Shown here one piece after another: positions 1-64,000 of a DNA stretch of 64,000 nt. Under the pieces are notes generated by a model. It searched no databases. It worked only from the letters and a program-made list of their open reading frames with translations, and was not told the DNA's origin. This DNA is from Spirochaetota bacterium. Its GTDB lineage: Bacteria; Spirochaetota; UBA4802; UBA5368. How positions within the stretch are numbered: position 1 is the stretch's first letter; every line of letters begins with the position of its first letter. The position numbers and the translations under genes are program-made. The stretch spans positions 62,001-126,000 of the forward strand of contig DATIKU010000061.1 of the NCBI GenBank assembly GCA_035477215.1. Direction: 5' to 3'.

Positions 1-175
1 AGTCGCCGTCCTTTATCATCGTGCGCACCACTTCCTCTGCCGTAGCGAGCTTGGGCTTCAGTGCCCGCGACTTTCCGCGGAAGTATGCACGCGCCGCATC
101 CGCGTCCGGGTTGGTAAAAATCCTGTTCAGTCCCGATTTCAGCTCGATATTGTTTTCCATTACTTCAGCCGACAT
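1..175 (-). CDS. CoA-transferase alpha subunit, N-terminal part (runs off the window)
   Basis: Only the first 58 codons are inside the window; the rest lies to the left. The ATG at 175 is preceded by AGGAGG at good spacing. The readable protein has a lead with residues NPDADAARAYF and KSRAL, then TAEEVVRTMIKDGD, which resembles the start of class I CoA-transferase alpha subunits (glutaconate/3-oxoacid type), where an 'IKDGD' stretch precedes the first glycine-rich loop. It is the last visible gene of the acyl-CoA operon, 41 bp after the acyl-CoA synthetase. If it is a 3-oxoacid CoA-transferase it could activate the acetoacetate released by the BKACE enzyme encoded upstream; this is inference. 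The family call rests on a short stretch. Confidence 0.6.
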   Translation of the reverse strand, partial: MSAEVMENNIELKSGLNRIFTNPDADAARAYFRGKSRALKPKLATAEEVVRTMIKDGD

Positions 176-216
176 GCTTCCGTCCTCCTGCATGGATTTT
201 TCTTCATCAATCCCGT

Positions 217-2046
217 TCATCCGGCCTGCGCCACGTCGTCCGCATACATGCTCTCGATTACGGGACCGTATTTTTCCTGTACGACCTTGCGTTTCACCTT
301 GAGTGTCGCGGTGAGCTCTCCCGACTCTTTCGAGAAATCCTGCCTGATAATCCGGTATTTCTTTATTGTTTCATACCTGGCAAGGCGCGAGTTCCTTTCG
401 GCCACATGCTCGTCCAGAATCTTCAAAAACTCCGGTTTATCCAAAAGCTCCTCGGGGTCGTTGAACGCGAGTCTCCTTTCCTCTGCAAGTTTGGCCGCGA
501 TCTGCCGATCGACATTGATGAGCGCCGTGAGGTATTTCCGCCTTTCGCCGATTACAATGCACTGGGTAAAGAGCGGATCGCTTTTAAAGAGGTTCTCGAT
601 GTTCTGCGGCGCCACGTTTTTCCCGCCCGATGTTATGATGATATCCTTCTTCCTGTCTGTGATGATGAGAAATCCCTCTTCGGTGAAAATTCCAATGTCG
701 CCGGTCCGTAGATAACCATCCGGCGTAAAGGCCTCTCTGGTGGCTTCATCATTGCGCCAGTAGCCCCTGACCACGCAATCACCCTTCACGAGAATCTCGC
801 CGTCGTTGTCAATCTTGATGTCGACGCCCGGCAGGGGCTTGCCCACCGTGCCGATACGGTAGTCGGCGAGGTTACTCATCGTTCCCGGTGCGGTCAGCTC
901 GGTCATACCATATCCTTCGATCACATGTATACCGGCCCCGTTGAAGAACTGTATGATCTCCTTCGCCGTTGGAGCGCCGGAGGCCGTCATCCAGCGCACG
1001 CGCCCGCCCAGCGCGTTCTGCAGCTTCTTGAATATCATTTGAAACGCAATGAAGTATTCTAACCTGAGCAGAAGCGGAATGCGCTTTTTGCGCTCGCGGT
1101 AATCGCTTATCTCCGCCCCGACCTTCTGCCCCCAGTAGAAGACCTTCTGCTTCCATGCGGGCTCGTTTCGCACCTGCATCGTAATACGCTGGTACACCTT
1201 TTCGCAAACGCGGGGAACGGCAAGAATCTCGGTGGGCCGCTTTTCCTGTATGTCCTGCACGATGGTGTCCATGCTCTCGGCGTAGGACGAGGTGAGACCG
1301 ACGTACATGCCGAAGAAATGCCCGGCGATCCTCTCGAACACGTGACTGAGCGGAAGGAAGGGCACGGTCTGGTCGGTATCAAAACCGTACTGCGGCTCGA
1401 CCGAGGCGAGCGCCTTGATCTGGGCCATGATGTTCTTATGCGAAATCATGGCGCCCTTGGGGTGCCCCGTGGTACCCGAAGTATACACTATGGAGGCCAG
1501 ATCCTCAACGTCTACCTCGTCAGCCTGTTTTTCGAAAAGCTTCGGATCCTCATCGTGTTTCCGGCTTCCCGCCTGCATCATGTCCGCGAAGCTCAAGACT
1601 CCCTGCGGCATGAGGGACTTGCCTTCGGCCTCAATAACCACGATCTTTTCAAGCCGGGGACATCCCTTCCGGGCCGCGAGCGCCTTTTCCATCTGCTCGT
1701 TGTTTTCGACTATCACCACTTTCGATTCCGAATGACCGATGATAAACTCCATTTCCTCGGCGGAAAGCGTGGAGTAAATAGGCACCAGCACCGCCCCTAT
1801 TCCGAGTGTGCCCATATCGGTATACAGCCATTCGAGCCTGTTCTCCGAAACGAGCGAGACACGGTCGCCTTTCTTGATCCCTATCGATAGAAGCCCAAGA
1901 CCGGCCGATCGCGATCGATCATAGTACTGGTTCCATGTCGCCTGTTCCCACACTCCTTTGCGCTTCTTCTCTACCGCAAGCCTGTCCCCATAACTGAGCA
2001 CCCTGTTGCGGAAAATCTCGTTAATTGTCCTTTCGGCAACCTGCAT
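217..2046 (-). CDS. long-chain acyl-CoA synthetase (AMP-binding, FadD/FACL type)
   Basis: A 609-residue ANL-superfamily enzyme expected to activate a carboxylic acid to its CoA thioester using ATP. The phosphate-binding motif TSGTTGHPKG is at about residues 189-198. The adenine-binding motif GYGMTE follows at about 380 and the YLRTGDIG hinge region after it, with KKDIIITSGGKN downstream. Length and motifs fit the bacterial long-chain/FadD15-like branch. The ATG at 2046 was chosen over an in-frame GTG at 2055 because AGGAGG sits 8 nt before the ATG and abuts the GTG. It lies 24 bp after the crotonase gene and is presumably co-transcribed. The true substrate (fatty, isoprenoid or sterol-derived acid) cannot be read from sequence. 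Confidence 0.92.
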   Translation of the reverse strand: MQVAERTINEIFRNRVLSYGDRLAVEKKRKGVWEQATWNQYYDRSRSAGLGLLSIGIKKGDRVSLVSENRLEWLYTDMGTLGIGAVLVPIYSTLSAEEMEFIIGHSESKVVIVENNEQMEKALAARKGCPRLEKIVVIEAEGKSLMPQGVLSFADMMQAGSRKHDEDPKLFEKQADEVDVEDLASIVYTSGTTGHPKGAMISHKNIMAQIKALASVEPQYGFDTDQTVPFLPLSHVFERIAGHFFGMYVGLTSSYAESMDTIVQDIQEKRPTEILAVPRVCEKVYQRITMQVRNEPAWKQKVFYWGQKVGAEISDYRERKKRIPLLLRLEYFIAFQMIFKKLQNALGGRVRWMTASGAPTAKEIIQFFNGAGIHVIEGYGMTELTAPGTMSNLADYRIGTVGKPLPGVDIKIDNDGEILVKGDCVVRGYWRNDEATREAFTPDGYLRTGDIGIFTEEGFLIITDRKKDIIITSGGKNVAPQNIENLFKSDPLFTQCIVIGERRKYLTALINVDRQIAAKLAEERRLAFNDPEELLDKPEFLKILDEHVAERNSRLARYETIKKYRIIRQDFSKESGELTATLKVKRKVVQEKYGPVIESMYADDVAQAG

Positions 2047-2070
2047 CGTCACCACCTCCTGGATTTTACT

Positions 2071-2847
2071 TTATATGTTTTTGAACACCGGTTTCCGTTT
2101 TTCAAGAAACGCCCGTATGCCCTCTTCCTTATCCTCGCTGGCGGCGAGCTTTCCGAAAAGTTCGCTTTCCAGCGCAAGTCCTTCACTCATCGAAAGCCTG
2201 CCGCCTGTGATAACCGCCTCGACGATCGCGCGGACGGCGAGCTGTCCCTTCGAAGCGATGCTTCTCGCCAACTTCATCGCCTCGTCCACCACGTCGGCGT
2301 GCGGCACGATCCTGTTGACCAGCCCCACGCGCTCGGCCTCCTTCATGTCGATGAACTTTCCGGTAAGCATATATTCCAGCGCCCGCGCGGGGCCCAGAAG
2401 GCGCACCATGCGCTGGGTACCTCCGAAGGCGGGAATAATCCCCAGCAATATCTCGGGCAGTCCCATCTGCGCCTGATCGCCGGCTATACGCAGATGGCAC
2501 GCCAGTGCGAGCTCGGTGCCCCCGCCGAGGGCGAGGCCGTTTATCGCCGCGATATACGGCTTCCTGGAATTTTCGATAAGGTTCAAGATGCCCTGAGCCC
2601 GGGCGGTGACCGCGACACCGTCCTCGAAGGTCTTCACATCGCGAACGCGATTGATGTCTGCGCCGACAATGAACATGGGCCCATCCCCGGTGATCACCGC
2701 GACCTTCGAATCGGTATCGGCATTTATCCGCCCGACAGTCTCCTCCAGGCCCATGAGCAACTCTTCGTCAAACGCGTTCATCGGCGGATTCGCGAGGGTA
2801 ATCAACGCCACTCCCTTCCCGTCGGTCAGGCAGGTGCATTTCCCCAT
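2071..2847 (-). CDS. enoyl-CoA hydratase (crotonase family)
   Basis: A 258-residue crotonase. Both catalytic glutamates of canonical enoyl-CoA hydratases are present: one in GGGTELALAC and one in GLPEILLGIIPAFGGTQR. The oxyanion-hole region GADINRV is also recognisable. It should hydrate a trans-2-enoyl-CoA in the cytoplasm as part of a beta-oxidation-like sequence. The ATG at 2847 is preceded by AGGGGTGG with 8 nt spacing; an in-frame GTG at 2859 lies inside that ribosome-binding site and is unlikely. It sits between the DUF35-BKACE fusion and the acyl-CoA synthetase in the same operon. Substrate unknown. Confidence 0.9.
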   Translation of the reverse strand: MGKCTCLTDGKGVALITLANPPMNAFDEELLMGLEETVGRINADTDSKVAVITGDGPMFIVGADINRVRDVKTFEDGVAVTARAQGILNLIENSRKPYIAAINGLALGGGTELALACHLRIAGDQAQMGLPEILLGIIPAFGGTQRMVRLLGPARALEYMLTGKFIDMKEAERVGLVNRIVPHADVVDEAMKLARSIASKGQLAVRAIVEAVITGGRLSMSEGLALESELFGKLAASEDKEEGIRAFLEKRKPVFKNI

Positions 2848-2914
2848 GATCGTTTCCACCCCTGTTCGGATTTGAATCCGCGCGGGAACGTAACCCGTCC
2901 CCGCGCGGTGTCCA

Positions 2915-4336
2915 TTAGCGCTTCTTCAGTCCCATGATCTCACGCGCCTCGTCCGGGGTGGCTGGTTCCCTGCCCTGGCACTCGGCGATGCGAACGGCCC
3001 ATTCGACCTGCTCGTAACTTCCCTTTGCCATCTCGCCGTTCGGTATACGGATGTTGTCCTCGAGGCCAACCCGCATGTGGCCGCCCACCAGACAGGACAT
3101 CGTGACGGCCGGGAACTGGTCATTACCCACGCCGCAGGTGGTGAAGTTAGCGCCTGCGGGAATCGCGTTTTTCAGACACAGGAATGCATCGGGCCTGAAT
3201 GCCTGGCCGCCCGCTACGCCCCACACAAAGTTGAAATTCATCGGTTCGCTGAAAAAGCCCTGTTTCATGATAAGCATCGTGTTGTCGAGGCCGCCCATGT
3301 CATAGACCTCGATCTCCGGCTTTACGCCGTTTTCCTCCATGGCCTTGCCGAAGTTCTGCAGCATGGTGAAGGTGTTCTCGAACACGAAATCGATGAAGAT
3401 CTTTCCGGTCTTGCGGTCGAGCAGGCTGAAGTTCATGGTATTGGTATTGAGCGACGCCATCTCCGGTTTGACATGGATGATCTGGCTGATGCGCTGTTCG
3501 GCGGTCTTGCCCATACCAACGGCCGAGCTCATGTTTACGATGAGCTCGGGGCACTTTCCCCTGATGGCGTCGTAGGTAGCCTTAATGCGCGCGTGATCAT
3601 GCGTCGCCATCCCTCCATCCTCGCGCGCATGCACATGCACCATCGCAGCGCCGGCCTTGTAGCACTTGTAGGCCTCTTCGGCGAATTCCTGGGGCGAATA
3701 GGGTACGGCGGGATTCTGGTTCTTCATCGTGGCGGCTCCGGCAAGCGCCGCGGTGATAATAACCTTCCTCGACATCGCTTTTCTCCTTTCATCCAGCCCG
3801 GGCTGGGGTTCTATTTTTGCCGCCGCCGGGGCCTTTTCGGCCGGCGCGCGCTCGGATACCTGCACCTTCTTCGTTTTGGACGGCGCGAAGTGGTCGATAT
3901 CGAGAATTGTATTGGTTGTTTCATCGGCGAATACCGCTTCAACCTTCATGCCAATCTCAACCTGTTCAGGTTTCAAACCGTCGAGGATATGGGCAAACGG
4001 CGTATCGGCACCATCGAGTTTGATGAGGGCCAGAATATACGGCGCCTTGCGTGGAAGGTGACCATCGTTATAGCGGACCACGGTAAAATTAACGACCTCC
4101 CCGATGTTCCCAAGCTCGACCCAGTTGTTTCGAATGTCCTCAAGGCATCGCTCACAGGTCTGCCTGGGCGGAATGAATACTTTATTACACTTGTCGCATT
4201 TCACCCCCATTATTTTCTTCTGGTCTCTTATGGTGGTGATGAACTTGCTTCCCACCCTCCCCGCGAAGTACGAATAGGGGAGTGCGAGTTTCCCGTTTAC
4301 GACGAAACAATCCTTCCGATCATAGTCCAGACTCAT
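2915..4336 (-). CDS. DUF35 (zinc ribbon/OB-fold) - BKACE fusion protein
   Basis: A 473-residue protein with two domains normally encoded separately. Residues 1-155 form a DUF35 module: a zinc ribbon with Cys47, Cys50, Cys61 and Cys64, followed by an OB-fold. Residues 156-187 are an Ala/Pro/Lys-rich linker. Residues 188-473 form a beta-keto acid cleavage enzyme (BKACE, DUF849, Kce family), which converts a beta-keto acid plus acetyl-CoA into acetoacetate plus an acyl-CoA. The metal-binding HVH is at 234-236, and the RVGLEDN motif (Arg422, Glu426, Asp427) matches catalytic and metal residues of Kce. The ATG at 4336 follows AGGAGG. An internal ATG at 3775, preceded by AAAGGAGA, could also yield free BKACE of 286 residues. 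DUF35 modules usually pair with thiolase-fold proteins, and two such genes lie upstream. Confidence 0.85.
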   Translation of the reverse strand: MSLDYDRKDCFVVNGKLALPYSYFAGRVGSKFITTIRDQKKIMGVKCDKCNKVFIPPRQTCERCLEDIRNNWVELGNIGEVVNFTVVRYNDGHLPRKAPYILALIKLDGADTPFAHILDGLKPEQVEIGMKVEAVFADETTNTILDIDHFAPSKTKKVQVSERAPAEKAPAAAKIEPQPGLDERRKAMSRKVIITAALAGAATMKNQNPAVPYSPQEFAEEAYKCYKAGAAMVHVHAREDGGMATHDHARIKATYDAIRGKCPELIVNMSSAVGMGKTAEQRISQIIHVKPEMASLNTNTMNFSLLDRKTGKIFIDFVFENTFTMLQNFGKAMEENGVKPEIEVYDMGGLDNTMLIMKQGFFSEPMNFNFVWGVAGGQAFRPDAFLCLKNAIPAGANFTTCGVGNDQFPAVTMSCLVGGHMRVGLEDNIRIPNGEMAKGSYEQVEWAVRIAECQGREPATPDEAREIMGLKKR

Positions 4337-4347
4337 CGTTCCCCTCC

Positions 4348-5538
4348 TCACTCATCTATCTCAAAATACTTGATATCAAAGATGCTGCCCACGCGCTTGT
4401 CGCTCCAGACTGGACGGACGCGGGTCCCCGATATCTCGTAGTGGCCCCCCTTTATCAGGTCGAGCTGGTCGCGCCGTACCAGATGGGCGAAGGTGTCGTT
4501 CCCCCCGCACCCGTCCAACAGGATGTTCAACATGCCGTATGGAGTCTCCCGCGTCTCCCCGGTGAGAGGGTCCGGGCTGGCGTAATACACGTATTCCATG
4601 TATCGCACCTGTCCCTTCGGCCCCACTTCAACCCATTCGTCCGCGCGTACCCGGCAATCCGCGCATACCTCGCGCGCGGGAAGCTGTATCCGGCCGCATG
4701 TGGGACATTTTGTGCCGAAAATCTTTTTCTCTTTCAGGGCATTCAGAAACCGTCCCATCACCGGTCCTGTCGCGAATCGCTGATTCACCGCGATTGTTTT
4801 TTTTAACACTATCAGCTCCTGTTCCGGCTCCCCATCCGTCGAGGAGGGCGGCTGGTATTTCGCGAAGATCTCCCCCAGCTTCAGCGCAAGCGCGGTCTCG
4901 CCCGCAATGGCCGCCCTGCCGGCCGAAAGAAGCGAGAACGGGTCGGTCTTGCCCAGCATCACATCAACCCAGTCACTGGCCTCGTTCACCTCAAGCCGCA
5001 CCGTGGGCTTCTCGACATGCCCCTCTTTCAACTCGCACGTACCGTCCTTTATTGTCGCGGTCCACACGCCTCCGCCTTCCCCGCCTATCTGGTAGGTGAT
5101 CGTGGCGTTGAGATCCTTGGCGTTCTGCGGCTGGAAGCGGCTCACCAGCGACCCGAACATGTCGAGGATGTAGTCCTTCGTCGACATCTCCTTCCTGCCG
5201 ATTACGAATTTCTTGAACATCTTCGCGGTTTTGCCGAAGGCGCCAAAATCCCCCTCGACCTTCACCTTGCCCGAGGTAAACGCATTGACACTGTCCACCT
5301 TGCCGGTGTTCACGCCGACGAAAGTCTCTCCGTCGCAGAGCATAATCGAGGCGCAGCCGGAAAGATCGTCGATTTTCTCCACCTTGAGCGTTCCGCCCTT
5401 GACTGTTATCTTCCATTTACCCTCACCGGCGATGTCGTACCCGAACGAGGCGTCGACATCCCTCGCTCCCTCTTCGCGGAAGCGTTCGGGCATTGTGTTG
5501 AAAATATCCCCTACTTTGACTCCCCAGTATTCTGCCAT
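4348..5538 (-). CDS. SCP2-SCP2-DUF35 fusion protein
   Basis: A 396-residue protein. Residues about 5-115 and 120-232 look like two tandem SCP2 (sterol-carrier) domains, each ending in an Ala/Gly/Lys-rich helix (for example GDFGAFGKTAKMFKKF). Residues 255-396 are a DUF35 zinc ribbon plus OB-fold with Cys278, Cys281, Cys292 and Cys295. SCP2 domains bind hydrophobic acyl or sterol groups; DUF35 domains are non-catalytic partners of thiolase-fold enzymes and of the steroid aldolase Ltp2. The fusion therefore may deliver a greasy acyl-CoA to the thiolase-like subunits encoded just upstream. Start: ATG at 5538 after AAGGGGGA. It is separated from the thiolase-like gene by 10 bp and from the DUF35-BKACE fusion by 11 bp. 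The second SCP2 assignment is less certain than the first. Confidence 0.8.
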   Translation of the reverse strand: MAEYWGVKVGDIFNTMPERFREEGARDVDASFGYDIAGEGKWKITVKGGTLKVEKIDDLSGCASIMLCDGETFVGVNTGKVDSVNAFTSGKVKVEGDFGAFGKTAKMFKKFVIGRKEMSTKDYILDMFGSLVSRFQPQNAKDLNATITYQIGGEGGGVWTATIKDGTCELKEGHVEKPTVRLEVNEASDWVDVMLGKTDPFSLLSAGRAAIAGETALALKLGEIFAKYQPPSSTDGEPEQELIVLKKTIAVNQRFATGPVMGRFLNALKEKKIFGTKCPTCGRIQLPAREVCADCRVRADEWVEVGPKGQVRYMEYVYYASPDPLTGETRETPYGMLNILLDGCGGNDTFAHLVRRDQLDLIKGGHYEISGTRVRPVWSDKRVGSIFDIKYFEIDE

Positions 5539-5548
5539 TCTGTCCCCC

Positions 5549-6748
5549 TTACCAGTTGAGTTCCTTTTCGAGCATCATGAGCACCGTCCACATGGTACCG
5601 CCAAATCCCGACGCCAGCGCGTGCCTGACTGGAGAGGGTATCTGGTGTTTTCCCGCATCGCCGCGTATCTGCAGCGCCGCCTCAGCGACGCGTATCAGGG
5701 CGGTTGCGCTGATGGGATTGGACGCGATCACGCCGCCCGAGGGATTGATGGGCATCTTTCCGCCTATCATTATGTCCTTGTTCTCCACGAGCCTCAGGTG
5801 CTCGTCGCCTTTCAGCAGGAAAAAATCGCGAAGCCAGTCGAGGGCCCACCACGAGGCCGGATCGTACATCTCGAACACGTCGAAATATTCGAGTGGTTTG
5901 CCGATACCGTTTCGCTTGTAAAGGTTTTCCGCGGCGACGCGCATTGTCGTCTGAACGGGAAACTTCTCGTCGTACCCGAAGATATTGAAGGTTTCTTCCC
6001 TGTGGATGGTGATATGATCTCGTATCCACACCGGTTTTTTCGAGATTTTTTTCGCCTTTTTCTCCTCCGCGAAGATAACAGCGCACGCGCCGTCCGATTG
6101 CGAGCACATATCTATGAGCTTGAGGTCGCCGACGAGCTTCGGCGAAGTTCGGATAAGCTCATCGATCTGTTCGAATTCCAGGCCGAACGCGCGATGAGCC
6201 AGCGAATTAAGGCAGGCGTGCTTGTCCATTATGATGCGGTACATGAGCGAGGCCCGCTTCCCCCGCTCCTCGCCGAATTCGCGGATAACGTCGTACGCCT
6301 TCGAACCGGTCAGTGCGCCGGTCTGGAGATTGCGAAACCACAGCGGATCGGCCATGTTCGTGATACCGCCCGTGGTATGACCTTCCTGCAGCTTCTGAAA
6401 GCCGATGGCCATCACTATGTCGTACATCCCCGAAGCCACAAAATTGTCCGCCGCACAGGCGATAGTGGCGCCTACGGTGCCGCCCGTGGTGATTCTGATG
6501 CAATTTTTGCCGTATGCTCCGGTGCCTATCACGTGCCAGAGATCGGGCTGGTGCACCATCTCGAAAAGCTCCATGTTTCCGTGCACCACGCAATCGATGT
6601 CGTTCATTGTGATGCCCGCGTCCTCAAGCGCCGCTTTCACCGCCTCGTGTATCATTTCCGGCTGGTTCACGTCCTCGCGGTGGCTTGAATACTTCGTCTG
6701 TCCTATGCCAATGATTCCGACGTTTTTATTCTTTTTTCTGTGTGCCAT
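5549..6748 (-). CDS. thiolase-like protein (SCPx/DUF35-partner type), atypical active site
   Basis: A 399-residue thiolase-fold protein with N-terminal VGIIGIGQTKYS and a recognisable GFQKLQEG segment after the nucleophile helix, as in SCP2/SCPx thiolases. The nucleophile region reads RITTGGTVGATIAC: when aligned to NCATGSTAL of SCPx thiolases the cysteine position falls on Gly90 (Thr87-Thr88 nearby). The normal GHP histidine near the C terminus is SNP (Asn344) after a conserved NPSGG. It is thus unlikely to be an ordinary thiolase; it may be a thiolase-fold retro-aldolase or a structural partner. Start: ATG at 6748 after GGAGG. It is 12 bp after the other thiolase-like gene, suggesting an alpha/beta pair. 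Confidence 0.8.
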   Translation of the reverse strand: MAHRKKNKNVGIIGIGQTKYSSHREDVNQPEMIHEAVKAALEDAGITMNDIDCVVHGNMELFEMVHQPDLWHVIGTGAYGKNCIRITTGGTVGATIACAADNFVASGMYDIVMAIGFQKLQEGHTTGGITNMADPLWFRNLQTGALTGSKAYDVIREFGEERGKRASLMYRIIMDKHACLNSLAHRAFGLEFEQIDELIRTSPKLVGDLKLIDMCSQSDGACAVIFAEEKKAKKISKKPVWIRDHITIHREETFNIFGYDEKFPVQTTMRVAAENLYKRNGIGKPLEYFDVFEMYDPASWWALDWLRDFFLLKGDEHLRLVENKDIMIGGKMPINPSGGVIASNPISATALIRVAEAALQIRGDAGKHQIPSPVRHALASGFGGTMWTVLMMLEKELNW

Positions 6749-6760
6749 TGACGAACCTCC

Positions 6761-7906
6761 CTACGCTTCCATGATGACGACGGCCTGGTGCTGCCCCGCG
6801 GCCCCGTAGGTGCCGTGCGCGAGCGCCTTTTTGACACCGTCCACCTGGCGGTCTCCCGCCTCCCCGCGCAGTTGATAGAAACATTCGATCGCGCGAGCCG
6901 CCCCCCCGAGAAGAAAAGGATTCCCGTTCAGCATGCCGCCGGAAAGGTTCACATGGAATTTATCCATCCCGCCTTTATCGACCCACGCGCCCCCTTTGCC
7001 CTCGTCCACAATACCGATTCCCTCGGCCCACATGGGAAGCTGATACGCGGCATGGTCGCAGAGCTCGAAAATTTGAATGTCCTTCTTCGGATCCTTTATA
7101 CCCGCCATTTTGTAAGCGCGTTCGGAGGCCTTTTTGAGTGAGAAATTCGAAACATATTCCCTGTCGCCCGGAAAATAGCTGTCCATGCAATTGGCGAATC
7201 CGGTAATCCATACCGGGTTTTTGCTGAACTCCTTCGCGCGCTCCTCGCAGCACAGCAGCATCCCGAAGGCCCAGTCGGTGATGGGATAGTAGTGCAACTC
7301 GCGCAGCGGATCGGCGAGGAGCGGGGAGCTCATAACCTTCGCCTCGTCAATCTCCTCGTTCTCCCGCGCATAAGGATTTTTCTTCGCGTTTTTCCTGGAA
7401 CGCACCACGATCCTCGCCAGATGCTCTTCCTGGACGCCCGACCTTTGGCCATAGGCCCGCGCCTGAAGGGCGTTCATGTTCATGTTATCCAGACCCAGTG
7501 GCCGGCAATAAAAAGGATCGAATGAGAGATTGGAGACCATCCTGCGGCTCTCCCCCTGCGACTCTTTCATATGCCCCATGAAGAGGATCGCGTCGTCATG
7601 CCCCGAGAGGATGCTTGCCATCGCATAGCCGAGGCCGTTAAGGCTCTCCTGGGCCATCTTCTCCTCACCCCGTAAATGCGCACCCACTACATCGGTCATA
7701 CCGTTGTTCGAAATGGTGCGGGCGTCGAACACGTCATCTGAGCAGGTAACGACGTTTCGTATGCCCTTTTCCATGTCGAAGGTTACTCCGGTCTGCTGCA
7801 TGACCGACTCGAAGCATTCCAGAAGCATGTTCTGGAATCGGGCATGCCAGAGATCGCCTTCGTTCTTGATCTGCGCCACGGCGCATATCGCGACTCGTTT
7901 ACCCAT
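6761..7906 (-). CDS. thiolase-like protein, second subunit, atypical active site
   Basis: A 381-residue divergent thiolase-fold protein and the first gene of the compact operon, with AGGAGG 9 nt before the ATG at 7906. No cysteine is found between residue 55 and about residue 135, where the nucleophile should be; the aligned stretch is EKMAQESLNGLGYAMAS. The C-terminal motif is NLSGG followed by GNP (Asn329 in place of the catalytic His of GHP). A histidine remains in ALAHGTYGAAGQ. The fold call rests on these positional motifs plus length and the neighbour. Together with the next gene it could form a heteromeric thiolase-like core that docks DUF35 domains. Catalysis, if any, must use other residues. 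Confidence 0.72.
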   Translation of the reverse strand: MGKRVAICAVAQIKNEGDLWHARFQNMLLECFESVMQQTGVTFDMEKGIRNVVTCSDDVFDARTISNNGMTDVVGAHLRGEEKMAQESLNGLGYAMASILSGHDDAILFMGHMKESQGESRRMVSNLSFDPFYCRPLGLDNMNMNALQARAYGQRSGVQEEHLARIVVRSRKNAKKNPYARENEEIDEAKVMSSPLLADPLRELHYYPITDWAFGMLLCCEERAKEFSKNPVWITGFANCMDSYFPGDREYVSNFSLKKASERAYKMAGIKDPKKDIQIFELCDHAAYQLPMWAEGIGIVDEGKGGAWVDKGGMDKFHVNLSGGMLNGNPFLLGGAARAIECFYQLRGEAGDRQVDGVKKALAHGTYGAAGQHQAVVIMEA

Positions 7907-7990
7907 TTACAATAACCTCCTGTAATTAGTGTAGACTATTGCGAAACCTGGGAATCTCGTCCATCCCCCGGATGGTAAACACGTTCGTAA

Positions 7991-8539
7991 TTATATGTAA
8001 CAGTTCCAGAAATCACCCTGCCTGATCCTCTTGATAATCGAGTCCTTATCCCTCGGCGCGTCGAGCTCGATCCAGGCCCGCCCCACTCCAAGACGCGTGT
8101 GCGCGTCGTCGGAGGCTATCTTGGGGTAGCGTATCTCCGGTATTTCGTATTCCGGATTCCGAAACCCATTCGAGGTTATCTCAACCGCGTCCAGCGGAAA
8201 CATCTCGGCCACGGTTTCGATTCTTTGCAGTACCTGCCCCATACCGAGGTCATATTCGCCAAGGTGGTTAAGGATATACAACTCCTCCTCGTCGCCGTGT
8301 ATGCGGTTTACGTGCACATACCCCTTAACGAAAACGGTAAGCTCGACCCCCTCGAAGATGATCATCCCCGAGCTCACCTCGCGGTAGAGCTCGATGCTTT
8401 GTGGCTTGAGGAGATAGTCATGATCGGTAAACGCGATGAAGTCATACCCCTTCTCCTCGTAGGCGTCCGCAACCTGCTGCGGCGTCAGCTTGCCGTCGGA
8501 GCAGGTGGTATGCGTGTGCAGACAGCCTTTTATCAGCAT
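7991..8539 (-). CDS. PHP-domain metal-dependent phosphoesterase
   Basis: A 182-residue PHP-domain protein. Metal ligands expected for the family are visible: HTHTTCSDG (His8, His10), FTDHD (Asp39, His40), GVELT (Glu66), NHLG (His92) and SDDAHT near residue 145. It is short, holding only the PHP core, without polymerase or histidinol-phosphatase extras. The reaction is probably hydrolysis of a phosphoester; the substrate is unknown. There is no strong Shine-Dalgarno before the ATG at 8539. It lies 84 bp upstream of the thiolase-like operon on the same strand and could share its transcript, but that gap is much larger than the gaps inside the operon. Confidence 0.85.
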   Translation of the reverse strand: MLIKGCLHTHTTCSDGKLTPQQVADAYEEKGYDFIAFTDHDYLLKPQSIELYREVSSGMIIFEGVELTVFVKGYVHVNRIHGDEEELYILNHLGEYDLGMGQVLQRIETVAEMFPLDAVEITSNGFRNPEYEIPEIRYPKIASDDAHTRLGVGRAWIELDAPRDKDSIIKRIRQGDFWNCYI

Positions 8540-9021
8540 TATTTACCGACCGGCTCCGACGATGCATGCGCCCGGCAAAAAACAAAAAACTGGAAATATA
8601 AATTAAATTGGACGGCCAACCAACTTGTCGATAAAAAAAATAGCACTTGACTAAGCATCCAGATTATTGATTTATCGTCCAATCAGCAGATAACACTTAT
8701 TCGATCATTACAATATGTCAACTCATTAATACTTTTTTTCGCGAAAAATTTCTCGAACCACTGAAGTGTATATCTTTACTTTACTTTTTTTTTCTGCTAC
8801 ATTACAGCTATTGTATAACCCCGAAGTAAGCCGATTCCCGGGGAAATTTGCAACAGGACTGTTGGTGTATGTGCCGCGATTGAATTATCCAGCGGCCGCT
8901 CTTGCGCCTCTTTGTCGCAAGAGGACTTTTTACCATTGAAGCGGCCCTGTATCATTCGCGTTTTTTCTCTTACTTTTATTTAAGCGCGAACCGGATAATC
9001 CGATTTCTCAAGGAGGAAATC
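8540..9021. other. 482-bp AT-rich divergent intergenic region
   Basis: Separates the minus-strand PHP gene from the plus-strand DUF362 gene. It is much more AT-rich than its surroundings, with T- and A-runs around 8630-8640 and 8730-8800, and must hold the two divergent promoters. No gene was recognised. An in-frame upstream extension of the DUF362 frame begins at 8902, but the true start at 9022 has a far better ribosome-binding site. A hairpin in the DUF362 leader is listed separately. Confidence 0.6.
8899..8931 (+). terminator. terminator-like hairpin in the DUF362 leader (possible attenuator)
   Basis: CTCTTGCG (8899-8906) pairs with CGCAAGAG (8916-8923) around a 9-nt loop, followed by GAC and five T. 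It lies about 90 nt before the DUF362 start, so it would act as an attenuator or as a terminator of an upstream transcript. It is also partly overlapped by the palindrome AGCGGCCGCT at 8891-8900. Function is inferred. Confidence 0.45.
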
Positions 9022-9966
9022 ATGTCTTTCGGTAAACTTTTTCCCAGAAGAGATTTCATCGTGAAGATACTTTGTATCGCCGCGGGTATGCTTGCGGGAG
9101 GTTTGACGCGTCCGTTTTTCCGGACGATTCAGGCACAGAATCGTACTGACGGTTCAACAATCGCCGTAATCACCGGTAAAAGCCTTTCCAGGGATTCAAT
9201 CACGTCGATGGTGGAATCAGGATTCAGGCAGATCGGCGGCATCGATCGATTCATTAAAAAGGGCATGAAGGTGGTAATAAAGCCCAATATCGCCTGGAAC
9301 TCGACCCCGGACAAGGCCCATAACACAAATCCGGATCTCGTGGAGGCGGTCGCTCGTATGTGCGTACGGCGCGGCGCCAGTGTCACGATATTCGACCGTA
9401 CTGTCAATTCCGCCCGTCTGACCTACCGTAGAAGCGGCATTCTGCAGGCGGCGCAAAATGCGGGGGCTTCCATTGAGTATGTAGATTCGGGAAGGTATAA
9501 AGATGTCAGAGTGCCGGATGGTGTCTATGTGGATTCCCTGCCCGTGTATTCGGGCATTCTCGATGCCGATTTTGTCATCAATATGCCGATCGCCAAGCAC
9601 CATTCTTCGTCAAGGCTGACGCTGGCAATGAAAAACCTCATGGGTGTTATCGGAGGCAACCGTGGTTACTATCATGGCGATATCCACTCCAGTATCGTTG
9701 ATTTCGCCAAGACCGTCAAATCGGACCTCGTCATACTCGACGCCATCAGGATCCTCACCGCTCATGGCCCCAATGGCGGCACCCCGGCGGACGTAAAGGA
9801 GCTGCACACCATCGTGATGGGCACCAATCCCGTAACGGTCGACGCTTTCGCGGCCACCCTCTTCAATATCCAGCCGGCCTCGCTCAGGTTTCTTAAAATT
9901 GCCGCCCGCGAGGGCATGGGCGAAATAAACATCGACAAGATGAAGATACTGCGCGCCGCGGTATGA
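9022..9966 (+). CDS. DUF362 protein with Tat signal peptide
   Basis: A 314-residue DUF362 protein. The start at 9022 has AGGAGG 5 nt upstream. The N terminus carries a twin-arginine motif (PRRDFIVK, Arg9-Arg10) followed by a hydrophobic stretch, so export through the Tat pathway as a folded protein is predicted. The core holds the family's typical segments KPNIAWN and NMPIAKHH. No ferredoxin-type cysteine cluster is seen, unlike many DUF362 proteins that carry a 4Fe-4S domain; here the clusters are supplied by the next gene. The stop overlaps the start of the polyferredoxin gene (ATGA), indicating translational coupling. The biochemical function of the family is not settled. Confidence 0.85.
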   Translation: MSFGKLFPRRDFIVKILCIAAGMLAGGLTRPFFRTIQAQNRTDGSTIAVITGKSLSRDSITSMVESGFRQIGGIDRFIKKGMKVVIKPNIAWNSTPDKAHNTNPDLVEAVARMCVRRGASVTIFDRTVNSARLTYRRSGILQAAQNAGASIEYVDSGRYKDVRVPDGVYVDSLPVYSGILDADFVINMPIAKHHSSSRLTLAMKNLMGVIGGNRGYYHGDIHSSIVDFAKTVKSDLVILDAIRILTAHGPNGGTPADVKELHTIVMGTNPVTVDAFAATLFNIQPASLRFLKIAAREGMGEINIDKMKILRAAV

Positions 9967-11555
9967 AGCATCGCCGGTGGTTTTATATCAGGGCCGCCGT
10001 ACAGGTATGCTGCTGGTTCGCGTTTATAACGCTCGTCGTTTCAACGAGGGATCCAATCGAAGACGGCTACCTGTACGGGCTGTTCCCCCGGCTTTCACTC
10101 CACCTTGGAATAGCGACGAGCATTGCGGCCCGCGCGGTCCTCGCCGCCTTTCTGCCGGGGCTTGCGGTCCTGGCGCTTTCTCTTGCGTTCGGACGGTTTT
10201 TCTGCTCGACCGTATGTCCTCTTGGCGCGACCATAGACGCCTCCGATAAGATAATTGCGCGGCGGAAGGGCGCTCTGAAACCCGAAATCGCGCGGGCGGG
10301 ACGGGGAATTAAATACATCGTACTTGTGGTTTCGCTGATCCTCGCCCTTGCTGGAGTCCAGGCGGCCGGCATCATCGATCCGCTGTCTCTGTCGCTGCGG
10401 GTGTACTCCACGGTCGTGTATCCTTTTTTCGACCATCTTGCCAAGCTTGCATTTGACGGGCTGTTGCCTATTCCCGGTCTCGGCGCCGCGGTCGGCCCCC
10501 TGTACGGTTTTCTAACGGACACGGTCCTCGATTTCAACCCGATCGTGTTCCATAACGCCGGCGCAGTAATGCTTCTCCTTATTCTGATTCTGCTGCTTTC
10601 GCTCTGGGCGCGCCGGTTCTGGTGCCGTTACCTGTGTCCGCTGGGCGCGCTCCTCGCGCTCGCCGGAGGCTTCGGCATGCTTCGCAGAACGGTCGATGCG
10701 TTGAAATGCGTAAACTGCCTGCGATGCGAACGGGACTGCCGCATGGGCGCAATCCACGATCGCGGCCTCGCGACGATCCACGGCGAATGCGTACAGTGTT
10801 TCGAATGCCTCAAATCCTGCGAGCACGATGCCATCTCGTTTCACGCCGTGTCGCCCTTCGCATCGGGACGCGCGGACGCGACCGCTGCCGAATCATCATC
10901 CATCACCGCCGTTCCCGAGCGGCCCGCTATTTCGCGTAGAGCGCTTATTGCCGGCACGGCCGCGTCGCTTGCGCTTATTCCGGGATTCAGGCTCAACGCG
11001 GCGCGCAGGGCGGACTTCAGCGAAATAATCAGGCCTCCCGGATCGCTCCCCGAGCACGAATTCCTCGACGCGTGCATACGCTGCGGCGCCTGCATGAAGG
11101 CATGCCCCACGAACGCGCTGCATCCCTCGTTTCTGGAGTCGGGCCTCGAGGGCGTCTATACGCCCCGCCTCATCCCGCGCATCGGCTGGTGCGAAAAGAA
11201 CTGCGTGCTCTGCACCGAGGTCTGCCCGACCGGCGCGATAAAAAAGCTTCGCATGGGGGATAAAGAGACCACGGTCATCGGCACGGCCTATTTTCTCAAA
11301 GACCTGTGCATCCCATGGGCCGAGGGCCGCGAATGCGTTGTCTGCGAAGAGGTATGCCCCACCCTTACCAAGTCGATCAAGTTCAGGGAAGAGACCGTGC
11401 CGAATAAAAAGGGCGGGTCGGTGCGGGTCAAGCTTCCCTACGTGCTCGAGGACATCTGCATCGGATGCGGCATCTGCGAGAACAAATGCCCCGTACGCGG
11501 CAGCGCGGCCATACGGGTCCGGACGCGCAAGGCCGAGGTACCGTCGGCGGGATGA
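9963..11555 (+). CDS. membrane polyferredoxin, NapH-NapG-like fusion
   Basis: A 530-residue protein. Residues 1-245 resemble NapH/MauN: four or more membrane helices and two CxxxCP motifs (81-86 and 221-226). Two 4Fe-4S ferredoxin motifs follow at 249-259 and 276-286. A second twin-arginine signal-like segment (ISRRALIAG, Arg325-Arg326, then a hydrophobic run) begins a NapG/MauM-like part with further cysteine clusters at 371-381, about 405-420, about 447-455 and about 500-510. NapH and NapG are normally separate proteins passing electrons between quinols and periplasmic acceptors. If the second segment crosses the membrane, the fusion would carry clusters on both sides. It is translationally coupled to the Tat-exported DUF362 gene, its likely electron partner. 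Confidence 0.85.
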   Translation: MKHRRWFYIRAAVQVCCWFAFITLVVSTRDPIEDGYLYGLFPRLSLHLGIATSIAARAVLAAFLPGLAVLALSLAFGRFFCSTVCPLGATIDASDKIIARRKGALKPEIARAGRGIKYIVLVVSLILALAGVQAAGIIDPLSLSLRVYSTVVYPFFDHLAKLAFDGLLPIPGLGAAVGPLYGFLTDTVLDFNPIVFHNAGAVMLLLILILLLSLWARRFWCRYLCPLGALLALAGGFGMLRRTVDALKCVNCLRCERDCRMGAIHDRGLATIHGECVQCFECLKSCEHDAISFHAVSPFASGRADATAAESSSITAVPERPAISRRALIAGTAASLALIPGFRLNAARRADFSEIIRPPGSLPEHEFLDACIRCGACMKACPTNALHPSFLESGLEGVYTPRLIPRIGWCEKNCVLCTEVCPTGAIKKLRMGDKETTVIGTAYFLKDLCIPWAEGRECVVCEEVCPTLTKSIKFREETVPNKKGGSVRVKLPYVLEDICIGCGICENKCPVRGSAAIRVRTRKAEVPSAG

Positions 11556-11573
11556 CGGTACCCGTATTTTTTT
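11537..11573 (+). terminator. intrinsic terminator after the polyferredoxin gene
   Basis: GGTACCGTC (11537-11545) and GACGGTACC (11554-11562) form a perfect 9-bp stem with an 8-nt loop, followed by CGTA and seven T (11567-11573). The stem overlaps the last codons and the stop of the coding sequence. It closes the DUF362/polyferredoxin operon. Confidence 0.85.
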
Positions 11574-11628
11574 GATTCCATAACGCTTCTTTCTTGCAAT
11601 TGGAACGGCCGGAGGCGGACATCCCCTC

Positions 11629-12768
11629 ATGAGACACTGTGAAATCGTAATCCAGAAAGTCGCCTATGGCGGGTTCGGCCTCGGCTTTCTTGACCGTATG
11701 GCGGTCTTTGTGCCCTATGCCTTTCCCGGCGACCGAATTCGCGCGGCTTTAACCGTTGAGAAGAAGAGCCACGCATTCGGCGAGATTGCCGAAATAATAG
11801 ATCCGTCGGAAATGCGCACGACCCCCGAATGCCCGAACTACACACGGTGCGGCGGATGCGATTACCTTGCGGTTTCCTATGAACACGAACTCGAGATCAA
11901 GCGAGGCATTCTCGCCGAAAGCATCGAGAGAATTGGCTCGTTCCCGCGCGACACAATCCCCGCGATCGAAACGATCAGCGGCCCCCGGTTGCATTACCGA
12001 AGTCACGCCACGGTGAAGTACGACGGAGGCGCAACCGGACTTTACGCGCGCGGTACGTCCTCGCTTATTGCGTTTCCTCCGGAAGGCTGCCTGCTGGTTT
12101 CCGAACGAATTGCGGCCGCATTGAGGGAAAAAGTACCCGGCGTGGCCGACGAGTTCAGGATTGCGGAGGATGCGCACGGCCGTATATTGCGTTCGACAGA
12201 AGCGGACAGGATGGTGGAGGATATCGTGGCCGGCATTCTCTATCGGCGCGACATATCCTCGTTCTTCCAGTCGAACCGTTTTCTACGGGAAAGAATGCTT
12301 GGGACGGTCGGAGAGTTCGCAGGGCTTAAAAAGGACGAGCGCTTTATCGATATTGGATGCGGAGTGGGGTTCTTTACACTCGACCTCGCGCGCTCAGGAA
12401 ATCCCGGAACCGGCGTTGACCGCGACCGAATTGCGATTTCATCGGCAAGAGAGAATGCGCGTGCAAACAATATCGGATCAGCGGCTTTCCTTACCGCCGA
12501 TGCGTCCTCTTTCCCCGCCCGGGGCCATGCCGGCGATACCGTTATTCTCGATCCGCCCAGGGCCGGGATTTCGGCCGCGGCGCGCGGCGCCATCTCAGGG
12601 CTGAGTCCGCGGAGAATTATCTATGTTTCGTGCAACCCGACCACATTCGCGCGCGACATCAGGGATTTCGCCGCCGCCGGATATCCGCTTAAAAAGATTT
12701 TATTCATCGATATGTTCCCCGCCACCATGCACATTGAGGCGATCGGTCTGCTGGAGCGCGTTATATGA
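11629..12768 (+). CDS. 23S rRNA (uracil-5-)-methyltransferase, RumA/RlmD family
   Basis: A 379-residue SAM-dependent RNA methyltransferase. Residues 1-60 form a TRAM-like domain. Cys68, Cys74 and Cys77 (CPNYTRCGGC) plus a later PEGC form the expected 4Fe-4S site. The SAM loop is DIGCGVGFF, followed by DPPRAG. The catalytic cysteine lies in VSCNPTTFARD (Cys335), near a C-terminal glutamate. It methylates uridine C5 in rRNA; which position (747, 1939 or another) cannot be decided, so RlmD or RlmCD are both possible. It follows a strong terminator, so it probably has its own promoter. The only purine-rich site before the ATG (GGAGG) is about 13 nt away, longer than usual. Confidence 0.88.
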   Translation: MRHCEIVIQKVAYGGFGLGFLDRMAVFVPYAFPGDRIRAALTVEKKSHAFGEIAEIIDPSEMRTTPECPNYTRCGGCDYLAVSYEHELEIKRGILAESIERIGSFPRDTIPAIETISGPRLHYRSHATVKYDGGATGLYARGTSSLIAFPPEGCLLVSERIAAALREKVPGVADEFRIAEDAHGRILRSTEADRMVEDIVAGILYRRDISSFFQSNRFLRERMLGTVGEFAGLKKDERFIDIGCGVGFFTLDLARSGNPGTGVDRDRIAISSARENARANNIGSAAFLTADASSFPARGHAGDTVILDPPRAGISAAARGAISGLSPRRIIYVSCNPTTFARDIRDFAAAGYPLKKILFIDMFPATMHIEAIGLLERVI

Positions 12769-12802
12769 TGTCGTCGGAAATCTCCATGCAGGCGGCACGG
12801 CA

Positions 12803-13423
12803 TCACTTTAAATCAAGCCCGCCCATATAGAGAAACATCGTTGCGACCATCATGACCAGATGGTAGAGCCCGTTCCAGTTTAATGGGTGAAAGATATTTA
12901 CCTTTGCCATCTGAATGGCCGAGGCGATGAATGCGATCACCAGTCCGATAACGAGGTTCAGGCTTCCCGTCCCCGTCGAAAGACCGTAGATGTTCAGGCC
13001 CAGAAACAGGAGCATTACGGGTACGTAGTTGACGATGACAACGAGGAATTTATCGGTCCGGAATATGAGCACCAGGAAAACACAGAGCTGTGCCAATCCG
13101 GCCGCGATGACAACATTACTGTATCTGTCGGGAAAGAAGCGCAGCGCGCAGACCACCACGATCGCGAAAGTCATGACGCCCGCCACAATCCATGAGAGTT
13201 TCTGCATCGCCATGCGCCCTTTCCACTCCCGGCCGATGGGCTCGAAGAAGCCGTGATCGATACCGCCCAGAAGCGCCCCCGTGCCCATAAGAGTTATGGA
13301 CACCGCCCATATGCCGTACGGCCCCATTAAGATGTCCATTTGACCGAAGAGCATGCCGGCCAGAAAAAACGCCTCACTTGCCCACAGAAAGTTTGTAATT
13401 GCCGTCAATGCAAGCGGTGTCAT
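12803..13423 (-). CDS. polytopic inner-membrane protein, unknown function
   Basis: A 206-residue protein with about seven predicted membrane helices. It has a conserved-looking C-terminal segment, HPLNWNGLYHLVMMVA, with a histidine near the last helix, and an internal GGIDHGFF. The GGAGG 5 nt before the ATG at 13423 supports the start. I do not recognise a named function; the His/Asn-rich membrane motifs recall the ceramidase-like/CREST-type membrane hydrolase fold, but this is only suggestive. It is convergent with the rRNA methyltransferase (34 bp apart) and divergent from the TPR operon. Confidence 0.75.
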   Translation of the reverse strand: MTPLALTAITNFLWASEAFFLAGMLFGQMDILMGPYGIWAVSITLMGTGALLGGIDHGFFEPIGREWKGRMAMQKLSWIVAGVMTFAIVVVCALRFFPDRYSNVVIAAGLAQLCVFLVLIFRTDKFLVVIVNYVPVMLLFLGLNIYGLSTGTGSLNLVIGLVIAFIASAIQMAKVNIFHPLNWNGLYHLVMMVATMFLYMGGLDLK

Positions 13424-13692
13424 GAGCGCCTCCGTCTTACCGTTTACCCCTATTATCCAGATCAGCTAACTTTTGTCCATCGAAATCGTGCCGTTTCACA
13501 CGGGCCTCCCTGTAGATTCTGAAAAGATTGGTTTGGGTTAATAACCGGCTCGATTACCACCCGTTTTTTTGAATTTACAGATGAAACGATCCGTGCAGTA
13601 TAGTATCTTTATCCGGATACGGCTGTTCGCGCGCGTGCGGCGGTTTATGTTTCGCGCCGGGCGTGACGATAGAAGTACGGGGAACCGGTACA

Positions 13693-14412
13693 ATGAGATC
13701 GAAAACAGCGATAATTATACTTCTCGGCCTGGCGCTCTGCGGAACTGGCGCACCGGCGCAGACGAAGGGAAAGGAAAAGGCCGGGGACGATGGCTTTAAA
13801 AAGGCCACCGCCTACTTCTACGAGCGCAAGTTCGAGATGGCGGAAATTCTTCTTCAAGAGGAACTAAGGAAGAATCCTGAGAACCGCCTTGCCTATTCCT
13901 ACCTGGGCGACATCTTCCTCTATAAAAAGCGCCTGGATGGCGCTATGGAGCTCTATAAAAAGGCCCTGGAACTGGACCCCAAAGGCGCCGAGGAGTACTT
14001 CAGGCTGGGACAGATTCATTATTACAAGAAAGAAGCCTTCCCCGCCATCCAGAACTTCGAGCGGGCCTACGCCCTCGATTCCAAGATCAAATTCTCGCAC
14101 TACCACATAGGCCTCACGCACCTCATGCTGGAGCGCGACAAGCTGCGCACCATCGCAAGCTGGGAGAAATATCTCTCCATTGCGCCCGAGGACCCGCAGT
14201 ATGAAAAGATACGGCGCGCCATCGAGCTCCTTAAAGATCCGAACTTCGTGCTGCCGCCGGTGGGAAGTGATGTTTCCATAGAGGAGGCCCTGCACCTGGG
14301 TGGCGCAGTGCTGCGCGAGACCGACCGCAAGGCCGAGGACAAGAAAGCGGGGCACGAGGGCAAGAAGACCAAGTCGAAACTGGAAGACATATACCGCGAC
14401 GACGGACTTTGA
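13693..14412 (+). CDS. secreted TPR-repeat protein
   Basis: A 239-residue protein. The start at 13693 gives a clean signal peptide (MRSKTAIIILLGLALCG, cleavage near APAQ); a start 30 bp upstream would bury it. Residues 35-175 contain about four tetratricopeptide repeats with A-Y-x-x-L-G and A-L-E-L-D-P signatures. The C-terminal 60 residues are charged (Lys/Glu/Asp) and probably disordered. It is the first gene of a four-gene set with a giant TPR protein and two lipoproteins, and is probably a periplasmic scaffold. No enzyme motif is seen. Confidence 0.85.
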   Translation: MRSKTAIIILLGLALCGTGAPAQTKGKEKAGDDGFKKATAYFYERKFEMAEILLQEELRKNPENRLAYSYLGDIFLYKKRLDGAMELYKKALELDPKGAEEYFRLGQIHYYKKEAFPAIQNFERAYALDSKIKFSHYHIGLTHLMLERDKLRTIASWEKYLSIAPEDPQYEKIRRAIELLKDPNFVLPPVGSDVSIEEALHLGGAVLRETDRKAEDKKAGHEGKKTKSKLEDIYRDDGL

Positions 14413-14428
14413 ACGGGGAGGCATAAAC

Positions 14429-16822
14429 ATGGCATCATTCCGCAGGGACAACACGGCACGCAACATCGGCATCGGGGCGCTCATATTGCTGCTTCTGGCC
14501 GGAGGAGGCTATCTCATCTACCGAAGCGCGGGCGATCCGCTGCGCGACATAGAGGATCTTCGCGTAAAGCAGATCGGCCTGTACGAAAAGCTGCTCGAGA
14601 CAGACCCGGCCAATGTGGACATACTGGTTAAAATAGGCAACCTTTACAAATCCATCGGAGATATCGACCGCGCCATCGACTACTATAAAAAGGCGCTGGC
14701 CATCGATCCCAATAACTACGCCGCGCTGAACGAGCTGGGCCACGCCTACGCGCTCAAGGGCGATTACGAGAACGCCATTGCCGCGCTCGAACGGGCCAAG
14801 CGCTCTTTTCCGAAGATGCCTGTGGCCTATAACAAACTTGGCAACGTCTACGACGACCAGGACAAGCTCGACGCGGCGCTTGGCGAATACAAAAAGGCCA
14901 TGAAGGTGGCGCCGAAGCACCAGGAGAGCTACTGGAACATCGCGCAGCAGCGCCTAAAAAAGGGCGATCTGCGCGGCGCGATCGAAATATTGAAAAAAGG
15001 CATAAAGGAAAACCCGAACGACCCTGAGGGCTACTACAACCTGGGCAATCTCTACATGCGCGCGCGCGATTATGGCAACGCGCTTAAAAACTTCGAAAAG
15101 GCCGCCGACCTCGATCCGCGCGTGTCGAAGTACCACCGCGGCGTGGGCGAGGCCGAGCTTCGGCTGGGTAACACCGACCGTGCTGTCGCCGCCTTCATGA
15201 AGGCGCTCCAGGCCGATCCCGGCGACGCGCTTGCCGCGGAGCGCCTTGGCGACATATACGCCAAGGACGCCGAATACCCCGGCGCGGTGAAGTACTACAG
15301 ACAGGCCCTCTCCTATAACAGCCGCGACAAGAACCTTCAGCGTAAATATCTCGCCGCGCTCGCCAACCTGCGCAACACCGAACGCATGGCCGGTCGCGGT
15401 ACGTCCGATGGCGGATCGCGTATCGTCGGCGACGGCCCCGGCGGCGACCGGATCGCCGGACGTTCCGACATCGCCCCCGGCGGCGACATGGGCGCGGAGT
15501 CGAACATAAAAACGCCCAAACCGCCCGATACAAAGGGCGACGCGGCGAAGTGGCGCGAGCTGGGCGACCGCTACCGCGACGCGAAGGACTACGACAACGC
15601 CATCAAGGCCTATAAAAAGGCCACCGAGATCGAACCCTCCGACGACTACTCGCACTACTGGCAGGGCCGCATCTATTACCACAACAAGCTCGACGAGGAG
15701 GCCAAAAAGTCCTTCCAGAACGCCATTGTTGCCAATCCCAAGAACGCCGATTCGCACTACCGGCTTGGGCTCATCCACTACATGAACGACAGGTTCGACA
15801 CGGCCGCCCGCCATTTCGGCAAGGCCGTGGAAATACAGCCCGACTTCCCTCGCGCATATTACTCGCGCGGACTGGCGTACCACAAACTGAACGACCAGGG
15901 CCGGGCGATTAATGATTTAAAGACCGCCATACGGCAGGACCCGAAGCTCGACCGCGCTTATTTCAACCTTGGCGATATCTATTTGAAGAGCAAAAACTAT
16001 CCCGAGGCGCTCGCCCAGTTCTCCAAGGACCGCGAACTTCGGCCCGACAATCCCGATACGAACTTCAAGCTTGCCGAGACCTATCACGAGATGAAATCGT
16101 ATAACAACGCCTCGCAGTTCTACCAGAAGACGATAGACCTCGATCCCAATTACTCCCAGGCCTATTTCAACCTGGGGCTCATCAACGCCGAGAAGAATCA
16201 GTACCAGGCGGCCATTTCGCTATACCAGAAGGCGCTGTCGATAAAGGGCGACGATTACGCCACGCTCTACGAGCTGGGCAAGTCGCACGAGGCGCTGGGC
16301 GACGACAACAAGGCAATCGAGTACTACTCGAAGGCGATCGCCAAAAACCCCAACTACGCGAAGGCTTACATCAACCTGGGGAACCTCTACGCCAAGAACA
16401 ACCTTAACGACAAGGCCATCCAGCAGTACAAGCTGGCAGCGACCAACGACCCTAAGTCCTATGACGCGCACTACAACCTCGCCAACGCCTACCGCGAGGC
16501 CAAGCTCTACGACGAGGCCATAGAGGAATACAAGACCGCCATCGACCTCAACCCGATGGACTCCAAGGCCCATTTTTTCCAGGGGATCGCCTATCGCGAC
16601 AAGGGCGTGTACGACGACGCCGTGCGCGCCTTCGAGCGCTCGGTGCAGATCAACAAGAGCAACTGGCAGGGGCACGAGGAGCTGGGAATGATCTATTACC
16701 GCAAGATCAAGGACAGGCAGAAGGCCATCAGCAATTTCGAGCGGGTGCTCTCGCTCAAGCCCGACCACCCCAGCGCGGACAAGATCCAGGATATCCTGGG
16801 GCTTCTTAAAAAGGAGCCGTAG
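14429..16822 (+). CDS. large membrane-anchored TPR-repeat protein
   Basis: A 797-residue protein: a short basic N terminus, one membrane helix at about residues 12-31 (IGIGALILLLLAGGG), then TPRs almost to the end, about twenty in all. A Gly/Asp/Ser-rich linker (TSDGGSRIVGDG region, about residues 325-370) splits them into two arrays of roughly nine and eleven. Repeats carry the usual signature (Y-x-x-L-G, A-I-x-x-Y-x-K-A-L-x-I-D-P). The start at 14429 has GGGAGG upstream; the frame is open further upstream but only as an overlap with the preceding gene. The topology predicts the TPR solenoid in the periplasm. It is probably an assembly scaffold for an envelope complex with its neighbours; the partner is unknown. 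Confidence 0.88.
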   Translation: MASFRRDNTARNIGIGALILLLLAGGGYLIYRSAGDPLRDIEDLRVKQIGLYEKLLETDPANVDILVKIGNLYKSIGDIDRAIDYYKKALAIDPNNYAALNELGHAYALKGDYENAIAALERAKRSFPKMPVAYNKLGNVYDDQDKLDAALGEYKKAMKVAPKHQESYWNIAQQRLKKGDLRGAIEILKKGIKENPNDPEGYYNLGNLYMRARDYGNALKNFEKAADLDPRVSKYHRGVGEAELRLGNTDRAVAAFMKALQADPGDALAAERLGDIYAKDAEYPGAVKYYRQALSYNSRDKNLQRKYLAALANLRNTERMAGRGTSDGGSRIVGDGPGGDRIAGRSDIAPGGDMGAESNIKTPKPPDTKGDAAKWRELGDRYRDAKDYDNAIKAYKKATEIEPSDDYSHYWQGRIYYHNKLDEEAKKSFQNAIVANPKNADSHYRLGLIHYMNDRFDTAARHFGKAVEIQPDFPRAYYSRGLAYHKLNDQGRAINDLKTAIRQDPKLDRAYFNLGDIYLKSKNYPEALAQFSKDRELRPDNPDTNFKLAETYHEMKSYNNASQFYQKTIDLDPNYSQAYFNLGLINAEKNQYQAAISLYQKALSIKGDDYATLYELGKSHEALGDDNKAIEYYSKAIAKNPNYAKAYINLGNLYAKNNLNDKAIQQYKLAATNDPKSYDAHYNLANAYREAKLYDEAIEEYKTAIDLNPMDSKAHFFQGIAYRDKGVYDDAVRAFERSVQINKSNWQGHEELGMIYYRKIKDRQKAISNFERVLSLKPDHPSADKIQDILGLLKKEP

Positions 16823-16895
16823 GCGCGAAACTCTTGACAGAGGAGAGGGGGCCGATAGCATCCAACGACAAACGACGATTTTGGACGGGATTCCG

Positions 16896-17441
16896 ATGAA
16901 CGCCATCACCCATCGCGCCGCAGGGGCGCTCTTTTGCATCGCCGCCGCGCTTTCCATCACGGCGGCCTCGTGCAGTATCCGCGTGCTCGACACTTCGCGC
17001 CTGCTCGACGACTTCCGCACCGAGGGCTTTCTTGACGGTGACCACTTTCAGGTGATCGTAAAGGGAAGGCCCGACCCGTCGGCGCGCGGACTGGTGGGCC
17101 GGCGCGAGAGCGCTCTTAAAGAGGCCGAGTCCGGAATCGCCAAAGCGGTCGCCGCGGGCATCGGCGCGTACCGGCTGGACCGGCTCATGCAGAGGCTCGA
17201 ACCGGCCGACCGCGCGCGCGTCACCAACCTTGCGGAAGTCCGCGCCGAGATCGACAGGGAGTCGGCCGGGTACATCAAATACGGCTACCGCGCGTTCGAA
17301 TATTACAACGAGGACCATTCCGCGGCGATCGTGTTCCGTATCTATCGCAAGGGATTGCAGAAATCGCTGGAGTCCGGTGGACCGAAACTCTCCCTGCCCG
17401 AAGACGCGCCCAAGAAAGGCGATAAAGAGGGAAATGGTTAA
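16896..17441 (+). CDS. putative lipoprotein of unknown function
   Basis: A 181-residue protein starting at ATG 16896. The signal peptide ends in a lipobox-like TAASC near residue 26, so a lipid-anchored envelope protein is likely. After that comes a conserved-looking block, FRTEGFLDGDHFQVIV, and an aromatic strand-like segment, YRAFEYYNEDHSAAIVFRIY. A closely similar arrangement is seen in the next gene (FEKEGFMSADVYRVVI), suggesting tandem paralogues. The stop overlaps the next start by 8 bp. I do not recognise a named family. Confidence 0.72.
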   Translation: MNAITHRAAGALFCIAAALSITAASCSIRVLDTSRLLDDFRTEGFLDGDHFQVIVKGRPDPSARGLVGRRESALKEAESGIAKAVAAGIGAYRLDRLMQRLEPADRARVTNLAEVRAEIDRESAGYIKYGYRAFEYYNEDHSAAIVFRIYRKGLQKSLESGGPKLSLPEDAPKKGDKEGNG

Positions 17442-17907
17442 CCGCATGTCATCATACCTGACACGCGCCACGGCTGCCGCCGTTATCATCCCCCTGCTCG
17501 CGTTCATCGTCTTTTTTTTTAACTGCGCCAAAGAGGTGAGGAAACCATCCCAGGTCGATATATGCCCGCCGACGATCGGCGACGGCCCGCGCGTGATGTT
17601 CGAGAAAGAGGGATTCATGAGCGCCGACGTGTACCGTGTGGTTATCGTGGAGCCGGAAAGGGTCTTCGACGCTGCGGCCGCGGCGAAAACGGCCCGCATA
17701 CGCGCGCTCAGTTCGCTCCAGAAATACCTTCAATCGCGGGACATGGTGGTGGACCAGAACGTTACGGCGCGCCTGCTCGCGCTAATCGACGAAAGCGGGC
17801 ATATCGGCGAATCGACCGCGAACGGCGCGGGGCGGTGCGTGTACTATTTCGACATTACCAGGCCGCGCCTGGCGGAGTACGTGTTGTCCATCTCGAGGAA
17901 GCGGTAA
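17434..17907 (+). CDS. putative lipoprotein, paralogue of the preceding gene
   Basis: A 157-residue protein. The start at 17434 overlaps the end of the upstream gene; an alternative ATG lies at 17446. It has a hydrophobic signal ending in FFFNC, a weak but possible lipobox. Downstream, GPRVMFEKEGFMSADVYRVV parallels the FRTEGFLDGDHFQVIV block of the preceding lipoprotein, and CVYYFDITRPRLAEYV parallels its C-terminal aromatic segment. Coupled translation with a TPR scaffold operon suggests an envelope complex. It converges on the PilZ gene with only 10 bp between stops. Function unknown. Confidence 0.68.
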   Translation: MVNRMSSYLTRATAAAVIIPLLAFIVFFFNCAKEVRKPSQVDICPPTIGDGPRVMFEKEGFMSADVYRVVIVEPERVFDAAAAAKTARIRALSSLQKYLQSRDMVVDQNVTARLLALIDESGHIGESTANGAGRCVYYFDITRPRLAEYVLSISRKR

Positions 17908-17917
17908 ATTCTCCCGG

Positions 17918-18571
17918 CTACCTGCTGTTGCGGTAGATGTAGTAGGCGAGGTTTTGGAAGATGAACATCTCGAGCTTCTCCCGGTGTTCATCGTAGATGC
18001 TGCTGAACATCACGCCAACCCCATAGGTGTCGCCGGAGAGCCTGTCCACGCGGACCACCATGGCGAGCGCCTCGATGTCCCTGAGTTCGATGTCCATCGA
18101 CGAAAGATCTATATGCACCCGTATGATGCTCGAAATCTCCATGGGCTGGCTGAACTTGAAGTAAAACCCGCCCTTGCTGATGTTGACGAGCGTCCCCACA
18201 AAATCGAAGGCCTCGGTCTCGTCTCTCGATGATTCTATGAGCGTCTCGACGATGCGCACCGGCACCTCGATGTCGAGGCGAAAATGCTTTCGCCGAACGC
18301 TCGCCCTGCGGTCGGCGTCGCGCTTCTTCTTGGGTTCGGGCTCAACATCCACGAGCGGGCGCTTGCGCCGCTCGTCGGTTCTCCTGTCCTTTTTGTCGCG
18401 CCCGGCGTAGTTCTGCACCATCCAGATGTCGAACTCCTTTTCGAACCACGTCAGCATGGCTTCTTCCCTGGACAGGAACGAGTCGCCGATTTTATTCTCC
18501 ATGTAAAATCGTTCGATTTCCTTCTTTATCTCCGAAGAAAGGTCTTCGTATTTGATATAATTCCTCTTCAT
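17918..18571 (-). CDS. PilZ-domain c-di-GMP-binding protein
   Basis: A 217-residue protein. The start at ATG 18571 is preceded by GGAGGG. The N-terminal 60 residues are helical and acidic/basic; residues 70-100 are extremely Lys/Arg-rich (RRKRPLVDVEPEPKKKRDAD). The C-terminal half is a PilZ domain with the c-di-GMP motifs RRKHFR (RxxxR type) and NISKGGFYF (D/NxSxxG type). It should bind c-di-GMP in the cytoplasm and pass the signal to an unknown partner, perhaps motility or envelope functions. An EAL phosphodiesterase lies 5 kb away but is not in the same operon. Confidence 0.87.
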   Translation of the reverse strand: MKRNYIKYEDLSSEIKKEIERFYMENKIGDSFLSREEAMLTWFEKEFDIWMVQNYAGRDKKDRRTDERRKRPLVDVEPEPKKKRDADRRASVRRKHFRLDIEVPVRIVETLIESSRDETEAFDFVGTLVNISKGGFYFKFSQPMEISSIIRVHIDLSSMDIELRDIEALAMVVRVDRLSGDTYGVGVMFSSIYDEHREKLEMFIFQNLAYYIYRNSR

Positions 18572-18752
18572 ACGCCCTCCATCGGATGCGAACGAATACC
18601 GCCCAGCCTGTGATCGAAAGTTCGAGGTGATATGCGCCGGATTTACCGCCGGTGTGCGCATACCGGCCGCGCTGCGACACCGTGGAATATCGAGTTATCA
18701 GTCCAGGTCAGCTTATGTATGACAATTATACCGTAAAAAAGCAATTATTTTC

Positions 18753-18781
18753 TTGCAAAAGGAACGATATTATTATTATAA
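18753..18781 (+). promoter_or_regulatory. predicted sigma-70-type promoter for the amidase gene
   Basis: TTGCAA (18753-18758) and TTATAA (18776-18781) are separated by 17 bp in an AT-rich stretch of an otherwise GC-rich region. This places the transcript start roughly 55 nt before the amidase ATG. It is a sequence match only. Confidence 0.45.
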
Positions 18782-18842
18782 ACAAACATTGTAGTTTTAT
18801 TCAGCGTCCGCACGGCGGCCGCCACGGAAGACCGTCCGCCTG

Positions 18843-20594
18843 ATGAAGAATACGAAAGTGAAATATTCGATATATATCACCCTCCTCGCCGCCGCATTGG
18901 CGTTTTCGACGGCGTCAGCAGCCGAGGAACAGCCGTCTTACTGCACGCTCGGCCAGCCAGAAACGATCAGCACCATCCTTTCCAAAGAAAACAACATAGT
19001 CCATCTCAAGCTCGCCATCGAGCTCCTCAAGGCCATCGACGACACTTACGTCGATATATACAAAAACCTGAACTCCGGCAAAAAGCTTATCGTCTTCGTG
19101 GATCCCGCGCACGGCAAGCTGGATAACGGCGCCTGGGAGGGCGAGATGACCGGTCGCCTGAGTTCGACGGGGCTCCCCGAGGAATACTACTCGATCATGC
19201 TCTCGCGCGAGCTATACCGGACGCTTTCGGCCAACCGATTCATCGAGGTCCGATCGACCGATGACTTCATGACTGTGATGAAGGGTAAGAGCGACATCTA
19301 CAGAAACATCCCCTTCGTCGACACGGTTCGAATGGCGACCGAAGCGGGCGCCTTCATCATCGTGAGCGAACATCTCAATAACATCGCGTCCATTGTCAAG
19401 GCCAGCGGGCTCATGAACATACCGGGAGTCCACATCACCACGGACAGATGGGGAAACCGCTACCTCTCATATGTCAGGGACGTCCACCGCGGTTTTCTCA
19501 CACTCTACAACAAGTACGACGCGACCGATTTTTCCCGACGCTATGCCCTGAACCTCAAGGAGGCCCTCTTGGCGCGGGGCATGCGGGCCAACAGCTGGCA
19601 GTTCGGCGCCGTCCCCGACGACCGCTTCTCGTACTTCGTGGACTTTCCCATCTCGGTGATCTACGAGTCGGGCTTCATCTCCAATCCCGAGGACGAGGAA
19701 TTCCTGCGCGATCCCGAAAACCAGCGTCTTATAGTGCGCGGCCAGTACGAGTCTCTGATTGAAACCGTCCGCGAGGTCTTCGGCGTCGACATCTCGGGCG
19801 GAACTCCGGTGCGCGTCGGAAAGGCCCCGGACGAGCTCATCGAGCTTCTCAAGCTCTCGCGCCTTGTGATCTTCTATATAACCAACTGCGAGGCGCAGAA
19901 GGCTATCGGCGTCATCAACCTCATGGAAAAAAAGTTCGCCGGTGTCAACCCGCAGTTCGTGGCCCCGTACCGCGAGATAAAGAACACGCTTGTACGGGCC
20001 GACAGCTACTTCCGCCAGGGCATGGCCCATCTTAAGAAGAAAAACTATAAAAGCGCCACCTGGTGCCTGCAGCGAGCCAAGCGCACGCTGCGCTACCGCC
20101 CCCTGTATTCGTCGCTGTTCGCGCGCTACTCGGGGCAATACCAGGAGATGGGCGTTCCCGGTCGCGCCGTGGACCTCTTCGTCTACAATCCGAAGAAGCT
20201 ACCGCCGGCGACGTCGCGTCCGACCCCTCCGCTCGTACCCGTTCGTTCCGCCGCGCTCACGACGCCGATCATTTTGGCGGTGGACAGCGACCAGACGCTG
20301 GAGAACGCCGTTAAAAAGGCCCTCAGTCCGGACAAAAAAACACTGGAACGCCTGATCAAGTCGTTCACAAACGCGTATACGTTCAAGAGTGTAAAGACCG
20401 GCGGCAAATGGCGCAAGCTGCGGCAGAAGGTTAATTTCGGACCGGGCATATATATCGTTAGACTCGACCGCAACCTGAACGTGGTATCGGTAAAGCCGGT
20501 TAAAAAAGTGGCGCTCATCCCGGCAAAATTCCAGAACCACCAGTATTTAAAGAATTCGTATTTCGCCCTTGAGCACAAAGAACGCGCGCTCTGA
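18843..20594 (+). CDS. N-acetylmuramoyl-L-alanine amidase (Amidase_3) with C-terminal extension
   Basis: A 583-residue exported protein: signal peptide to about residue 26, then an Amidase_3-type domain at residues 80-310. Zinc and catalytic residues can be followed: VDPAHG (His90), PEEYYS (Glu113 or 114), SEHLNN (His near 178) and YESGFISNPED (Glu near 275). The enzyme should cut the amide between N-acetylmuramic acid and L-alanine in peptidoglycan. Residues 320-583 are an extension without a recognised domain: helical, Lys/Arg-rich, then a probable beta-rich C terminus. The family is usually 250-450 residues, so this one is long. The 3' end overlaps the radical SAM gene by 26 bp. Confidence 0.82.
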   Translation: MKNTKVKYSIYITLLAAALAFSTASAAEEQPSYCTLGQPETISTILSKENNIVHLKLAIELLKAIDDTYVDIYKNLNSGKKLIVFVDPAHGKLDNGAWEGEMTGRLSSTGLPEEYYSIMLSRELYRTLSANRFIEVRSTDDFMTVMKGKSDIYRNIPFVDTVRMATEAGAFIIVSEHLNNIASIVKASGLMNIPGVHITTDRWGNRYLSYVRDVHRGFLTLYNKYDATDFSRRYALNLKEALLARGMRANSWQFGAVPDDRFSYFVDFPISVIYESGFISNPEDEEFLRDPENQRLIVRGQYESLIETVREVFGVDISGGTPVRVGKAPDELIELLKLSRLVIFYITNCEAQKAIGVINLMEKKFAGVNPQFVAPYREIKNTLVRADSYFRQGMAHLKKKNYKSATWCLQRAKRTLRYRPLYSSLFARYSGQYQEMGVPGRAVDLFVYNPKKLPPATSRPTPPLVPVRSAALTTPIILAVDSDQTLENAVKKALSPDKKTLERLIKSFTNAYTFKSVKTGGKWRKLRQKVNFGPGIYIVRLDRNLNVVSVKPVKKVALIPAKFQNHQYLKNSYFALEHKERAL

Positions 20595-21528
20595 CATCCC
20601 CGGCCCCCGCCCCCGGGCCTACAACTTCTTCGGCGACTACCTGTGGAACACCTACGGCGCGCGCGTCCTGAAACTTCCCATTGACGCCGGGTTCACCTGT
20701 CCCAACCGCGACGGCACAACGGGGGATTCCGGATGCGTCTTCTGCTCGGAAGAGGGCTCGGCCTCGCCGACCGCGCTCCGGGCCAAAGGCATACGTGAAC
20801 AGATGGAGAATGCCCGCCGGAGCTTTCACCGCTCCGAGGCCGAGACCCGCTACATTGCCTATTTCCAGGCCTTCACCAACACCTACGCCCCGGTCGAACG
20901 ACTCAGAAAACTCTACGACACGGCCCTCGCCGGCGAAGGCGTCATGGGTCTCATGATCGCCACCCGCCCAGACTGCCTGGGCGACGATGTGCTCGACCTC
21001 GTGGCCTCGTACGCGCGCCCTGGTTTCGAGCTGTGGCTGGAGGTCGGCATGCAGACCATGCACGGACATAGCCTCGAGTTTTTGCGCCGCGGCCACACGC
21101 ACTCGGTCACACGCGACGCCGTTCTGCGCGCGGCTCGGCGCGGCATAGCCGTCTGCGCGCACATAATACTGGGCATTCCGGGCGAATCGTGGGAGGACAT
21201 GATGGCCACGGCCGTCGAGGTGTCCGCCCTGCCCGTCCGCGGGGTCAAAATCCATCACCTGCACGTAATCGCAGGTACGGAACTTGAACGGTTGTACCGC
21301 GCGTCTGATTTTTACCTTCCCTCGCTCGGGGAGTACGTGTCGACCGTCTGCGATTTTCTGGAACGCCTCAGGCCCTGCATCCTCATACACCGTCTCCTGG
21401 GTGACCGCGCTCCGGCAACGCTCGTCGCCCCGGCCTGGGGGCTCCACAAGGGCACGGTGCTTGGAGCGATCGACGAGGAGTTCGGGCGGCGCGTCACGCG
21501 GCAGGGATTTTTATGGCGGGAAGAGTAA
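20569..21528 (+). CDS. radical SAM protein, YhcC family (TIGR01212)
   Basis: A 319-residue radical SAM protein. The cluster-binding segment is FTCPNRDGTTGDSGCVFC, with the longer first spacing typical of the YhcC/TIGR01212 family. WLEVGMQTMH and GIPGESWEDM are further family hallmarks, and GVKIHHLHVIAGTEL follows. No ATG lies before the conserved start of the domain (YNFFGDYL); a TTG at 20569 is the only plausible start and sits inside the end of the amidase gene, so translation is probably coupled. The family's reaction is not established; a role in tRNA or small-molecule modification has been proposed for relatives. Confidence 0.85.
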   Translation: MSTKNARSDIPGPRPRAYNFFGDYLWNTYGARVLKLPIDAGFTCPNRDGTTGDSGCVFCSEEGSASPTALRAKGIREQMENARRSFHRSEAETRYIAYFQAFTNTYAPVERLRKLYDTALAGEGVMGLMIATRPDCLGDDVLDLVASYARPGFELWLEVGMQTMHGHSLEFLRRGHTHSVTRDAVLRAARRGIAVCAHIILGIPGESWEDMMATAVEVSALPVRGVKIHHLHVIAGTELERLYRASDFYLPSLGEYVSTVCDFLERLRPCILIHRLLGDRAPATLVAPAWGLHKGTVLGAIDEEFGRRVTRQGFLWREE

Positions 21529-21566
21529 AGCTCGACGTGAAACCGGAAAGGTTTCAGAAAAATAAC

Positions 21567-21924
21567 GGGAGGGGAGCGTAAGCCGAATCCTGTTTACACG
21601 GCCATTTATCTTGGACGCACGTCACCGTACGCCTCCTTGCGACCTACCCGCAACCTCGGACGGGCCGTCCTCGAACGGTTGCCTATTTGGTCTTGCACCG
21701 GATGGGGTTTGCACTGCCGCCCCCCTCGCGGGGGGCGCGGTGAGCTCTTACCCCGCCATTTCACCCTTACCCCGCGCTTTCGCGCCGGGCGGTATGTTTT
21801 CTGTTGCACTTTCCGTCGCCTCGCGGCGCCCGGGCGTTACCCGGCATCCTGCCCTGCGGTGTTCGGACTTTCCTCACCGCCCGCCTTGCGGCGGGCCAGC
21901 GCGGCCGCGTGCCCCCCTCCCGCG
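21567..21924 (-). ncRNA. rnpB: RNase P RNA, bacterial class A
   Basis: Read on the minus strand, this 358-nt stretch contains the universal RNase P RNA signatures in order. GAGGAAAGTCC (21865-21875) is followed by the P5-P8 region, AGACCAAATAGG (21682-21693 on the plus strand as its complement) and ACAGGATTCGGCTTA near the 3' end. GGGAGGGG at the 5' end (21914-21921) pairs with CCCCTCCC at the 3' end (21567-21574) as helix P1. A T-run follows the 3' end. It is the ribozyme that matures tRNA 5' ends. It lies 100 bp downstream of rsmD on the same strand and has its own promoter match. Exact ends are estimated from P1. Confidence 0.93.
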
Positions 21925-21930
21925 ATGTTC

Positions 21931-21958
21931 AGTATCGATTGCGTCAATTGTACGTCCA
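21931..21958 (-). promoter_or_regulatory. predicted promoter of rnpB
   Basis: On the minus strand TGGACG (21953-21958) and GATACT (21931-21936) are spaced 16 bp apart. They end 7 nt before the predicted 5' end of RNase P RNA, which is exactly where a stable RNA promoter should sit. It is a sequence match only. Confidence 0.5.
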
Positions 21959-22025
21959 GCGTTTATTTTTTTCGATTGAAATAATCGGCGGCACTTCCGA
22001 CGCCTGCCGGTGCACCCGCGACCGC

Positions 22026-22622
22026 TCATATTACGGTTGCGGGTGCACCGGCCCGTTCGTAGAAAGCGAGCGCGTTGGTGCCGTACGTCCGGTGGTCGGC
22101 CAGGCGCAGCGAGCCGACCGTTTCTTCCAGTTTATTGTGTATATAGTGCTGGACGATAGCGCTGCCGTCCGGGGCGAGAAGGTCGTGGCGTTCGATTTCC
22201 CCGAGCACGCTCCGGTAAACCGACGCTTCTCCGCGCGTTTTTTCGTAGGGCGGGTCCAGGTATATAAAATCGAAGCGCACTCCGCGCGAATGCATCAATC
22301 GCATACAGCGCGAAGCGGGAAAGTTGAACAGCAGCACGCCCTCAGCCTCCTCGCCCCAGTCGGCGAGCAGTTTGCGGATGAATTCGAAGCGGCGGCGCTC
22401 CTTTTCATTGAAGACCACCGGCGAACACCCCCGGCTGAGCGCTTCGATTCCCACCTGCCCGGAACAGCTGTACAGATCCAGGAACGATTTCCCGGCAAGG
22501 TCGCCGCCCAGCACCGAGAAAAGGGCCTCCTTGACCATGTCCGGGGTTACGCTGGCGTCGCCATGGCGGCGCACGTTGAAGGGGATGGTCCGGCCTTTCA
22601 GCCTTCCCGTTATGACCCTCAT
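22026..22622 (-). CDS. rsmD: 16S rRNA (guanine(966)-N(2))-methyltransferase
   Basis: A 198-residue RsmD-family methyltransferase. It begins with the characteristic MRVITGRLKGR, followed by VTPDMVKEALFSVL, a SAM-binding FLDLYSCSGQVGIEALSRG and the catalytic YLDPPYEK (DPPY motif). It methylates N2 of G966 in 16S rRNA. The start at 22622 matches the family's N terminus; longer in-frame reading upstream overlaps the DUF1858 gene. It is 8 bp downstream of DUF1858 and upstream of rnpB on the same strand. Confidence 0.93.
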   Translation of the reverse strand: MRVITGRLKGRTIPFNVRRHGDASVTPDMVKEALFSVLGGDLAGKSFLDLYSCSGQVGIEALSRGCSPVVFNEKERRRFEFIRKLLADWGEEAEGVLLFNFPASRCMRLMHSRGVRFDFIYLDPPYEKTRGEASVYRSVLGEIERHDLLAPDGSAIVQHYIHNKLEETVGSLRLADHRTYGTNALAFYERAGAPATVI

Positions 22623-22630
22623 GGCGACAG

Positions 22631-22834
22631 TCAGTCCTTTTCCTTGAGCGACCTGTTTAGCTCTTTGAGAAGGGCCTTGAGATCCAGACCGTTGTTCAGC
22701 GCCACCTTTTCGATGGTGTCTTCCTTCGCACCCCTGCACGAAGCACAGTCGAGCCTGTGTTTTTTAAAGACCGCGGCCACCGCCGTCGACTTCTTCATGG
22801 CCTCTTCGACCGTGGTTTTTCCTTTTATTTCCAT
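22631..22834 (-). CDS. small DUF1858-domain protein
   Basis: A 67-residue protein consisting of one DUF1858 domain, with a TTVEEAMKKSTAVAAVFKKH start and a CxxC pair (LDCASCRGA). AAAGGA 7 nt before the ATG at 22834 supports the start. DUF1858 domains often occur alone or fused to redox or iron-sulfur proteins; the two cysteines could bind a metal or be redox-active. It is followed closely by rsmD, so it is co-transcribed. Function unknown. Confidence 0.82.
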   Translation of the reverse strand: MEIKGKTTVEEAMKKSTAVAAVFKKHRLDCASCRGAKEDTIEKVALNNGLDLKALLKELNRSLKEKD

Positions 22835-23663
22835 TGTTTGGTCCTTTATATAATCGATATTTACTCTTTGCATCAGGGCTGAATTTTTATTAAAAGACAT
22901 AGCTGCTCTCCGGCTAACCGACCAGACGGGCCAATACGGACTCCGACGGTTGAACCATGATACGACGAGCATAATTCTTCAACGATTTTTTCTGTACCGG
23001 GCATCGAGTGACCCGCTGGTCCCGCGGCTCCTAATCACGTTCAGGGTGTTCTATCAGCCGGCTGACTATGATCGAGTAAAGCTTAGGAAGTATCTCGTAG
23101 AGCCATTCTATATACTCCGCGGACAGGGGTGTAACCCGGGCCCCTCTACGGGGGATCAGTTCGGCGAGCCTGTTTTTTCTTAGAATCTGCACGGCGCCGG
23201 CCATGGGCGTCTTAATCGAAAAACTGAACGGAAATGCCGCGATTAACTGCAAGGACAACAGCCGGGGCCCTCTGGCGGAGTAAGATTATGCACATGCAAA
23301 AATACCGGGGATTGTTGACATTAAAAAAGCTGGTGGCGCAGGTCAAGGGAGAGTACTCTATTGATAATAAATTCCGTACAGGGCGGGCACCAAACCCCGG
23401 ATGCAAAGATTTCAGGCAACATGCATGGGAAGCAATCGTGGCACTCGACGTTAAACAATGACCTAAATTCCAACCCGTTTGTCAGACTCCCCACCGCCGC
23501 AGGCATCCTTCCACCGCCTCAAGCGCCGGCGAGCCCTCAAACTCGAAAACAGTCTAAGGTATGGGACGCCATGTACTTTCATTTGACATTTCACCGCGCC
23601 CGTGCACCCTCTTAAATGCCGGCGGGCTTGAACGTCCGGCCATACCGCCCGAGGAGCCTGCCT
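22835..23663. other. 829-bp intergenic region, no confident gene
   Basis: Lies between the start of the DUF1858 gene (minus) and the EAL gene (plus), so both promoters should be here. The composition is mixed. One short minus-strand frame at 23031-23258 ends in a protein-like stretch (LSAEYIEWLYEILPKLYSII), but it lacks a ribosome-binding site and any recognised homologue. Other frames look random. It may contain gene remnants. Confidence 0.5.
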
Positions 23664-25040
23664 ATGCCGCGTGGAAGTATTCTTATCGTAAGGGCCCCGT
23701 CGCCGAAAAGCCATCAGTTAGGCGCCCTGCTCCGTGGGCACGGCTTTTCGATTACCGAGCTGTCATTCAGAGAATTCAGGGAAACCGCCGCAACCGGCAA
23801 AAGCTTCGACCTGATACTCTACCATCTTGACGATTCGATCGCGGCGGACTGCGCGCCGGACGACCTGCTCGGCCGTCACGACGCACCGTCGCTTGCCATC
23901 GCCCCCGCCGCGGCCGACTTCGAGTACCTCCAGAACTGTCTCAGGTGCGGAATGGGTAACTTCCTTACATTCCCCTACGGGAAACGATCGCTCGTCAAAC
24001 GCATCGAGGAAATCATAAGCTCGGGAGGAACGGCAGTTCCAAACGGCGACGAAAAGCTGAGGCTCTTCATGCGGCACGGCGAAGAAGCGGATTCGATTGA
24101 GCTCGGGAAGAAACAGCTCGTCGATTTCATTGTTTCATCGCTGGAGAACTCCATTCACAGCTCCAGGTTGCTCCGCAAATTCCATGGCGGGAGCAGGCTC
24201 GTCGCGGAAACAGATAATCTGACACAAAACGCGCAGACGCTATCCGCGCGCGCCGGAGACAAGATACTGCTCGAGCAGGAGATATTCCACGCGATAGAGA
24301 GGGACGAGTTCGAGATGTTTTACCAGCCCATTGTCGACATGACTGCGGGCGGGATAGTCGGCTTCGAGTCGCTCATACGGTGGAAGCACCCTGACCGCGG
24401 ATACGTTTCACCCGCGGAGTTCATCCCTTTCGCCGAGGAATCGGCGCTAATCCTTTCACTGGGATTCATTGCGATAGAGAAGACCTGCAGGCAGCTACGC
24501 GATTGGCACGACACCTTCACGGACGCAGGCCCCCTGAGTGCATCCATCAACCTCTCCACCGTGCAGTTCATCCATCCCGAACTCGCGGAAGAGATCACCG
24601 GAATTGTCGATGGCATCGGAATTCCTCACGAGTATATCCGCTTCGAGATCACCGAAAGCACCCTTATGGCCGACATGGACTCGGCCAACATGATGCTGTT
24701 AAAGCTCAAGTCGATGAATTACAAACTGTACATGGACGACTTCGGCACCGGCTACTCCTCGCTGAGCTACCTGCGGCATTTCCCGATGGACGTAATCAAA
24801 ATCGACCGGTCGTTCATCAAGTACATGGGGATCGACGACGAAAGCCTCGTCATTACAAAGACCATCATCGATCTCGCGCATAACCTGGGAAAGCTTGTGG
24901 TCGCCGAGGGCATCGAGACGGAGGAGCACCTGGCGATACTGCGCGAAATGGGCTGCGATTACGGCCAGGGCTACCTGTTTTCGCCGCCCCTCTGTGCGGC
25001 GGACACTCGGGCGCTGCTGGCGAAGAGGCAGCGCTGGTAA
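23664..25040 (+). CDS. EAL-domain c-di-GMP phosphodiesterase with degenerate receiver
   Basis: A 458-residue protein. Residues 1-125 resemble a response-regulator receiver fold, but the phosphoacceptor strand reads FDLILYHLDD, without the Asp at the usual place, so it is probably not phosphorylated normally. Residues 205-455 form a full EAL domain with catalytic motifs: ESLIRW, INLS, EITES, DDFGTGYSSLSYL, KIDRSFI, VVAEGIET and GYLFSPPL. All metal-binding and catalytic residues seem present, so hydrolysis of c-di-GMP to pGpG is likely. GGAG 8 nt before ATG 23664 decides the start. It is monocistronic. Confidence 0.9.
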   Translation: MPRGSILIVRAPSPKSHQLGALLRGHGFSITELSFREFRETAATGKSFDLILYHLDDSIAADCAPDDLLGRHDAPSLAIAPAAADFEYLQNCLRCGMGNFLTFPYGKRSLVKRIEEIISSGGTAVPNGDEKLRLFMRHGEEADSIELGKKQLVDFIVSSLENSIHSSRLLRKFHGGSRLVAETDNLTQNAQTLSARAGDKILLEQEIFHAIERDEFEMFYQPIVDMTAGGIVGFESLIRWKHPDRGYVSPAEFIPFAEESALILSLGFIAIEKTCRQLRDWHDTFTDAGPLSASINLSTVQFIHPELAEEITGIVDGIGIPHEYIRFEITESTLMADMDSANMMLLKLKSMNYKLYMDDFGTGYSSLSYLRHFPMDVIKIDRSFIKYMGIDDESLVITKTIIDLAHNLGKLVVAEGIETEEHLAILREMGCDYGQGYLFSPPLCAADTRALLAKRQRW

Positions 25041-25302
25041 AAATCCCCCCGCCTCCGGCGCGCCCCATTCGATGAAGGGGGCTCCTGTTACATTGGCTTC
25101 CGGTTGAGTATTTCGCCTGATATAGCCTGGAGATTTACCGCCGACCGGCCACATCAATACGGCTCCACTTTACAACAGAAGAGCTGTGACGCACACGATG
25201 TGCTAATGCCGTCGTTGCGACAGGAGGTCGCGTCGTCAGCCGGGACGGCGGCTGAAAGGATTCAAACAAGTTCTGTGAAAAACAAACCGGTATTTTCGAT
25301 AA

Positions 25303-25327
25303 AGCTCCCTTTTACCAAAGGGGAGCT
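25303..25327 (-). terminator. hairpin downstream of the poly(A) polymerase gene
   Basis: An 11-bp stem (AGCTCCCTTTT with AAAGGGGAGCT, one G-T wobble) with a 3-nt loop lies 18 bp after the stop of the minus-strand gene. On that strand it is followed by only a short T-rich run (TTTATCG), so termination may be partial. The region 25041-25345 between two converging genes holds nothing else I recognise. Confidence 0.4.
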
Positions 25328-25345
25328 GCCGGCGGCGGAGGGGAT

Positions 25346-26734
25346 TTACGCCGGGGCCCCGCCGAGAGGCGGTCGCTGCTGCGGATTCCGTTTGCGTGGT
25401 CTGCGCGGGCGGCGGCGCTTCTTCGGTTTCGGGGTTTCAGTCGGATCGGCACATTCAGCCGGCGGTTTCAGCGGCGGCCTTCGGTCACTCCCTCCATGTG
25501 CGGACGCCGCCGGTCTGGTGCCGATGGGTTCGCCCGCCGGGTGCGCGAAGCGCCGCCAGTATGCGAGCTGTTCGCCGTGTTTTCCCGTCGCCTCCGCCAG
25601 GATTTCGAAAAAGAGCATGGCGTGCGGAAAGTAGGCGTTGCCCGCGAATTTATTCTCGAACTTCTTCCAGTTTTTTCCGCCGCCCGGGCGCATGAGGATC
25701 ATCTGGCGGGCGGCCGTATTGCAGATATTGTCCCACTCCGGCCTGGGGAGTCTGAGCTTCCCGGCCATCTCGCCGAACCGCTCCTTGAGAAGTATAAAGG
25801 CCTCCTGGAAGGACTGCCTGCCGCCATCGGTGCCCGTCGCTTCCACGAACAGGTCGTACAGGAGCGCGGTGATGAGCACGCTCACCGGCAGGTCCTCCCC
25901 CTTCGCGTGGCGGCGGTCGACAACCGCAAGACGCCTGAAAAGCCCGTCGTGGTAGCGCTCGGACGCGAATTCCGGCAGCCACTCCCGTAAAAGGTTGAAA
26001 CGAATGAGGTTCCGCATGGTCCCCTCGGAGGAGCCGCAACGGAGTATCTTGAAGAGCTCTTCGCGGAGGCGCTGATCGTTCGCCTGTTTTATAAGGGGTG
26101 CGCAGGATTTCGCCGCCTTGAGGTCGGCCCTCGATGGCTGGAAGTCGAGCTGGGCGCAGAAGCGGGCCGCGCGGATGATGCGCACCGGGTCTTCGGCGAA
26201 GCGCGTTACCGGATCGCCTATCGAGCGAAGGAGTTTCTTTTCGAGATCGCGCAACCCTCCGGTATAATCGACAACCGACGAGTCGGCGCTGTTAAAATAC
26301 AGTGAATTTACCGTAAAATCGCGCCGCTGAGCGTCACCTTCGATCGCGCCGAAGACATTGTTGGCGGCGTATCGCCCGCCCTGCACCTCCTCCGGGTCGA
26401 CGGCCGCGCGAAACGTCGCCACCTCCACGAAGCGGTCGCGGCTGATGTACACGTGAGCGAGGCGGAATCGCCTTCCTATGAGGAAACAGCGACGGAAGAG
26501 TTGCTTCACCTGCCGGGGACGCGCGTCGGTGGCGATATCGAAGTCCTTGGGCTTTTTGCCAAGCAAGAGGTCGCGCACGCAGCCTCCTACAAGGTATGCC
26601 TTGAAACCGCCGCGCCTTATCCGCGCCAGGATTTCGAGCACCTCGGGATCGATCGAACCTCTCGACATTACGTGACGGTCGGTTGGAAGTATGATGGGGT
26701 ACTTTTTACGAAAAATTGACAGAACGGAGATCAT
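25346..26734 (-). CDS. pcnB: poly(A) polymerase / CCA-adding nucleotidyltransferase family protein
   Basis: A 462-residue class II nucleotidyltransferase. It has the GGCVRDLLLG helix, the catalytic DFDIATDA (two metal-binding Asp) and RRDFTVNSL, followed by the RNA-binding helical domain (DPVRIIRAARFCAQLDF). The C-terminal 60 residues are rich in Pro, Lys and Arg (KPKKRRRPRRPRKR), an RNA-binding-like tail seen in PcnB-type poly(A) polymerases. This tail and the length favour PcnB over a CCA enzyme. It would add 3' A-tails to RNA. The start is uncertain: no good ribosome-binding site precedes the ATG at 26734, and an internal ATG lies 22 codons later. Confidence 0.85.
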   Translation of the reverse strand: MISVLSIFRKKYPIILPTDRHVMSRGSIDPEVLEILARIRRGGFKAYLVGGCVRDLLLGKKPKDFDIATDARPRQVKQLFRRCFLIGRRFRLAHVYISRDRFVEVATFRAAVDPEEVQGGRYAANNVFGAIEGDAQRRDFTVNSLYFNSADSSVVDYTGGLRDLEKKLLRSIGDPVTRFAEDPVRIIRAARFCAQLDFQPSRADLKAAKSCAPLIKQANDQRLREELFKILRCGSSEGTMRNLIRFNLLREWLPEFASERYHDGLFRRLAVVDRRHAKGEDLPVSVLITALLYDLFVEATGTDGGRQSFQEAFILLKERFGEMAGKLRLPRPEWDNICNTAARQMILMRPGGGKNWKKFENKFAGNAYFPHAMLFFEILAEATGKHGEQLAYWRRFAHPAGEPIGTRPAASAHGGSDRRPPLKPPAECADPTETPKPKKRRRPRRPRKRNPQQRPPLGGAPA

Positions 26735-26859
26735 AGGGCGTGCCGGCTATATTTATAGTATAAGGGCGACATTGTGATGGGGCCGTTTGAATTTGTCAAT
26801 CCCAGCACGGATTATTATCAATATTTTCGTGGCGCCGCCCGCCCCGCCGCCGGTCACGC

Positions 26860-27588
26860 TCACTTTCCTTTCATCATGTCCGCCATCTTTTCGACGAACT
26901 TCCGGAACTCCTTTCGCTCGTTCGCGTACGCCTCCTCCAGCGTGGCCCCGTTCCGATACTCGATTAGCCCCTTTATGGTCATCATCATCTCACGGTTCAC
27001 CGCGCATATCTGGGAGGCGATCTCCATGGCGCGCGGAAGGAGCCGTTCGGCCGGAACGACCTCGTTCACCAGGCCATAGCGGAGCGCCTGCTCGGCGTTG
27101 AAATACTGGCAGGTGAGCGACATCTGTTTTGCCATGCGCTGGCCGACGGCCTGCTGCAATAACTGCGTCATTCCCCACCCCGGGTGTATGCCGACCTTGG
27201 CGTGGGTATCGCCGAATATGGCGTTCTCGGATGCTATGAGGAAATCGCAGTTGAGCGCGATCTCGAAACCGCCCGTTATCGCGTGCCCGTTGATCGCGCC
27301 AATCACCGGTTTGCGGCAGGCGCCGATAATGTCGGGGTATTCCTTGCCGTCGCCCCGCGGGTCGAACAGCTCCTCCTTGCCGAGCACCGAAAGGTCGATC
27401 CCTGTGCAGAATGATTTTCCGTTCCCGGTGATTATGGCGACCGTGATGGCGTCGTTACGCGAAACCTCGTCGATCGCGTCGTAGAGCATGGCAAGCAGTT
27501 CCCGGTTGAAACAGTTGCGCCGCTGCGGGCGGTTGAGCGTGATGACGGCTATGCCGTTTTCGACCTCGAACAGTAATGGCTTTTCCAT
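26860..27588 (-). CDS. crotonase-family protein (enoyl-CoA hydratase-like)
   Basis: A 242-residue crotonase with the CoA/oxyanion signature GNGKSFCTGIDLS and GHAITGGFEIALNCD, where the first catalytic Glu is kept. The second Glu position (normally in QPE) reads FGDTHAKVGIHPGWG, with His where Glu is expected. That variant recurs in a large enoyl-CoA hydratase-like subgroup, so simple hydratase activity is not assured. AAGGGGGAT precedes the ATG at 27588. It follows the dienoyl-CoA-reductase-like gene by 47 bp and ends the TetR-led operon. Confidence 0.85.
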   Translation of the reverse strand: MEKPLLFEVENGIAVITLNRPQRRNCFNRELLAMLYDAIDEVSRNDAITVAIITGNGKSFCTGIDLSVLGKEELFDPRGDGKEYPDIIGACRKPVIGAINGHAITGGFEIALNCDFLIASENAIFGDTHAKVGIHPGWGMTQLLQQAVGQRMAKQMSLTCQYFNAEQALRYGLVNEVVPAERLLPRAMEIASQICAVNREMMMTIKGLIEYRNGATLEEAYANERKEFRKFVEKMADMMKGK

Positions 27589-27635
27589 GTTATCCCCCTT
27601 GTTATACACGGGCACCATGTGCCCCAATTTCAGAC

Positions 27636-29567
27636 TTATATCTCACGCCCCGCCCCGGCCCCTTCGTGAACCGCCTCGATGAGGCGCCGCGGCCGCACGG
27701 CATCGCCTACGGTTACACAGGCGAGTCCCGACTTTTTTACCGCCTCTTCGAGCACTTGCTCCGAACGCGCTCCCAGCGCCGTCACCACCATGGCGGCGGG
27801 CTCCGACTGTTCCTTTCCTTCCAGTTCGTAGCGCACACAGTCGGCACCGATGGACGTGACCCTGGCGCCCAGCACCAGTCTGCCTCCTTTTTTAAGCCTG
27901 CGGTGCAGCCAGTAACCGTGAGCGGTGAAGGGCGGCACCGGCGGTGCCGCGCTCATTTCAAGAACGGTCACCGTGACCCCCCGCTCCATCAGAAAATCGG
28001 CGGTCTCCATGCCCACATAGCCCGCGCCGAGCACAACGGCCGGGCTTATAATTTCGGACTTTCCGGTAAGGACATCGCGTGCTTCGCGCACGATTACGCC
28101 GTCGATTCCCGGAATGTCCGACACCGAGGGAAGCGCGCCCGTTGCGAGGATTACCGCCTCCGGCGTCCCGGCAGCTATCATCTCCCCCGTAACCTCGGTT
28201 CCATACCGTATCGCCACGCCCGCCTTCCCGGCCATCCGATTCGCCCAGCGCGTCCATTTGGCCAGGCCCTCCTTGTGCGGTGGTTTGCTCGCCGGGATAA
28301 GCTGCCCGCCCGGCTCCGCCTCCCGTTCGAACACCGTTACACGGTGACCGCGCGCGGCGGCCTCCAGCGCGGCCGAGAGCCCGGCGGGACCCGCACCGAT
28401 CACCCAGACTTCCTTCGCAGCGGGAGCCTTTTCACCGGTGCGCCGGTACTCGTACCCGCAGTCCGGGTTGACGGTGCACGTCGCGGTGCGCATCTCGAAG
28501 TTAAGCCGGTCGATGCATCCCTGGTTGCACGAGAGGCACCAGCGGATATCGTCATACGCGCCGGACTGCGCCTTGACGAGCACGTCCGGATCGGCCAGAA
28601 GCTGGCGGCCGAAGCTTATAAGATCGGCATCGCCGCGTTCGATCGCGGCGTCGGCCGTGCGCGGGTCGGTGATCCTGCCCACGCCGATGACCGGCACCGT
28701 AACGGCTTCCTTTATTTCCCGCGCGCGGAAAAGGTTGAACCCCTCCTCCATGTCCGAGGACGCGATGGTGAGCCCGCCCGGCGTGGAATAAACACCGAGC
28801 GATACATGCAGCGCGTCGGCACCCGCCTCCACAAGCCGCGGCGCGAGCCATTTCATATACCTTAAATCGTATCCGCCCCGTATGAGCTCGTCCGAGGAAA
28901 CGCGCATGATGACCGGAAATCCCGGCCCGACGAGCGCACGTATGGCGCGCAGCACCTCGATCGCGAAGCGCGCGCGGTTTTCGTCCGAGCCGCCGTATTC
29001 GTCGGTGCGCTTGTTCGAAAACGGAGAGAGAAACTGGCAGACAAGGTAGCCGTGCGCACCGTGGACCTCGACCGCGTCGAAACCCGCGTCGCGCGCCCGC
29101 CGTGCCGCTTCGGCATATGCGCGGGCCACCTCGTGGATGCGCGCGACCGACATGGCTTCACAGGGCTGATTGAGGATGGCGCTGGGAACATCCGACGGCG
29201 CCTCAGGCATCGCGCCCGTAAAGTCCTTCATGGTCTCCCTGCCGGCGTGATGCAGCTGGAGCGCTGTCGCGGCCCCCGCCGCGTGCACGGCCCCGGCCAG
29301 CGCCGCAAGGCCCGGAATGTGGTCATCGCTCCAGGCGCCGATCTCGGCGGGAAAGCCCTTGCCGCGCGGATCGACCGCGCAGATCTCGGTGATGACGAGT
29401 CCGACTCCTCCCCGCGCTCGCCGTTCCAGGTAGCGGATGAGACGCTCGCTCACCGAGCCGTCTTTGTTGCCGTAGCCGGTGGCCATGGGCGGCATCACCG
29501 CGCGGTTTTTCAGTCGGAGAGAGTTGATCGTAACGGGTGAGAAAATGCGTTCGAGCTTCCCGCTCAT
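27636..29567 (-). CDS. 2,4-dienoyl-CoA reductase-like NADH:flavin oxidoreductase
   Basis: A 643-residue flavoprotein. Residues 1-350 form an old-yellow-enzyme TIM barrel (ALQLHHAGRETMKD, GAHGYLVCQFLSPFSNKR, GVGRITDP). The 4Fe-4S cysteines CLSCNQGC and a later C (TATC) follow. Residues about 385-640 are an FAD/NAD(P)-binding domain with GAGPAGLSAAL and GAGYVGME. This is the layout of FadH, which reduces 2,4-dienoyl-CoA, but also of 2-enoate reductases and trimethylamine dehydrogenase. The start at ATG 29567 is decided by GGAGG 5 nt upstream. It lies between TetR and a crotonase, supporting unsaturated acyl-CoA catabolism. Confidence 0.88.
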   Translation of the reverse strand: MSGKLERIFSPVTINSLRLKNRAVMPPMATGYGNKDGSVSERLIRYLERRARGGVGLVITEICAVDPRGKGFPAEIGAWSDDHIPGLAALAGAVHAAGAATALQLHHAGRETMKDFTGAMPEAPSDVPSAILNQPCEAMSVARIHEVARAYAEAARRARDAGFDAVEVHGAHGYLVCQFLSPFSNKRTDEYGGSDENRARFAIEVLRAIRALVGPGFPVIMRVSSDELIRGGYDLRYMKWLAPRLVEAGADALHVSLGVYSTPGGLTIASSDMEEGFNLFRAREIKEAVTVPVIGVGRITDPRTADAAIERGDADLISFGRQLLADPDVLVKAQSGAYDDIRWCLSCNQGCIDRLNFEMRTATCTVNPDCGYEYRRTGEKAPAAKEVWVIGAGPAGLSAALEAAARGHRVTVFEREAEPGGQLIPASKPPHKEGLAKWTRWANRMAGKAGVAIRYGTEVTGEMIAAGTPEAVILATGALPSVSDIPGIDGVIVREARDVLTGKSEIISPAVVLGAGYVGMETADFLMERGVTVTVLEMSAAPPVPPFTAHGYWLHRRLKKGGRLVLGARVTSIGADCVRYELEGKEQSEPAAMVVTALGARSEQVLEEAVKKSGLACVTVGDAVRPRRLIEAVHEGAGAGREI

Positions 29568-29662
29568 GTTTTCCTCCATATCAAATAGCGTAACAACGTC
29601 GATACGTCGCCCTGATCATTCAGCGTCCGCATAGCGTCCCGCCGGGCAGTGGGCGGAATAAC

Positions 29663-30259
29663 TCACCCCGACCCCAGCAGAGTCAGGACCGACCGCTTGA
29701 TATCGCGACGGTACGATTCCGCGTCTTCGTCACTTACGTAAAAGTGCTTGAAATGCCGGTACCCCTCGAGCAGCGACATCACGATCTCCGCCGTTCTTCG
29801 CGGATCGCGCCGCCCGATGATTCCGGCCTCGCCGAGCGCCAGGAACTCCCCGGCGAGGAACTTTTTGTAGCGCGCGTACAGACGCCTGACGCGCTCGTCG
29901 ATTTCACTGTTTCTGAAGCTGATCGATATCACGGAAAAATCGGCCGCGATCCCGGTCATGCGGTACCACTCGTCCCCCACCAGTATGTCCACCAGCCGCT
30001 CGAGCCGCCTAACCGGATCGGTCGTGTACGATTCCATGCCCTCTATCAAGATGCCGTATTCGCGGACGATGCGGTCCACGGCCGCTATGACCAGCTTCTC
30101 CTTGGTGGAAAAATAGTGCATGATAAGGCTGGGGTGAATACCCATCCTCTTCGCGATTTTAGCGATGGAGACGCCCTCGATTCCTTCTTCTATCAGGATG
30201 TCGTAGAAGCTTTTAAGTATTTCGGGCTTTCGGAGTTCCGCATTCTGGCGTGCTTTCAT
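29663..30259 (-). CDS. TetR-family transcriptional regulator
   Basis: A 198-residue TetR regulator with the helix-turn-helix in residues 25-55 (GVSIAKIAKRMGIHPSLIM, then HYFSTKEKLV). The C-terminal ligand domain is helical and of normal length. It is the first gene of an operon with the dienoyl-CoA-reductase-like enzyme (95 bp downstream) and a crotonase. It probably senses an acyl-CoA or related ligand. A near-perfect dyad overlaps its own predicted -10 box, so autorepression and repression of the operon are expected. Confidence 0.9.
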   Translation of the reverse strand: MKARQNAELRKPEILKSFYDILIEEGIEGVSIAKIAKRMGIHPSLIMHYFSTKEKLVIAAVDRIVREYGILIEGMESYTTDPVRRLERLVDILVGDEWYRMTGIAADFSVISISFRNSEIDERVRRLYARYKKFLAGEFLALGEAGIIGRRDPRRTAEIVMSLLEGYRHFKHFYVSDEDAESYRRDIKRSVLTLLGSG

Positions 30260-30280
30260 GTCGAAGACTGCCCAGTTTGT

Positions 30281-30298
30281 TAACTGTATATTCAGTTA
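30281..30298. promoter_or_regulatory. predicted TetR operator (18-bp dyad)
   Basis: TAACTGTAT and ATTCAGTTA form an inverted repeat matching at eight of nine positions, centred about 30 bp upstream of the TetR start codon. A further TAACTG copy lies at 30312-30317. It covers the predicted -10 element of the TetR promoter. Binding by the neighbouring TetR protein is inferred from position. Confidence 0.6.
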
Positions 30299-30321
30299 GC
30301 AAGCAGGGCCTTAACTGTCAA
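30293..30321 (-). promoter_or_regulatory. predicted promoter of the TetR-led operon
   Basis: On the minus strand a perfect TTGACA (30316-30321) is followed after 17 bp by TAACTG (30293-30298), which also forms one arm of the dyad. The -10 match is weak but its position is ideal. The rest of the 30322-30590 spacer shows no gene. Confidence 0.5.
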
Positions 30322-30590
30322 CAATAAAAATACACAAAGAATTGACCATGGGTAAAACGCATACGCTGTACACTCGTCGAAATTAGTTCACTTCTGCATC
30401 GCCGGCGCACGGAGCGATGAGGCGGACCGAGCGAATCGACGACGAAGACCGCTCCCGGACCGCGCCGGTCCCCCGCCTTACGATCATTTTATCGGAAGGC
30501 CGCCGAGGAGACGGGCAACGGCGACGCTTCGCGGAAGGGTGGATGGGCCGGCTGTCCTCATATGGATATGTCTGAAATCCGCAGCCGCGC

Positions 30591-33392
30591 TCACCGGCGC
30601 ACGGCCTGCAGGGCGCGCTCGATGAGCATCTCGAAGAGGTTCTTGTGTGAGAAAGAAAACGAGGTGAACATGGTGTAGGCCTTGGTCATGACGTTCGAGA
30701 GGTCGACCTCGGTCACGAAATGGGAATACCCTCCGTGGTGCCGTTTCAATAATCCCAGCTCCCCGGCCACCTGGAAGATGTTCGCGCGGGTGAACACGTT
30801 GGTGAAGGCGCCGTTCGGAAGGCTGAAGCTGTATCCCATCTCGCCGTTGGGCCGGGGGTGCAGGACGAGTCTCATGGGCACGAGGTGGCCGCGCGCCTCT
30901 ATGACCCCGCGGTCCAGTTCGGGGTTCATCTCGGTTATCGAGCAGTTGTTGCGGGCGTCCTGCTCGAGCCGGTACACCTCGATACGCTTGAGGCGCTCGG
31001 CCAGCGAAGATGAGGGGTTCCGCGCCGAAACGGACTTCGCCGTATTTTCGCAGAAGATGCAGAGCCGCGCGAGGCACTCGCTGAACGAATCGATGCCCTT
31101 GCGGAAAAAGTGAATCGCCCCGCGTTCGTCGGAAACGAAGAAATGGCAGTACTTGGTCGTCTTCTGGAAATATATCCTTATGACGCCTTCCCCGTGGTTT
31201 TCCTCGATCTTCCGAAGGTAATTGAGTTCGGGTATCATGGGATCGAAGCCGTACCGGGCGAGCGCGCCGGTGTTCATCCCCAGGCCGAAGAGCATCTTCG
31301 CCTCGGAATCGAAAGAGGTCGCCACGACGGTCTCGGCGGTCGGGGTCTTCCTGTTCGAGAAGACGAACCAGGTGTTCCCCAGCATGGTCACGTATCGCTT
31401 CCTGGCCGGGGTGCGGTCCTCGACGAACAGCAAATGCATGCTTTTGAGAAGCAAGTTGATGCGGTCGAAATCGCGGCTGGATGTGTACGGTTGTGACGAT
31501 GAAAGCCTGAGCGCCCGCTCGTAATCGCGCCGGGTGACGAGCGCGCCGTTGAGCACCGCCGTCGCGATCTTCGCTATGTCGAGCTCGCTTTTATAGGTTT
31601 CGAACCTGGTCTCGCCCCAGCTGTTGTGGTAGAGAAAGATGATATCCTCGATCTTCTTGGCGTATTTTGAATACGGATTGATGATGATATAGTTGATGAT
31701 GGGAAACGGGTCCCGGACGAAATAACCGTTCTGGATCTGCAGGCGCTTGAACGCGAAATGCACCGTAAGCTCGGTCACGAGATCGCGGATGTAGTTGGGA
31801 TCGACGGCGTGGATGCCGGACTGTATTTCCAGGCGGGTGTAGTCCTTCTGGAATATCCTGTTCGTCGCGATCCATACGATAATGCCGATGAAGGTCTCGT
31901 CCTTGTGGAAGATCACCTTGGCCGGGTAGTTTTTCACGATGATCCGCTTGGAGAGCAGCCAGAACTCCCTGCCGTCGCGGTCGCGCACGAATTCCACTGT
32001 CAGCAGCTTTTCCTGGGGGTAGCCCTTGAAGCTGAGGGAATTGTCGATCTTGTTGGCCGAGATCGAGAAATGGGAATGTATCTTCCGGGTTATGCCTTTT
32101 AAATCATCGCCCGAGAGTTTGTGGGCGATCTTGTCCGTTTCGATGACGTTGAGGATGTCGCGATACCCGCGCAGAACATATTTCTTGGTGTCGTTCATCA
32201 GCCTGTTGACGGAATCGATGTCCTGGGTTTCGAACTCGTCCATCTGGCGGATCATGGATTCCGACCAGTTCCATTTCTTAGTGTAGGCCTGCATGATCCT
32301 GGTCTTTTCCGAGAGCTCGACCTTCTCGCCGTTGTCGAGAAAACGCGACAGGCGCGGGTCCACCTTCAGGTAAAAACAGACATTGAGCAGATCGGTGGCA
32401 TTGGCGTCGTTTACGATGGAATTGTAATAATTGAAGACGTGGTTGAACATGATGACGTACGAGTCAATGTTCTGTATTCCCAGTTTTCCTTCGTGTACGT
32501 TCTTTTTAATGATGTTGCTGATGAACGGGTTCGCGCCCGTGCTGTGTATGTAGCGCTCCAGAAGCCCGAGCTTGATGATGGACTTGAAGGGATTCCCCAG
32601 GGATTTCAGCAGCTGAAAGAGCGCCGAGACGAGAAAGTCCTCACGTTTTATGTTGTAAAGGTTTCCCAGGTCCACGAACTCGCCCGCGTAGCGGGTATCC
32701 TGCGCGATCCCAAGCCACTCCTCGTACACCGTGTCGTTCGAGCCGGCGGGCACCATCCACCAGAACGGCGTTTTACCGCTCACGACGATTGAGCTTCGAA
32801 AAAACTCTTCTTTCAGCAGCTCCCCGAGCGAGGCGCCGGAGAAGTTTTCCTCGCTGTCGTCGTCAAAGATGTTTTTTTTAACCTTTTTAATATCGTTGAG
32901 GAAAAAATGGACCTCGATGTTGAACTTTTCCTCTATCCAATTCTCGATGGCGCGGCACTTGCCCCTGAACAGCCTGAGCGATTCCGGGCCCACACGGCGC
33001 TCGTCGGCGCATACCCAGAAGTCGAAATCGGAGTGCGCGTTGTAGGCGATGGTGCCGCCGCTTCCCATGAGAGCGAACATCTCGACGAAGGGGACCTCCG
33101 GTTTCTGCGGGCTCAGCGGGACCGACGGGAAATGCGCCTGGATGAAGGCCGCGCCCCTCTCCCCGAGATGGAATCCATGAAGACCCAGTGGCATTTTATC
33201 GGACTGAACGTAACCCGGCAGTCCATGCAGGTTGTATCCGAGCAGGAAGGGAATCACCTCGAAGAGGTCGATGGTTTTCTGGTCGGTGATCGAGGAATAG
33301 AGGTTCGCTATCTTGATATTGTTATAGCGGATGAACTTGTCCCTGTTCGCCTGTATCGTATCCGTGATTTCCTTTCGCTTGTCGTTGTCCAT
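30591..33392 (-). CDS. cyaA: class I adenylate cyclase
   Basis: A 933-residue protein that follows Escherichia-type CyaA along its length. The catalytic signature MGSGGTIAYNAHSDFDFWVC (residues 109-128) has the same spacing as GS...SDLDIWVC in the class I family, with Asp122 and Asp124 as metal ligands. The N terminus keeps the LHGLPGYV turn (PLMPGYL in E. coli). Later segments LLKSLGNPFKSIIKLGLLE and NSWGETRFETY also match. It makes cyclic AMP from ATP. The start at ATG 33392 matches the family's N terminus; longer in-frame reading to 33470 is possible but looks non-coding. It stands alone; no CRP-like regulator is in the window. Confidence 0.87.
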   Translation of the reverse strand: MDNDKRKEITDTIQANRDKFIRYNNIKIANLYSSITDQKTIDLFEVIPFLLGYNLHGLPGYVQSDKMPLGLHGFHLGERGAAFIQAHFPSVPLSPQKPEVPFVEMFALMGSGGTIAYNAHSDFDFWVCADERRVGPESLRLFRGKCRAIENWIEEKFNIEVHFFLNDIKKVKKNIFDDDSEENFSGASLGELLKEEFFRSSIVVSGKTPFWWMVPAGSNDTVYEEWLGIAQDTRYAGEFVDLGNLYNIKREDFLVSALFQLLKSLGNPFKSIIKLGLLERYIHSTGANPFISNIIKKNVHEGKLGIQNIDSYVIMFNHVFNYYNSIVNDANATDLLNVCFYLKVDPRLSRFLDNGEKVELSEKTRIMQAYTKKWNWSESMIRQMDEFETQDIDSVNRLMNDTKKYVLRGYRDILNVIETDKIAHKLSGDDLKGITRKIHSHFSISANKIDNSLSFKGYPQEKLLTVEFVRDRDGREFWLLSKRIIVKNYPAKVIFHKDETFIGIIVWIATNRIFQKDYTRLEIQSGIHAVDPNYIRDLVTELTVHFAFKRLQIQNGYFVRDPFPIINYIIINPYSKYAKKIEDIIFLYHNSWGETRFETYKSELDIAKIATAVLNGALVTRRDYERALRLSSSQPYTSSRDFDRINLLLKSMHLLFVEDRTPARKRYVTMLGNTWFVFSNRKTPTAETVVATSFDSEAKMLFGLGMNTGALARYGFDPMIPELNYLRKIEENHGEGVIRIYFQKTTKYCHFFVSDERGAIHFFRKGIDSFSECLARLCIFCENTAKSVSARNPSSSLAERLKRIEVYRLEQDARNNCSITEMNPELDRGVIEARGHLVPMRLVLHPRPNGEMGYSFSLPNGAFTNVFTRANIFQVAGELGLLKRHHGGYSHFVTEVDLSNVMTKAYTMFTSFSFSHKNLFEMLIERALQAVRR

Positions 33393-33629
33393 GGCGTTCA
33401 CCGAATCATCGCGCTGCGGGCAGAACCCGCCCCACGGCATCAATTGAGGGCCACCGACCCGGAATGTCAAGTATTTGCAACTACCAAAACGGCAAATTAA
33501 GGAATATGTACCGGCAGGCGGCAGCAGCGTGGAACATGCCCCCGGCGGCGATAATACTCTGAATGACAGGCTACCGCTTCCGCCGGGGGTTCCGGAGATC
33601 TGGAATACGAGCGCGGGCGGAAATAAGCG

Positions 33630-34208
33630 TCAGATCGACAGCTTCAGTCCCAGGTTTACCGAATGCGTACGAAAAAACTCACGGTCATTGTTGTCATACT
33701 TACTGTTCAGAAATAAATACTCGGTGAACAGCCAGAGCGGTCCGTACAGCGCATAGGCGAGCCCCCCACCCGCCATGCTGGTGGAGAAAAAGCGCCCCTT
33801 GGTCCGACGCGCGCCGGCGTCCGGTTTCAGGATATAATGGTCGTAACAGGAGAAACCGGCCCGTCCATAGACCGCGAGGTCCGTCGTGGGTATGGCCACC
33901 CGGAGGGCGATCGAAAGCCCCGTTGTTCTACGAATCACGTCGGCATCGCTGCCGTCCTTGCTCGTATCAAGCACCGAGGAGTTGTGAAAGAGCCCCGCCC
34001 CTATCTGGAGCGGGTGGATTCCGCCGGTAAGATGCGCATACCCCCCGTACTGCGGGCCCGTACTTTTGTCCGTATCGCGTTCCGGGTAATACACGTAATG
34101 CCGCCCCCACGAGCAGCCTCCGTACCCGGCGAGCTCGATTATCGCATACGCGCCCGTCCGCCCGGCCAGTACAATGAGCAGCGCCAGCACAAACCGGAAA
34201 TATTTCAT
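33630..34208 (-). CDS. predicted outer-membrane beta-barrel protein
   Basis: A 192-residue protein with a clear signal peptide (MKYFRFVLALLIVLAG, cleavage near GAYA) and alternating aromatic/glycine-rich strands typical of small outer-membrane barrels (for example LAYALYGPLWLFTEYLFL). The start at ATG 34208 has AGGGG upstream; a TTG two codons earlier is less likely. It shares strand and close spacing (47 bp) with the next hypothetical gene. No specific function recognised. Confidence 0.72.
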   Translation of the reverse strand: MKYFRFVLALLIVLAGRTGAYAIIELAGYGGCSWGRHYVYYPERDTDKSTGPQYGGYAHLTGGIHPLQIGAGLFHNSSVLDTSKDGSDADVIRRTTGLSIALRVAIPTTDLAVYGRAGFSCYDHYILKPDAGARRTKGRFFSTSMAGGGLAYALYGPLWLFTEYLFLNSKYDNNDREFFRTHSVNLGLKLSI

Positions 34209-34255
34209 ACTCAAACCCCTAATAAACGATAATCTTCGCCCCGTGGCCGGGGCGG

Positions 34256-34723
34256 TCAGCTTTTCCCGCCGTGGATGGAACGCAATTCACCTATCACCGC
34301 CTCCAGTACCTCCTTCCTCTCGATATATTGAGCCGCCTTCAGAAGCTGCAGGCTGTCCTTCGGCTTGAACTCGGCCATGGCGATCGTCATGTATTGAATC
34401 CGGTTTATCTTGCTGTTAAGCCAGCCGGTCAGGCGCGAAGGATCGTTGTCGGGTACCACCTCAACGCATTCCACGTCCGCGCATTCCGCGAGCAGCCTCA
34501 ACGCTTCCACGATGAAGTTGTAACGATGATCGTCGGGCATGTAATCGCCGTGAGCGTTGCGAACGATCCGCCTGAGCCCGGACGGCGCGCCCTCCACCGG
34601 TCTCCACGACTCGCCGTTTTCCGTTGTACGCAACTCAAAAAATTCCAGGTATTCCCGCGCGGCCTGCTGCAATGTCTTCATGAAGGCTTCCCCATCATAC
34701 CGGATATTTCGTAATCTGGACAT
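34256..34723 (-). CDS. hypothetical protein
   Basis: A 155-residue soluble protein with no signal peptide. The start at 34723 has AAAGG 5 nt upstream; a second ATG at 34681 also has a good site, giving 141 residues. The composition is normal coding (acidic N-terminal half, a helical C-terminal half such as MAEFKPKDSLQLLKAAQYI). I do not recognise the family. It lies 75 bp after the amidohydrolase gene and before the beta-barrel gene. Confidence 0.65.
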   Translation of the reverse strand: MSRLRNIRYDGEAFMKTLQQAAREYLEFFELRTTENGESWRPVEGAPSGLRRIVRNAHGDYMPDDHRYNFIVEALRLLAECADVECVEVVPDNDPSRLTGWLNSKINRIQYMTIAMAEFKPKDSLQLLKAAQYIERKEVLEAVIGELRSIHGGKS

Positions 34724-34797
34724 TCAAACCTTTTATCATCCGGGCGATTATACCACGACCGTGGGACCGGCGCAAGAACAATCAGGGCGTACGCGGC

Positions 34798-36528
34798 CTA
34801 CGCCCGCCGGACGACATCGCCCGCAAGCACTCTCTCGACGCAGGCGCCCTGGCGCACCACCGCCCTGCCGTTTACAAGAACGTGCTCTATCCCCTCCGGA
34901 TATACTTCCGGGTTGTAAAAATCCGCCCCGCTTCGTAGTCGGTCCGGGTCGAATACCACGATGTCCGCGTGGAAACCCTTCGCGAGCGCTCCCCGTTTTT
35001 CGAGACCCATAACCTCCGCGGGCAGCGAGGTGATCTTTCGTATCGCCTCCTCCATGCCGAGCATCCGCCGCTCACCGGTGAAGGCGTGAATGAAGCGCGG
35101 GAAACAGTCATAGAACACGTGAGAGGGCCGCCCCACGGGGCGCAGGATCGCGTCGGTCGCGGGCATTGAGAGCGGGTGCGTAAACCCCGCCCACATCGAG
35201 CGGAAGACGAAGGGATCGTCGGGCACGGTGGGTGTGTGAAACACCAGCACCTGCCCGTTCTCCTCGATAAGAAGATCGCAGATTACATCGAAGGCCTCGC
35301 TCCCCGTCTCGCCGGCAATTTCGGGGAATGTCTTTCCCTCCATCCAGCGGTTGCCCTCGGTCGGGACCGCCATTACGCGAAGGCCGTCCCAGCCCGTCAT
35401 CTTGAGGTAATTGAACGACCAGGTGGCGCCGTCGCGATGCGGCCAGTCGGGCTCGACTTGGTCGATATCGTGGATCACCCGGTTTCGAAAGGCCCGGTCG
35501 GCAAGACGTTCGAGCGCCTGGGACCGGCTCCCCTGTGAGACATACGGGGGAAGAAACGCGAGGAGTTCGGTAAAGCCCTGCGAGGTCGGCACCATGTCGA
35601 AATGGACATTGATGCCCTCGCGGCAGCGTTTCTCGATCGTCCGTATCTTGGGCACCAGCCCCCGCTCCACCGGTATCGGCAGCTTCAGCCTGTTGTAGGC
35701 GAAGGAGCCCAGGCGCACGGCCTGCCTGGTTAAGGAGGCAAGGCCGCGCGAATAGGGCTGCCAGTAGAGATGCGATATCTGTATCCGAACGCCGTTTCGC
35801 CGTCCCACCTCGAAAACCTCTTCCATGGCGAGGTCGAGCGTATGGGAATAGCTGCGCAGGTGCGAGGTGAAGATGCCGCCGTATTTTTTCAGCACGGAGC
35901 CCATGCGCACCAGCTCGTCGGTGTCGCTCATCGATCCGGGGAAATACTGCAGGCCCGTGGACAGCCCCAGGCAGCCCATCTCGAGGGACTCCTCGAGCAG
36001 GCGCTCCATGTCCATCATTTCGTCGGGGAAAAGCAGGCGGGTCTCCAGGCCCGACGAAGCGATGCGAAGCGTGCCGTGCCCGGCGAGCATGCCCATGTTG
36101 AGCAGCATCCCCCTCGCCCGTACCGTATCGAAATATTCCGCCGGCGTGCGCCAGGTGATGATGTCGTCCATCGGCCGGCCCGAAAGGTTTTCCAGGTGCG
36201 AGGCGACCAGGGCCCTGTTTTTTTCCGGAACATATGCAGCGGAAAAGCCGCAGTTGCCGCCGACAAAGGTGGTGACCCCCTGCATCACCAGGGGCTTTAA
36301 GATGCGGTCGTGGTCGGGAAGCGGCATGACGAAATCGGCGTGGGAATGGATGTCAATGAATCCCGGCGCCACGATTTTGCCCGCGGCGTCGATAGTCTCG
36401 CGGGCCGGTCCTTCCCCGGCATCTCCCACGGCGGTAATTCGGCCTTCACTTATCGCGATATCGCCCCGAAAGCCGGTCTTCCCCGTTCCATCGATGATCG
36501 TTCCGTCTTTGATCAGTATATCGTGCAT
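34798..36528 (-). CDS. N-acyl-D-amino-acid deacylase-type amidohydrolase
   Basis: A 576-residue amidohydrolase-superfamily protein of the D-aminoacylase subgroup. It shows GFIDIHSHADF (HxH), GNCGFS (the Cys metal ligand typical of D-aminoacylases), TSHLRSYSH, QISHLYW and PATDAILRP (catalytic Asp). The C-terminal GFHADIVVFDPD and VLVNGRAVVR are the usual second small domain. It should hydrolyse N-acyl-D-amino acids or related amides; dihydroorotase-like or imidase activity cannot be excluded. GGAGG precedes the ATG. It is divergent from a penicillin-acylase-type gene. Confidence 0.85.
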   Translation of the reverse strand: MHDILIKDGTIIDGTGKTGFRGDIAISEGRITAVGDAGEGPARETIDAAGKIVAPGFIDIHSHADFVMPLPDHDRILKPLVMQGVTTFVGGNCGFSAAYVPEKNRALVASHLENLSGRPMDDIITWRTPAEYFDTVRARGMLLNMGMLAGHGTLRIASSGLETRLLFPDEMMDMERLLEESLEMGCLGLSTGLQYFPGSMSDTDELVRMGSVLKKYGGIFTSHLRSYSHTLDLAMEEVFEVGRRNGVRIQISHLYWQPYSRGLASLTRQAVRLGSFAYNRLKLPIPVERGLVPKIRTIEKRCREGINVHFDMVPTSQGFTELLAFLPPYVSQGSRSQALERLADRAFRNRVIHDIDQVEPDWPHRDGATWSFNYLKMTGWDGLRVMAVPTEGNRWMEGKTFPEIAGETGSEAFDVICDLLIEENGQVLVFHTPTVPDDPFVFRSMWAGFTHPLSMPATDAILRPVGRPSHVFYDCFPRFIHAFTGERRMLGMEEAIRKITSLPAEVMGLEKRGALAKGFHADIVVFDPDRLRSGADFYNPEVYPEGIEHVLVNGRAVVRQGACVERVLAGDVVRRA

Positions 36529-36697
36529 GGCGTCCTCCGCAGGCAGGCGTTTCCGGGTATTCCCGTCCCATTCCTTAACATTAAGAACGACCGCCTGTCA
36601 ACCGTTTCTATGTTCCAGGACCGTATCCCGCGCGCTCACCGTAAGTCTCATCAGTTTTTTCCCGCCTAAGCAAACGTCCCCTGCCGTAATTATACTC

Positions 36698-36725
36698 TTG
36701 ACGTCGACGCCCGACCGACTATAGT
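36698..36725 (+). promoter_or_regulatory. predicted promoter of the penicillin-acylase-type gene
   Basis: TTGACG (36698-36703) and TATAGT (36720-36725) are spaced 16 bp apart, one of the best matches in the window. Transcription would begin near 36732. That leaves almost no leader before the first in-frame ATG (36738), favouring the ATG at 36789. Confidence 0.6.
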
Positions 36726-36788
36726 ATCGCCAGCGAAATGGAGAAAGGCGCCGCCCGCGCGCTCAATACCGCCACCGGACACCAGCGC

Positions 36789-39299
36789 ATGACGAGAAAG
36801 AAAAAGGCCCTGTACACTGCCGTTATCGCCGCCGGCGCGCTCGCGCTGCTCTCCGCGTGCGCGACGCTGTACACGCTGTATATTAAAACCCCCGATCTTT
36901 CGCGCGGCGTCATCCCCCTCGCGGGGGCGCGGGGCGACATCATCATCCGGCGCGACGCGCTGGGCGTTCCGTTCGTTGAGGCGGCCGACGAGGGCGACCT
37001 CTTCTTCGGCGCGGGATTCGCCGCGGCCGCCGACCGCATGTGGCAGATGGAGGTGATGCGGATGGCCGGCCGGGGACGGCTTTCCGAGTTCACCGGGGCC
37101 GACTCGCTCCCCCTGGACCGCTTCCTCCGCGCGCTCGACATCCAGGCCTCGATCGGCTCCGCCCTCGCCTCGATCGACCCGCACTCGCTCCATATCCTCG
37201 AGAGCTACGCGCGCGGCGTGACCGCCTTCATCGAAACACAGAAACTCCCGGCCGAGTTTTCTCTTACCGGCCACCGCCCCGCTCCATGGACCCCGGAAGA
37301 TTCGCTTTACGTCTTCGCAATGCTGAACCTTGGTATTTCATACAACTTCTGCGAAGAGCTCAACTTCCTCCTGCTGGCGCGGCGCGTCGGGTATGACCGG
37401 GCCGCATGGCTCGTGCCCGTCTACCACGACGAAACGCTTCCCTTTGCCGAGGCGGAAAAACTCGCCCAATTGCCGCACGAAAAGCTCATCGCGGCCGCAA
37501 CCGCCGGTCCGGTGACGGCGGGAATGCTCGCGCGCGTGCTCCCCAAAAACGCCGCCGCGTCGAACAACTGGGCCATGTCGGGACGGCGTACACGGAGCGG
37601 CCGCAGCATCGTCGCCAACGACACGCATCTGGTGCTCTCCATACCCAATTCGTGGATGATGATGCACCTGCGCTGTCCCGGCTACGACGCCGCGGGCGTC
37701 GCGGTGCCGGGCGTACCGCTGGTCACCCTCGGCTTCAACGGCCGCGTCGCCTGGGGGGCCACCATGGTGATGGCGGACAGCCAGGACGTCTTTCTCGAAA
37801 AAATGCGCACCATGGACGGGAAGCGGGAATACCTGTACCGCGGCCGCTGGCACCCGGTAACTGAAAGAAAGGAACTTATCCGCATTAAAGGTGAAAAACC
37901 GGTCGAGGTCGTACTCGGCCGTACGCGTCATGGCGTGCTCATTGACGAGGCGCTGGCGAACATCCCCTTCGAGGTTGCCGCTCCCATGCAGCCGATCCGG
38001 CTCCCCGGGGGCTATGCCCTTGCGCTTCGCTGGCCGATCGAGGACAGCGCCGAAACCTTCCGCGGATTTTACCTGCTCGGCCGCGCGCGCTCGGCGGGCG
38101 AGGCCCGCGAAGCACTGCGGAAGATTAAAAGCGTCTACCTTAACATCGTCTACGGCGACGCGGACACGATAGCCTGGCAGGTGACGGGAAAATACCCGGT
38201 GCGGAAAAAGGGAACGGGGATGCTTCCCTCGCCGGGATGGAACGGCGAGTACGACTGGACCGGCTGGGTGCCGTTCGAAATGCATCCGCACGCGGTCAAT
38301 CCGCGCGAGGGATATGTCGCCACCGCAAACCAGCGCATTGTGCCGCGCGGCCACCCCTTGCACCTGTCCGCCTCGTGGTACAGCCCGGCCCGGGCCGGGC
38401 GCATTCGCGAGTTTCTGGATGGCGTCCGCGGAGCGACGCGCGAACATTCGCTCGCCATGCAGATGGACACGCTCTCGCCGACCTCACGCTCGCTGCAGGA
38501 GATGCTCGGGCCCGGCGGCACGCTGAGGGCCGGGCTGGAGGCGGTAATCGGGTCGTGGAGCGACGGGCGAATGGCAGAGCGCGCGCGCGAGGCCATGGCC
38601 ATGCTCGACCCGTCCGCATTCGACGCGGTGCTTTCGACCGGCTCGGCACCCGCCGCGGTCTACGGGGCCTTTTTGCACTGCTTCACGCGCAACACCTTCC
38701 TTGACGAACTGGGGCCGGACGACGGGCCCGCGTGGGAAGCCTTTCTCGACGCGAACAGAAGCTCGTACTCCGCGATGGACGACCACCTGCTGCACCGCGC
38801 GGACTCGCCGTTCTTCGACGATATCGCGACCCCGGAAAAAGAGGTTAAGACCGATATCGTCGCCAAATCGCTTGCCGACGCCATATTACTCTGCGAACAG
38901 CGCCTGGGGGGCAACCGCGCACGCTGGCAGTGGGGCCGGCTCCATACCTACACATGGCGCCACGACATCGCCGGGAAAGTACCGTTTCTCCGATCGCTCC
39001 TCGACCGCGGACCGTTTCCGGCACCGGGCGACGCCTCGACCATGAACGTCGCCGGCTATTCTACGGGCAGGGACTTCGAAGCACTGTGGATACCGGCCAT
39101 GCGGATGGTGGTTGATTTCGGGCTCGACGAGCCCGCCGTCCTTGTGGCGGTGCCGGGACAGTCCGGGGACCCATCGAGCCCCCATTACGACGACATGATC
39201 GGAGCGTTTCTGTCGGGGGAAAACCATCCACTGCCCTTCAGGAAAGAAAACGTGGAGCGCCATTACCCGCGCGTGCTGACCATCCGGCCTGCACGTTAG
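36789..39299 (+). CDS. penicillin-acylase-family (Ntn hydrolase) lipoprotein
   Basis: An 836-residue member of the penicillin/acyl-homoserine-lactone acylase family. The N terminus has a basic start, a hydrophobic run and the lipobox LSAC (Cys24), so it is probably a lipid-anchored periplasmic enzyme. The chain is normally cut autocatalytically before the nucleophile; here that would be Ser258 in NAAASNNWAMSG, giving an alpha chain of about 234 residues and a beta chain of about 579. The residue before Ser is Ala rather than the usual Gly. NDTHL and ATANQR in the beta part are further family motifs. Substrate (beta-lactam, N-acyl lactone, lipopeptide) unknown. The start was chosen from the lipobox and promoter position. 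Confidence 0.87.
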   Translation: MTRKKKALYTAVIAAGALALLSACATLYTLYIKTPDLSRGVIPLAGARGDIIIRRDALGVPFVEAADEGDLFFGAGFAAAADRMWQMEVMRMAGRGRLSEFTGADSLPLDRFLRALDIQASIGSALASIDPHSLHILESYARGVTAFIETQKLPAEFSLTGHRPAPWTPEDSLYVFAMLNLGISYNFCEELNFLLLARRVGYDRAAWLVPVYHDETLPFAEAEKLAQLPHEKLIAAATAGPVTAGMLARVLPKNAAASNNWAMSGRRTRSGRSIVANDTHLVLSIPNSWMMMHLRCPGYDAAGVAVPGVPLVTLGFNGRVAWGATMVMADSQDVFLEKMRTMDGKREYLYRGRWHPVTERKELIRIKGEKPVEVVLGRTRHGVLIDEALANIPFEVAAPMQPIRLPGGYALALRWPIEDSAETFRGFYLLGRARSAGEAREALRKIKSVYLNIVYGDADTIAWQVTGKYPVRKKGTGMLPSPGWNGEYDWTGWVPFEMHPHAVNPREGYVATANQRIVPRGHPLHLSASWYSPARAGRIREFLDGVRGATREHSLAMQMDTLSPTSRSLQEMLGPGGTLRAGLEAVIGSWSDGRMAERAREAMAMLDPSAFDAVLSTGSAPAAVYGAFLHCFTRNTFLDELGPDDGPAWEAFLDANRSSYSAMDDHLLHRADSPFFDDIATPEKEVKTDIVAKSLADAILLCEQRLGGNRARWQWGRLHTYTWRHDIAGKVPFLRSLLDRGPFPAPGDASTMNVAGYSTGRDFEALWIPAMRMVVDFGLDEPAVLVAVPGQSGDPSSPHYDDMIGAFLSGENHPLPFRKENVERHYPRVLTIRPAR

Positions 39300-39303
39300 A
39301 CGG

Positions 39304-39762
39304 CTACGTGCCGCCTTCGGCCAGGTTTTTCAGGATGAGTCCGTAGAACCCCGAGTGGCGTGATTCGTAGCGCCAGCCCATCTGCGCCCCGCAGCCCCTG
39401 CAGTGCGCGTAGCGCCACGCAAAGCCCCGGAACCAGGTATGCGCCTCGGTGGGCGCGCCGGCGGAGATACAGCCCCCCGCGCGCGAAAAGCAGCAGATGC
39501 GAAAAACCACACCGCCAGGATTGGCGAAGTCGTGGACGCTCGCGCCGTCGACCCCGATGATGTCGCCGGGTGCCGCGATGGTCTCTCCGCAGAACACGCA
39601 GACGAAGCGACGGCCGGGCGAATCCTTTTCGTTCAATTCGCCGGAGGGAAGAATGCCCGGCGGAAGGCAGTCCGGTCCGGGCTGTTTGGCGAGAAGGGGC
39701 GCACACCCGTCCACGTAAGGACGACAACCGGCTGCCTCACCGACAGGGTCCATCCCGGTCAT
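39304..39762 (-). CDS. CULT-domain (cereblon-like) protein
   Basis: A 152-residue protein whose C-terminal 100 residues match the CULT domain (cereblon thalidomide-binding domain). The zinc cysteines are Cys55-x2-Cys58 and Cys121-x2-Cys124. The aromatic cage is Trp110, Trp116 and Trp130, with spacing identical to human cereblon (380, 386, 400); the stretch HTWFRGFAWRYAHC parallels HSWFPGYAWTVAQC. Tyr132 stands where cereblon has Phe402. Single-domain bacterial CULT proteins are known (MsCI4 type); they bind cyclic imides and uracil-like ligands in vitro. The N-terminal 50 residues look unstructured. Start uncertain (ATG 39762 or 39753; GTG 39774). It converges with the penicillin-acylase gene, 4 bp apart. 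Confidence 0.85.
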   Translation of the reverse strand: MTGMDPVGEAAGCRPYVDGCAPLLAKQPGPDCLPPGILPSGELNEKDSPGRRFVCVFCGETIAAPGDIIGVDGASVHDFANPGGVVFRICCFSRAGGCISAGAPTEAHTWFRGFAWRYAHCRGCGAQMGWRYESRHSGFYGLILKNLAEGGT

Positions 39763-39824
39763 ACCGGCCGCCACCCGTCGGTGAGCATCGATGATTCTTT
39801 TAATGCGCTCATCATGCCGACCTT

Positions 39825-39865
39825 AAAAAAGCGCGGGTCCGGAAACACAAGTGTCCCCGGACCCG
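39825..39865 (-). terminator. intrinsic terminator of the minus-strand outer-membrane gene
   Basis: CGGGTCCGG (39834-39842) pairs with CCGGACCCG (39857-39865), with an inner ACAC/GTGT extension. On the minus strand it is followed by GCG and six T (39825-39830). It sits 30 bp after the stop of the gene at 39896. Confidence 0.82.
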
Positions 39866-39895
39866 ACATCGTATACTATGCTGATTGTCCCTGCG

Positions 39896-40804
39896 TCAGT
39901 TCGCCTTCGCACCCATCAGGTCGCTCGAAAACGAGTATCCCACGAGCACGTAGGGAACCGCCCCCACCCTGTCGGGATGCTTGAAATACCAGCCGAGGAT
40001 CATGATAAGTGTCGGCTTGTTGAAGCTGCTGTAGTCCCGGGTATGGAAGGACCACGCAAAGAGCGGACCCACGCGCATGTGCTGCAGATCGTTCCCCGGG
40101 AACACCGCGGTATAGCGCACGCCGAGCGTCAGCTGTCCGCTCATGTACAGGAGATCACTGTCGTTCGACCAGAGCATCTTTTTATCCGGAACGAGCGTGT
40201 CGAGCGACGGGTCGTAGAAGTATTTGTCCTCGATCCCCGATTTGTCCTCGAGTTTGAGGTCCCAGTACTCGAACGCGAACTTGGAACGCACGGCTATTTT
40301 GCCAACCTTCATCTGCAGCGTCGGCTCGGCAAAGAAGTGATGCCCTCCCGCGGAGTAGGCGTTGTCCTCGTTATCCTTGCGCGCGTCATCGGAGAAGTTC
40401 GCCTCGGAGGTTGAAGAGGACTGCAGGTGTCCGCTTGTGCCGAAGTACTTTACGTACTCGTACCCCAGTCGCAGGTTGAAAATGGCGATTGGCTGAAAAT
40501 CGATGAGCGGCCCCACCTTTCCGATCGCCGGATTGATTTTAGTTGATAGTCCCATCGCAAAAAAGGTGTCGCGAAAGAGCGGCGACGTGCTGTCGGCCAG
40601 CCTTCGGGCGTACATGAGACGGTTCTGCAAATCGAGTCCGACCGGATTGTAACGCACGACGGAAAGCGACGCCAGATACAGCCTGCTCTGCGGCGGAGTC
40701 TGTACCGCCGCTTCGCCGGCTTCCTCCTGCGCCATTGCGGGAACGATAAACAGGCATGCGATCGCGAGCATGCATAAAAAAATGCCGGATTTCTTAAAGC
40801 GCAT
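39896..40804 (-). CDS. predicted outer-membrane beta-barrel protein
   Basis: A 302-residue exported protein: signal peptide ending in PAMAQ near residue 25, then alternating-strand sequence rich in Tyr, Phe and Gly (for example LYMSGQLTLGVRYTAVFPG), typical of an outer-membrane porin-like barrel. GGGAGG precedes the ATG at 40804, and an intrinsic terminator follows, so it is monocistronic. The 227-bp spacer upstream (40805-41031) holds no other gene. No specific family recognised. Confidence 0.78.
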   Translation of the reverse strand: MRFKKSGIFLCMLAIACLFIVPAMAQEEAGEAAVQTPPQSRLYLASLSVVRYNPVGLDLQNRLMYARRLADSTSPLFRDTFFAMGLSTKINPAIGKVGPLIDFQPIAIFNLRLGYEYVKYFGTSGHLQSSSTSEANFSDDARKDNEDNAYSAGGHHFFAEPTLQMKVGKIAVRSKFAFEYWDLKLEDKSGIEDKYFYDPSLDTLVPDKKMLWSNDSDLLYMSGQLTLGVRYTAVFPGNDLQHMRVGPLFAWSFHTRDYSSFNKPTLIMILGWYFKHPDRVGAVPYVLVGYSFSSDLMGAKAN

Positions 40805-41031
40805 GATACCTCCCTCTTGTAATGTTAGATGGTACCTTCAATAAAATGGCCCCCGGCAGCCAACGCCCCCTTCCCCCGCCAGGAGTGGAAGCGGGACATC
40901 ATGCCCGCACAGCGCCAAATTACCTTCAGGATAATACAGGGAACTTTTCCTATTTTTTTATACTACAGGATGGATTCGGGTTCAATCATTTTTTGTGGTT
41001 TATTTATAAAATATGAAACGGTCACGCCGCG

Positions 41032-41868
41032 TCATCGTTCCTCCCTCCCTGCGCACAGCGCGATGGCCTGCTCCCAGACCGCCAGGCTGAACCCATCGTC
41101 GAGCGCGATGGGCGCGAGCGGCGTTTGTTTGAAGCGGTCGAAATACGCGCCGGTAAGCGATTCATATGAAGTGTCCGTAACGAGCCGAACCGGCGCGGCG
41201 GCGCCGTCGGCGGGACTGAGATAGAGCTTTCTGAGCAGGCGCAGGAGCATCCCCCCGACTCCCTTCATTTCGACGAGCCCTGTGTTGACCACGCCCGGGT
41301 GGATGGCGTTGACGGTGACGGGCCTCCCCTTCCAGAGTTGGGCGAAGCGCATGGTGGCGATGAGGTTGAGAAGCTTGGTGGTGGCATAGGTCTTCATGAG
41401 GCTGAAGTTATCCCCCGTGGCGGCGGCCGCGTAATCCTTCATTCCGGCGATGTAGAGGCCCGCCGATATCTGCACCACGCGCGCCCTGTTGGCGAGGAAA
41501 AGGTCTTCCAGCCGGCGGTTCAGGACGAAGGGGGCGAGATGATTGGTGACGAAGGACTGTTCGAAGCCGTCGGAGTTGATGATTTTTTCCGTGGGCCACA
41601 GCGCCGCGTTGTGGACGAATGCGTGGAACCCGGACGCCCCGGCGCGGATCCTGTCCGCGGTCTCGATTGACGAGGCGATGGTGGAGAGGTCCCCCTCAAA
41701 AAATTCGATTCCCGTTATACCGCGCGCCCGGGCCGACGCGATGAACTCCTCCGCGCTCGCGCGGCTGCGGCAGACTATTTTGACCGTGTACCCGCCCGCG
41801 GCGAGCGTTTCGGCCATGGCCGCTCCGATTCCCCTGTTGCCGCCGGTTATAATGACCGTTTTCTTCAT
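41032..41868 (-). CDS. short-chain dehydrogenase/reductase
   Basis: A 278-residue classical SDR. It shows the cofactor loop TGGNRGIG, VHNAALW (NAG/NAA motif), the catalytic Ser in VQISAG and YATTK (Tyr-x3-Lys). The overall length and the C-terminal part resemble the retinol-dehydrogenase/WW-oxidoreductase-like SDRs. It should oxidise or reduce an alcohol/ketone with NAD(P). GGAGG 6 nt before the ATG at 41868 decides the start over longer in-frame reading. It is 56 bp downstream of a membrane-protein gene on the same strand. Confidence 0.87.
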   Translation of the reverse strand: MKKTVIITGGNRGIGAAMAETLAAGGYTVKIVCRSRASAEEFIASARARGITGIEFFEGDLSTIASSIETADRIRAGASGFHAFVHNAALWPTEKIINSDGFEQSFVTNHLAPFVLNRRLEDLFLANRARVVQISAGLYIAGMKDYAAAATGDNFSLMKTYATTKLLNLIATMRFAQLWKGRPVTVNAIHPGVVNTGLVEMKGVGGMLLRLLRKLYLSPADGAAAPVRLVTDTSYESLTGAYFDRFKQTPLAPIALDDGFSLAVWEQAIALCAGREER

Positions 41869-41924
41869 TGCCGACCTCCATGAACCGTTGTGTCGTTCCC
41901 CTGTCTGCCTGATGGCCGGACGCT

Positions 41925-42425
41925 TCAGGCGGCCTTCCGCCCCCGCCACGGCTTGAATACCGATATCCACACCATCATCACGAGGAAAGCCACCTGCACC
42001 ACACCCCAGAAGGCCACCATGGCCTGGTTGTGCAGAAATACCTGGTTCTCCGGCGCGGCCGCGCGTTCGGCGAATGCAATCGCCGTGTTGCCGTTGAGCC
42101 ATGGCCCCAGGCAGAAGGTTCCGAAGAGTATCTGCGCCACTGTAAGGAGCCACTTCACCGCAAGCCAGTGGTGTTTGAAGAATCCCCAGCCCGTGAACGC
42201 ACCGTACACCAGGCCCATCAATAAATTGCCCATGGCGCCGGGTATTATAACGAAGTCGTCGACGATCTTCATGGACGCCCACGTGGCGTAGAGCTCGTCC
42301 CCGCCGGACGGGGAGGAGAGGAAATAGACGAGCACGATGCTGAGTCCGCCGCCGACCCACATGGTAACGAGGAAGAGGTGTACGGTTTTGAGCCAGCGCA
42401 CCGGCATGGGACCGAGCTTTTTCAT
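41925..42425 (-). CDS. four-helix membrane protein, unknown function
   Basis: A 166-residue protein with four predicted membrane helices. The first helix carries KTVHLFLVTMWVGGG, a conserved-looking His/Trp/Gly motif reminiscent of DUF2269-like and CopD-like haem- or copper-associated membrane proteins; later histidines lie in FFKHHWLAVKW and FLHNQAM. The start at ATG 42425 has GGAGG 10 nt upstream. It shares a strand with the SDR and the crotonase upstream. No confident function. Confidence 0.75.
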   Translation of the reverse strand: MKKLGPMPVRWLKTVHLFLVTMWVGGGLSIVLVYFLSSPSGGDELYATWASMKIVDDFVIIPGAMGNLLMGLVYGAFTGWGFFKHHWLAVKWLLTVAQILFGTFCLGPWLNGNTAIAFAERAAAPENQVFLHNQAMVAFWGVVQVAFLVMMVWISVFKPWRGRKAA

Positions 42426-42543
42426 CGCGTGGAGACCTCCGTTTGCATGATGATCGCGAAGTGTGCGCCGGTCTGATAACGGAGCACGCACAAAACGGAC
42501 GGCCGTTCGGGCCGCCCGTCGCGCTTCCGGTTTTGGCGCCGGC

Positions 42544-43365
42544 TCACTTTCCGGGAAACTTCGGCTTGCGCTTCTCGGCGAAGGCGGTGAACGCCTCGAT
42601 GAGGTCGTCGGAAGGGATGATGTTCGCGCTTATGGTGGCGACATATTTCAGCGCGTCGTCCACGGTCTTGCCAATGCCGTAATTGAGCACCACCTTCGAC
42701 GCCTGCACCGCCAGCGGCGAATTGCCGGCGATCTCGAGCGCCATCGCCTCGGCTTCCTTCATGAGAGTTGCCTGGTCGGCGTACACCTCGTTTACCAGCA
42801 ATATTTCCTTGGCGCGCTTCGCCGTGATGTTGCCGGCGCGGTAGGCGAGCTCGCGGGCGTTTCCCTGGCCCACTATGTGCGGTATGCGCTGGAGCACGCC
42901 CACGTCGGCCACGAAGCCCACCGCCGCCTCGCGCAGTGAAAAGACCGCGTCCTCGGTGCAGAGCCTGATGTCGCAGGCCGTGATCATGTCGAGCCCCGCC
43001 CCTATGCAGACGCCGTGCACCGCGGCGATGACGGGCTTGCGGCAGCGCTCGATGCAGCTCATGGTCTCCTGGAGCTGGTAGATCTTCGGGAGGAACTTCC
43101 ATTTGGTGCCGCCCTTCTGATTCTGGTCGGCGATCTCGGAAACGAAGGCGCTCATCTCGACGAGGTCGATGCCGGCGGAAAAACCGGGCCCTTTTGCGGC
43201 GAGGATGATCGCGCGGATCTCCGGGTCGTTGTCCAGGTCGGCGAACACGGCCGGGCTTTCGAGCCACGCCGGCGGGTTCATCGCGTTTTTCTTCTCGGGC
43301 CTGTTGAGATACACCCAGGCAAGCGGGGGCTTCTTTTCGACGAGGTAGAACTTGTAGTCGCTCAT
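42544..43365 (-). CDS. dienoyl-CoA isomerase-like crotonase
   Basis: A 273-residue crotonase closely resembling delta(3,5)-delta(2,4)-dienoyl-CoA isomerase (ECH1). It keeps the three acidic positions of that enzyme: Asp in TACDIRLC, Glu in LREAAVG and Asp in VADVGVLQRIP. KGPGFSAGIDL is the oxyanion-hole region. It would shift conjugated double bonds during degradation of odd-position unsaturated acyl-CoAs. GGAGA precedes the ATG at 43365. Such activity complements the dienoyl-CoA reductase-like enzyme 14 kb away. Confidence 0.87.
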   Translation of the reverse strand: MSDYKFYLVEKKPPLAWVYLNRPEKKNAMNPPAWLESPAVFADLDNDPEIRAIILAAKGPGFSAGIDLVEMSAFVSEIADQNQKGGTKWKFLPKIYQLQETMSCIERCRKPVIAAVHGVCIGAGLDMITACDIRLCTEDAVFSLREAAVGFVADVGVLQRIPHIVGQGNARELAYRAGNITAKRAKEILLVNEVYADQATLMKEAEAMALEIAGNSPLAVQASKVVLNYGIGKTVDDALKYVATISANIIPSDDLIEAFTAFAEKRKPKFPGK

Positions 43366-43682
43366 GGCGCTCTCCTGCGGGAATTATTAGACCTGTTGCG
43401 GAACTTTCAAAAATGTCATCGCGAGGAGGCCGCAGGCCGACGCGGCGGTCTCAAAAGGCAACACGTTTTAACAGGAAAACCGGATACTATATGAGACCGC
43501 CACGCCCCGATAAGGCCGGGGCTCGCTTTTGACACCTGGTAAAGCAACAACTCTATTAATGACCGGCAAAGCTTACAGGCCGGCGTCCGGAAGTCAAGGG
43601 ATTATCGGTAAAGCGGGGGATTAAGTTGAATATACAACAAAAACCGGCCGGCGCCGGGGTGGTCCGCAGGGCGCCGGAAGGC
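43366..43682. other. intergenic region with a palindromic repeat
   Basis: A 317-bp spacer between the crotonase start and the sensor-kinase stop, both on the minus strand. Apart from the dispersed repeat at 43414-43534 I see no gene. It must contain the crotonase promoter. Confidence 0.55.
43414..43534. repeat. dispersed palindromic repeat, copy 1
   Basis: Begins TGTCATCGCGAGGAGG and ends GGGGCTCGCTTTTGACA, i.e. complementary ends, with an internal GGCGGTCTC/GAGACCGCC pair. It shares AGGCAACACGTT with the copies at 57837-57951 and 58014-58118. It is the commonly seen 'GCGAGGAG...GACGTGGCGATCTC' palindromic element of many bacterial genomes, non-coding. This copy is the most diverged. Confidence 0.8.
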
Positions 43683-45803
43683 CTATATACGCGCTTTATA
43701 TGGATCGTCCACGGGGAAGGTGATAATCACGCCCGCGCCGTTGTCGCGCCGTATCTCCATGGAGCCGCCGATCTGGTCCACGAGCGAAATGATGATCTGA
43801 AAGCCCAGCGTGGAGGCGGCACTCCCGGTAAAATCGTCCTGGAATCCCACGCCGTCGTCCGCCGCCGCGAGCGAGTAATGATTGTTGTGGCGTTTGAACT
43901 CCACGCTGATCTCACCGCGTTCCCTTCCGTGGAACGCGTGTTTGAACGAGTTGCTGAGTACCTCGTTCAGCAGAAGGCCGCAGGGGATGGCCCGGTCGAT
44001 GCTCAGGAATATCGACTCGGCGTTTACCCGCCAGTTGATGAAGCGCGAACCAATTTGGTAGATACCATGCAGATAGCGCGCCAGGTTCTCGATGTATTTA
44101 CCGAAGTCGATCATGGAGAAGTTGTCCGAACGGTAGAGCTGTTCGTGGATGAGCGCCATGCTGCGGATGCGCCGCTCGCTGTTCCTGAAGAGCTCGAGCA
44201 AGGCGGGGTCTTTAATCTCGCGCGACTGGAGGTTCAGAAAGCTCGTTATCACCTGCAGGTTGTTCTTCACACGGTGATGGATCTCACGCAGCAGCGTCTC
44301 CTTCTCGCGGAGCGATGTCCTCAGGCGCTCCTCGTTCAGCCTTTTCTCGGTAATATCACTCATAAGCCCGGTGATGCCGACCGGCTTTCCATCCTCAACC
44401 AGGAGACGGCTCGAGGTGCGGACGTGCCGAACCGAGCCGTCCTTATCGAAGATGCGGTATTCATACTGCTCGATCTCGCCGGCAAGCGCGCGCTTATACA
44501 TTTCGCGCAGACCCGGCAGGTCGTCGGGATGGACGTAATTGATGAATTCTTTTCCAATGATATCGTCTACCGTAAACTGGCTCAACCGGTATGCCGCCGG
44601 GCTGATATAGGTGAGCCGTCCCTCCATGTCGAGCGTGTAAATGACCTCGTTGATGTTCTCCACCAGCGACCGGTAGCGCTCGCCCGACTCCCTAAGCTTC
44701 CGCTCGCTGTTCGCGCGCTCCCGCTCCTTTGTCGCGATGGCGGCTGCCATCTCGTCGAACGCGGTGGCGAGTTGCCCGATCTCTCCACCGTCATGCGTCA
44801 TTCCGGTCCTGGCCGAAAGGTCGCCCAGGCCGAGCCTCCGCGAAGCCGCGACCAGCCGCTCCAGCGGCCGGACGATGGTCGAGGTTCCCAGCGCATAGGC
44901 CAGAAGCAGCGCGAGCGCCGCCGCGACGCCGAGGAGCGCGAGGTTACGCAGCACCAGAAAATTCGCCCCGGCCAGGGCGATGCGCTCCGGTATGCCGACA
45001 CGGAGATATATCGGTTCCCTTTTGCCGGGATGATACAGGCGCTTGTAACCGTAAAGTCGCCGTACCCCGTCCGCGCCCCTATCGATAAAGGAGCCCTCGA
45101 CACGGGCTCCCGACATGTTTCGTATCATATGGTCGAGGTCGACCAGTCCTTCATATTTTTCGGGGTGCGGGTAGCGGTAGATCCTCGTGCCGGTATGATC
45201 CGCGAGCACAAGCGACGAGCCTTCGGGCAGGTTCGCCTTAATAAAAAGCCGTTCGTAATACGATACGTCGATCGTCGCCACGAGCACTGAACGGACCGTT
45301 CCGCCCGACACCACCGGATAGGCGCAGTGCAACACCATGCGCTTCGCAATGCGGCTTTTCATGTAATTGCCGACCGCGAATTCGCCCGTTTTTACGGCGT
45401 CACGGAAGTACCCGTGCTCAGCGATGCTGAAGGACTCGGACGAAACGGCCGAAGCATGGACCGTGCCGTCGGCGGAGGCGATTTTCAGGTTGGCATACAT
45501 GGGGTTGATTCGCAGAATCTCCCGGAGAAACTGAGAGCTGCCACCCCAACGGCACCCGGCGGTGTAAACATGCGAGAGTTTTATGAGGAGCCGGCGCGTG
45601 TTCTCCACGGCCCCCTCCTGGTGCGAGGCGATGCCGCGCACCAGGCGCAGGGCGTTCTCCCCGGCGCCGGCCCTGGCGAGGTTTATGCTCTCGATCCCGG
45701 TGTACAGTATTATAGCCAGGGCTGGCAGTACGCATGCCGCCACCAGCACCGCGAGCTGTACGCGTATCGATTGTCTGGAAAGCCAGTTCATGGTTCTTTT
45801 CAT
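43683..45803 (-). CDS. membrane sensor histidine kinase (Cache-HAMP-PAS-HisKA_2-HATPase)
   Basis: About 706 residues. There are two membrane helices (about residues 14-34 and 290-312) flanking a Cache-like periplasmic sensor of roughly 255 residues, then HAMP (PLERLVAASRRLGLGDLSART) and PAS (SLVENINEVIYTLDMEGR). A HisKA_2/HWE-like phosphoacceptor (EIHHRVKNNLQVITSFLNL) is followed by a HATPase domain with N box LNEVLSNSFKHAF and ADDGVGF. It senses an external ligand and phosphorylates an unlinked regulator; no response regulator is adjacent. The start is uncertain: ATG 45803 is only 2 nt after AGGAGG, ATG 45791 is 14 nt after it. Confidence 0.88.
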   Translation of the reverse strand: MKRTMNWLSRQSIRVQLAVLVAACVLPALAIILYTGIESINLARAGAGENALRLVRGIASHQEGAVENTRRLLIKLSHVYTAGCRWGGSSQFLREILRINPMYANLKIASADGTVHASAVSSESFSIAEHGYFRDAVKTGEFAVGNYMKSRIAKRMVLHCAYPVVSGGTVRSVLVATIDVSYYERLFIKANLPEGSSLVLADHTGTRIYRYPHPEKYEGLVDLDHMIRNMSGARVEGSFIDRGADGVRRLYGYKRLYHPGKREPIYLRVGIPERIALAGANFLVLRNLALLGVAAALALLLAYALGTSTIVRPLERLVAASRRLGLGDLSARTGMTHDGGEIGQLATAFDEMAAAIATKERERANSERKLRESGERYRSLVENINEVIYTLDMEGRLTYISPAAYRLSQFTVDDIIGKEFINYVHPDDLPGLREMYKRALAGEIEQYEYRIFDKDGSVRHVRTSSRLLVEDGKPVGITGLMSDITEKRLNEERLRTSLREKETLLREIHHRVKNNLQVITSFLNLQSREIKDPALLELFRNSERRIRSMALIHEQLYRSDNFSMIDFGKYIENLARYLHGIYQIGSRFINWRVNAESIFLSIDRAIPCGLLLNEVLSNSFKHAFHGRERGEISVEFKRHNNHYSLAAADDGVGFQDDFTGSAASTLGFQIIISLVDQIGGSMEIRRDNGAGVIITFPVDDPYKARI

Positions 45804-46024
45804 AACCTCCTGGTCCCGGTTCCAGGACTGAAAGGGGGTTCGCAATGCCCGAGCGGCAAGCCCGATACAATATAAAGCGTTAAGGCGGGATCCGGACTAC
45901 ATATATCAATTGTATCGTATATGAAAGAAGAATGCAAATTAATTCCGGCAGAACTGGAAGGGGAGCATGCCACCAAGAGCACATTCTCTAACACGACACC
46001 AACCGAAAGAACTCATCCCCCCGG

Positions 46025-46053
46025 CCCCCTTCTCTTCGGGGAAGAGAAGGGGG
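46025..46053. repeat. 13-bp-stem hairpin repeat
   Basis: CCCCCTTCTCTTC and GAAGAGAAGGGGG form a perfect 13-bp stem with a 3-nt GGG loop, flanked by AACTCATCCCCCCGG. A degraded relative lies at about 48594-48640. Such elements, whose minus-strand frame reads like 'SPFSSPKRRGPGG', are widespread intergenic repeats. No T-run follows, so termination is not its clear role. Confidence 0.7.
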
Positions 46054-46083
46054 AGTTCAGGCAGGCGGACTGATGCCGCGATC

Positions 46084-46112
46084 CCCCCTCTCTTTCGTTC
46101 AAAGAGAGGGGG
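46084..46112. repeat. 12-bp-stem hairpin repeat, second unit
   Basis: CCCCCTCTCTTT and AAAGAGAGGGGG form a perfect 12-bp stem with a 5-nt loop CGTTC, 30 bp from the first hairpin. It lies 30 bp after the stop of the POTRA-barrel gene, so it could protect or end that transcript, but no T-run follows. Confidence 0.7.
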
Positions 46113-46142
46113 ACAGGGGGTGAGTTCGAAGTCCATCCGCAA

Positions 46143-47567
46143 TTAAAAAAGGCTTTCAGCCGCGATATAGACGCCGCCATGGGATGGGCCGGCCGACGCA
46201 TCCCAGGCATAGGAGACCGAGGCCATGGTGCCGCGGTGCTCGATCGCGGCCTTGAGGCCAAGACCGGTCGCGCTTCGTCGGCGCTCTTCCTCGTCGAGGA
46301 AGCGGCCGCCGCTTACTAATGGCCCGGCGAAAAGGAACGAAGGGACGATCTCGAACTCAGCGTCGAGCCCGGCCACGAGCTTCCAGCGCGCGGCCGAAAA
46401 GTCGCCCGCGAAGCCCGGGAGATCGCCGTCGAAGACATAGCGCATATGGAAACGCTCCCGCGAATCCGTATAATACGACGAGGCGCGGGGAATAAGCCTG
46501 AATATCGAAAAGAGCCGTATGGGGGCGCAAAAACGCGACTCGGCGATGAAGTAGCCGCCGGGCTCGAGATCGCCCGCGCCCAACGAGAAGACCGCGGAAA
46601 ACGAGGTGGCGTCGCGTTTTTCAAGCAGATAGAACCGGTCCGTAACGAGCAGGTCCGCGACGCCGCGAAGGTCCCGGATGGTGCGCGACGAGCCCTCCCG
46701 CGTGTAATCGCGGACGTCGGAGTACTGTCCCCTGCCGTACAGGTTGAGCCACGCGAGGAAGGAGAGCGGGAGGTCGGCGGCGAAGCCCATCCCCAGGATC
46801 GAAGCGCCGGCCTTAACCGCATAGTCGCGTTCGGGCGCCTCCCACCGTTCCACCGTCATGCCGCCGTCCGCGCCGATGAAGAAGGACGAGTGACCCTCCC
46901 CGAGGGTGTGCGTATAACGCGCCTCGCCCCCGGCCTTGCGCAGGCGGTCGCGGAAACCGGCCGTCGTCTTCAGGTCGAGCGACGAGGGCGCAAACGGCAG
47001 CCTCCAGCCGATGCGGGGCATGATGCCGTAGATGGGGTCCACGCCGATGCCTCCGTAAAAGCTTCCCGGGCTGCGGCGGCGCACATTCACCGACAGGAAC
47101 ACGTCGCCGGTGCCCTCGTAATTGAGCGGGCGCACGACGACCGAATCGAGATTGAAGCGCGCGCGCGCGAGGTCCATCCTCTCTTTAAGGGCATTCCGGT
47201 TGTACAGCTCGCCCTCCGCGGGCACGAGGAGGCTCCGGATCTCGCCGGCCTCGCGCTCGCTCACGCCGCTCACCGAGGCGCCCGCTATCCGCGACTCGAT
47301 CACACGCACCTCGATGGCGCCGTCGGGCCGCACCGAGACCTTCTCGACGTAGCTCGTGGTGTATCCCCGGCGGTGATACTCGTCGGTGATCCTCGCGGCA
47401 AGCGCCTGGAGCTCCGCGCGGCCTGTCGACACGGGCCGCCCGCCCTCCATACTCTTCACATCGAGGCCGAGCGTGGAGCCCACCAGGACGATATCCGCGG
47501 CGAAGACGTGTGATGAAAGGCCGAGCGTGATGATGACAAGCGCGGTCGTAAGGATCGTATTATTCAT
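46143..47567 (-). CDS. POTRA-domain outer-membrane barrel (Omp85/TpsB-like)
   Basis: A 474-residue exported protein with a signal peptide (cleavage near VFAAD). One or two POTRA-like domains are visible (residues about 50-120, AARITDEYHRRGYTTSYVEK and RVIESRIAGASVSG). A barrel of about 330 residues follows, ending in a C-terminal phenylalanine (AESLF), a typical outer-membrane sorting signal. The POTRA resembles the ShlB type, so it could be a two-partner-secretion or Omp85-like transporter, but no TpsA substrate is adjacent. It overlaps the LolA-like gene by 8 bp, so the two are co-translated. Confidence 0.78.
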   Translation of the reverse strand: MNNTILTTALVIITLGLSSHVFAADIVLVGSTLGLDVKSMEGGRPVSTGRAELQALAARITDEYHRRGYTTSYVEKVSVRPDGAIEVRVIESRIAGASVSGVSEREAGEIRSLLVPAEGELYNRNALKERMDLARARFNLDSVVVRPLNYEGTGDVFLSVNVRRRSPGSFYGGIGVDPIYGIMPRIGWRLPFAPSSLDLKTTAGFRDRLRKAGGEARYTHTLGEGHSSFFIGADGGMTVERWEAPERDYAVKAGASILGMGFAADLPLSFLAWLNLYGRGQYSDVRDYTREGSSRTIRDLRGVADLLVTDRFYLLEKRDATSFSAVFSLGAGDLEPGGYFIAESRFCAPIRLFSIFRLIPRASSYYTDSRERFHMRYVFDGDLPGFAGDFSAARWKLVAGLDAEFEIVPSFLFAGPLVSGGRFLDEEERRRSATGLGLKAAIEHRGTMASVSYAWDASAGPSHGGVYIAAESLF

Positions 47568-48327
47568 AAAGCCGTTTCCTCGTCACGCCGCGCGGGTGGT
47601 CGGCCCGGAACACGGCGTCGGGGACGGGTCCGTTAAGCGTAACGCGACCGTAATCGGTGACGTTGGAGGTGATCCCCTTCGCCGTCCGGGCCGTCACGCT
47701 CACCCGCGAAGGAAAGTATATCCCACCTATCGCGCGATACCCCTCGTAGGTCTCCTTAAGCAGCTCGTATCCGCGCCGGTCGCGCACCGTCTTCGAAATG
47801 ACCGCCTTCGTCGACGGATCGACGCGCACCTCGATGTCGACGCCGCTCTGGCGGTCTTTGAGGTGATACACGCGCGCGCGTTTGAAAAAGCCGTACAGCC
47901 GCCAGGCGCCGCCCGAGAGCTCGAAACGCGTTTCAAGCTCGCTGTCGATGCCGTCGAGCGGGTTGAAGCCCGGACGCGCCGGGCCACGGCCCGCGGCCTT
48001 TGCGTAATAGAGCAGGCGGTCGTCGGGATAATACCATTCGAAGCCGGCCCCGTCGCTGCGGACGATCTGGCGCGAGGGGACCGTGTAATCGATGCGAAAG
48101 CGCCCGCGCCCGTCGGCGCGGTAGCGCCCGCGGAATATCTCCCGCCCCCTGCCCGGCTCGGTTATATACTGCGTGATTTCGGCGTCGATCGTAAGGATCT
48201 TCGCGTGGGCGCGCGCGACCTCGCGGAAGAGTACGGCGGTTTCATCGGCCGCGACAGCGAGCGGCGCGGCGAAGAGCGCAGCCAGCGAGAGCGCGAGGAC
48301 GGCGTGGGGTGTCGTGTTCGGTCGCAT
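47560..48327 (-). CDS. LolA-like outer-membrane lipoprotein carrier
   Basis: A 255-residue periplasmic protein: signal peptide to about residue 27 (AVAADE), then a LolA fold. The typical LolA order is seen: ITQYITEPGRGREIFRGRYRADGRGRFRIDY, SDGAGFEWYYPDDRLLYYAK and a C-terminal beta-rich region. It would carry lipoproteins, or another hydrophobic molecule, across the periplasm. The start at ATG 48327 is fixed by the signal peptide; longer in-frame reading is unlikely. Overlap with the POTRA barrel suggests a dedicated transport pair. Confidence 0.82.
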   Translation of the reverse strand: MRPNTTPHAVLALSLAALFAAPLAVAADETAVLFREVARAHAKILTIDAEITQYITEPGRGREIFRGRYRADGRGRFRIDYTVPSRQIVRSDGAGFEWYYPDDRLLYYAKAAGRGPARPGFNPLDGIDSELETRFELSGGAWRLYGFFKRARVYHLKDRQSGVDIEVRVDPSTKAVISKTVRDRRGYELLKETYEGYRAIGGIYFPSRVSVTARTAKGITSNVTDYGRVTLNGPVPDAVFRADHPRGVTRKRLYE

Positions 48328-48922
48328 GGTACGGGTGTGGTTGTAACGCTGCCGGCCGGGGTTCGCAACCGTTTTTTTCCGGCGGCGGGGGCATAATGGC
48401 GCCCCTGCCGCCGGGGCATTGTGCGCGTTGCGGATGTCAACTTCCAATGGTATCATCGTGCCGGGTGCTCCGGCTGGAGCTTAACGTGCTAAGAGTGGGC
48501 GTACGCGCGCATCGATCATCGAGCCGGGGGTGCCCTTTATGGCCGCCGCGGCGGGGTGGGAGCTAATTTCGGAGCGAGGTGGGTTTAACCAACTCATCCT
48601 CCCGGCCCCCCTCTCTTCAGGGCTGAAAAGGGCAAGTTCCCCATGGCTGCTGAAATGAGGTCTGGTTAAAAGCGCGGCCGGTTCTTCCGCGTACCGTTTT
48701 GGCCAGCGTTCGTCGTATTCCACACGGGACCGGCGTGAATGGGAAATGGGCCCGGCGCCATGGGAGAAACAGGCCATTTGCGCGTTGTGTTTGTTGTCGG
48801 AATGGTGTATCATGGGACCGGTTCTCCGATACCGCCATCCCCGGACCACAGTCCGGTGCCGGCAGTGTCGCATCAACCGGTGATGAATCAAAGAATTTTT
48901 CTGCACGAGAGGTGAACACGCA
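48328..48922. other. 595-bp intergenic region
   Basis: Divergent spacer between the LolA-like gene (minus) and the MaoC gene (plus). It contains a degraded copy of the GC-rich hairpin repeat near 48594-48640 and the MaoC promoter match. Long minus-strand frames here read through the repeat and look non-coding. No gene supported. Confidence 0.5.
48785..48813 (+). promoter_or_regulatory. predicted promoter of the MaoC gene
   Basis: TTGTGT (48785-48790) and TATCAT (48808-48813) are spaced 17 bp apart, about 100 bp before the MaoC start. Sequence match only. Confidence 0.38.
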
Positions 48923-49405
48923 ATGTCAACATGGCGGGATAAAACCATAGAGGGAATCCGTCCGGGAGATGTTTTTATCTTCAAGAGAACCTTTTCGCGC
49001 CACGACACCGAGATCTTCGGCGATATCACCCGCGACTACAACCCGGTGCATTACGATGCGCGCTTCGCCGGGGCGAAGGGTTTCGCCGGTCCAATCTGCC
49101 ACGGCCTGCTCGTCGGCGGCATGCTCTGCGAACTGGGCGGGCAGCTGGCCTGGCTTGCCTCGGGCATGTCGTTTAAATTCATGAGGCCGGTGTATTTCGG
49201 CGACACCATTACCTGCACCGTCGTGATCACCGATGTCGACGCAAAAAACCGCGCCCGGGCGGTCGCCGAGTTCGTCAACCGGGACGGCATCAAGGTGATG
49301 GAAGCGCACCTGACCGGGCATTTGCCGGGGAATACGGATAAGAATGTTTTACGTGAGATGGTGGCGGAGGGGGATGAAAGTAACAGGCTCCACGGGAGGG
49401 TTTGA
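48923..49405 (+). CDS. MaoC-like (R)-specific enoyl-CoA hydratase
   Basis: A 160-residue single hot-dog domain. The hydratase motif is complete: DITRDYNPVHYD (catalytic Asp and His of the DxNPxH motif), followed by GPICHGLLVGG. It would hydrate trans-2-enoyl-CoA to the (R)-3-hydroxy product, for example for polyhydroxyalkanoate precursors or beta-oxidation. GAGGTGA before the ATG supports the start. It is monocistronic and convergent with the aminotransferase region. Confidence 0.9.
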   Translation: MSTWRDKTIEGIRPGDVFIFKRTFSRHDTEIFGDITRDYNPVHYDARFAGAKGFAGPICHGLLVGGMLCELGGQLAWLASGMSFKFMRPVYFGDTITCTVVITDVDAKNRARAVAEFVNRDGIKVMEAHLTGHLPGNTDKNVLREMVAEGDESNRLHGRV

Positions 49406-49486
49406 GGCGGGATGATTCCGACTGTCGGCGCGGTTTTGCTTCGTTTGATGGTTGGGTCTTCCGATTGGAGTTAACGCTTTACGGAT

Positions 49487-49606
49487 TTAATTTTCCGGTA
49501 TTTTCATCGTACCGGGCGCCTCGCCGTTTTCATTGTAGCGCCCCTGCGAGGAGGTATGCATATGCCTGGGCCCTGGAATTTCCTCGTTCATGGGCCCGTA
49601 TCCCAT
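49487..49606 (-). CDS. possible small protein (39 aa)
   Basis: A 39-codon frame with AAGGAG 9 nt before the ATG at 49606, encoding MGYGPMNEEIPGPRH and a Gly/Pro/Asn-rich remainder ending KIPEN. It lies 113 bp downstream of the aminotransferase on the same strand, in a 314-bp spacer (49406-49719) with no other candidate. The reading frame stays open upstream to the aminotransferase end, but without a start codon. Support is weak. Confidence 0.25.
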   Translation of the reverse strand: MGYGPMNEEIPGPRHMHTSSQGRYNENGEAPGTMKIPEN

Positions 49607-49719
49607 CTCTTCACGCTCCTTCGAAAAGTCGTTTGGGCATGAATAATCGATTATCCGGCGCTGATAAGCCTTTTCCGAAGTGGGGAGTATAGCCGACCCT
49701 GGAACGAATAACGGCCTTG

Positions 49720-50865
49720 TTACCCCCGCTCCTTAAAATACCTCTCAACCCTATCCAGGCCCTCTTTAATATTTTCAAGCGAATTGGCATAACTGAATCT
49801 AAGAAACCCTTCTCCGCCGCTGCCGAAATCGATGCCGGGCGTCACTCCGACCTTTACGGTGTCAACGATCCGAAAGGCTTCCTTGAAAGAGTCATCGAAG
49901 ATATGCCGGCCGTCGGCGAAAACATAAAAGGCCCCGGTGGGCTCCATGTGGATCTTCAGACCTATCCGTTTCAACCGCTCGATCATATACACCCGGCGCT
50001 CGTCGTATGTCCTGCGCATGAGCTCGATATCGTCTTTTGTGTCCCGGAAAGCGGCCACGCATGCCCATTGCACGAAGCTGTTCGCCGAAATGGCGAAATT
50101 CTGATGAATGCGCTGCATGACCGTGGCGAATTCCATCGGGAAAATGACATAACCAAGCCTCCATCCCGTCATAGCGAAGAGCTTAGAGAAGCCATTTATC
50201 ACGAAGGCCCTGTCGGTGAACTCAAGGATGGAGCGCGCCCTGCCCCGGTACACCAGTCCGTGGTATATCTCGTCCGAGATGATGTACCGGTCGCCGAACT
50301 GCGCGATATCACGGAGGTTTTGGTCGTTCATCACTATGCCGGTGGGATTGCAGGGGGAGTTGATGACGATACCCCGGGTGCGCGGGGTCAGAGCGCTTTT
50401 TATCGCCTCCGGTCGATACTGAAACCCCTCCTCGGGATGGGTTCGGACAAAGACCGGTTCGCCACCCACTGTGCGAATAAAGTTGGGATAGCACGCGTAA
50501 TGCGGGTTGGAAAGGATGACCTCGTCTCCAGGTTCCAGCATCGCGAGCATCATGAAAAGAAATGCCGGAGAAGTGCCCGAGGTAACCAGAATCCGCTCCG
50601 GGCTTATTCTGACCCCGTATTCGGCAAGATAATGCTCGCAGATCGCCTCGCGAAGCTCGAGAAGGCCCATGGCGTGCGTATAATGTGTCTTACCGGAGCG
50701 GATTGCCTCTATTGCCGCGTGGCGGATGGACTCGGGAGTCTCAAAATCGGGCTCGCCCACCTCCAGATGGATCACGTTTTCGCCCGCTCTCTCAAGCTCC
50801 TGCGCCCTGGCCATGACATCCATGACGATAAATGGGGTTACTTCCTGCGCTTTTTTCGAAATCAT
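49720..50865 (-). CDS. PLP-dependent class I/II aminotransferase
   Basis: A 381-residue fold-type I aminotransferase. It shows SPCNPTGIVM (Asn of the PLP-binding loop), SDEIYHGLVY (Asp-x-x-Tyr) and the Schiff-base lysine in GFSKLFAMTGWRLGY, with the FLRFSYA arginine near the C terminus. It resembles the aspartate/alanine/aromatic aminotransferase group; the amino acid is not predictable. GGAGA before ATG 50865 decides the start over a longer in-frame reading to 50934. It appears monocistronic. Confidence 0.9.
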   Translation of the reverse strand: MISKKAQEVTPFIVMDVMARAQELERAGENVIHLEVGEPDFETPESIRHAAIEAIRSGKTHYTHAMGLLELREAICEHYLAEYGVRISPERILVTSGTSPAFLFMMLAMLEPGDEVILSNPHYACYPNFIRTVGGEPVFVRTHPEEGFQYRPEAIKSALTPRTRGIVINSPCNPTGIVMNDQNLRDIAQFGDRYIISDEIYHGLVYRGRARSILEFTDRAFVINGFSKLFAMTGWRLGYVIFPMEFATVMQRIHQNFAISANSFVQWACVAAFRDTKDDIELMRRTYDERRVYMIERLKRIGLKIHMEPTGAFYVFADGRHIFDDSFKEAFRIVDTVKVGVTPGIDFGSGGEGFLRFSYANSLENIKEGLDRVERYFKERG

Positions 50866-50951
50866 GGTTCTCTCCGATTGAACAATAGCACCATTCTTGC
50901 ATCTGGAACACGAAATGATCGTCTTCGCGGACATGGCCGCACATTTACCAC

Positions 50952-51148
50952 GGGGTCAGAGCGACATTTTTCACTCAACCACTCCCGATCATCAGGCCGG
51001 CGTCTTGATTCCCGTCGCGCCAACCGGCCCGGAATCGAGTCTCGGCATCAGATCCGCAACAATGTCATGCTTTTAATTTGCCCCGACCCCTTTTTTCGGC
51101 ACTTTCCCAAAACTCTTCTTCGCCACCCGTAAATGCCGCTCTGACCCC
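50952..51148. repeat. 197-bp MITE-like element with 12-bp inverted ends
   Basis: GGGGTCAGAGCG (50952-50963) and CGCTCTGACCCC (51137-51148) are perfect inverted repeats enclosing 173 bp without a gene. The GGGGTCAGAGCGACATTTTTC-type end is a familiar flank of REP-associated transposase and mobile repeat elements in many genomes. No transposase is inside, so this would be a non-autonomous remnant. It lies between the aminotransferase and the UPF0104 gene. Confidence 0.6.
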
Positions 51149-51158
51149 AATTTTCGCC

Positions 51159-52196
51159 TCACCACCTTCTCCGCTTCACCAGCGCCAGCACCCCATAGCA
51201 CGCCGCCGCGATGATACCGCTCGCCACGAAATTGATGATATGATACCCGAAGGCCGTGGTGATGGCGTCCTGGGAGCTCATGCCGACCAGCATGAAGCCG
51301 CCGGCCCATCCCGCCTCAAGGGTGCCGAGGCTCCCGAAACTGTTGACCGGAAGCACGTTCGCCAGCACCTGGCCGGTATTGCCGACCACCGCCTGGACAA
51401 AACCCACGTCCACGCGGAAGGCGAGGATCGTGAGATAGGCGAAGACGTACAGCACGACCCACACCGCGACGCTCGTGAGCACAAGCATCGGGAGCTGGCG
51501 CGCCGTACGGTAATCCGAGAACTCGCTCACAACGGGTTCGGCCTTCTCCCGTATTTTTGAGACCAGCCGATTGTTGTAAAGACCTATCAACCGCGCGGTC
51601 GCGTTGAATATCCGGTCGGCGAAAATAACCAGCCATTTAAGGTTAAAGAGCGAAGCGACTGAGATCGCAAGGCAGATGCCGCCGATCGCGAGCAGGCCCG
51701 GTCTGATCGCATCGCCATAAAACGCGAGCACCGAGGCCATGAAGAAAACTGCGACGATGATGAGGTCGTAGATGCGCGTTACCACCAGGATATGAAGGCC
51801 CCGCGAGAGCGAGGCGCCGCCGACTTTTTTAAGGTAATAGATGAGCGTGAGCTCCCCGGTGCGCGCCGGGAGTATCTGGTTGAAGAAGTTCTGGTAGCTC
51901 GTGATGGCGAACATCTGAAACGGCGTGACCCGGATATCGCGTAGCATGACGTGATAGCGAACGGACTTGCAGAGGTTCGAGAGGAGATATGCGCCGCACG
52001 AGGCGAGGAGCAGCCGGAGATCGGCGTTCGCGATCGTCTCAATCGTGGCCGACAGGTCGATGCTCCTCAGCAGGAAGAAGAGAAGAGCCATCGAAAGCGC
52101 CAGGAACACAAGCGTTTTTATGCTGAGGATGCGGCGCTTGCGTTCCCGAATCACCTCATCGGAGGCGTCGGTGTTTTTTTCCGGTTTCGTCGACAT
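51159..52196 (-). CDS. UPF0104 / lysylphosphatidylglycerol synthase-type membrane protein
   Basis: A 345-residue polytopic protein with about eight membrane helices, of the UPF0104 (AglD/MprF N-terminal, flippase-like) family. The conserved segments RYHVMLRD, FFNQILPARTGELTLIYYL and LPVNSFGSLGTLEAGWAGG (Pro-Gly/Glu-rich family motifs) are present. Such proteins are linked to flipping lipids or assembling surface glycans. GGGGAAG precedes the ATG at 52196. It ends a minus-strand glycan cluster, 47 bp after a GT2 gene. Confidence 0.85.
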   Translation of the reverse strand: MSTKPEKNTDASDEVIRERKRRILSIKTLVFLALSMALLFFLLRSIDLSATIETIANADLRLLLASCGAYLLSNLCKSVRYHVMLRDIRVTPFQMFAITSYQNFFNQILPARTGELTLIYYLKKVGGASLSRGLHILVVTRIYDLIIVAVFFMASVLAFYGDAIRPGLLAIGGICLAISVASLFNLKWLVIFADRIFNATARLIGLYNNRLVSKIREKAEPVVSEFSDYRTARQLPMLVLTSVAVWVVLYVFAYLTILAFRVDVGFVQAVVGNTGQVLANVLPVNSFGSLGTLEAGWAGGFMLVGMSSQDAITTAFGYHIINFVASGIIAAACYGVLALVKRRRW

Positions 52197-52243
52197 GCTT
52201 CCCCGTCAGGACTCCGCTCGCAAACGAAGTGGGCAGCCGGTGC

Positions 52244-53173
52244 TCATCGCCGGCGGTTGTTCTTCACGAAGAGTTCGGCGAGAAGCCCGAAGAAGAAGGT
52301 CTGCAGGCCGAAGAGCGCAAGTCCCAGCACCGCGTTGACGTGCACCACCGGTTTGGGAATGAGCCCGTTAAAAAACATGACGAGCTCGACGGCGAAAATG
52401 AGAAAAGCCCCGAAGAGAAAGAAAAAACCCGCGGTGGAGAAAACACGCATGGGCTCCACGCTTATAAGCACCATGAGGATCTGCGCGGCCACCTTGAACG
52501 GATACCTGAGCGAGACGAAGGAGCTACCGGTGATGCGCTTTCTGAAACTCACCGTTACGTGGGCGAAACGCATCCCCTTGTGATAGGAATCCAGAAGGAT
52601 CTGCTGGGTGTAGTTGTAGTCGCCCGGCAGGTTGAAGATCTCGAGATAGTCCCGGTTGATGGCGAATATCCCGGGCTGGCCGTCCTCGAGCGGCCAGCCG
52701 GTGAGAAAGCGCATGAGGCGCGTAAACACGATGTTGCCGATTCGTCTGACGAAGGGCATGCGGTACTCGATGCGCTCGAAGCGGTTGCCGTACACCACGT
52801 CCGCCTCGTCGTCCAGAATGGGGCGTACGAGCTCTATGATGTCGCGCGGATCGTGCTGCAGGTCGGCGTCGAACTTCACCACGATATCGGCCCCGTCGCG
52901 GCGCGCCCCGGCAAGTCCCGTACGGATGGCCGCGCCCAGACCCTGGTTCACCTTGTGGCGGAGAACCCTGTCAACGCCGGCCTTCGCGGCGAGTTCGCCG
53001 GTGCCGTCCTCCGAGCCGTCGTTAACGACGTACAGACGGTAATCGAGCCCCGCTTTCTTCATCGAGGGACTCACGGCCCGAAGCGCCTTTATGGTCTCCC
53101 CGATCCTCTCGGCCTCGTTATACGCGGGGATGACCACCACCAATTTTTTACGGCCCTTGGCATGTTTCCGCAT
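52244..53173 (-). CDS. family 2 glycosyltransferase with C-terminal membrane helices (GtrB/DPM1-like)
   Basis: A 309-residue GT2. The nucleotide-sugar motif is VVIPAYNEAERIG at the N terminus, DGSEDGT, and the metal site KFDADLQHD; the C terminus has two membrane helices. This layout fits enzymes that load a sugar onto polyprenyl phosphate (DPM1/GtrB type), which then feeds GT-C transferases. Genes for two GT-C proteins lie next to it. Start: ATG 53173 with GGAG upstream. Confidence 0.87.
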   Translation of the reverse strand: MRKHAKGRKKLVVVIPAYNEAERIGETIKALRAVSPSMKKAGLDYRLYVVNDGSEDGTGELAAKAGVDRVLRHKVNQGLGAAIRTGLAGARRDGADIVVKFDADLQHDPRDIIELVRPILDDEADVVYGNRFERIEYRMPFVRRIGNIVFTRLMRFLTGWPLEDGQPGIFAINRDYLEIFNLPGDYNYTQQILLDSYHKGMRFAHVTVSFRKRITGSSFVSLRYPFKVAAQILMVLISVEPMRVFSTAGFFFLFGAFLIFAVELVMFFNGLIPKPVVHVNAVLGLALFGLQTFFFGLLAELFVKNNRRR

Positions 53174-53221
53174 GAGCTTTCTTCTCCGTTATCGATAGTG
53201 CCGGAATGGTCCGGGCGCCGC

Positions 53222-54919
53222 CTACGGTATGAAACGATAGACCGCGCTGCGTATCCCGCCCCTTGTCTCGAAGCGCGCGACGGGCCTGAAATGGCGCGCG
53301 AGCGCGGCGTTGTCCCTGATTTCTTTAAAAAGAGCGGCCTTCCTGTCGACCGCATTTTTATCGCCGTGGGCCAGGCGGCGGATGTAGAAGTCGTCCACGA
53401 ACACGTACGCGATCTTTTTCGCGCGGAGCTCGTCGACGAGGGAGGCGGCGTCTGCGCTTTTAAGGCCCGATGAACCGATGTAGCGCCTGCCCTCGAGGCG
53501 CGAGTAATAGTTGGGCACGTTCAGCTCGGCGATGAGCATGGTGTCGGAGGGCCCCGCGTGCTCGTTGAACCACAGCGCGGCCATTTTGAACTCGACGCGC
53601 CGCAGGCTGTAGTGGTCCATGGTCCGCACACCGTAGAAGGTCATGAAGAGCGCGACGGCACCGGCGCACAGCACGAGAAGCAGTTTTGCGTAAAGGGTCC
53701 ATTCAGGATTTTCATGCAGGATGATGACCGCGAAGATCGCAACGAACACGGCCGCGAAGATAAGCGGCCCCCAATGCGCGCCCCGGACCGACATGACGAC
53801 GCCGCCGAGAACAGCGCATCCGGCAATCGCCGCGAGCACCGCCTGCACGCCCGGACGCCCGAACAGACGGCCGGCATTCTTCCTCAGCCACGGGTAGAGC
53901 CCCTCGCACATTCCGTAAAAAAACAAAAGAACGAGCACCCAGAGCACCGGCATCACGTAGCGCTCCTTGGTGTTCTGGTACACCATATGGACAAGCACGT
54001 AACCGCCGAAGAAGATGGCAAGCGGCGCGGATTTCTTCCATTGGCGTATAAAGAGAAGCGCCGCTCCCCAGACGGTCGAGACGAGCACCGCGAGTATCGA
54101 GACGCCCGCGGCGGCGAAGAGCGGAACCCTGAGCACGACGCTGTCGGAAAAATACGCGTGCGTCGCCATCCAGGGAACGTACCCCGAAAGGATGAGAAAA
54201 CAGTCCACGATATAGCGATAGATGTTGGGTCCGCGACTGGCGATTTCCTTGATATAGGGATTGGAATAATCGGCCGCGAGAACGCTCAGAAGCATCCATA
54301 CCGCCACCCCGCTCGCCGCGAGGCCGCCGGCGATCACGGCAAAGACGTAACGCCTGCGCTCGAAAAAGTCGCGAAACATCGCGGCGGGAACGGCAAGGAC
54401 CGAGTCCCATTTGGTGGCGGCCGTAAGGAAGGCCGCTGGGTACGCCAGGGGCGAGCCGTTCAGCGAAAGGAGCACCGCCAGCGCCGACAGGAGCGCGAGC
54501 GTCATCTCGAGCTCGGAATTGATGGCGCCGTAGACCGTATAGGTGTTCATCGCAAGGAAGAGGAGCGCCGCGGACGCCTTCCAACGGGAAAGAAATTTCC
54601 TGTACAGCAGAAAGGCGACGATGAGAAACGGAACGAAGAGCGCCATATTGAGAAGGAGCGCCGATGAATAAATGACGTCCGCCGACTCGAACGGATTGAG
54701 CGCCGTCACCGCCGAGAGGAGGAGCGGATAAACGGGAAGCATCTTGAAGTTCGTTCCGGGAAAGCCGCCCGCCAGATACTCGGCGACGCGCGGCCGGAAA
54801 TTGCCGATGAAGTCCTCGGTGGGCGTCTCGAGGTAATCGAAATAGAACAGGCCGTAGCACAGACCGGCAAGGAGGATGCAGCCGACCAGTATGTTGTATG
54901 GATGGAACGCTTTTTTCAT
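53222..54919 (-). CDS. GT-C membrane glycosyltransferase (family 39-like)
   Basis: A 565-residue protein with about twelve membrane helices. The first external loop has acidic residues (TEDFIGNFRPRVAEYLAGG), as in PMT/ArnT-type GT-C enzymes that use polyprenyl-phosphate sugars, and a soluble C-terminal domain begins near residue 430. It transfers a sugar to a lipid, glycan or protein outside the membrane; the acceptor is unknown. It is 48 bp upstream of the GT2 gene and follows the second GT2. Confidence 0.8.
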   Translation of the reverse strand: MKKAFHPYNILVGCILLAGLCYGLFYFDYLETPTEDFIGNFRPRVAEYLAGGFPGTNFKMLPVYPLLLSAVTALNPFESADVIYSSALLLNMALFVPFLIVAFLLYRKFLSRWKASAALLFLAMNTYTVYGAINSELEMTLALLSALAVLLSLNGSPLAYPAAFLTAATKWDSVLAVPAAMFRDFFERRRYVFAVIAGGLAASGVAVWMLLSVLAADYSNPYIKEIASRGPNIYRYIVDCFLILSGYVPWMATHAYFSDSVVLRVPLFAAAGVSILAVLVSTVWGAALLFIRQWKKSAPLAIFFGGYVLVHMVYQNTKERYVMPVLWVLVLLFFYGMCEGLYPWLRKNAGRLFGRPGVQAVLAAIAGCAVLGGVVMSVRGAHWGPLIFAAVFVAIFAVIILHENPEWTLYAKLLLVLCAGAVALFMTFYGVRTMDHYSLRRVEFKMAALWFNEHAGPSDTMLIAELNVPNYYSRLEGRRYIGSSGLKSADAASLVDELRAKKIAYVFVDDFYIRRLAHGDKNAVDRKAALFKEIRDNAALARHFRPVARFETRGGIRSAVYRFIP

Positions 54920-54972
54920 CGGGTGCTTTTACCGTGGCCGCGGCGCGCGGAGATGCCGGCCTTCGCCGGAGT

Positions 54973-55920
54973 CTACTTCTTCCCGTCGCATTCGATCTTC
55001 CGAAGACGGTACTGCACGTCCTCCATTAGGTTGCGGTTGACGGCCAGCAGGTCGGCGAGAAACGCCACCAGTATCGTCTGAAAGCCGATGCCCATGAGTA
55101 TGGCGACCAGGATGAGGGACTGTATATGCCCCGCCCCGCCCTCGGTGAAGAGGAAGTAGAGGAAGCGCACGCCGACCAGGAAACCCGCGCCGAATATGAT
55201 CAGGCCGATCGTTATGAAGAAATTGAACGGCTTGTAGACCACGAAGATGCGGAAGATCGTGAGTATCGAGCGCTTTACGTACGAGGAGATGCTCTTTACC
55301 AGGCGCGAGGGGCGCAGGTCCTCGTTTACGCGGACCGGCACCGAGGTGATCGCCATGTTCTTCTGGCCGGCCTGAATGATCGTCTCGAGCGTATAGGTGT
55401 AATTGTTAAAGACGTTGAGCCGCATGGCCGCGTCGCGGCTGATTGCGCGAAAGCCCGAGGGCGCGTCGGGGACGTTCGTATGGCTCGCCATGCGCACGAC
55501 GTAACTGCCGAGCTTCTGCAGAAGTTTCTTCACCGGCGAGAAGTGGTCGATCTCCGCGATCGGCCGCGCCCCCACCACGATATCGGCCCGGCCCTCGAGG
55601 ATCGGCCGGACAAGCTCGGGAATGTCCCTGGCGTCGTACTGGTTGTCCGCGTCGGTGTTCACGATCACGTCGGCGCCCAGGCGCAGGCAGGAATCGAGCC
55701 CCAGCATGAAGCCGCGCGCGAGCCCCCGGTTGCGCGTGAACCCGACGATATGGTCCACGCCGCTCTTGCGCGCGATCTCGACGGTTTTATCGGTGCTGCC
55801 GTCATTGATGATGAGCCACTCGACCTTCGAAAAGCCCTTCACCCTGCGCGGCAGCTCCTTGAGCGCCAGGGAGAGCGTCTTTTCCTCGTTATAACATGGT
55901 ATCTGTATGATGAGCTTCAT
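54973..55920 (-). CDS. family 2 glycosyltransferase, polyprenyl-phosphate-sugar synthase type
   Basis: A 315-residue GT2 with IIQIPCYNEEKTL, INDGSTDKT and the DxD site NTDADNQYD; the tail has two membrane helices (INFF...GVRFLYFLF region). It is related to the GT2 at 52244 but clearly distinct, so the cluster has two sugar-loading enzymes. The start codon is at 55920; no strong ribosome-binding site is seen. It sits between two GT-C genes with short spacers. Confidence 0.87.
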   Translation of the reverse strand: MKLIIQIPCYNEEKTLSLALKELPRRVKGFSKVEWLIINDGSTDKTVEIARKSGVDHIVGFTRNRGLARGFMLGLDSCLRLGADVIVNTDADNQYDARDIPELVRPILEGRADIVVGARPIAEIDHFSPVKKLLQKLGSYVVRMASHTNVPDAPSGFRAISRDAAMRLNVFNNYTYTLETIIQAGQKNMAITSVPVRVNEDLRPSRLVKSISSYVKRSILTIFRIFVVYKPFNFFITIGLIIFGAGFLVGVRFLYFLFTEGGAGHIQSLILVAILMGIGFQTILVAFLADLLAVNRNLMEDVQYRLRKIECDGKK

Positions 55921-55985
55921 CGCGAATGCCGGTCCTCTGTCATAATTGTGCCGCCAGTGTCGCCAGTCCGACGGCGCCTGTCAAA

Positions 55986-57737
55986 TCATTTGCGCACGGC
56001 GCCGCGCTCCCCCGCGCGCGCGTAGAGGATATAGTCCGCCGGAGGATTCCCGTCTTTCCGTATCATCCTCCATCCCGGCGGATTTTTAAGAGGAACGAGG
56101 CCGAGCCTCTCGTCGTTACTAACATAGTCGGCCAGGATGTTCCTCGTCGCGCGATAGAACTCCGGCTGCATCAGCATATATTTGATCCGCGGATTGTTTT
56201 CGAAATGGCGAACGAAGCTTTCCATGTCCGCGAAATAGCCCCGACCGGACGCCCTGTCCATCAGCTCGGGATGCAACAGCACCCATGAATAATGGTGCTC
56301 GCCCCGCGTCTGATAGAGGTCCCCATCTCCAAGGTTGTTCTTGAAAAAAGCGGCGAGCTCGTGATAATCGTCTTCGAGGCGGACCGTCTCCGATGGTCGC
56401 GGCACCGCCCGCGCGAGCGGATACGCCACGGTAAAGACGACGAGTGCCGCGGCCATCGCCGCCAGCGCGATCGTTTCGGGTGCGCGGCCTGACGGCGACG
56501 CCATTCCGCGCGCCCTCCATTTTACCAGGGCCGTGGCGCCCTTTGCGATCGTCCACGACGCGAACACGATGAATAAAAGGCTGACCGGCAGAATATAGCG
56601 CCGGTTGGGCGCGATGATACTGTACCACGAGAGCGGAAGGTAAAATCCGAACACGAGCAGGCCCGTAAGAAGCCTCCTCCGCCTGCCGATCGGCGCGCGC
56701 GCGAAGCCGAAAATGCCCGCCGCGAATACCAGAGCCGCGACCATTCCCGCCGCGGTCTTCCGAACGGGCGAATCGGTATCGCGCGTGAACTTGGGCACCT
56801 CGTGGATCGAAAACGAATAGAGCGAATGAATCAGTATCCTGAACTGCCGGGCCGTGCCCTTCGCGAAGCGCGCGACGTGCTCGGAAGCATCCTTGTTGAG
56901 GATGTCCCGGAACGTGCGCTCCTCACTAACCCTGCGTTCCCGGGCATCCATCGCGAGGTACTTCGTATTGTAATTATAAAAAGGGAACTTATACGCGACC
57001 GTGTTCCGCGCAAGGAGCGGCAGCGCCACGACGACGAAGGCGGCAAGGAAAAGCCACAGGTATTTGTTCTTTAACAGCACCCAGAAGCGCAACCGCACGT
57101 CGGCGAGCAAAAACAGGCCGAAACCGAAGATGATGAACATCCCGCTCCCTTTGACGAGGAAACTGAGCGCGATAAAGACGCCCGCAAGCGCCCACAGCCT
57201 GTTGTCGTCGACGCCCTTTACCAGCAGATAAAAAGAAAGCGTGGTGAAGATGATGAGCATCGGCTCGCACGAAACCATGCTTGCCTGGATCATGAAGGTG
57301 TCGTTCGCCACAAGCAGCACACCGGCCGCGATCGCGGCAAGCGGCCCCGCCTCCCGCTTCATCAGATAATAAAAAATGAAAAGAAACACTCCGCCAAGGG
57401 CGAGGTTCAGCGTCTTCACCGCCACGAAATAGTCCGTCGAATGCTCGAAAAAGAGCGAGATGATGAACGGAAAGAGCGGGTGCTGGTTGGCCGGCAGGAA
57501 CGAGCCGGTGAGGAGCGACACCAGGAAGTCCCATGGCCCGCCCTGCGCGCGGACCTCGAGCACGTACCGGAAAAAGGCGCTGGTGTCGGTCTCCCCGATA
57601 TGCGGGTGCAGCCCCATGGCGTACAGACCGGTCATGAGGTAGGCGATCCCCAGCAACACCGGAACGAGCACATCGAGCGCGCGCCTCAACGTACCCTCGG
57701 CGATGTACACGGATTTCCTTTCTACTTGAACGCTCAT
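55986..57737 (-). CDS. GT-C membrane glycosyltransferase (ArnT/PMT-like)
   Basis: A 583-residue polytopic protein. The first loop carries HIGETDTSAFFRYVLEVR with the conserved acidic residue, followed by PANQHPLFPFIISLFF, typical of the PMT_2 domain. About eleven membrane helices precede a C-terminal soluble part (HHYSWVLLHPELMDRA). The ATG at 57737 was preferred over 57776. It is upstream of the GT2 at 54973. Substrate unknown. Confidence 0.82.
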   Translation of the reverse strand: MSVQVERKSVYIAEGTLRRALDVLVPVLLGIAYLMTGLYAMGLHPHIGETDTSAFFRYVLEVRAQGGPWDFLVSLLTGSFLPANQHPLFPFIISLFFEHSTDYFVAVKTLNLALGGVFLFIFYYLMKREAGPLAAIAAGVLLVANDTFMIQASMVSCEPMLIIFTTLSFYLLVKGVDDNRLWALAGVFIALSFLVKGSGMFIIFGFGLFLLADVRLRFWVLLKNKYLWLFLAAFVVVALPLLARNTVAYKFPFYNYNTKYLAMDARERRVSEERTFRDILNKDASEHVARFAKGTARQFRILIHSLYSFSIHEVPKFTRDTDSPVRKTAAGMVAALVFAAGIFGFARAPIGRRRRLLTGLLVFGFYLPLSWYSIIAPNRRYILPVSLLFIVFASWTIAKGATALVKWRARGMASPSGRAPETIALAAMAAALVVFTVAYPLARAVPRPSETVRLEDDYHELAAFFKNNLGDGDLYQTRGEHHYSWVLLHPELMDRASGRGYFADMESFVRHFENNPRIKYMLMQPEFYRATRNILADYVSNDERLGLVPLKNPPGWRMIRKDGNPPADYILYARAGERGAVRK

Positions 57738-57836
57738 CTGTGCAGGAAAAACGATACCGCAGGAAAAATCAACCAAAGATTTCAGATCGGCGATTCTTTA
57801 TTTCAGCGTGTTTATTTCAAATCGGAGTGAAAATAT

Positions 57837-57951
57837 CGTCTTCGCGAGGGGCGCCCCGACATGGCGATCTCAATAGGCAACACGTTAATTCATGGAACTT
57901 TTCATTAAAAGAGATCGCCACGACCCGATAGGGCCGGGCCTCGCAATGACA
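57837..57951. repeat. dispersed palindromic repeat, copy 2
   Basis: Contains CGCGAGGGGCGCC, ATGGCGATCTCAATAGGCAA, CACGTTAATTCATGGAACTT, then the complementary GAGATCGCCACGACCCGATA and CTCGCAATGACA. Very similar to copy 3, slightly decayed at its left end. Non-coding. Confidence 0.82.
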
Positions 57952-58013
57952 GAATATATCGAGGGACACAGCGGTACCACGATAGTATGCGGCAAACTCT
58001 CCCTGTCATCGCG

Positions 58014-58118
58014 AGGAGCGCAGCGACGTGGCGATCTCAACAGGCAACACGTTAATTCATGGAACTTTGTATTAAAAGAGATTGCCACGCCCCGATACGA
58101 CCGGGGCTCGCAATGACA
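58014..58118. repeat. dispersed palindromic repeat, copy 3
   Basis: Begins TGTCATCGCGAGGAGCGCAG and ends GGGGCTCGCAATGACA; the arms GTGGCGATCTC and GAGATTGCCAC pair around AACAGGCAACACGTTAATTC. It is the most complete copy in the window. Confidence 0.85.
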
Positions 58119-58205
58119 TGCTATTCCCATGCAACCAATTAATATGCCATTTGGTTCTGTATCGGGTCGAGAGAAAACCCGGAAAAGAGCTCATTATACT
58201 ATGCT

Positions 58206-59210
58206 TTACTTCCCAATTATCTTCCGCACGGCGTCGACGATGACGGCCGGGTCCTCAAGATGCACGGTGCTCGTCGCCTGGTTCGATTCCACCCAAAGCG
58301 GCGCTATCGAACGCGAGAGCAATCGCCCGTCCTGGGCGTCGCGCAATACCTCGATCTTCCGCGCCTCCACCACCGGCACGCCGAAAAAGAGCATGTGGTC
58401 GAGATACTTTTCGCGCGACGGCCGTATGATGGTAACGGGCACGCGCGCCGGCGCGAACCCCGGTCGCGCCGACGGCGCGGACAAAGCGCGGTACTCGGCC
58501 AGTGCCGTGTCGTAGGTGGCCGGATCCGAGAAGAAGTCCACCATGAAGGGCCGAATCTCCGCCGGCGCGCGAAGGTAGGGCGTGATTTTCAACGCGCGAA
58601 CGATGCCCGCGCCCGCCGCCGCGCGTCCCGCCTTGTACAGCCAGGCCCGGTCGATGAAATTGCGATAGACCGCGGCCTCAAGCTCGGATTTGTATTTCGG
58701 CGTATCGTCCGGGAACGGATCGACGAGCACGAGTCCCCTGACCATGGACGGATGACGCGCGGCGAAACGCAATGCGTAGAGCGCGCCGGCGTCGTGCCCC
58801 ACGATGACCACGGGCCGCTTCGCGCCGACGGAATCGAGAAGCGCGCGAAGCCCGTCGACCGCGGCGTCGGCCGTTCGCGGCCCCTCCGCCTTCGGGCTCG
58901 CTCCGTACCCCGCCCTGTCGTACGCCATGACCGGCGCGAAGCGCGCGATGTCGCGCTGAACGGGAAGCCACTCGAGCGAGGAGGCGCAGAGCCCCGACTC
59001 GAGCACCACCAGCGGCGCGCCCTCGCCCATCCGTACCGCGTGGAAAGCCATGCCGCCCGCATCGAGCATTTCGCCCGGTGATGCGGCCTCGCTGCCCTGC
59101 CCGGCCCGCTTTCCGGAAACATACAGGAAAGCGAACACGCATAGCGTCAGGGCCAGCGCGACCGTCGCGCCGCAGGCGAGAATTATCGTTTTTTTCCCCG
59201 TCGGTTTCAT
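58206..59210 (-). CDS. membrane-anchored alpha/beta hydrolase with Asp nucleophile
   Basis: A 334-residue protein with an N-terminal membrane anchor (residues 8-32), then an alpha/beta-hydrolase fold. The oxyanion-hole region LVVLESGLC, YDRAGYGAS and the nucleophile elbow VGHDAG are visible, followed by the catalytic His in TVHLEDP. The elbow holds Asp instead of Ser, as in haloalkane dehalogenases and epoxide hydrolases, so an esterase call is unsafe. It lies 29 bp after a GT-C gene inside the glycan cluster, so the substrate may be a lipid or glycan component, or it may be a passenger. Signal anchor suggests periplasmic location. Confidence 0.85.
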   Translation of the reverse strand: MKPTGKKTIILACGATVALALTLCVFAFLYVSGKRAGQGSEAASPGEMLDAGGMAFHAVRMGEGAPLVVLESGLCASSLEWLPVQRDIARFAPVMAYDRAGYGASPKAEGPRTADAAVDGLRALLDSVGAKRPVVIVGHDAGALYALRFAARHPSMVRGLVLVDPFPDDTPKYKSELEAAVYRNFIDRAWLYKAGRAAAGAGIVRALKITPYLRAPAEIRPFMVDFFSDPATYDTALAEYRALSAPSARPGFAPARVPVTIIRPSREKYLDHMLFFGVPVVEARKIEVLRDAQDGRLLSRSIAPLWVESNQATSTVHLEDPAVIVDAVRKIIGK

Positions 59211-59239
59211 TCATCAGTTCCAGCAGAATAGAATCGATC

Positions 59240-60910
59240 TCATTCCCGTACGCGGCGGTACACTTCCACGAACTCCGGCGATATGTTCAGCGATGGTATC
59301 TCGCGGAAAAAGCGCAGCCGGAAATCGGCCCGGTGGGCAAGCTCGTACCCGAGCTCCCCGCCGCGGAGCTTCGAGAGAAAACCCGCGAAACCGGACTTCA
59401 TCCTGCGCTCGACCCGCGTCGACAATACCCTGCCGCCGGCCGGGGCTTTTCCTCCTTCCGGCAGGGTAAACGCCGCGACCTCGCGCGAAGTGATCACCAC
59501 GAAATCCGGCTTTCGGCCGGCGATGTCCATCTCGCCGCCGCGCACCTGGTACGAACGGACGCCGGCCGGAAAGCGCGGAAGATAATGCAGCCGGTTGTAA
59601 TATTCCAGCGTTGAGCCCTCCGGCATAGCGGCGCTCATCCAGCGTTCGACGCCGTAACGCACATCGCACAGCAGGGCGGCGTTGACCGAGAGCGTGTTGT
59701 AGAGCGAGTACGCGAGCGAAAGCGCGAGCACACCGGCAAGCGCCGGCCTCCATATCCGCGACCTCGCGGCCGCGGCGGCGCCGATCATTCGGTCCGCGGC
59801 GTATCCCGCGTAGACGGCGAGGAACACGCTCTGCGGAAAGACGAAGCGCACGTTGCTCTGGCGGATGATCTGCACGAAGAAGAGCGAGTACGAGACGAGC
59901 GCGACAAAAAATAGCATTCGAAGAAGCAGCCCCGCGCGGTCCCGCCGGAAATCCTTCACCGCAAGACCAATACCCAGAAGTCCCAGGATAAACGCGGGAA
60001 TGCCCGTCGCGTCGCGCATCATGACGCCGAAGGCGTCGCGCCACAGCGCGAAAATACCGGAGGGCGCGAGTGAATAGCTTATGGAACGCGTACCCCCCTC
60101 GCCGGTGAGGTGATGGAAACGCGCGACGAGGCCGTCGAGGTTCAGAAACACGTTTTCGACCAGCGCGGCCAGAATGACGAACGCCGCGGCGAATATCAGC
60201 AGGTTTTTACGAAACACGACACGCGCGGCGGGAACTCCACTTTCGCGCGTCATGAGCGGATAAACAACAAGATACAGTATAAACGGGAGAACGAAGATCG
60301 CGTATCCCTGGTCCTTGCTGCCGAACGAGAGACAGGCGAAAAGCGCCGTATAGACGTAATCGCGCCTTCGCCCCCCTTTCACCGCCTTGATGAGGAAATA
60401 CAGCCCTCCCATCCCCCAGAATACGTAGGGCACCTCGACCTTCGAGAGGTGCGCGTAGAAATTCAACAGCGCGTTGGTGGAGGCGAACACCGCCGCCCAC
60501 AGGGCCGCGCGCCGGCCGAAGAGCTCGCGCGTCCCGAGATACGTGAACAGTACGATACCGACGCCCATGGCCGCCGACACCAGCCGGTCGATGAGCATGA
60601 GGCCGCTCGCGAAATCGGCCGAGCGCACGTACACCAAAAACTCGTACAGCCTGAAACCGTCGGCCGCCGCGTGCGAGGCCACGGCGTAGACGACCAGCGG
60701 AATGTTCACCAGCGCCAGTATAACCTGGTGCACCAGCGGGTACTTGTTGAAATAGCCGAAGGAGAAGCCCTTGCTTAAGCCTATGAGCGGATGAAACGGG
60801 GCCAGGTCGTCGGACATCCAGCTCTCCACGTGCGGCAGGCCCCAGGTGATACCGACCGTGAAGAGCACGGCGGCAAAGAGGAGGACGGGGATGATCGGCC
60901 TGACCTTCAT
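59240..60910 (-). CDS. GT-C membrane glycosyltransferase (PMT/ArnT-like)
   Basis: A 556-residue protein with about eleven membrane helices. The first loop holds an acidic pair (SWMSDDLAPFHPL) and a later loop NFYAHLSKVEVPYVFW, typical of PMT-type enzymes. It is the third GT-C of the cluster. AGG lies 7 nt before the ATG at 60910. It overlaps in organisation with GtrA (4 bp between stop and start), suggesting that the flipped polyprenyl-phosphate sugar is its donor. Confidence 0.8.
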   Translation of the reverse strand: MKVRPIIPVLLFAAVLFTVGITWGLPHVESWMSDDLAPFHPLIGLSKGFSFGYFNKYPLVHQVILALVNIPLVVYAVASHAAADGFRLYEFLVYVRSADFASGLMLIDRLVSAAMGVGIVLFTYLGTRELFGRRAALWAAVFASTNALLNFYAHLSKVEVPYVFWGMGGLYFLIKAVKGGRRRDYVYTALFACLSFGSKDQGYAIFVLPFILYLVVYPLMTRESGVPAARVVFRKNLLIFAAAFVILAALVENVFLNLDGLVARFHHLTGEGGTRSISYSLAPSGIFALWRDAFGVMMRDATGIPAFILGLLGIGLAVKDFRRDRAGLLLRMLFFVALVSYSLFFVQIIRQSNVRFVFPQSVFLAVYAGYAADRMIGAAAAARSRIWRPALAGVLALSLAYSLYNTLSVNAALLCDVRYGVERWMSAAMPEGSTLEYYNRLHYLPRFPAGVRSYQVRGGEMDIAGRKPDFVVITSREVAAFTLPEGGKAPAGGRVLSTRVERRMKSGFAGFLSKLRGGELGYELAHRADFRLRFFREIPSLNISPEFVEVYRRVRE

Positions 60911-60914
60911 GCGT

Positions 60915-61355
60915 TTACCTGAAGGCTATGTACTTGCTGCCGGTGAAGTTTATGGCAAGGCCTCCCATCGTTCCGAGAAACGCGGCGACGAGATAATGCT
61001 CGTGGAAGAAGGCCGTCCGTTCGAACAGCGACACCGAAATGAGCCAGTTGACCAGGAACCCGAGCGTGCAGATGACGAAGAACAGCAGGTACTGCCGCGT
61101 CGCTTTGCCATTCCGTTTATCACCGAAGGTGAACTTTCTGTTTAGCATGAAATTCGTGGTGAGCGCCACGACGAAACCGATTACGCGGGCGCCGCGAAAC
61201 GGTACGCCCGCGACGTCATAGGCGAGATACACGCACGCAAGGTCGATGCACGTGCCTATGGCGCCGATGACGGAAAAGGTGAAAAACTGGATGATGGTTT
61301 CGCCCGGCTCGATACCGACAAGGCCGAAACCGAACTTCAACAAACGCTGGGGCAT
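60915..61355 (-). CDS. GtrA-family membrane protein
   Basis: A 146-residue protein with four membrane helices and the GtrA family pattern (FFTFSVIGAIGTCIDLACVYLAY with NFMLNRKFTF). GtrA proteins are thought to flip undecaprenyl-phosphate-glucose during O-antigen or teichoic-acid glucosylation. The ATG at 61355 is 6 nt after GGGAG; an upstream in-frame reading to 61475 is unlikely. It is followed at 4 bp by a GT-C gene. Confidence 0.87.
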   Translation of the reverse strand: MPQRLLKFGFGLVGIEPGETIIQFFTFSVIGAIGTCIDLACVYLAYDVAGVPFRGARVIGFVVALTTNFMLNRKFTFGDKRNGKATRQYLLFFVICTLGFLVNWLISVSLFERTAFFHEHYLVAAFLGTMGGLAINFTGSKYIAFR

Positions 61356-61672
61356 AATCATCTCCCGTAGCCCGCGGCTCCCAAGCAAAGGTTTTCCCGC
61401 CGGGCACGCATGTGTCAAGCAGATAAAGCAGAAGAGATGTAGATCTCCGTCTGTTCCAAATCGACTTTGTTTCATAACCCGGGAAGCGCGCCGTTATCCC
61501 CCGGTGCAGGCGGAAGGAGACCAGAATATCTCCGTGTTTCGCAACAAGTCTGTCGATACAATAATCGCCGTTTTAAAGAAATGGCCGAAGATTAATTTTC
61601 CAGGATTATAAAGCCCTGGTTGATTTCAGATAAACAAATTAAGAGTGAGAGGTGACCATGCGGATGTTCGGA
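61356..61672. other. intergenic region, no gene recognised
   Basis: A 317-bp spacer, partly AT-rich (61540-61660), between the GtrA start and the HepT stop. It has a weak CCAGG/CCTGG hairpin near 61600-61618. I see no gene or strong signal. Confidence 0.5.
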
Positions 61673-62152
61673 TCATATCTTTGAAAGAAACCCGCGGAAA
61701 GATTGCAGATCGCGCCGCAAGGGCCCGTGGACACGTTTTAAACGGGCGATAAGTGAATCAAGCCTTTCCCAGTCGTACGCGAACCCGTGATAATACCGTT
61801 TGAAATGCCTGAAGCGCATCAGCTCGGCGAGGTCTTCGCCGACGGAATCTGATACTACTTGCGGGCGCATCGCTTCCACCTCCAGCGTCATTCGCTCCAG
61901 GAGGTCCTTATGCCATCGCCCCTCGACGAGGTTGTTCTCGAAATATTGCGATATCCTGAAAAAAACGGTCTCTGCACAAGTATAATAGCCCTCGATGATG
62001 GAGGCCACCATCAGAGCCGTCCGGTTAGTCCTTCCCAGCAAACGCACATCATCGTCGATGGCCTTTCCAAGTTCGTCAAAAATCTCGTCCAGAATCGCCA
62101 GGTGTTTATCAATCTGCGCGATCAGGATTTTTATCGACTCAAGCTCTTTCAT
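61673..62152 (-). CDS. HepT-like HEPN-domain toxin
   Basis: A 159-residue all-helical protein resembling HepT/DUF86-like HEPN toxins. The expected Rx4-6H motif can be read as RHFKRYYH followed by GFAYDW near residue 115-125. It overlaps by 14 bp the upstream MNT-type nucleotidyltransferase gene, the classic MntA/HepT (type VII) order with the antitoxin first. HepT is an RNase that MntA silences by adding AMPs to its tyrosine near the active site. The Tyr residues in this motif (RYYHGF) fit that idea. The start at 62152 has GAGGGGGGTG upstream. Confidence 0.78.
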   Translation of the reverse strand: MKELESIKILIAQIDKHLAILDEIFDELGKAIDDDVRLLGRTNRTALMVASIIEGYYTCAETVFFRISQYFENNLVEGRWHKDLLERMTLEVEAMRPQVVSDSVGEDLAELMRFRHFKRYYHGFAYDWERLDSLIARLKRVHGPLRRDLQSFRGFLSKI

Positions 62153-62528
62153 GCACCAGCACCCCCCTCTCCCGTATGCTTCGCGCGTGCGCGGGGTGCA
62201 CCCTCTCGATCTCAACGATATCGACCGGTATATCGGTCATCGCCTCGGCGTCGGCAAGAGCCTCCAGTCCGTCCAGGGGGCCCGCAAGCCCCTCCAGCGC
62301 GATGTCGATATCGGAGATCTCCGTGAAGTGTTCGGGTGTCAGAAGCGATCCCCATTGATATATTTTCCCCGGATTATATTTTTTAATGAGGTGGTCTATA
62401 ATACGCTCGCAGTCCTTTTTGGCCTGTTCCCATCGTGTGCGCCGAAGCAAGGCTTTTCTCTTTTCCCTCGCGATGAGCGAGGCCCTGGCCAGGTCTATAT
62501 CGAATGTTTTTTTTAATGGCGTATCCAA
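62139..62528 (-). CDS. MntA-like nucleotidyltransferase antitoxin
   Basis: A 129-residue minimal nucleotidyltransferase. The signature is GS (WGSLLTPEHF) with DID about 11 residues later (ISDIDIALEGL), as in MNT proteins that AMPylate HepT. No ATG precedes the domain; the only plausible start is TTG at 62528, preceded weakly by AGGTG. An in-frame stop lies just upstream, so the start is well bounded. It would neutralise the HEPN toxin encoded by the overlapping downstream gene. Confidence 0.8.
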   Translation of the reverse strand: MDTPLKKTFDIDLARASLIAREKRKALLRRTRWEQAKKDCERIIDHLIKKYNPGKIYQWGSLLTPEHFTEISDIDIALEGLAGPLDGLEALADAEAMTDIPVDIVEIERVHPAHARSIRERGVLVHERA

Positions 62529-62959
62529 GCAAACACCTGTGGATAACTATTTACCGCGTTTGCCAAACGGCCCCGTTTCTCGGGCTCGGCGGAACTTACC
62601 CGTTCCGGGGAGGCAACGATTCCGTATGCCATCGCCTATTGTCACGGCTCACACCAGTAAGATGAGATAATCGACTTCCTGTCAATGAATATATGGAAAG
62701 GGGTATTCCCGATTCCGGGGGTTGAATTTTATTCCAGTGGCAGTCTGTCGCGAGCCCGGGTCGTTTTGGGTGTGGCAATCCCCTCTTTAACGTATTCACC
62801 TCCCCGGGAGAGGTATCCATCGCGGCCGTTTTTTAATTGATTTTTTCAGGCAGCTGTCAGCACCTGAATAAAACCACCGTCCTGTCAGGTTTATGAAATT
62901 CCCCCGCGACTCGACGCGGGATATCAGCAAGCTCAACGCGCGGGATCTGCGAGGACTTA
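62529..62959. other. divergent intergenic region with a DnaA-box match
   Basis: A 431-bp spacer between the MntA gene (minus) and the next plus-strand gene. A perfect 9-bp DnaA-box match (TGTGGATAA, 62538-62546) lies just upstream of MntA; it is a single copy, so not an origin. No gene recognised. Confidence 0.5.
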
Positions 62960-64000
62960 ATGGCGCTTATATCAACCTGTGGCCGCGCCCTCCGGGAGTT
63001 CATCGGAAAGCGCTCCGTTTTCCTGACCGTCTTCATCATCCTTATCCTCAATCTCCTTTTGAAAAACATCCTCGGCGTTAACGAGAACGTCGTGCTCGCC
63101 GAGGCCAGACACTTCGGCGACCCATCGTGGATCCCCAACGACTGGTTTTTAAACCAGTATATCGGTTATCGACTTCTTTTTAACGCGATATTCGGACAGC
63201 TCGCCATGATACTGCCGCTTTATCTGGTATCTATCGCGGGCAGGCTTGTAATCTATTTCCTCTTCGCGATCGTCATCGAAAAAATCTCCAGGACGCTTAA
63301 AATCCATCTTGCTCTAATAATCCCGGCCCTGGTGCTCTTTGTTTCCTTTCAATCCATCGTTGCGCGCGAATGGATGATCGGCGGCGTCGAGACGAAGAGC
63401 TTCGCCTATATCTGCGCGCTCGGTGCGCTCGTCGCCCTGGCGCACCGGCGGTACCGGCCCATGTTTCTCCTCACGGGGCTCGCGGCCTCGTTCCATATAC
63501 TTGTCGGGATTTACGCCGCATTCAGCCTGGGAGTCGCAATTCTCCTAACTTTCAACAGCCACAGCGATCGCATAAAGGAAATATTCCTGGCGGTTCCTTA
63601 CGCCCTTATGACGGCAGTACCCGCCATATACGCCGTCGGTCAATACCTTTATGACAGCGCGAGCGTCGACGCGCTAAAGGCGGCGACCATCTATGTCATC
63701 GAGCGCAATCCGCATCATACCTTCCCGGAAGCATGGACCAGGCCCTGGGTGGCCAGGTTCTCGGCGAGCTGTATGCTGTTCGCCGGCATACTCGCGTTCT
63801 CACGCAGGCCGGCGAGGCGTGTATTTGCAGCCTACGGGCTGGGCTCGGCCGTGCTTTTCTGTGCGGGGCTTGTGCTGTATCATTCTGGAAATTACGCCTG
63901 GCTGAAACTCTACTGGTTCCGCCACCCGGACGTCATCATCCCCCTGCTCGGCTTTTTCCTTCTCGCCGCGCTCATGAGCGAGCCGCTTAAAAGCGAATCC
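62960..64000 (+). CDS. polytopic membrane protein, unknown family (C terminus beyond the window)
   Basis: The frame from ATG 62960 (GAGGA upstream) stays open for 347 codons to the window edge. It shows at least eight hydrophobic helices, for example SVFLTVFIILILNLLL and ILPLYLVSIAGRLVIYFLF, with an early external segment ARHFGDPSWIPNDW and a late loop KLYWFRHPDVIIP. The pattern resembles large membrane proteins of surface-polysaccharide or GT-C type (DUF6798-like), but I cannot name a family with confidence. It begins a new plus-strand unit after the glycan cluster. Confidence 0.7.
   Translation, partial: MALISTCGRALREFIGKRSVFLTVFIILILNLLLKNILGVNENVVLAEARHFGDPSWIPNDWFLNQYIGYRLLFNAIFGQLAMILPLYLVSIAGRLVIYFLFAIVIEKISRTLKIHLALIIPALVLFVSFQSIVAREWMIGGVETKSFAYICALGALVALAHRRYRPMFLLTGLAASFHILVGIYAAFSLGVAILLTFNSHSDRIKEIFLAVPYALMTAVPAIYAVGQYLYDSASVDALKAATIYVIERNPHHTFPEAWTRPWVARFSASCMLFAGILAFSRRPARRVFAAYGLGSAVLFCAGLVLYHSGNYAWLKLYWFRHPDVIIPLLGFFLLAALMSEPLKSES

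Follow-up and report, generated by a model that had tools for sequence, protein, structure and literature searches.

A conserved gene cluster of Spirochaetota and Smithella-type bacteria that probably cleaves C–C bonds with cysteine-less thiolase-fold enzymes

What reaction is carried out by a minus-strand gene run that combines two thiolase-fold proteins with DUF35, SCP2-type and BKACE domains? We addressed this question for a window of 64,000 nucleotides (C61:62001–126000) from a 3.57 Mb draft genome of a Spirochaetota bacterium comprising 62 contigs. The cluster probably cuts C–C bonds of a hard-to-digest fatty molecule, using thiolase-fold enzymes that have no nucleophilic cysteine and would be docked to partner enzymes.

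Gene layout and extent of the cluster

Six complete minus-strand genes occupy positions 217–7906 of the window; of a further gene, which encodes CoA-transferase subunit A, only the 5′ end is inside, at 1–220. The original prediction of seven genes in 7.9 kb thus stands for six of them, the seventh being represented by its 5′ end only. Within 217–7906 the genes are separated by 12, 10, 55 and 15 bp, plus a 4-bp overlap at 4348–4351, which presupposes the upstream GTG start of the 2915–4351 gene (GTG at 4351; the ATG of MSLDYD at 4336 is also possible). The features are as follows:

7991–8539, minus strand: PHP-domain metallohydrolase, with which the conserved block begins (domain search, locus comparison)
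6761–7906, minus strand: T1a, thiolase-fold subunit, Ltp4-like partner without the nucleophilic Cys (Pfam, family profiles, alignment, AF2 model)
5549–6748, minus strand: T1b, thiolase-fold subunit, PRK08313/Ltp3-like, with Gly90 and Y295-D-P (Pfam, family profiles, alignment, AF2 model)
4348–5538, minus strand: SCP2-SCP2-DUF35 protein with a C4 zinc ribbon (two SCP2-type domains and zf-ChsH2)
2915–4351, minus strand: DUF35-BKACE fusion (zf-ChsH2 and OB_ChsH2_C, then BKACE; Pfam)
2071–2859, minus strand: crotonase-family enoyl-CoA hydratase, variable cluster member (domain search, locus comparison)
217–2055, minus strand: ligase of the long-chain acyl-CoA synthetase type (AMP-binding domain)
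1–220, minus strand: 5′ part of CoA-transferase subunit A, glutaconate CoA-transferase family (whole gene at L010:9165–10220)

Pfam upheld the earlier domain calls (AMP-binding, crotonase, DUF35-BKACE, SCP2-type plus DUF35 zinc ribbon, and two thiolase-fold proteins). The first SCP2-type domain of the 4348–5538 product scores best as the related Alkyl_sulf_C, and relatives of this protein carry 2–3 SCP2 units.

The operon had originally been bounded at base 1 of the window, and this boundary had to be abandoned: the cluster runs on for ~12 kb past that base on the same strand. To the left of the window lie, in turn, CoA-transferase subunit B (CoT-B), a DUF35 gene (D35a), the thiolase-fold genes T2a and T2b, another DUF35 gene (D35b), a SpoIIE-type phosphatase, a TetR regulator, two acyl-CoA dehydrogenases and two MaoC-family genes. 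Together with the PHP gene, T1a, T1b, SCP2-SCP2-DUF35, DUF35-BKACE, the crotonase, the acyl-CoA ligase and CoA-transferase subunit A, they make up a full cluster of ~19 genes, of which the 7.9 kb in the window is one end. The part first seen is thus accompanied by another, paralogous putative complex, and the cluster brings dehydrogenases and hydratases of its own.

Conservation across genomes

A scan of genome contigs recovered 24 relatives of the SCP2-DUF35 protein, and the gene order was retained in 22 of the 24 loci, in Spirochaetota and Desulfobacterota hosts including Smithella. Among these 22 loci, neighbour pairs were counted as T1a-T1b in 20, SCP2-DUF35 followed by DUF35 in 22, DUF35-BKACE in 21, D35a-T2a in 15, T2b-D35b in 14 and CoTa-CoTb in 13, all being lower bounds because contig ends cut several loci. 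The PHP gene adjoins T1a in 18 of the 20 loci that hold T1a. Within its own phylum, the SCP2-DUF35 gene was present in 20 of 296 sampled genomes, the carriers all belonging to the same order. The hosts of the cluster look like anaerobes.

With the genes in the same order at 22 related loci, chance can be excluded, and the proposal of one conserved catabolic-type cluster is borne out. Homologues scattered over the genomes had been named as the outcome that would speak against it; the locus comparison found synteny in 22 loci instead, which also rules out a set of scattered ordinary beta-oxidation genes. One member did not hold its place: the crotonase, among the seven genes first listed, is not part of the core, as it has no counterpart in many Smithella-type loci. 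In the open-access literature we found no description of the cluster, in keeping with the initial remark that no described system has this exact set. The catabolic cluster is real and widely conserved, apparently has not been described before, and is built from known families in a new combination.

Two paralogous sets of thiolase-fold and DUF35 proteins

Pairwise comparison gave as closest paralogs T1a and T2a (37%), T1b and T2b (40%), the BKACE-borne DUF35 and D35a (51%), and the SCP2-borne DUF35 and D35b (35%). The cluster therefore holds two copies of one plan, each with two thiolase-fold proteins and two DUF35 domains; in set 1, one DUF35 bears the SCP2 repeats and the other bears BKACE. 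Each set would assemble into one complex.

AF2 models of T1a (pTM 0.91) and T1b (pTM 0.90) both have the thiolase fold. The nearest solved structures to the two models are mostly SCP2-thiolases and DUF35-bound complexes, the latter comprising archaeal thiolase/HMG-CoA synthase, BbsAB, Sal-Shy, Ltp2-ChsH2 and PhlABC. Domains and gene neighbourhood thus agree with the earlier call of DUF35-associated thiolase-fold proteins.

All four thiolase-like proteins (T1a, T1b, T2a and T2b) lack the nucleophilic cysteine. In an alignment to SCP2-thiolase and the archaeal thiolase 6esq, Gly90 of T1b aligns with this residue; Gly occupies the site in the T1b, T2b and T2a orthologs of the cluster, and a Cys was not found there in any T1a ortholog aligned. 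The possibility that the pair are ordinary thiolases, raised at the outset as a potential refutation, is thus answered by the alignments, which contain no ortholog with the nucleophilic cysteine. The absence of this Cys makes thiolysis improbable, and retro-aldol cleavage offers itself in its place.

The steroid aldolase Ltp2 uses Tyr294 of a YDHF motif as catalytic base (PMC12329534). At the corresponding position, T1b has an invariant Y295-D-P (21 of 21), T2a has Tyr in 15 of 18 sequences, and T2b has an invariant Tyr in a Y-Q-P motif, not YDxx; T1a reads CDHA, its orthologs having mostly Cys or Ser. Judged by the site of the Sal Cys, which holds Pro in T1b as well as T2b and Ala in T2a, the second catalytic residue (Tyr344 of Ltp2, Cys304 of Sal) is apparently not conserved in the cluster. 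The missing Cys and the conserved Tyr support the earlier view that C–C cleavage here is closer to a steroid aldolase than to an ordinary thiolase, and from these residues we favour retro-aldol cleavage by the thiolase-fold sets.

With benzoylsuccinyl-CoA thiolase, PhlABC and the archaeal thiolase/HMG-CoA synthase complex among the nearest solved folds, the sets could also be acyltransferases, or Claisen enzymes that use an unusual mechanism and perhaps run in the direction of biosynthesis. However, the acyl-enzyme Cys is Gly in all T1b orthologs and is absent from T2a and T2b of the cluster, and the companion genes (ligase, dehydrogenases, hydratases) are catabolic, making such a role quite improbable. 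BbsAB (7pxp) and the archaeal acetoacetyl-CoA thiolase/HMG-CoA synthase/DUF35 complex (6esq) share a thiolase fold bound to DUF35, with high fold similarity, but the cluster proteins reach only 66–142 bits with the BbsB profile (NCBIfam cut-off 750), and the nucleophilic Cys of 6esq is Gly in the cluster.

The best family models for the thiolase-fold set are PRK08313 and PRK07937 (Ltp3/Ltp4), with NCBIfam curated cut-offs of 514 and 419 bits, respectively. All four proteins score under cut-off, with 271 (T1b), 356 (T2b), 177 (T1a) and 289 bits (T2a) to PRK08313. As controls, an actinobacterial pair beside a double-DUF35 gene, a layout that we take to be that of Mycobacterium Rv3521–Rv3523 (double DUF35, Ltp4, Ltp3), passed both cut-offs with 734 and 593 bits. 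The likeness to these actinobacterial proteins lies in two different Cys-less thiolase-fold proteins encoded with two DUF35 domains, an arrangement found here as two thiolase-fold genes adjoining two DUF35 domains, and the Ltp3-type protein has a Tyr in its IYVPFS motif. Unlike the actinobacterial system, the cluster carries its DUF35 domains on SCP2 and BKACE proteins, comprises two paralogous sets and resides in anaerobe-looking hosts. A passage in PMC6273163, citing Wilbrink 2012, describes Ltp3/Ltp4 as aldol-lyases for branched sterol side chains.

An equivalent cutter of branched or sterol side chains, releasing a ketone or aldehyde and acetyl- or propionyl-CoA while BKACE serves an unrelated step, would agree with this family proximity and the common make-up of two thiolases and two DUF35 domains, with the SCP2 domains, and with the paired dehydrogenase and MaoC genes, as in sterol catabolism. 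We nevertheless judge it very unlikely: the scores fall under the Ltp3/Ltp4 cut-offs, the genome has no Hydantoinase_B-type ketone carboxylase for a ketone product, and the repeated tie of BKACE to these sets would be left unexplained. The same lack of a Hydantoinase_B-type ketone carboxylase in the genome led us to reject methyl-ketone carboxylation as a feed for BKACE.

BKACE, the CoA-transferase and the proposed route

The BKACE domain matches its family (PF05853) with 314 bits against a threshold of 24.8, and falls below the Kce (3-keto-5-aminohexanoate) equivalog (279 bits, cut-off 382). As in BKACE/Kce (2y7d), the Zn ligands and catalytic residues are retained (H46, H48, E230, R226, D231, S82 and E143, with the roles that we presume for them in Kce). 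The cluster differs in its N-terminal DUF35 docking domain and at Glu14, presumably the contact of Kce with the amino group of its substrate, which is replaced by an invariant Ala in the BKACE domains.

BKACE is fused to DUF35 in 21 loci of the SCP2-DUF35 scan. In a tree of T1a and T1b, informally rooted by two loci whose T1 genes are cut off and for which the T2 paralogues stand in, the fused forms make up one clade, with the Smithella-type loci nested within the spirochaete ones, and on the deepest branch (L089, L091, L093) BKACE is a separate, adjacent gene. At L034, L086, L088 and L095–L098 the T1 core is accompanied by a free DUF35 but not by a neighbouring BKACE gene, which shows that the locus can do without BKACE. 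One genome with such a locus (G639) has a BKACE-CoTa-CoTb run elsewhere (L085), and a distant BKACE lies within another operon, ECH-Ta-DUF35-DUF35-BKACE-Tb (L104). From the fused, adjacent, L085 and L104 layouts it follows that the partnership of BKACE with thiolase-fold sets recurs in separate arrangements, and its proposed role as a partner of the thiolase-fold/DUF35 set gains from the fusion, the adjacency and the L104-type operon.

Both CoA-transferase subunits best match glutaconate CoA-transferase (1poi) over most of their length, subunit A with 1.9e-33 to 1poi_A and far weaker matches to SCOT-type chains, and CoT-B keeps the catalytic Glu of the VESG motif; the 3′ neighbours in the cluster are the second thiolase-fold set. 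The L085 ortholog scores 50 bits against 128 for pcaI_scoA. The pair had been taken for a 3-oxoacid CoA-transferase, and this identity gives way to the glutaconate CoA-transferase family; the acetoacetate recycling first ascribed to it is a putative role. An IpdAB-like ring hydrolase was likewise rejected, given the glutaconate CoA-transferase match and the retained catalytic Glu.

Kce/BKACE enzymes need a free keto acid. This need, and the CoA-transferase pair adjoining BKACE both at L085 and in the main cluster, would suit the linear order of steps read from the genes at first, in which conventional beta-oxidation leads to a 3-oxoacyl-CoA, the 3-oxo acid is released from it by the CoA-transferase, BKACE with acetyl-CoA replaces thiolysis, and the thiolase-like complexes act earlier. 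Against it, the conserved cluster contains no 3-hydroxyacyl-CoA dehydrogenase, the CoA-transferase is of the glutaconate type, and the fusion of BKACE to the DUF35 of the thiolase-fold set is left unexplained; we consider this order rather unlikely. A Cys-type thiolase is also missing from the conserved cluster; the genome may encode the dehydrogenase and the thiolase at other sites.

We put forward, as a general scheme somewhat more likely than not, that a hydrophobic carboxylic acid undergoes anaerobic "aldolytic beta-oxidation". The ligase would activate the acid, the acyl-CoA dehydrogenase and MaoC pairs would convert it to a 3-hydroxyacyl-CoA, and a thiolase-fold subunit would cleave this by retro-aldol reaction without thiolysis, with the conserved Tyr as base; we infer the direction in which the complexes run. 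Counted against the scheme were T1a without the motif Tyr, the YQP of T2b, the BKACE-free T1 loci and the crotonase-free Smithella-type loci.

DUF35 is the link in ChsH2, in Shy and in the archaeal thiolase complex between a thiolase-fold enzyme and the one that catalyses an adjoining step. Ltp2-ChsH2 and Sal-Shy (6ok1, 9myr) share with the cluster the thiolase fold, the DUF35 zinc-ribbon/OB partner, the position of the Tyr base and the fusion of DUF35 to a neighbouring-step enzyme; theirs, however, is a single thiolase-fold subunit with DUF35 on a MaoC hydratase, whereas in the cluster DUF35 is joined to BKACE or SCP2. By analogy, the DUF35 domain of complex 1 would hold BKACE beside the aldolase. 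If BKACE acts next to complex 1, a free beta-keto acid should be the product of that complex or, with lower probability, its substrate; BKACE would convert this acid with acetyl-CoA to an acyl-CoA and acetoacetate.

The substrate class of complex 1 may, tentatively, be 3-alkyl-3-hydroxyglutaryl-CoA (HMG-CoA type), whose retro-aldol cleavage would give a free beta-keto acid. Such cleavage is known from HMG-CoA and from the citronellol/geraniol (Atu) pathway. The glutaconate-type CoA-transferase and the crotonase hydratase fit dicarboxylic intermediates of the HMG-CoA type; biotin carboxylase or ring-cleavage genes to supply 3-alkylglutaconyl-CoA are not in the cluster. It is conceivable, at much the same modest level of confidence, that Spirochaetota and Smithella-type syntrophs possess a new strict-anaerobe complex in which the free beta-keto acid made by an SCP2-loaded, Cys-less thiolase-fold retro-aldolase passes straight to a BKACE docked through DUF35, as an alternative to thiolysis for 3-branched (HMG-CoA-type) acyl-CoAs. 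A picture is emerging of DUF35 proteins as docking modules between thiolase-fold enzymes and those of adjoining steps; if the proposal is true, BKACE and SCP2 would join the known DUF35-docked partners, and uncultured anaerobic Spirochaetota and Smithella-type syntrophs would have a specific way of breaking C–C bonds in recalcitrant acids. Since the fusion of DUF35 to BKACE points to a beta-keto acid as the type of product, the substrate class is directly testable.

Two further candidates were set aside. Propionate dismutation in Smithella (3-ketohexanoate to butyrate), into which BKACE could fit, seemed less suitable, as the SCP2 domains and the long-chain ligase point to a larger substrate. 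A glycyl-radical enzyme beside BKACE-CoT (L085, in one genome) was dismissed as pathway entry, since its presence does not follow that of the cluster. Among the Spirochaetota checked, 9 of 15 with the cluster and 5 of 14 without it have a close relative, which adjoins BKACE nowhere else.

Lineage variation in the cluster

In the informally rooted tree of T1a and T1b, the thiolase-fold proteins of the main cluster that lack a nucleophilic Cys, the Smithella/Syntrophaceae copies (loci L025–L031, L035 and L100) fall within the spirochaete branch, and this nesting suggests transfer between phyla. The number of SCP2 units in the SCP2-DUF35 protein appears to be two in some lineages and three in others, as judged from loci L022, L024 and L033 together with ORFs of 524–562 aa in genomes G102, G139 and G204. 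In many orthologs of the DUF35-BKACE fusion (L015, L016, L025–L031 and others), Asp replaces the fourth Cys of the DUF35 zinc ribbon (CxxC...CxxD), an arrangement that can be compared with the Cys3His zinc ribbon in Shy, the DUF35-bearing partner of Sal in the Sal-Shy steroid aldolase.

Additional thiolase/DUF35 clusters

The source genome of the window contains two further loci with thiolase-type and DUF35 parts, and a related cluster was found in genome G298:

L012, source genome, C34:24001-42000: second catabolic cluster, with a ketoacyl-synthase-III-like protein fused to DUF35, thiolase, double MaoC, SDR, acyl-CoA dehydrogenase, nitronate monooxygenase and carboxyltransferase
L011, source genome, C44:8001-26000: third thiolase-like protein pair, accompanied by a gene for DUF35 and by an acyl-CoA dehydrogenase and a ligase
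L068, G298:C9:86001-106000: related cluster in which two sets of thiolase-fold proteins occur alongside a stand-alone BKACE, two CrtI-like FAD enzymes, ordinary thiolases and 3-hydroxyacyl-CoA dehydrogenase

Within the window itself, a crotonase gene adjoins an old-yellow-enzyme/dienoyl-CoA-reductase-like gene at 26860-29579, both identified from translation only.

Extended glycyl-radical enzymes

One subfamily of glycyl-radical enzymes, about 1000 aa in length and encoded at L085:5358-8384 (the G639 locus with a BKACE-CoTa-CoTb run) and at loci L105–L116, bears an N-terminal extension of ~190 aa. This extension looks SCP2-like, with a Pfam SCP2 match in one of three tested proteins (E = 0.056). 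The extended subfamily is common in both Spirochaetota and Desulfobacterota.

Follow-up and report, generated by a model that had tools for sequence, protein, structure and literature searches.

Among the closest described counterparts of the locus analysed here are the steroid aldolases TcLtp2-ChsH2 (6ok1) and CtSal-Shy (9myr), in which a homodimer of a thiolase-fold chain has a DUF35 partner. According to passages of PMC12329534, a Tyr serves as the catalytic base of CtSal and TcLtp2, and a Gly at the nucleophile site provides an oxygen contact. A review passage describes Ltp3-Ltp4 as a heteromeric aldol-lyase, whose function rests on genetics, and states that the carboxylate remaining after its aldol cleavage needs re-thioesterification; ltp3 and ltp4 are also entered as aldol lyases next to echA19 and fadD19. 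For Ltp3/Ltp4, the passages of the literature searched contained genetics and annotation, and no structure or enzymology.

The studied DNA originates from an anaerobic spirochaete (Spirochaetota bacterium, assembly GCA_035477215.1, contig DATIKU010000061.1), of which a stretch of 64,000 nt, hereafter the window, was analysed. It harbours a module with the gene order Thi2-Thi1-SCP2DUF35-DUF35BKACE, which includes two DUF35 domains in total (Table 1). The gene row runs on past the left edge of the window, where a second thiolase-fold pair is located; neither this, nor the attachment of the second DUF35 to BKACE, had been noticed in the sequence-only reading. The surroundings are catabolic by Pfam and NCBIfam profile matches (acyl-CoA ligase, hydratases, dehydrogenases and BKACE); sterol-degradation genes were considered within the module cluster. 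Of 123 stretches that matched, the best 80 were retained as related loci; they comprise 74 loci, and all counts on them refer to this set, with more distant relatives lying outside it. A PHP-domain match occurs in 51 of these 74 loci in the gene-order scan.

Table 1. Features of the module, in positions of the window
Feature	Position	Strand	Evidence
Thi2 (A subunit, Ltp4-like side), thiolase-fold, 381 aa	6761..7906	-	Pfam Thiolase_C_1 83.7 bits; predicted model; 6esq match; 76-row alignment
Thi1 (B subunit, Ltp3-like side), thiolase-fold, 399 aa	5549..6748	-	Pfam Thiolase_C_1 82.5 bits, Thiolase_N 27.9 bits; predicted model; 88-row alignment
Gly90 codon of Thi1, thiolase nucleophile site	6479..6481	-	aligns with Cys of 6hsj; Gly 88/88
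Tyr295 codon of Thi1, catalytic-base Tyr position of CtSal/TcLtp2	5864..5866	-	aligns with His of HDCF in 6hsj; motif equivalence from passages of PMC12329534; Tyr 88/88
Asn344 codon of Thi1, GHP His site	5717..5719	-	aligns with GHP His of 6hsj; Asn 88/88
SCP2-DUF35 fusion, 396 aa	4348..5538	-	Pfam SCP2 70.0, zf-ChsH2 37.4, Alkyl_sulf_C 35.7 bits; PDB 3irb, 6esq_E, SCP2 chains
DUF35-BKACE fusion, 473 aa (478 aa if GTG start at 4351)	2915..4336	-	Pfam BKACE 314.5, OB_ChsH2_C 50.7, zf-ChsH2 23.3 bits; PDB 2y7d and others
Enoyl-CoA hydratase, 262 aa	2071..2859	-	NCBIfam PRK07658 259.5 bits, EchA19 model 210.9 bits, both below cut-off
AMP-forming acyl-CoA ligase, 612 aa	217..2055	-	NCBIfam FadD11-type 407.3 bits, below cut-off
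PHP-domain protein, 182 aa, upstream gene of module	7991..8539	-	Pfam PHP 30.0 bits; gene-order scan

The sequence-only reading had proposed two adjacent thiolase-fold proteins devoid of the catalytic Cys and His, and this is confirmed: both open reading frames are present with the lengths and coordinates given in Table 1, and both proteins have the thiolase fold while neither has the nucleophilic Cys or the GHP His. HMMER aligns Gly90 of Thi1 to the nucleophile Cys of the SCP2-thiolase 6hsj/6hrv and Asn344, the Asn of an SNP motif, to the GHP His. In the alignment of 88 rows (the window and 87 homologues from the related loci, matches below 80% of the length being left out), Gly90, Asn344 and the motif Tyr295-Asp296-Pro297 are each invariant, and therefore the loss of thiolase residues in Thi1 is not an accident of one sequence. 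In Thi2, the nucleophile region reads AQESLNG and, as had been noticed, no Cys occurs between residues 55 and 134 (Cys is found only at 8, 31, 55, 134, 219, 220, 240, 283 and 342), while GHP is replaced by GNP, an Asn that 68 of the 76 aligned rows have. The base position of Thi2 is Cys283 and varies within the family (Ser 36, Asn 20, Cys 8 and Met 7 of 76). The Cys-bearing thiolase controls from the same genome (L009, L011) retain both Cys and GHP.

Structure prediction gave each chain a confident thiolase fold (mean pLDDT 85.6 for Thi1 and 89.2 for Thi2). The best matches of both are solved DUF35-binding thiolases, 6esq in either case (Z 49.6 and 49.1), and Thi1 also matches the benzoylsuccinyl-CoA thiolase BbsAB (7pxp, 7pyt; Z 47.7), CtSal (9myr; Z 42.7) and TcLtp2 (6ok1; Z 41.5). 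Many chains of the thiolase fold give Z scores above 41; fold matches are unable to tell aldolases from thiolases.

Thi1 shares with TcLtp2-ChsH2 and CtSal-Shy the thiolase fold, the DUF35 partner, the Gly at the nucleophile site and the base Tyr, the latter mapped through the HDCF motif of SCP2-thiolase and motif statements in passages of PMC12329534. The proposed check for Tyr residues at the Ltp2 catalytic positions thus found the base, Tyr295, while the second Tyr of Ltp2 is replaced by Asn. The GHP His site is occupied by Asn344 in Thi1, by the acid Tyr344 in TcLtp2 and by Gln352 in CtSal, and the position of CtSal Cys304 is Pro297 in all 88 rows; therefore, the proton-donating half of the Thi1 site differs from both. 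Nor is the module built on a homodimer: its two thiolase-fold chains differ from each other. In the 6esq thiolase, according to passages of PMC12329534, DUF35 joins two CoA-using enzymes with a common CoA site, and the module is similar in this; however, that thiolase retains Cys and His and its partner is a synthase, whereas the module pair lacks these residues and its presumed partner is BKACE. BbsAB is likewise a DUF35-bound thiolase fold of anaerobes, but the module pair scores only 66 and 72 bits with the NCBIfam BbsB model (cut-off 750).

Also among the closest known systems are pairs from Actinobacteria, presumably of the Rv3521 - Rv3522/ltp4 - Rv3523/ltp3 kind. As in these pairs, A and B thiolase-fold genes are adjacent, two DUF35 domains are present, and an acyl-CoA ligase and a hydratase are nearby; in 82 of the 87 copies, Thi2 is the gene immediately before Thi1 (loci from the best 80 of 123 stretches). 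In a tree of 50 rows, which was rooted at the midpoint and has several rows outside the named groups on long branches, the B subunits of Actinobacteria and Cupriavidus are united with Thi1 and Thi4 (99/98), and the A subunits with Thi2 and Thi3 (94/92). On these sequence grounds, the Thi2/Thi1 pair groups with the actinobacterial Ltp4/Ltp3-like pairs, and the signature Gly / Tyr-x-Pro / Asn-Pro is common to Thi1 and the B subunits of Actinobacteria and Cupriavidus. The differences are that the actinobacterial pair has a double-DUF35 protein, whereas the module has two DUF35 proteins carrying SCP2 and BKACE, that the module hosts are anaerobic, and that the module scores remain below the curated NCBIfam cut-offs: 271 bits of the required 514 for Thi1 with PRK08313 (B) and 153 of 419 for Thi2 with PRK07937 (A), models which the Tsukamurella proteins pass with 734 and 593 bits.

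The pair is highly conserved across uncultured Spirochaetota, Smithellaceae/Syntrophaceae and Desulfobacterales, with 67-87% identity between phyla. Our first guess of a role in the C6 propionate dismutation of Smithella was rejected because, among loci from the best 80 of 123 stretches, the module also occurs in many Desulfobacterales and in other lineages.

The DUF35 domains carry variable cargo. In the SCP2 fusion, an N-terminal SCP2 or SCP2-like part is followed by DUF35. The zinc ribbon of this DUF35 has four Cys (residues 278, 281, 292 and 295) and exceeds the zf-ChsH2 cut-off of 23.2 bits, whereas the OB part is without a Pfam match. In the BKACE fusion, DUF35 spans about residues 38-136 (cut-offs 23.2 bits for zf-ChsH2 and 27.1 for OB_ChsH2_C) and BKACE residues 191-470, the latter being a clear member of PF05853 (cut-off 24.8 bits). 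The active-site residues are those of BKACE / 3-keto-5-aminohexanoate cleavage enzyme (2y7d, 8rip), from which the module protein differs by its fusion to DUF35: His234, His236, Arg422, Glu426 and Asp427 are retained in every row with letters there. These zinc and active-site positions, including Arg226 and Asp231 of Kce, we take from the Kce literature, mapped via the 2y7d alignment. The position of Kce Glu14 is occupied by Ala (28), Gly (4) or Val (2), which makes the amino acid an improbable native substrate. The DUF35-BKACE fusion was found in 25 of 74 loci and a DUF35-MaoC hydratase fusion in 17 of 74 (loci from the best 80 of 123 stretches), where counts of BKACE and CoA-transferase co-occurrence are raw, with kinship ignored and many contigs ending early. 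Thus, hydratase and cleavage partners occupy the same socket, which suggests that the DUF35 domains are an exchangeable socket on thiolase-fold cores for SCP2, AMP-ligase, MaoC and BKACE. In paralogous copies of the module, the MaoC hydratase is joined to the same DUF35, as in hydratase-aldolase systems; in L118, DUF35 precedes MaoC, whereas in ChsH2 and CtShy it is C-terminal. Searches of the available literature returned no paper joining BKACE and DUF35 and none on thiolase plus DUF35 in Desulfobacteraceae, and passages on Ltp3/Ltp4/DUF35, Rv3521-3523 and 3-keto-5-aminohexanoate cleavage contained no description of the module.

An IpdAB-like ring-opening role for the adjoining CoA-transferase was rejected, since it matches glutaconate CoA-transferase 1poi (119/153 bits) better than the 6con/6co6 group (65/46 bits), which we take to be IpdAB. 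Its Glu51 aligns to a Glu in the 1poi beta chain, presumably the catalytic one.

Together, the sequences, predicted fold, conservation, gene order, fusions and phylogeny make it rather probable that Thi2 and Thi1 constitute a heteromeric DUF35-bound thiolase-fold retro-aldolase of the Ltp4/Ltp3 kind, with Thi1 catalytic, Thi2 mainly structural and the DUF35 domains docking SCP2 and BKACE. The division of roles is suggested by the Thi1 site being fixed in all 88 rows and the Thi2 base position being variable over 76 rows. The sequence-only reading had offered a retro-aldolase or a purely structural subunit as options, and both look right together: Gly90, the invariant Tyr295, the Ltp3/Ltp4 kinship and the drifting Thi2 site speak for them, but the known aldolase acids are missing. 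The aldolase reading is also supported by the MaoC hydratase sharing the DUF35 fusion, and weakened by the scores below the NCBIfam cut-offs, the non-discriminating fold matches and the genetic nature of the evidence for the Ltp3/Ltp4 function.

From this basis we infer the heteromer, its catalysis, direction and substrate, and which group donates the proton. Tyr295 of Thi1 would deprotonate the beta-hydroxyl group of a 3-hydroxyacyl-CoA, this hydroxyl being held by the backbone of Gly90 at the former Cys site, and cleavage of the C-C bond would yield an acyl-CoA besides a carbonyl compound. Having no conserved catalytic residues, Thi2 may mainly serve to build the dimer, to line the pocket or to provide the second site for a DUF35, while the two DUF35 domains would dock the SCP2 lipid carrier and BKACE on Thi1/Thi2.

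It is unlikely that Thi1 is active in another chemistry, such as forward aldol condensation or decarboxylation of a malonyl-type thioester. Aldol reactions are reversible, and the Asn at the GHP site of Thi1 is reminiscent of ketosynthase-type decarboxylases; the surroundings, however, are catabolic. Passages of PMC12329534 bear on both sides, reporting slow malonyl-CoA decarboxylation by TbSLP, a Cys-less SCP2-thiolase-like protein, but none by CtSal, and the relatives are described as lyases in the parts of the literature available. We consider it improbable that both proteins are catalytically dead scaffolds gathering DUF35-tethered SCP2, BKACE, MaoC or AMP-ligase: the missing thiolase residues, the exchangeable cargo and the drift of Thi2 would agree with this, but the rewritten Thi1 site is fixed and common to distant B subunits, the identity between phyla exceeds the needs of a scaffold, and the actinobacterial relatives are reported, in the passages available, as aldol-lyase.

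A thiolase with a displaced nucleophile is scarcely credible. Cys215 of Thi1 is invariant (88/88), but it belongs to a C-x3-DGA motif which, in the alignment with 6esq, Cys-bearing thiolases have besides the catalytic Cys; Cys83, named beforehand as an example of a residue that could overturn the claim, is variable (Cys 18, Ser 27, Thr 16 and Ala 11 of 88), and the GHP His is lost as well.

What appears new in the putative retro-aldolase pair, judged by comparison with known systems, is an anaerobic version of the Ltp3/Ltp4 type with BKACE cargo. This cargo suggests the chemistry of a missing step, since BKACE could re-thioesterify the post-aldol carboxylate without ATP. A bolder and tentative proposal, which we consider possible but doubtful, is a tethered machine working in two steps. 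Thi1/Thi2 would cleave an ester resembling 3-hydroxy-3-alkylglutaryl-CoA, and the products, acetyl-CoA and a beta-keto acid, are exactly the two substrates of BKACE, which, being fused to the DUF35 of the pair, would convert them into an acyl-CoA ready for beta-oxidation and acetoacetate, so that a beta-alkyl branch would be removed without ATP in anaerobes. In that case, the Gly / Tyr-x-Pro / Asn-Pro pocket would add a third aldolase site on the thiolase fold to the two of Ltp2 and Sal. The proposal is weakened because no convincing carboxylase was found to make its substrate: a search of the genome for a carboxylase of the dicarboxylic branch gave one Carboxyl_trans match (C34:39890-41320) in another cluster, far below the cut-off of the only listed model. 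If true, it would provide methanogenic and sulfate-reducing communities with a route, open to testing, by which beta-branched lipids are handled, and a role for genes now annotated as acetyl-CoA acetyltransferase or lipid-transfer protein.

The sequence-only reading had described two adjacent thiolase-fold proteins, both without the thiolase Cys and His, and the alignments confirm this observation. The two ORFs, Thi2 (A subunit, Ltp4-like side, 381 aa) and Thi1 (B subunit, Ltp3-like side, 399 aa), lie at the claimed positions, on the minus strand. In phmmer comparisons with the PDB, Gly90 of Thi1 aligns with the nucleophilic Cys of zebrafish SCP2-thiolase, Tyr295 and Pro297 with the His and Cys of its HDCF motif, and Asn344 with its GHP His. 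Conservation was assessed in 88 Thi1 and 76 Thi2 rows, representing the window and homologues from 74 related loci (best 80 of 123 matching stretches), with matches below 80% length or 30% identity left out. Gly90 and Asn344, the sites which that reading had assigned to the nucleophile and the GHP His, are found in 88/88 rows, as are Tyr295, Asp296, Pro297 and Cys215; Cys83, the residue it had named as a possible nucleophile that would speak against it, is Cys in only 18 of 88. Thi2 also lacks the nucleophile and has GNP for GHP, as proposed: within residues 84-97, Cys occurs in 2/76 rows at residue 85 and is otherwise absent from the four commonest residues per position, and the GHP site is Asn in 68/76. 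Its base position is variable (Ser 36, Asn 20, Cys 8, Met 7), as is the next key position (His 21, Ala 21, Gln 20). Judged from these alignments, the losses are fixed in both proteins and unlike in kind: the Thi1 site is rewritten yet invariant, while the Thi2 site has drifted.

In the steroid aldolases CtSal and TcLtp2, according to passages of PMC12329534, the thiolase nucleophile site is occupied by Gly, the backbone of which contacts the substrate hydroxyl; catalysis involves Tyr302 and Cys304 (motif YDCY) in CtSal, and Tyr294 (YDHF) and Tyr344 in TcLtp2, the latter matching Gln352 of CtSal. Compared with these passages, Thi1 resembles both enzymes in its nucleophile-site Gly and base Tyr. 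However, neither known acid is present, because Cys304 of CtSal corresponds to Pro297, and Tyr344/Gln352 to Asn344. Of the Tyr residues sought at the Ltp2 catalytic positions, the base (Tyr295) is there and Tyr344 is replaced. Tyr344/Gln352 follow the base by 50 residues, as does the GHP His in the zebrafish enzyme; Asn344 follows by 49, with one gap. The Gly / Tyr-x-Pro / Asn-Pro set of Thi1 is common to Thi4 (from a second thiolase-like pair, Thi3/Thi4, left of the window), actinobacterial B subunits and a Cupriavidus B subunit; a paralogue on contig C44 of the same genome has YDP and GNP too, and Cys-bearing thiolase controls keep HD and GHP.

AlphaFold models of Thi1 and Thi2, made from 56 and 49 sequences, reached mean pLDDT of 85.6 and 89.2 (below 50 for Thi1 residues 122-144), and DUF35-binding thiolases were the top structural matches of both. 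Thi1 matched 6esq (Z 49.6, rmsd 2.3, 377 aligned), 7pyt (47.7, 2.4, 371), Sal, 9myr (42.7, 3.0, 374) and Ltp2, 6ok1 (41.5, 2.9, 363); Thi2 matched 6esq (49.1, 2.2, 370), PhlC, 5m3k (46.0, 2.4, 363), 9myr (42.5, 2.9, 360) and 6ok1 (41.0, 2.5, 350). The predicted fold alone does not tell an aldolase from a thiolase. The proposal of a retro-aldolase or a structural subunit is partly supported, Gly90 and Tyr295 speaking for it and the lack of either known acid residue against it. The likeliest mode of action for the pair is that of Sal and Ltp2.

The A-B thiolase-fold pair is old. In a midpoint-rooted tree of 50 rows, Thi1 and Thi4 form a B clade with the actinobacterial and Cupriavidus B subunits (99/98), and the A subunits form another (94/92); the four other thiolase-fold proteins of the window's genome fall outside both clades. 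Adjacent pairs also occur on plasmids (tblastn). Annotated regions of Tsukamurella and S. clavuligerus have a double-DUF35 protein followed by A and B, with an acyl-CoA ligase nearby. The Tsukamurella A and B score above the curated thresholds for PRK07937 and PRK08313, respectively; they are presumably the counterparts of ltp4 and ltp3, with which gene lists in published passages agree. The primary genetics paper is reportedly that of Wilbrink, 2012. Passages of PMC6678751 describe Ltp3-Ltp4 as a heteromeric aldol-lyase for C24-branched sterols, and ltp3 and ltp4 are listed as aldol lyases in part of PMC6593523. Thi1/Thi2 are most likely kin to Ltp3/Ltp4; the pair fell below the curated cut-off tested and lacked the catalytic residue sought, so we do not file it in the curated families.

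Features of the window, of locus L007 to its left and of the related locus L118
Feature	Position	Strand	Remark
PHP-domain protein, short	window 7991-8539		upstream of Thi2
Thi2	7906-6761	-	thiolase-fold ORF
Thi1	6748-5549	-	thiolase-fold ORF, then SCP2-DUF35 gene
SCP2-DUF35 protein	5538-4348	-	
DUF35-BKACE fusion	4336-2915	-	
Enoyl-CoA hydratase	2859-2071	-	
AMP-forming acyl-CoA ligase	2055-217	-	
Thi3/Thi4, thiolase-like pair	L007:7027-10292 (G000:C61, left of window)		between two stand-alone DUF35 genes
Two-subunit CoA-transferase	L007:10385-12220		closest PDB relative glutaconate CoA-transferase (1poi)
AMP-ligase + SCP2 domains + DUF35 ribbon fusion	L118:2589-5630		Desulfobacteraceae MAG; in place of the window's SCP2-DUF35 gene
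DUF35-MaoC fusion	L118:5634-6557		in place of the window's DUF35-BKACE

The window covers G000:C61:62001-126000. The same-strand gene row runs on past its left edge into L007, in the order CoA-transferase, DUF35, Thi3/Thi4, another DUF35, then a SpoIIE-type phosphatase, a TetR-like ORF and two acyl-CoA dehydrogenase-like ORFs, these three assigned by inspection alone, followed by two MaoC-type proteins. In Thi3 the corresponding residues are Gly, mostly Tyr and a His of the GHP type. One Glu of the CoA-transferase aligns with a Glu in the beta chain of 1poi. The PHP-domain protein has a match in 51/74 loci (best 80 of 123 stretches). Elsewhere in this genome, a third thiolase-like pair (L169, G000:C44:9001-22500; two DUF35 matches on its contig) has one partner with YDP and GNP and another without Cys. 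Another cluster (L168, G000:C34:27001-46500) encodes an HMG-CoA-synthase-like protein with a DUF35 match in the same frame, a thiolase that has its Cys, a biotin carboxylase and a protein resembling carotenoid desaturases; the single Carboxyl_trans match of the genome lies there too.

Among 296 sampled genomes of the window's phylum, 34 have a Thi1 match (E 1e-60), full-length at 75% identity or more in 19 and a fragment in one (G178). A fusion-length DUF35-BKACE match occurs in 20, including all 19; in the one beyond these, G006, Thi1 is a fragment at the edge of a contig. In the best 80 of 123 stretches, Thi1 relatives at 67-87% identity come from MAGs whose titles name Spirochaetes, Smithella/Syntrophaceae, Desulfobacteraceae and Syntrophomonas, among others, and Thi2 immediately precedes Thi1 in 82/87 copies. 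In the 74 loci from these stretches, BKACE carries a fused DUF35 in 25 and is solely a separate ORF in nine more; 17 loci have a fusion of DUF35 with a MaoC hydratase, and 13 an AMP-ligase fused ahead of SCP2-DUF35. Pfam confirmed the proteins of L118; the domain order of its DUF35-MaoC is the reverse of that in ChsH2, where DUF35 is reported as C-terminal, and the two fusions may therefore be independent in origin. With kinship ignored, the L007-type CoA-transferase accompanies 17/34 BKACE loci versus 0/40 without BKACE (Fisher 1e-7), and 11/18 versus 0/17 (1e-4) where at least 9 kb lies downstream. In the BKACE part, every row with letters at these positions keeps the zinc-site residues His234, His236 and Glu426, as well as Arg422 and Asp427. 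Where Kce has Glu14, the rows have Ala (28), Gly (4) or Val (2); where it has Thr106, they have Ser.

BKACE converts a beta-keto acid and acetyl-CoA into acyl-CoA and acetoacetate (passages of PMC11961710). In the scheme of PMC6678751, Ltp3-Ltp4 cleaves a carboxylated, hydrated branch into acetyl- or propionyl-CoA and a carboxylate, which must be re-thioesterified. If the carboxylate left by an Ltp3-Ltp4-like cleavage were a beta-keto acid, aldolase and BKACE would be consecutive steps, acetyl-CoA from the former being consumed by the latter. Against this stand the lack of a carboxylase in the cluster (one of unclear type lies elsewhere in the genome) and the absence of BKACE from 40/74 loci (best 80 of 123 stretches). 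Since the BKACE part also had no match in G297 and G299, two of four genomes checked, BKACE represents an option on the core rather than the core itself. We infer that the two published reactions join in the aldolase-then-BKACE order; this would explain the DUF35-BKACE fusion and the nearby glutaconate-type CoA-transferase (best match 1poi), and a hydratase in place of BKACE in a paralogous copy would be explained as the preceding step.
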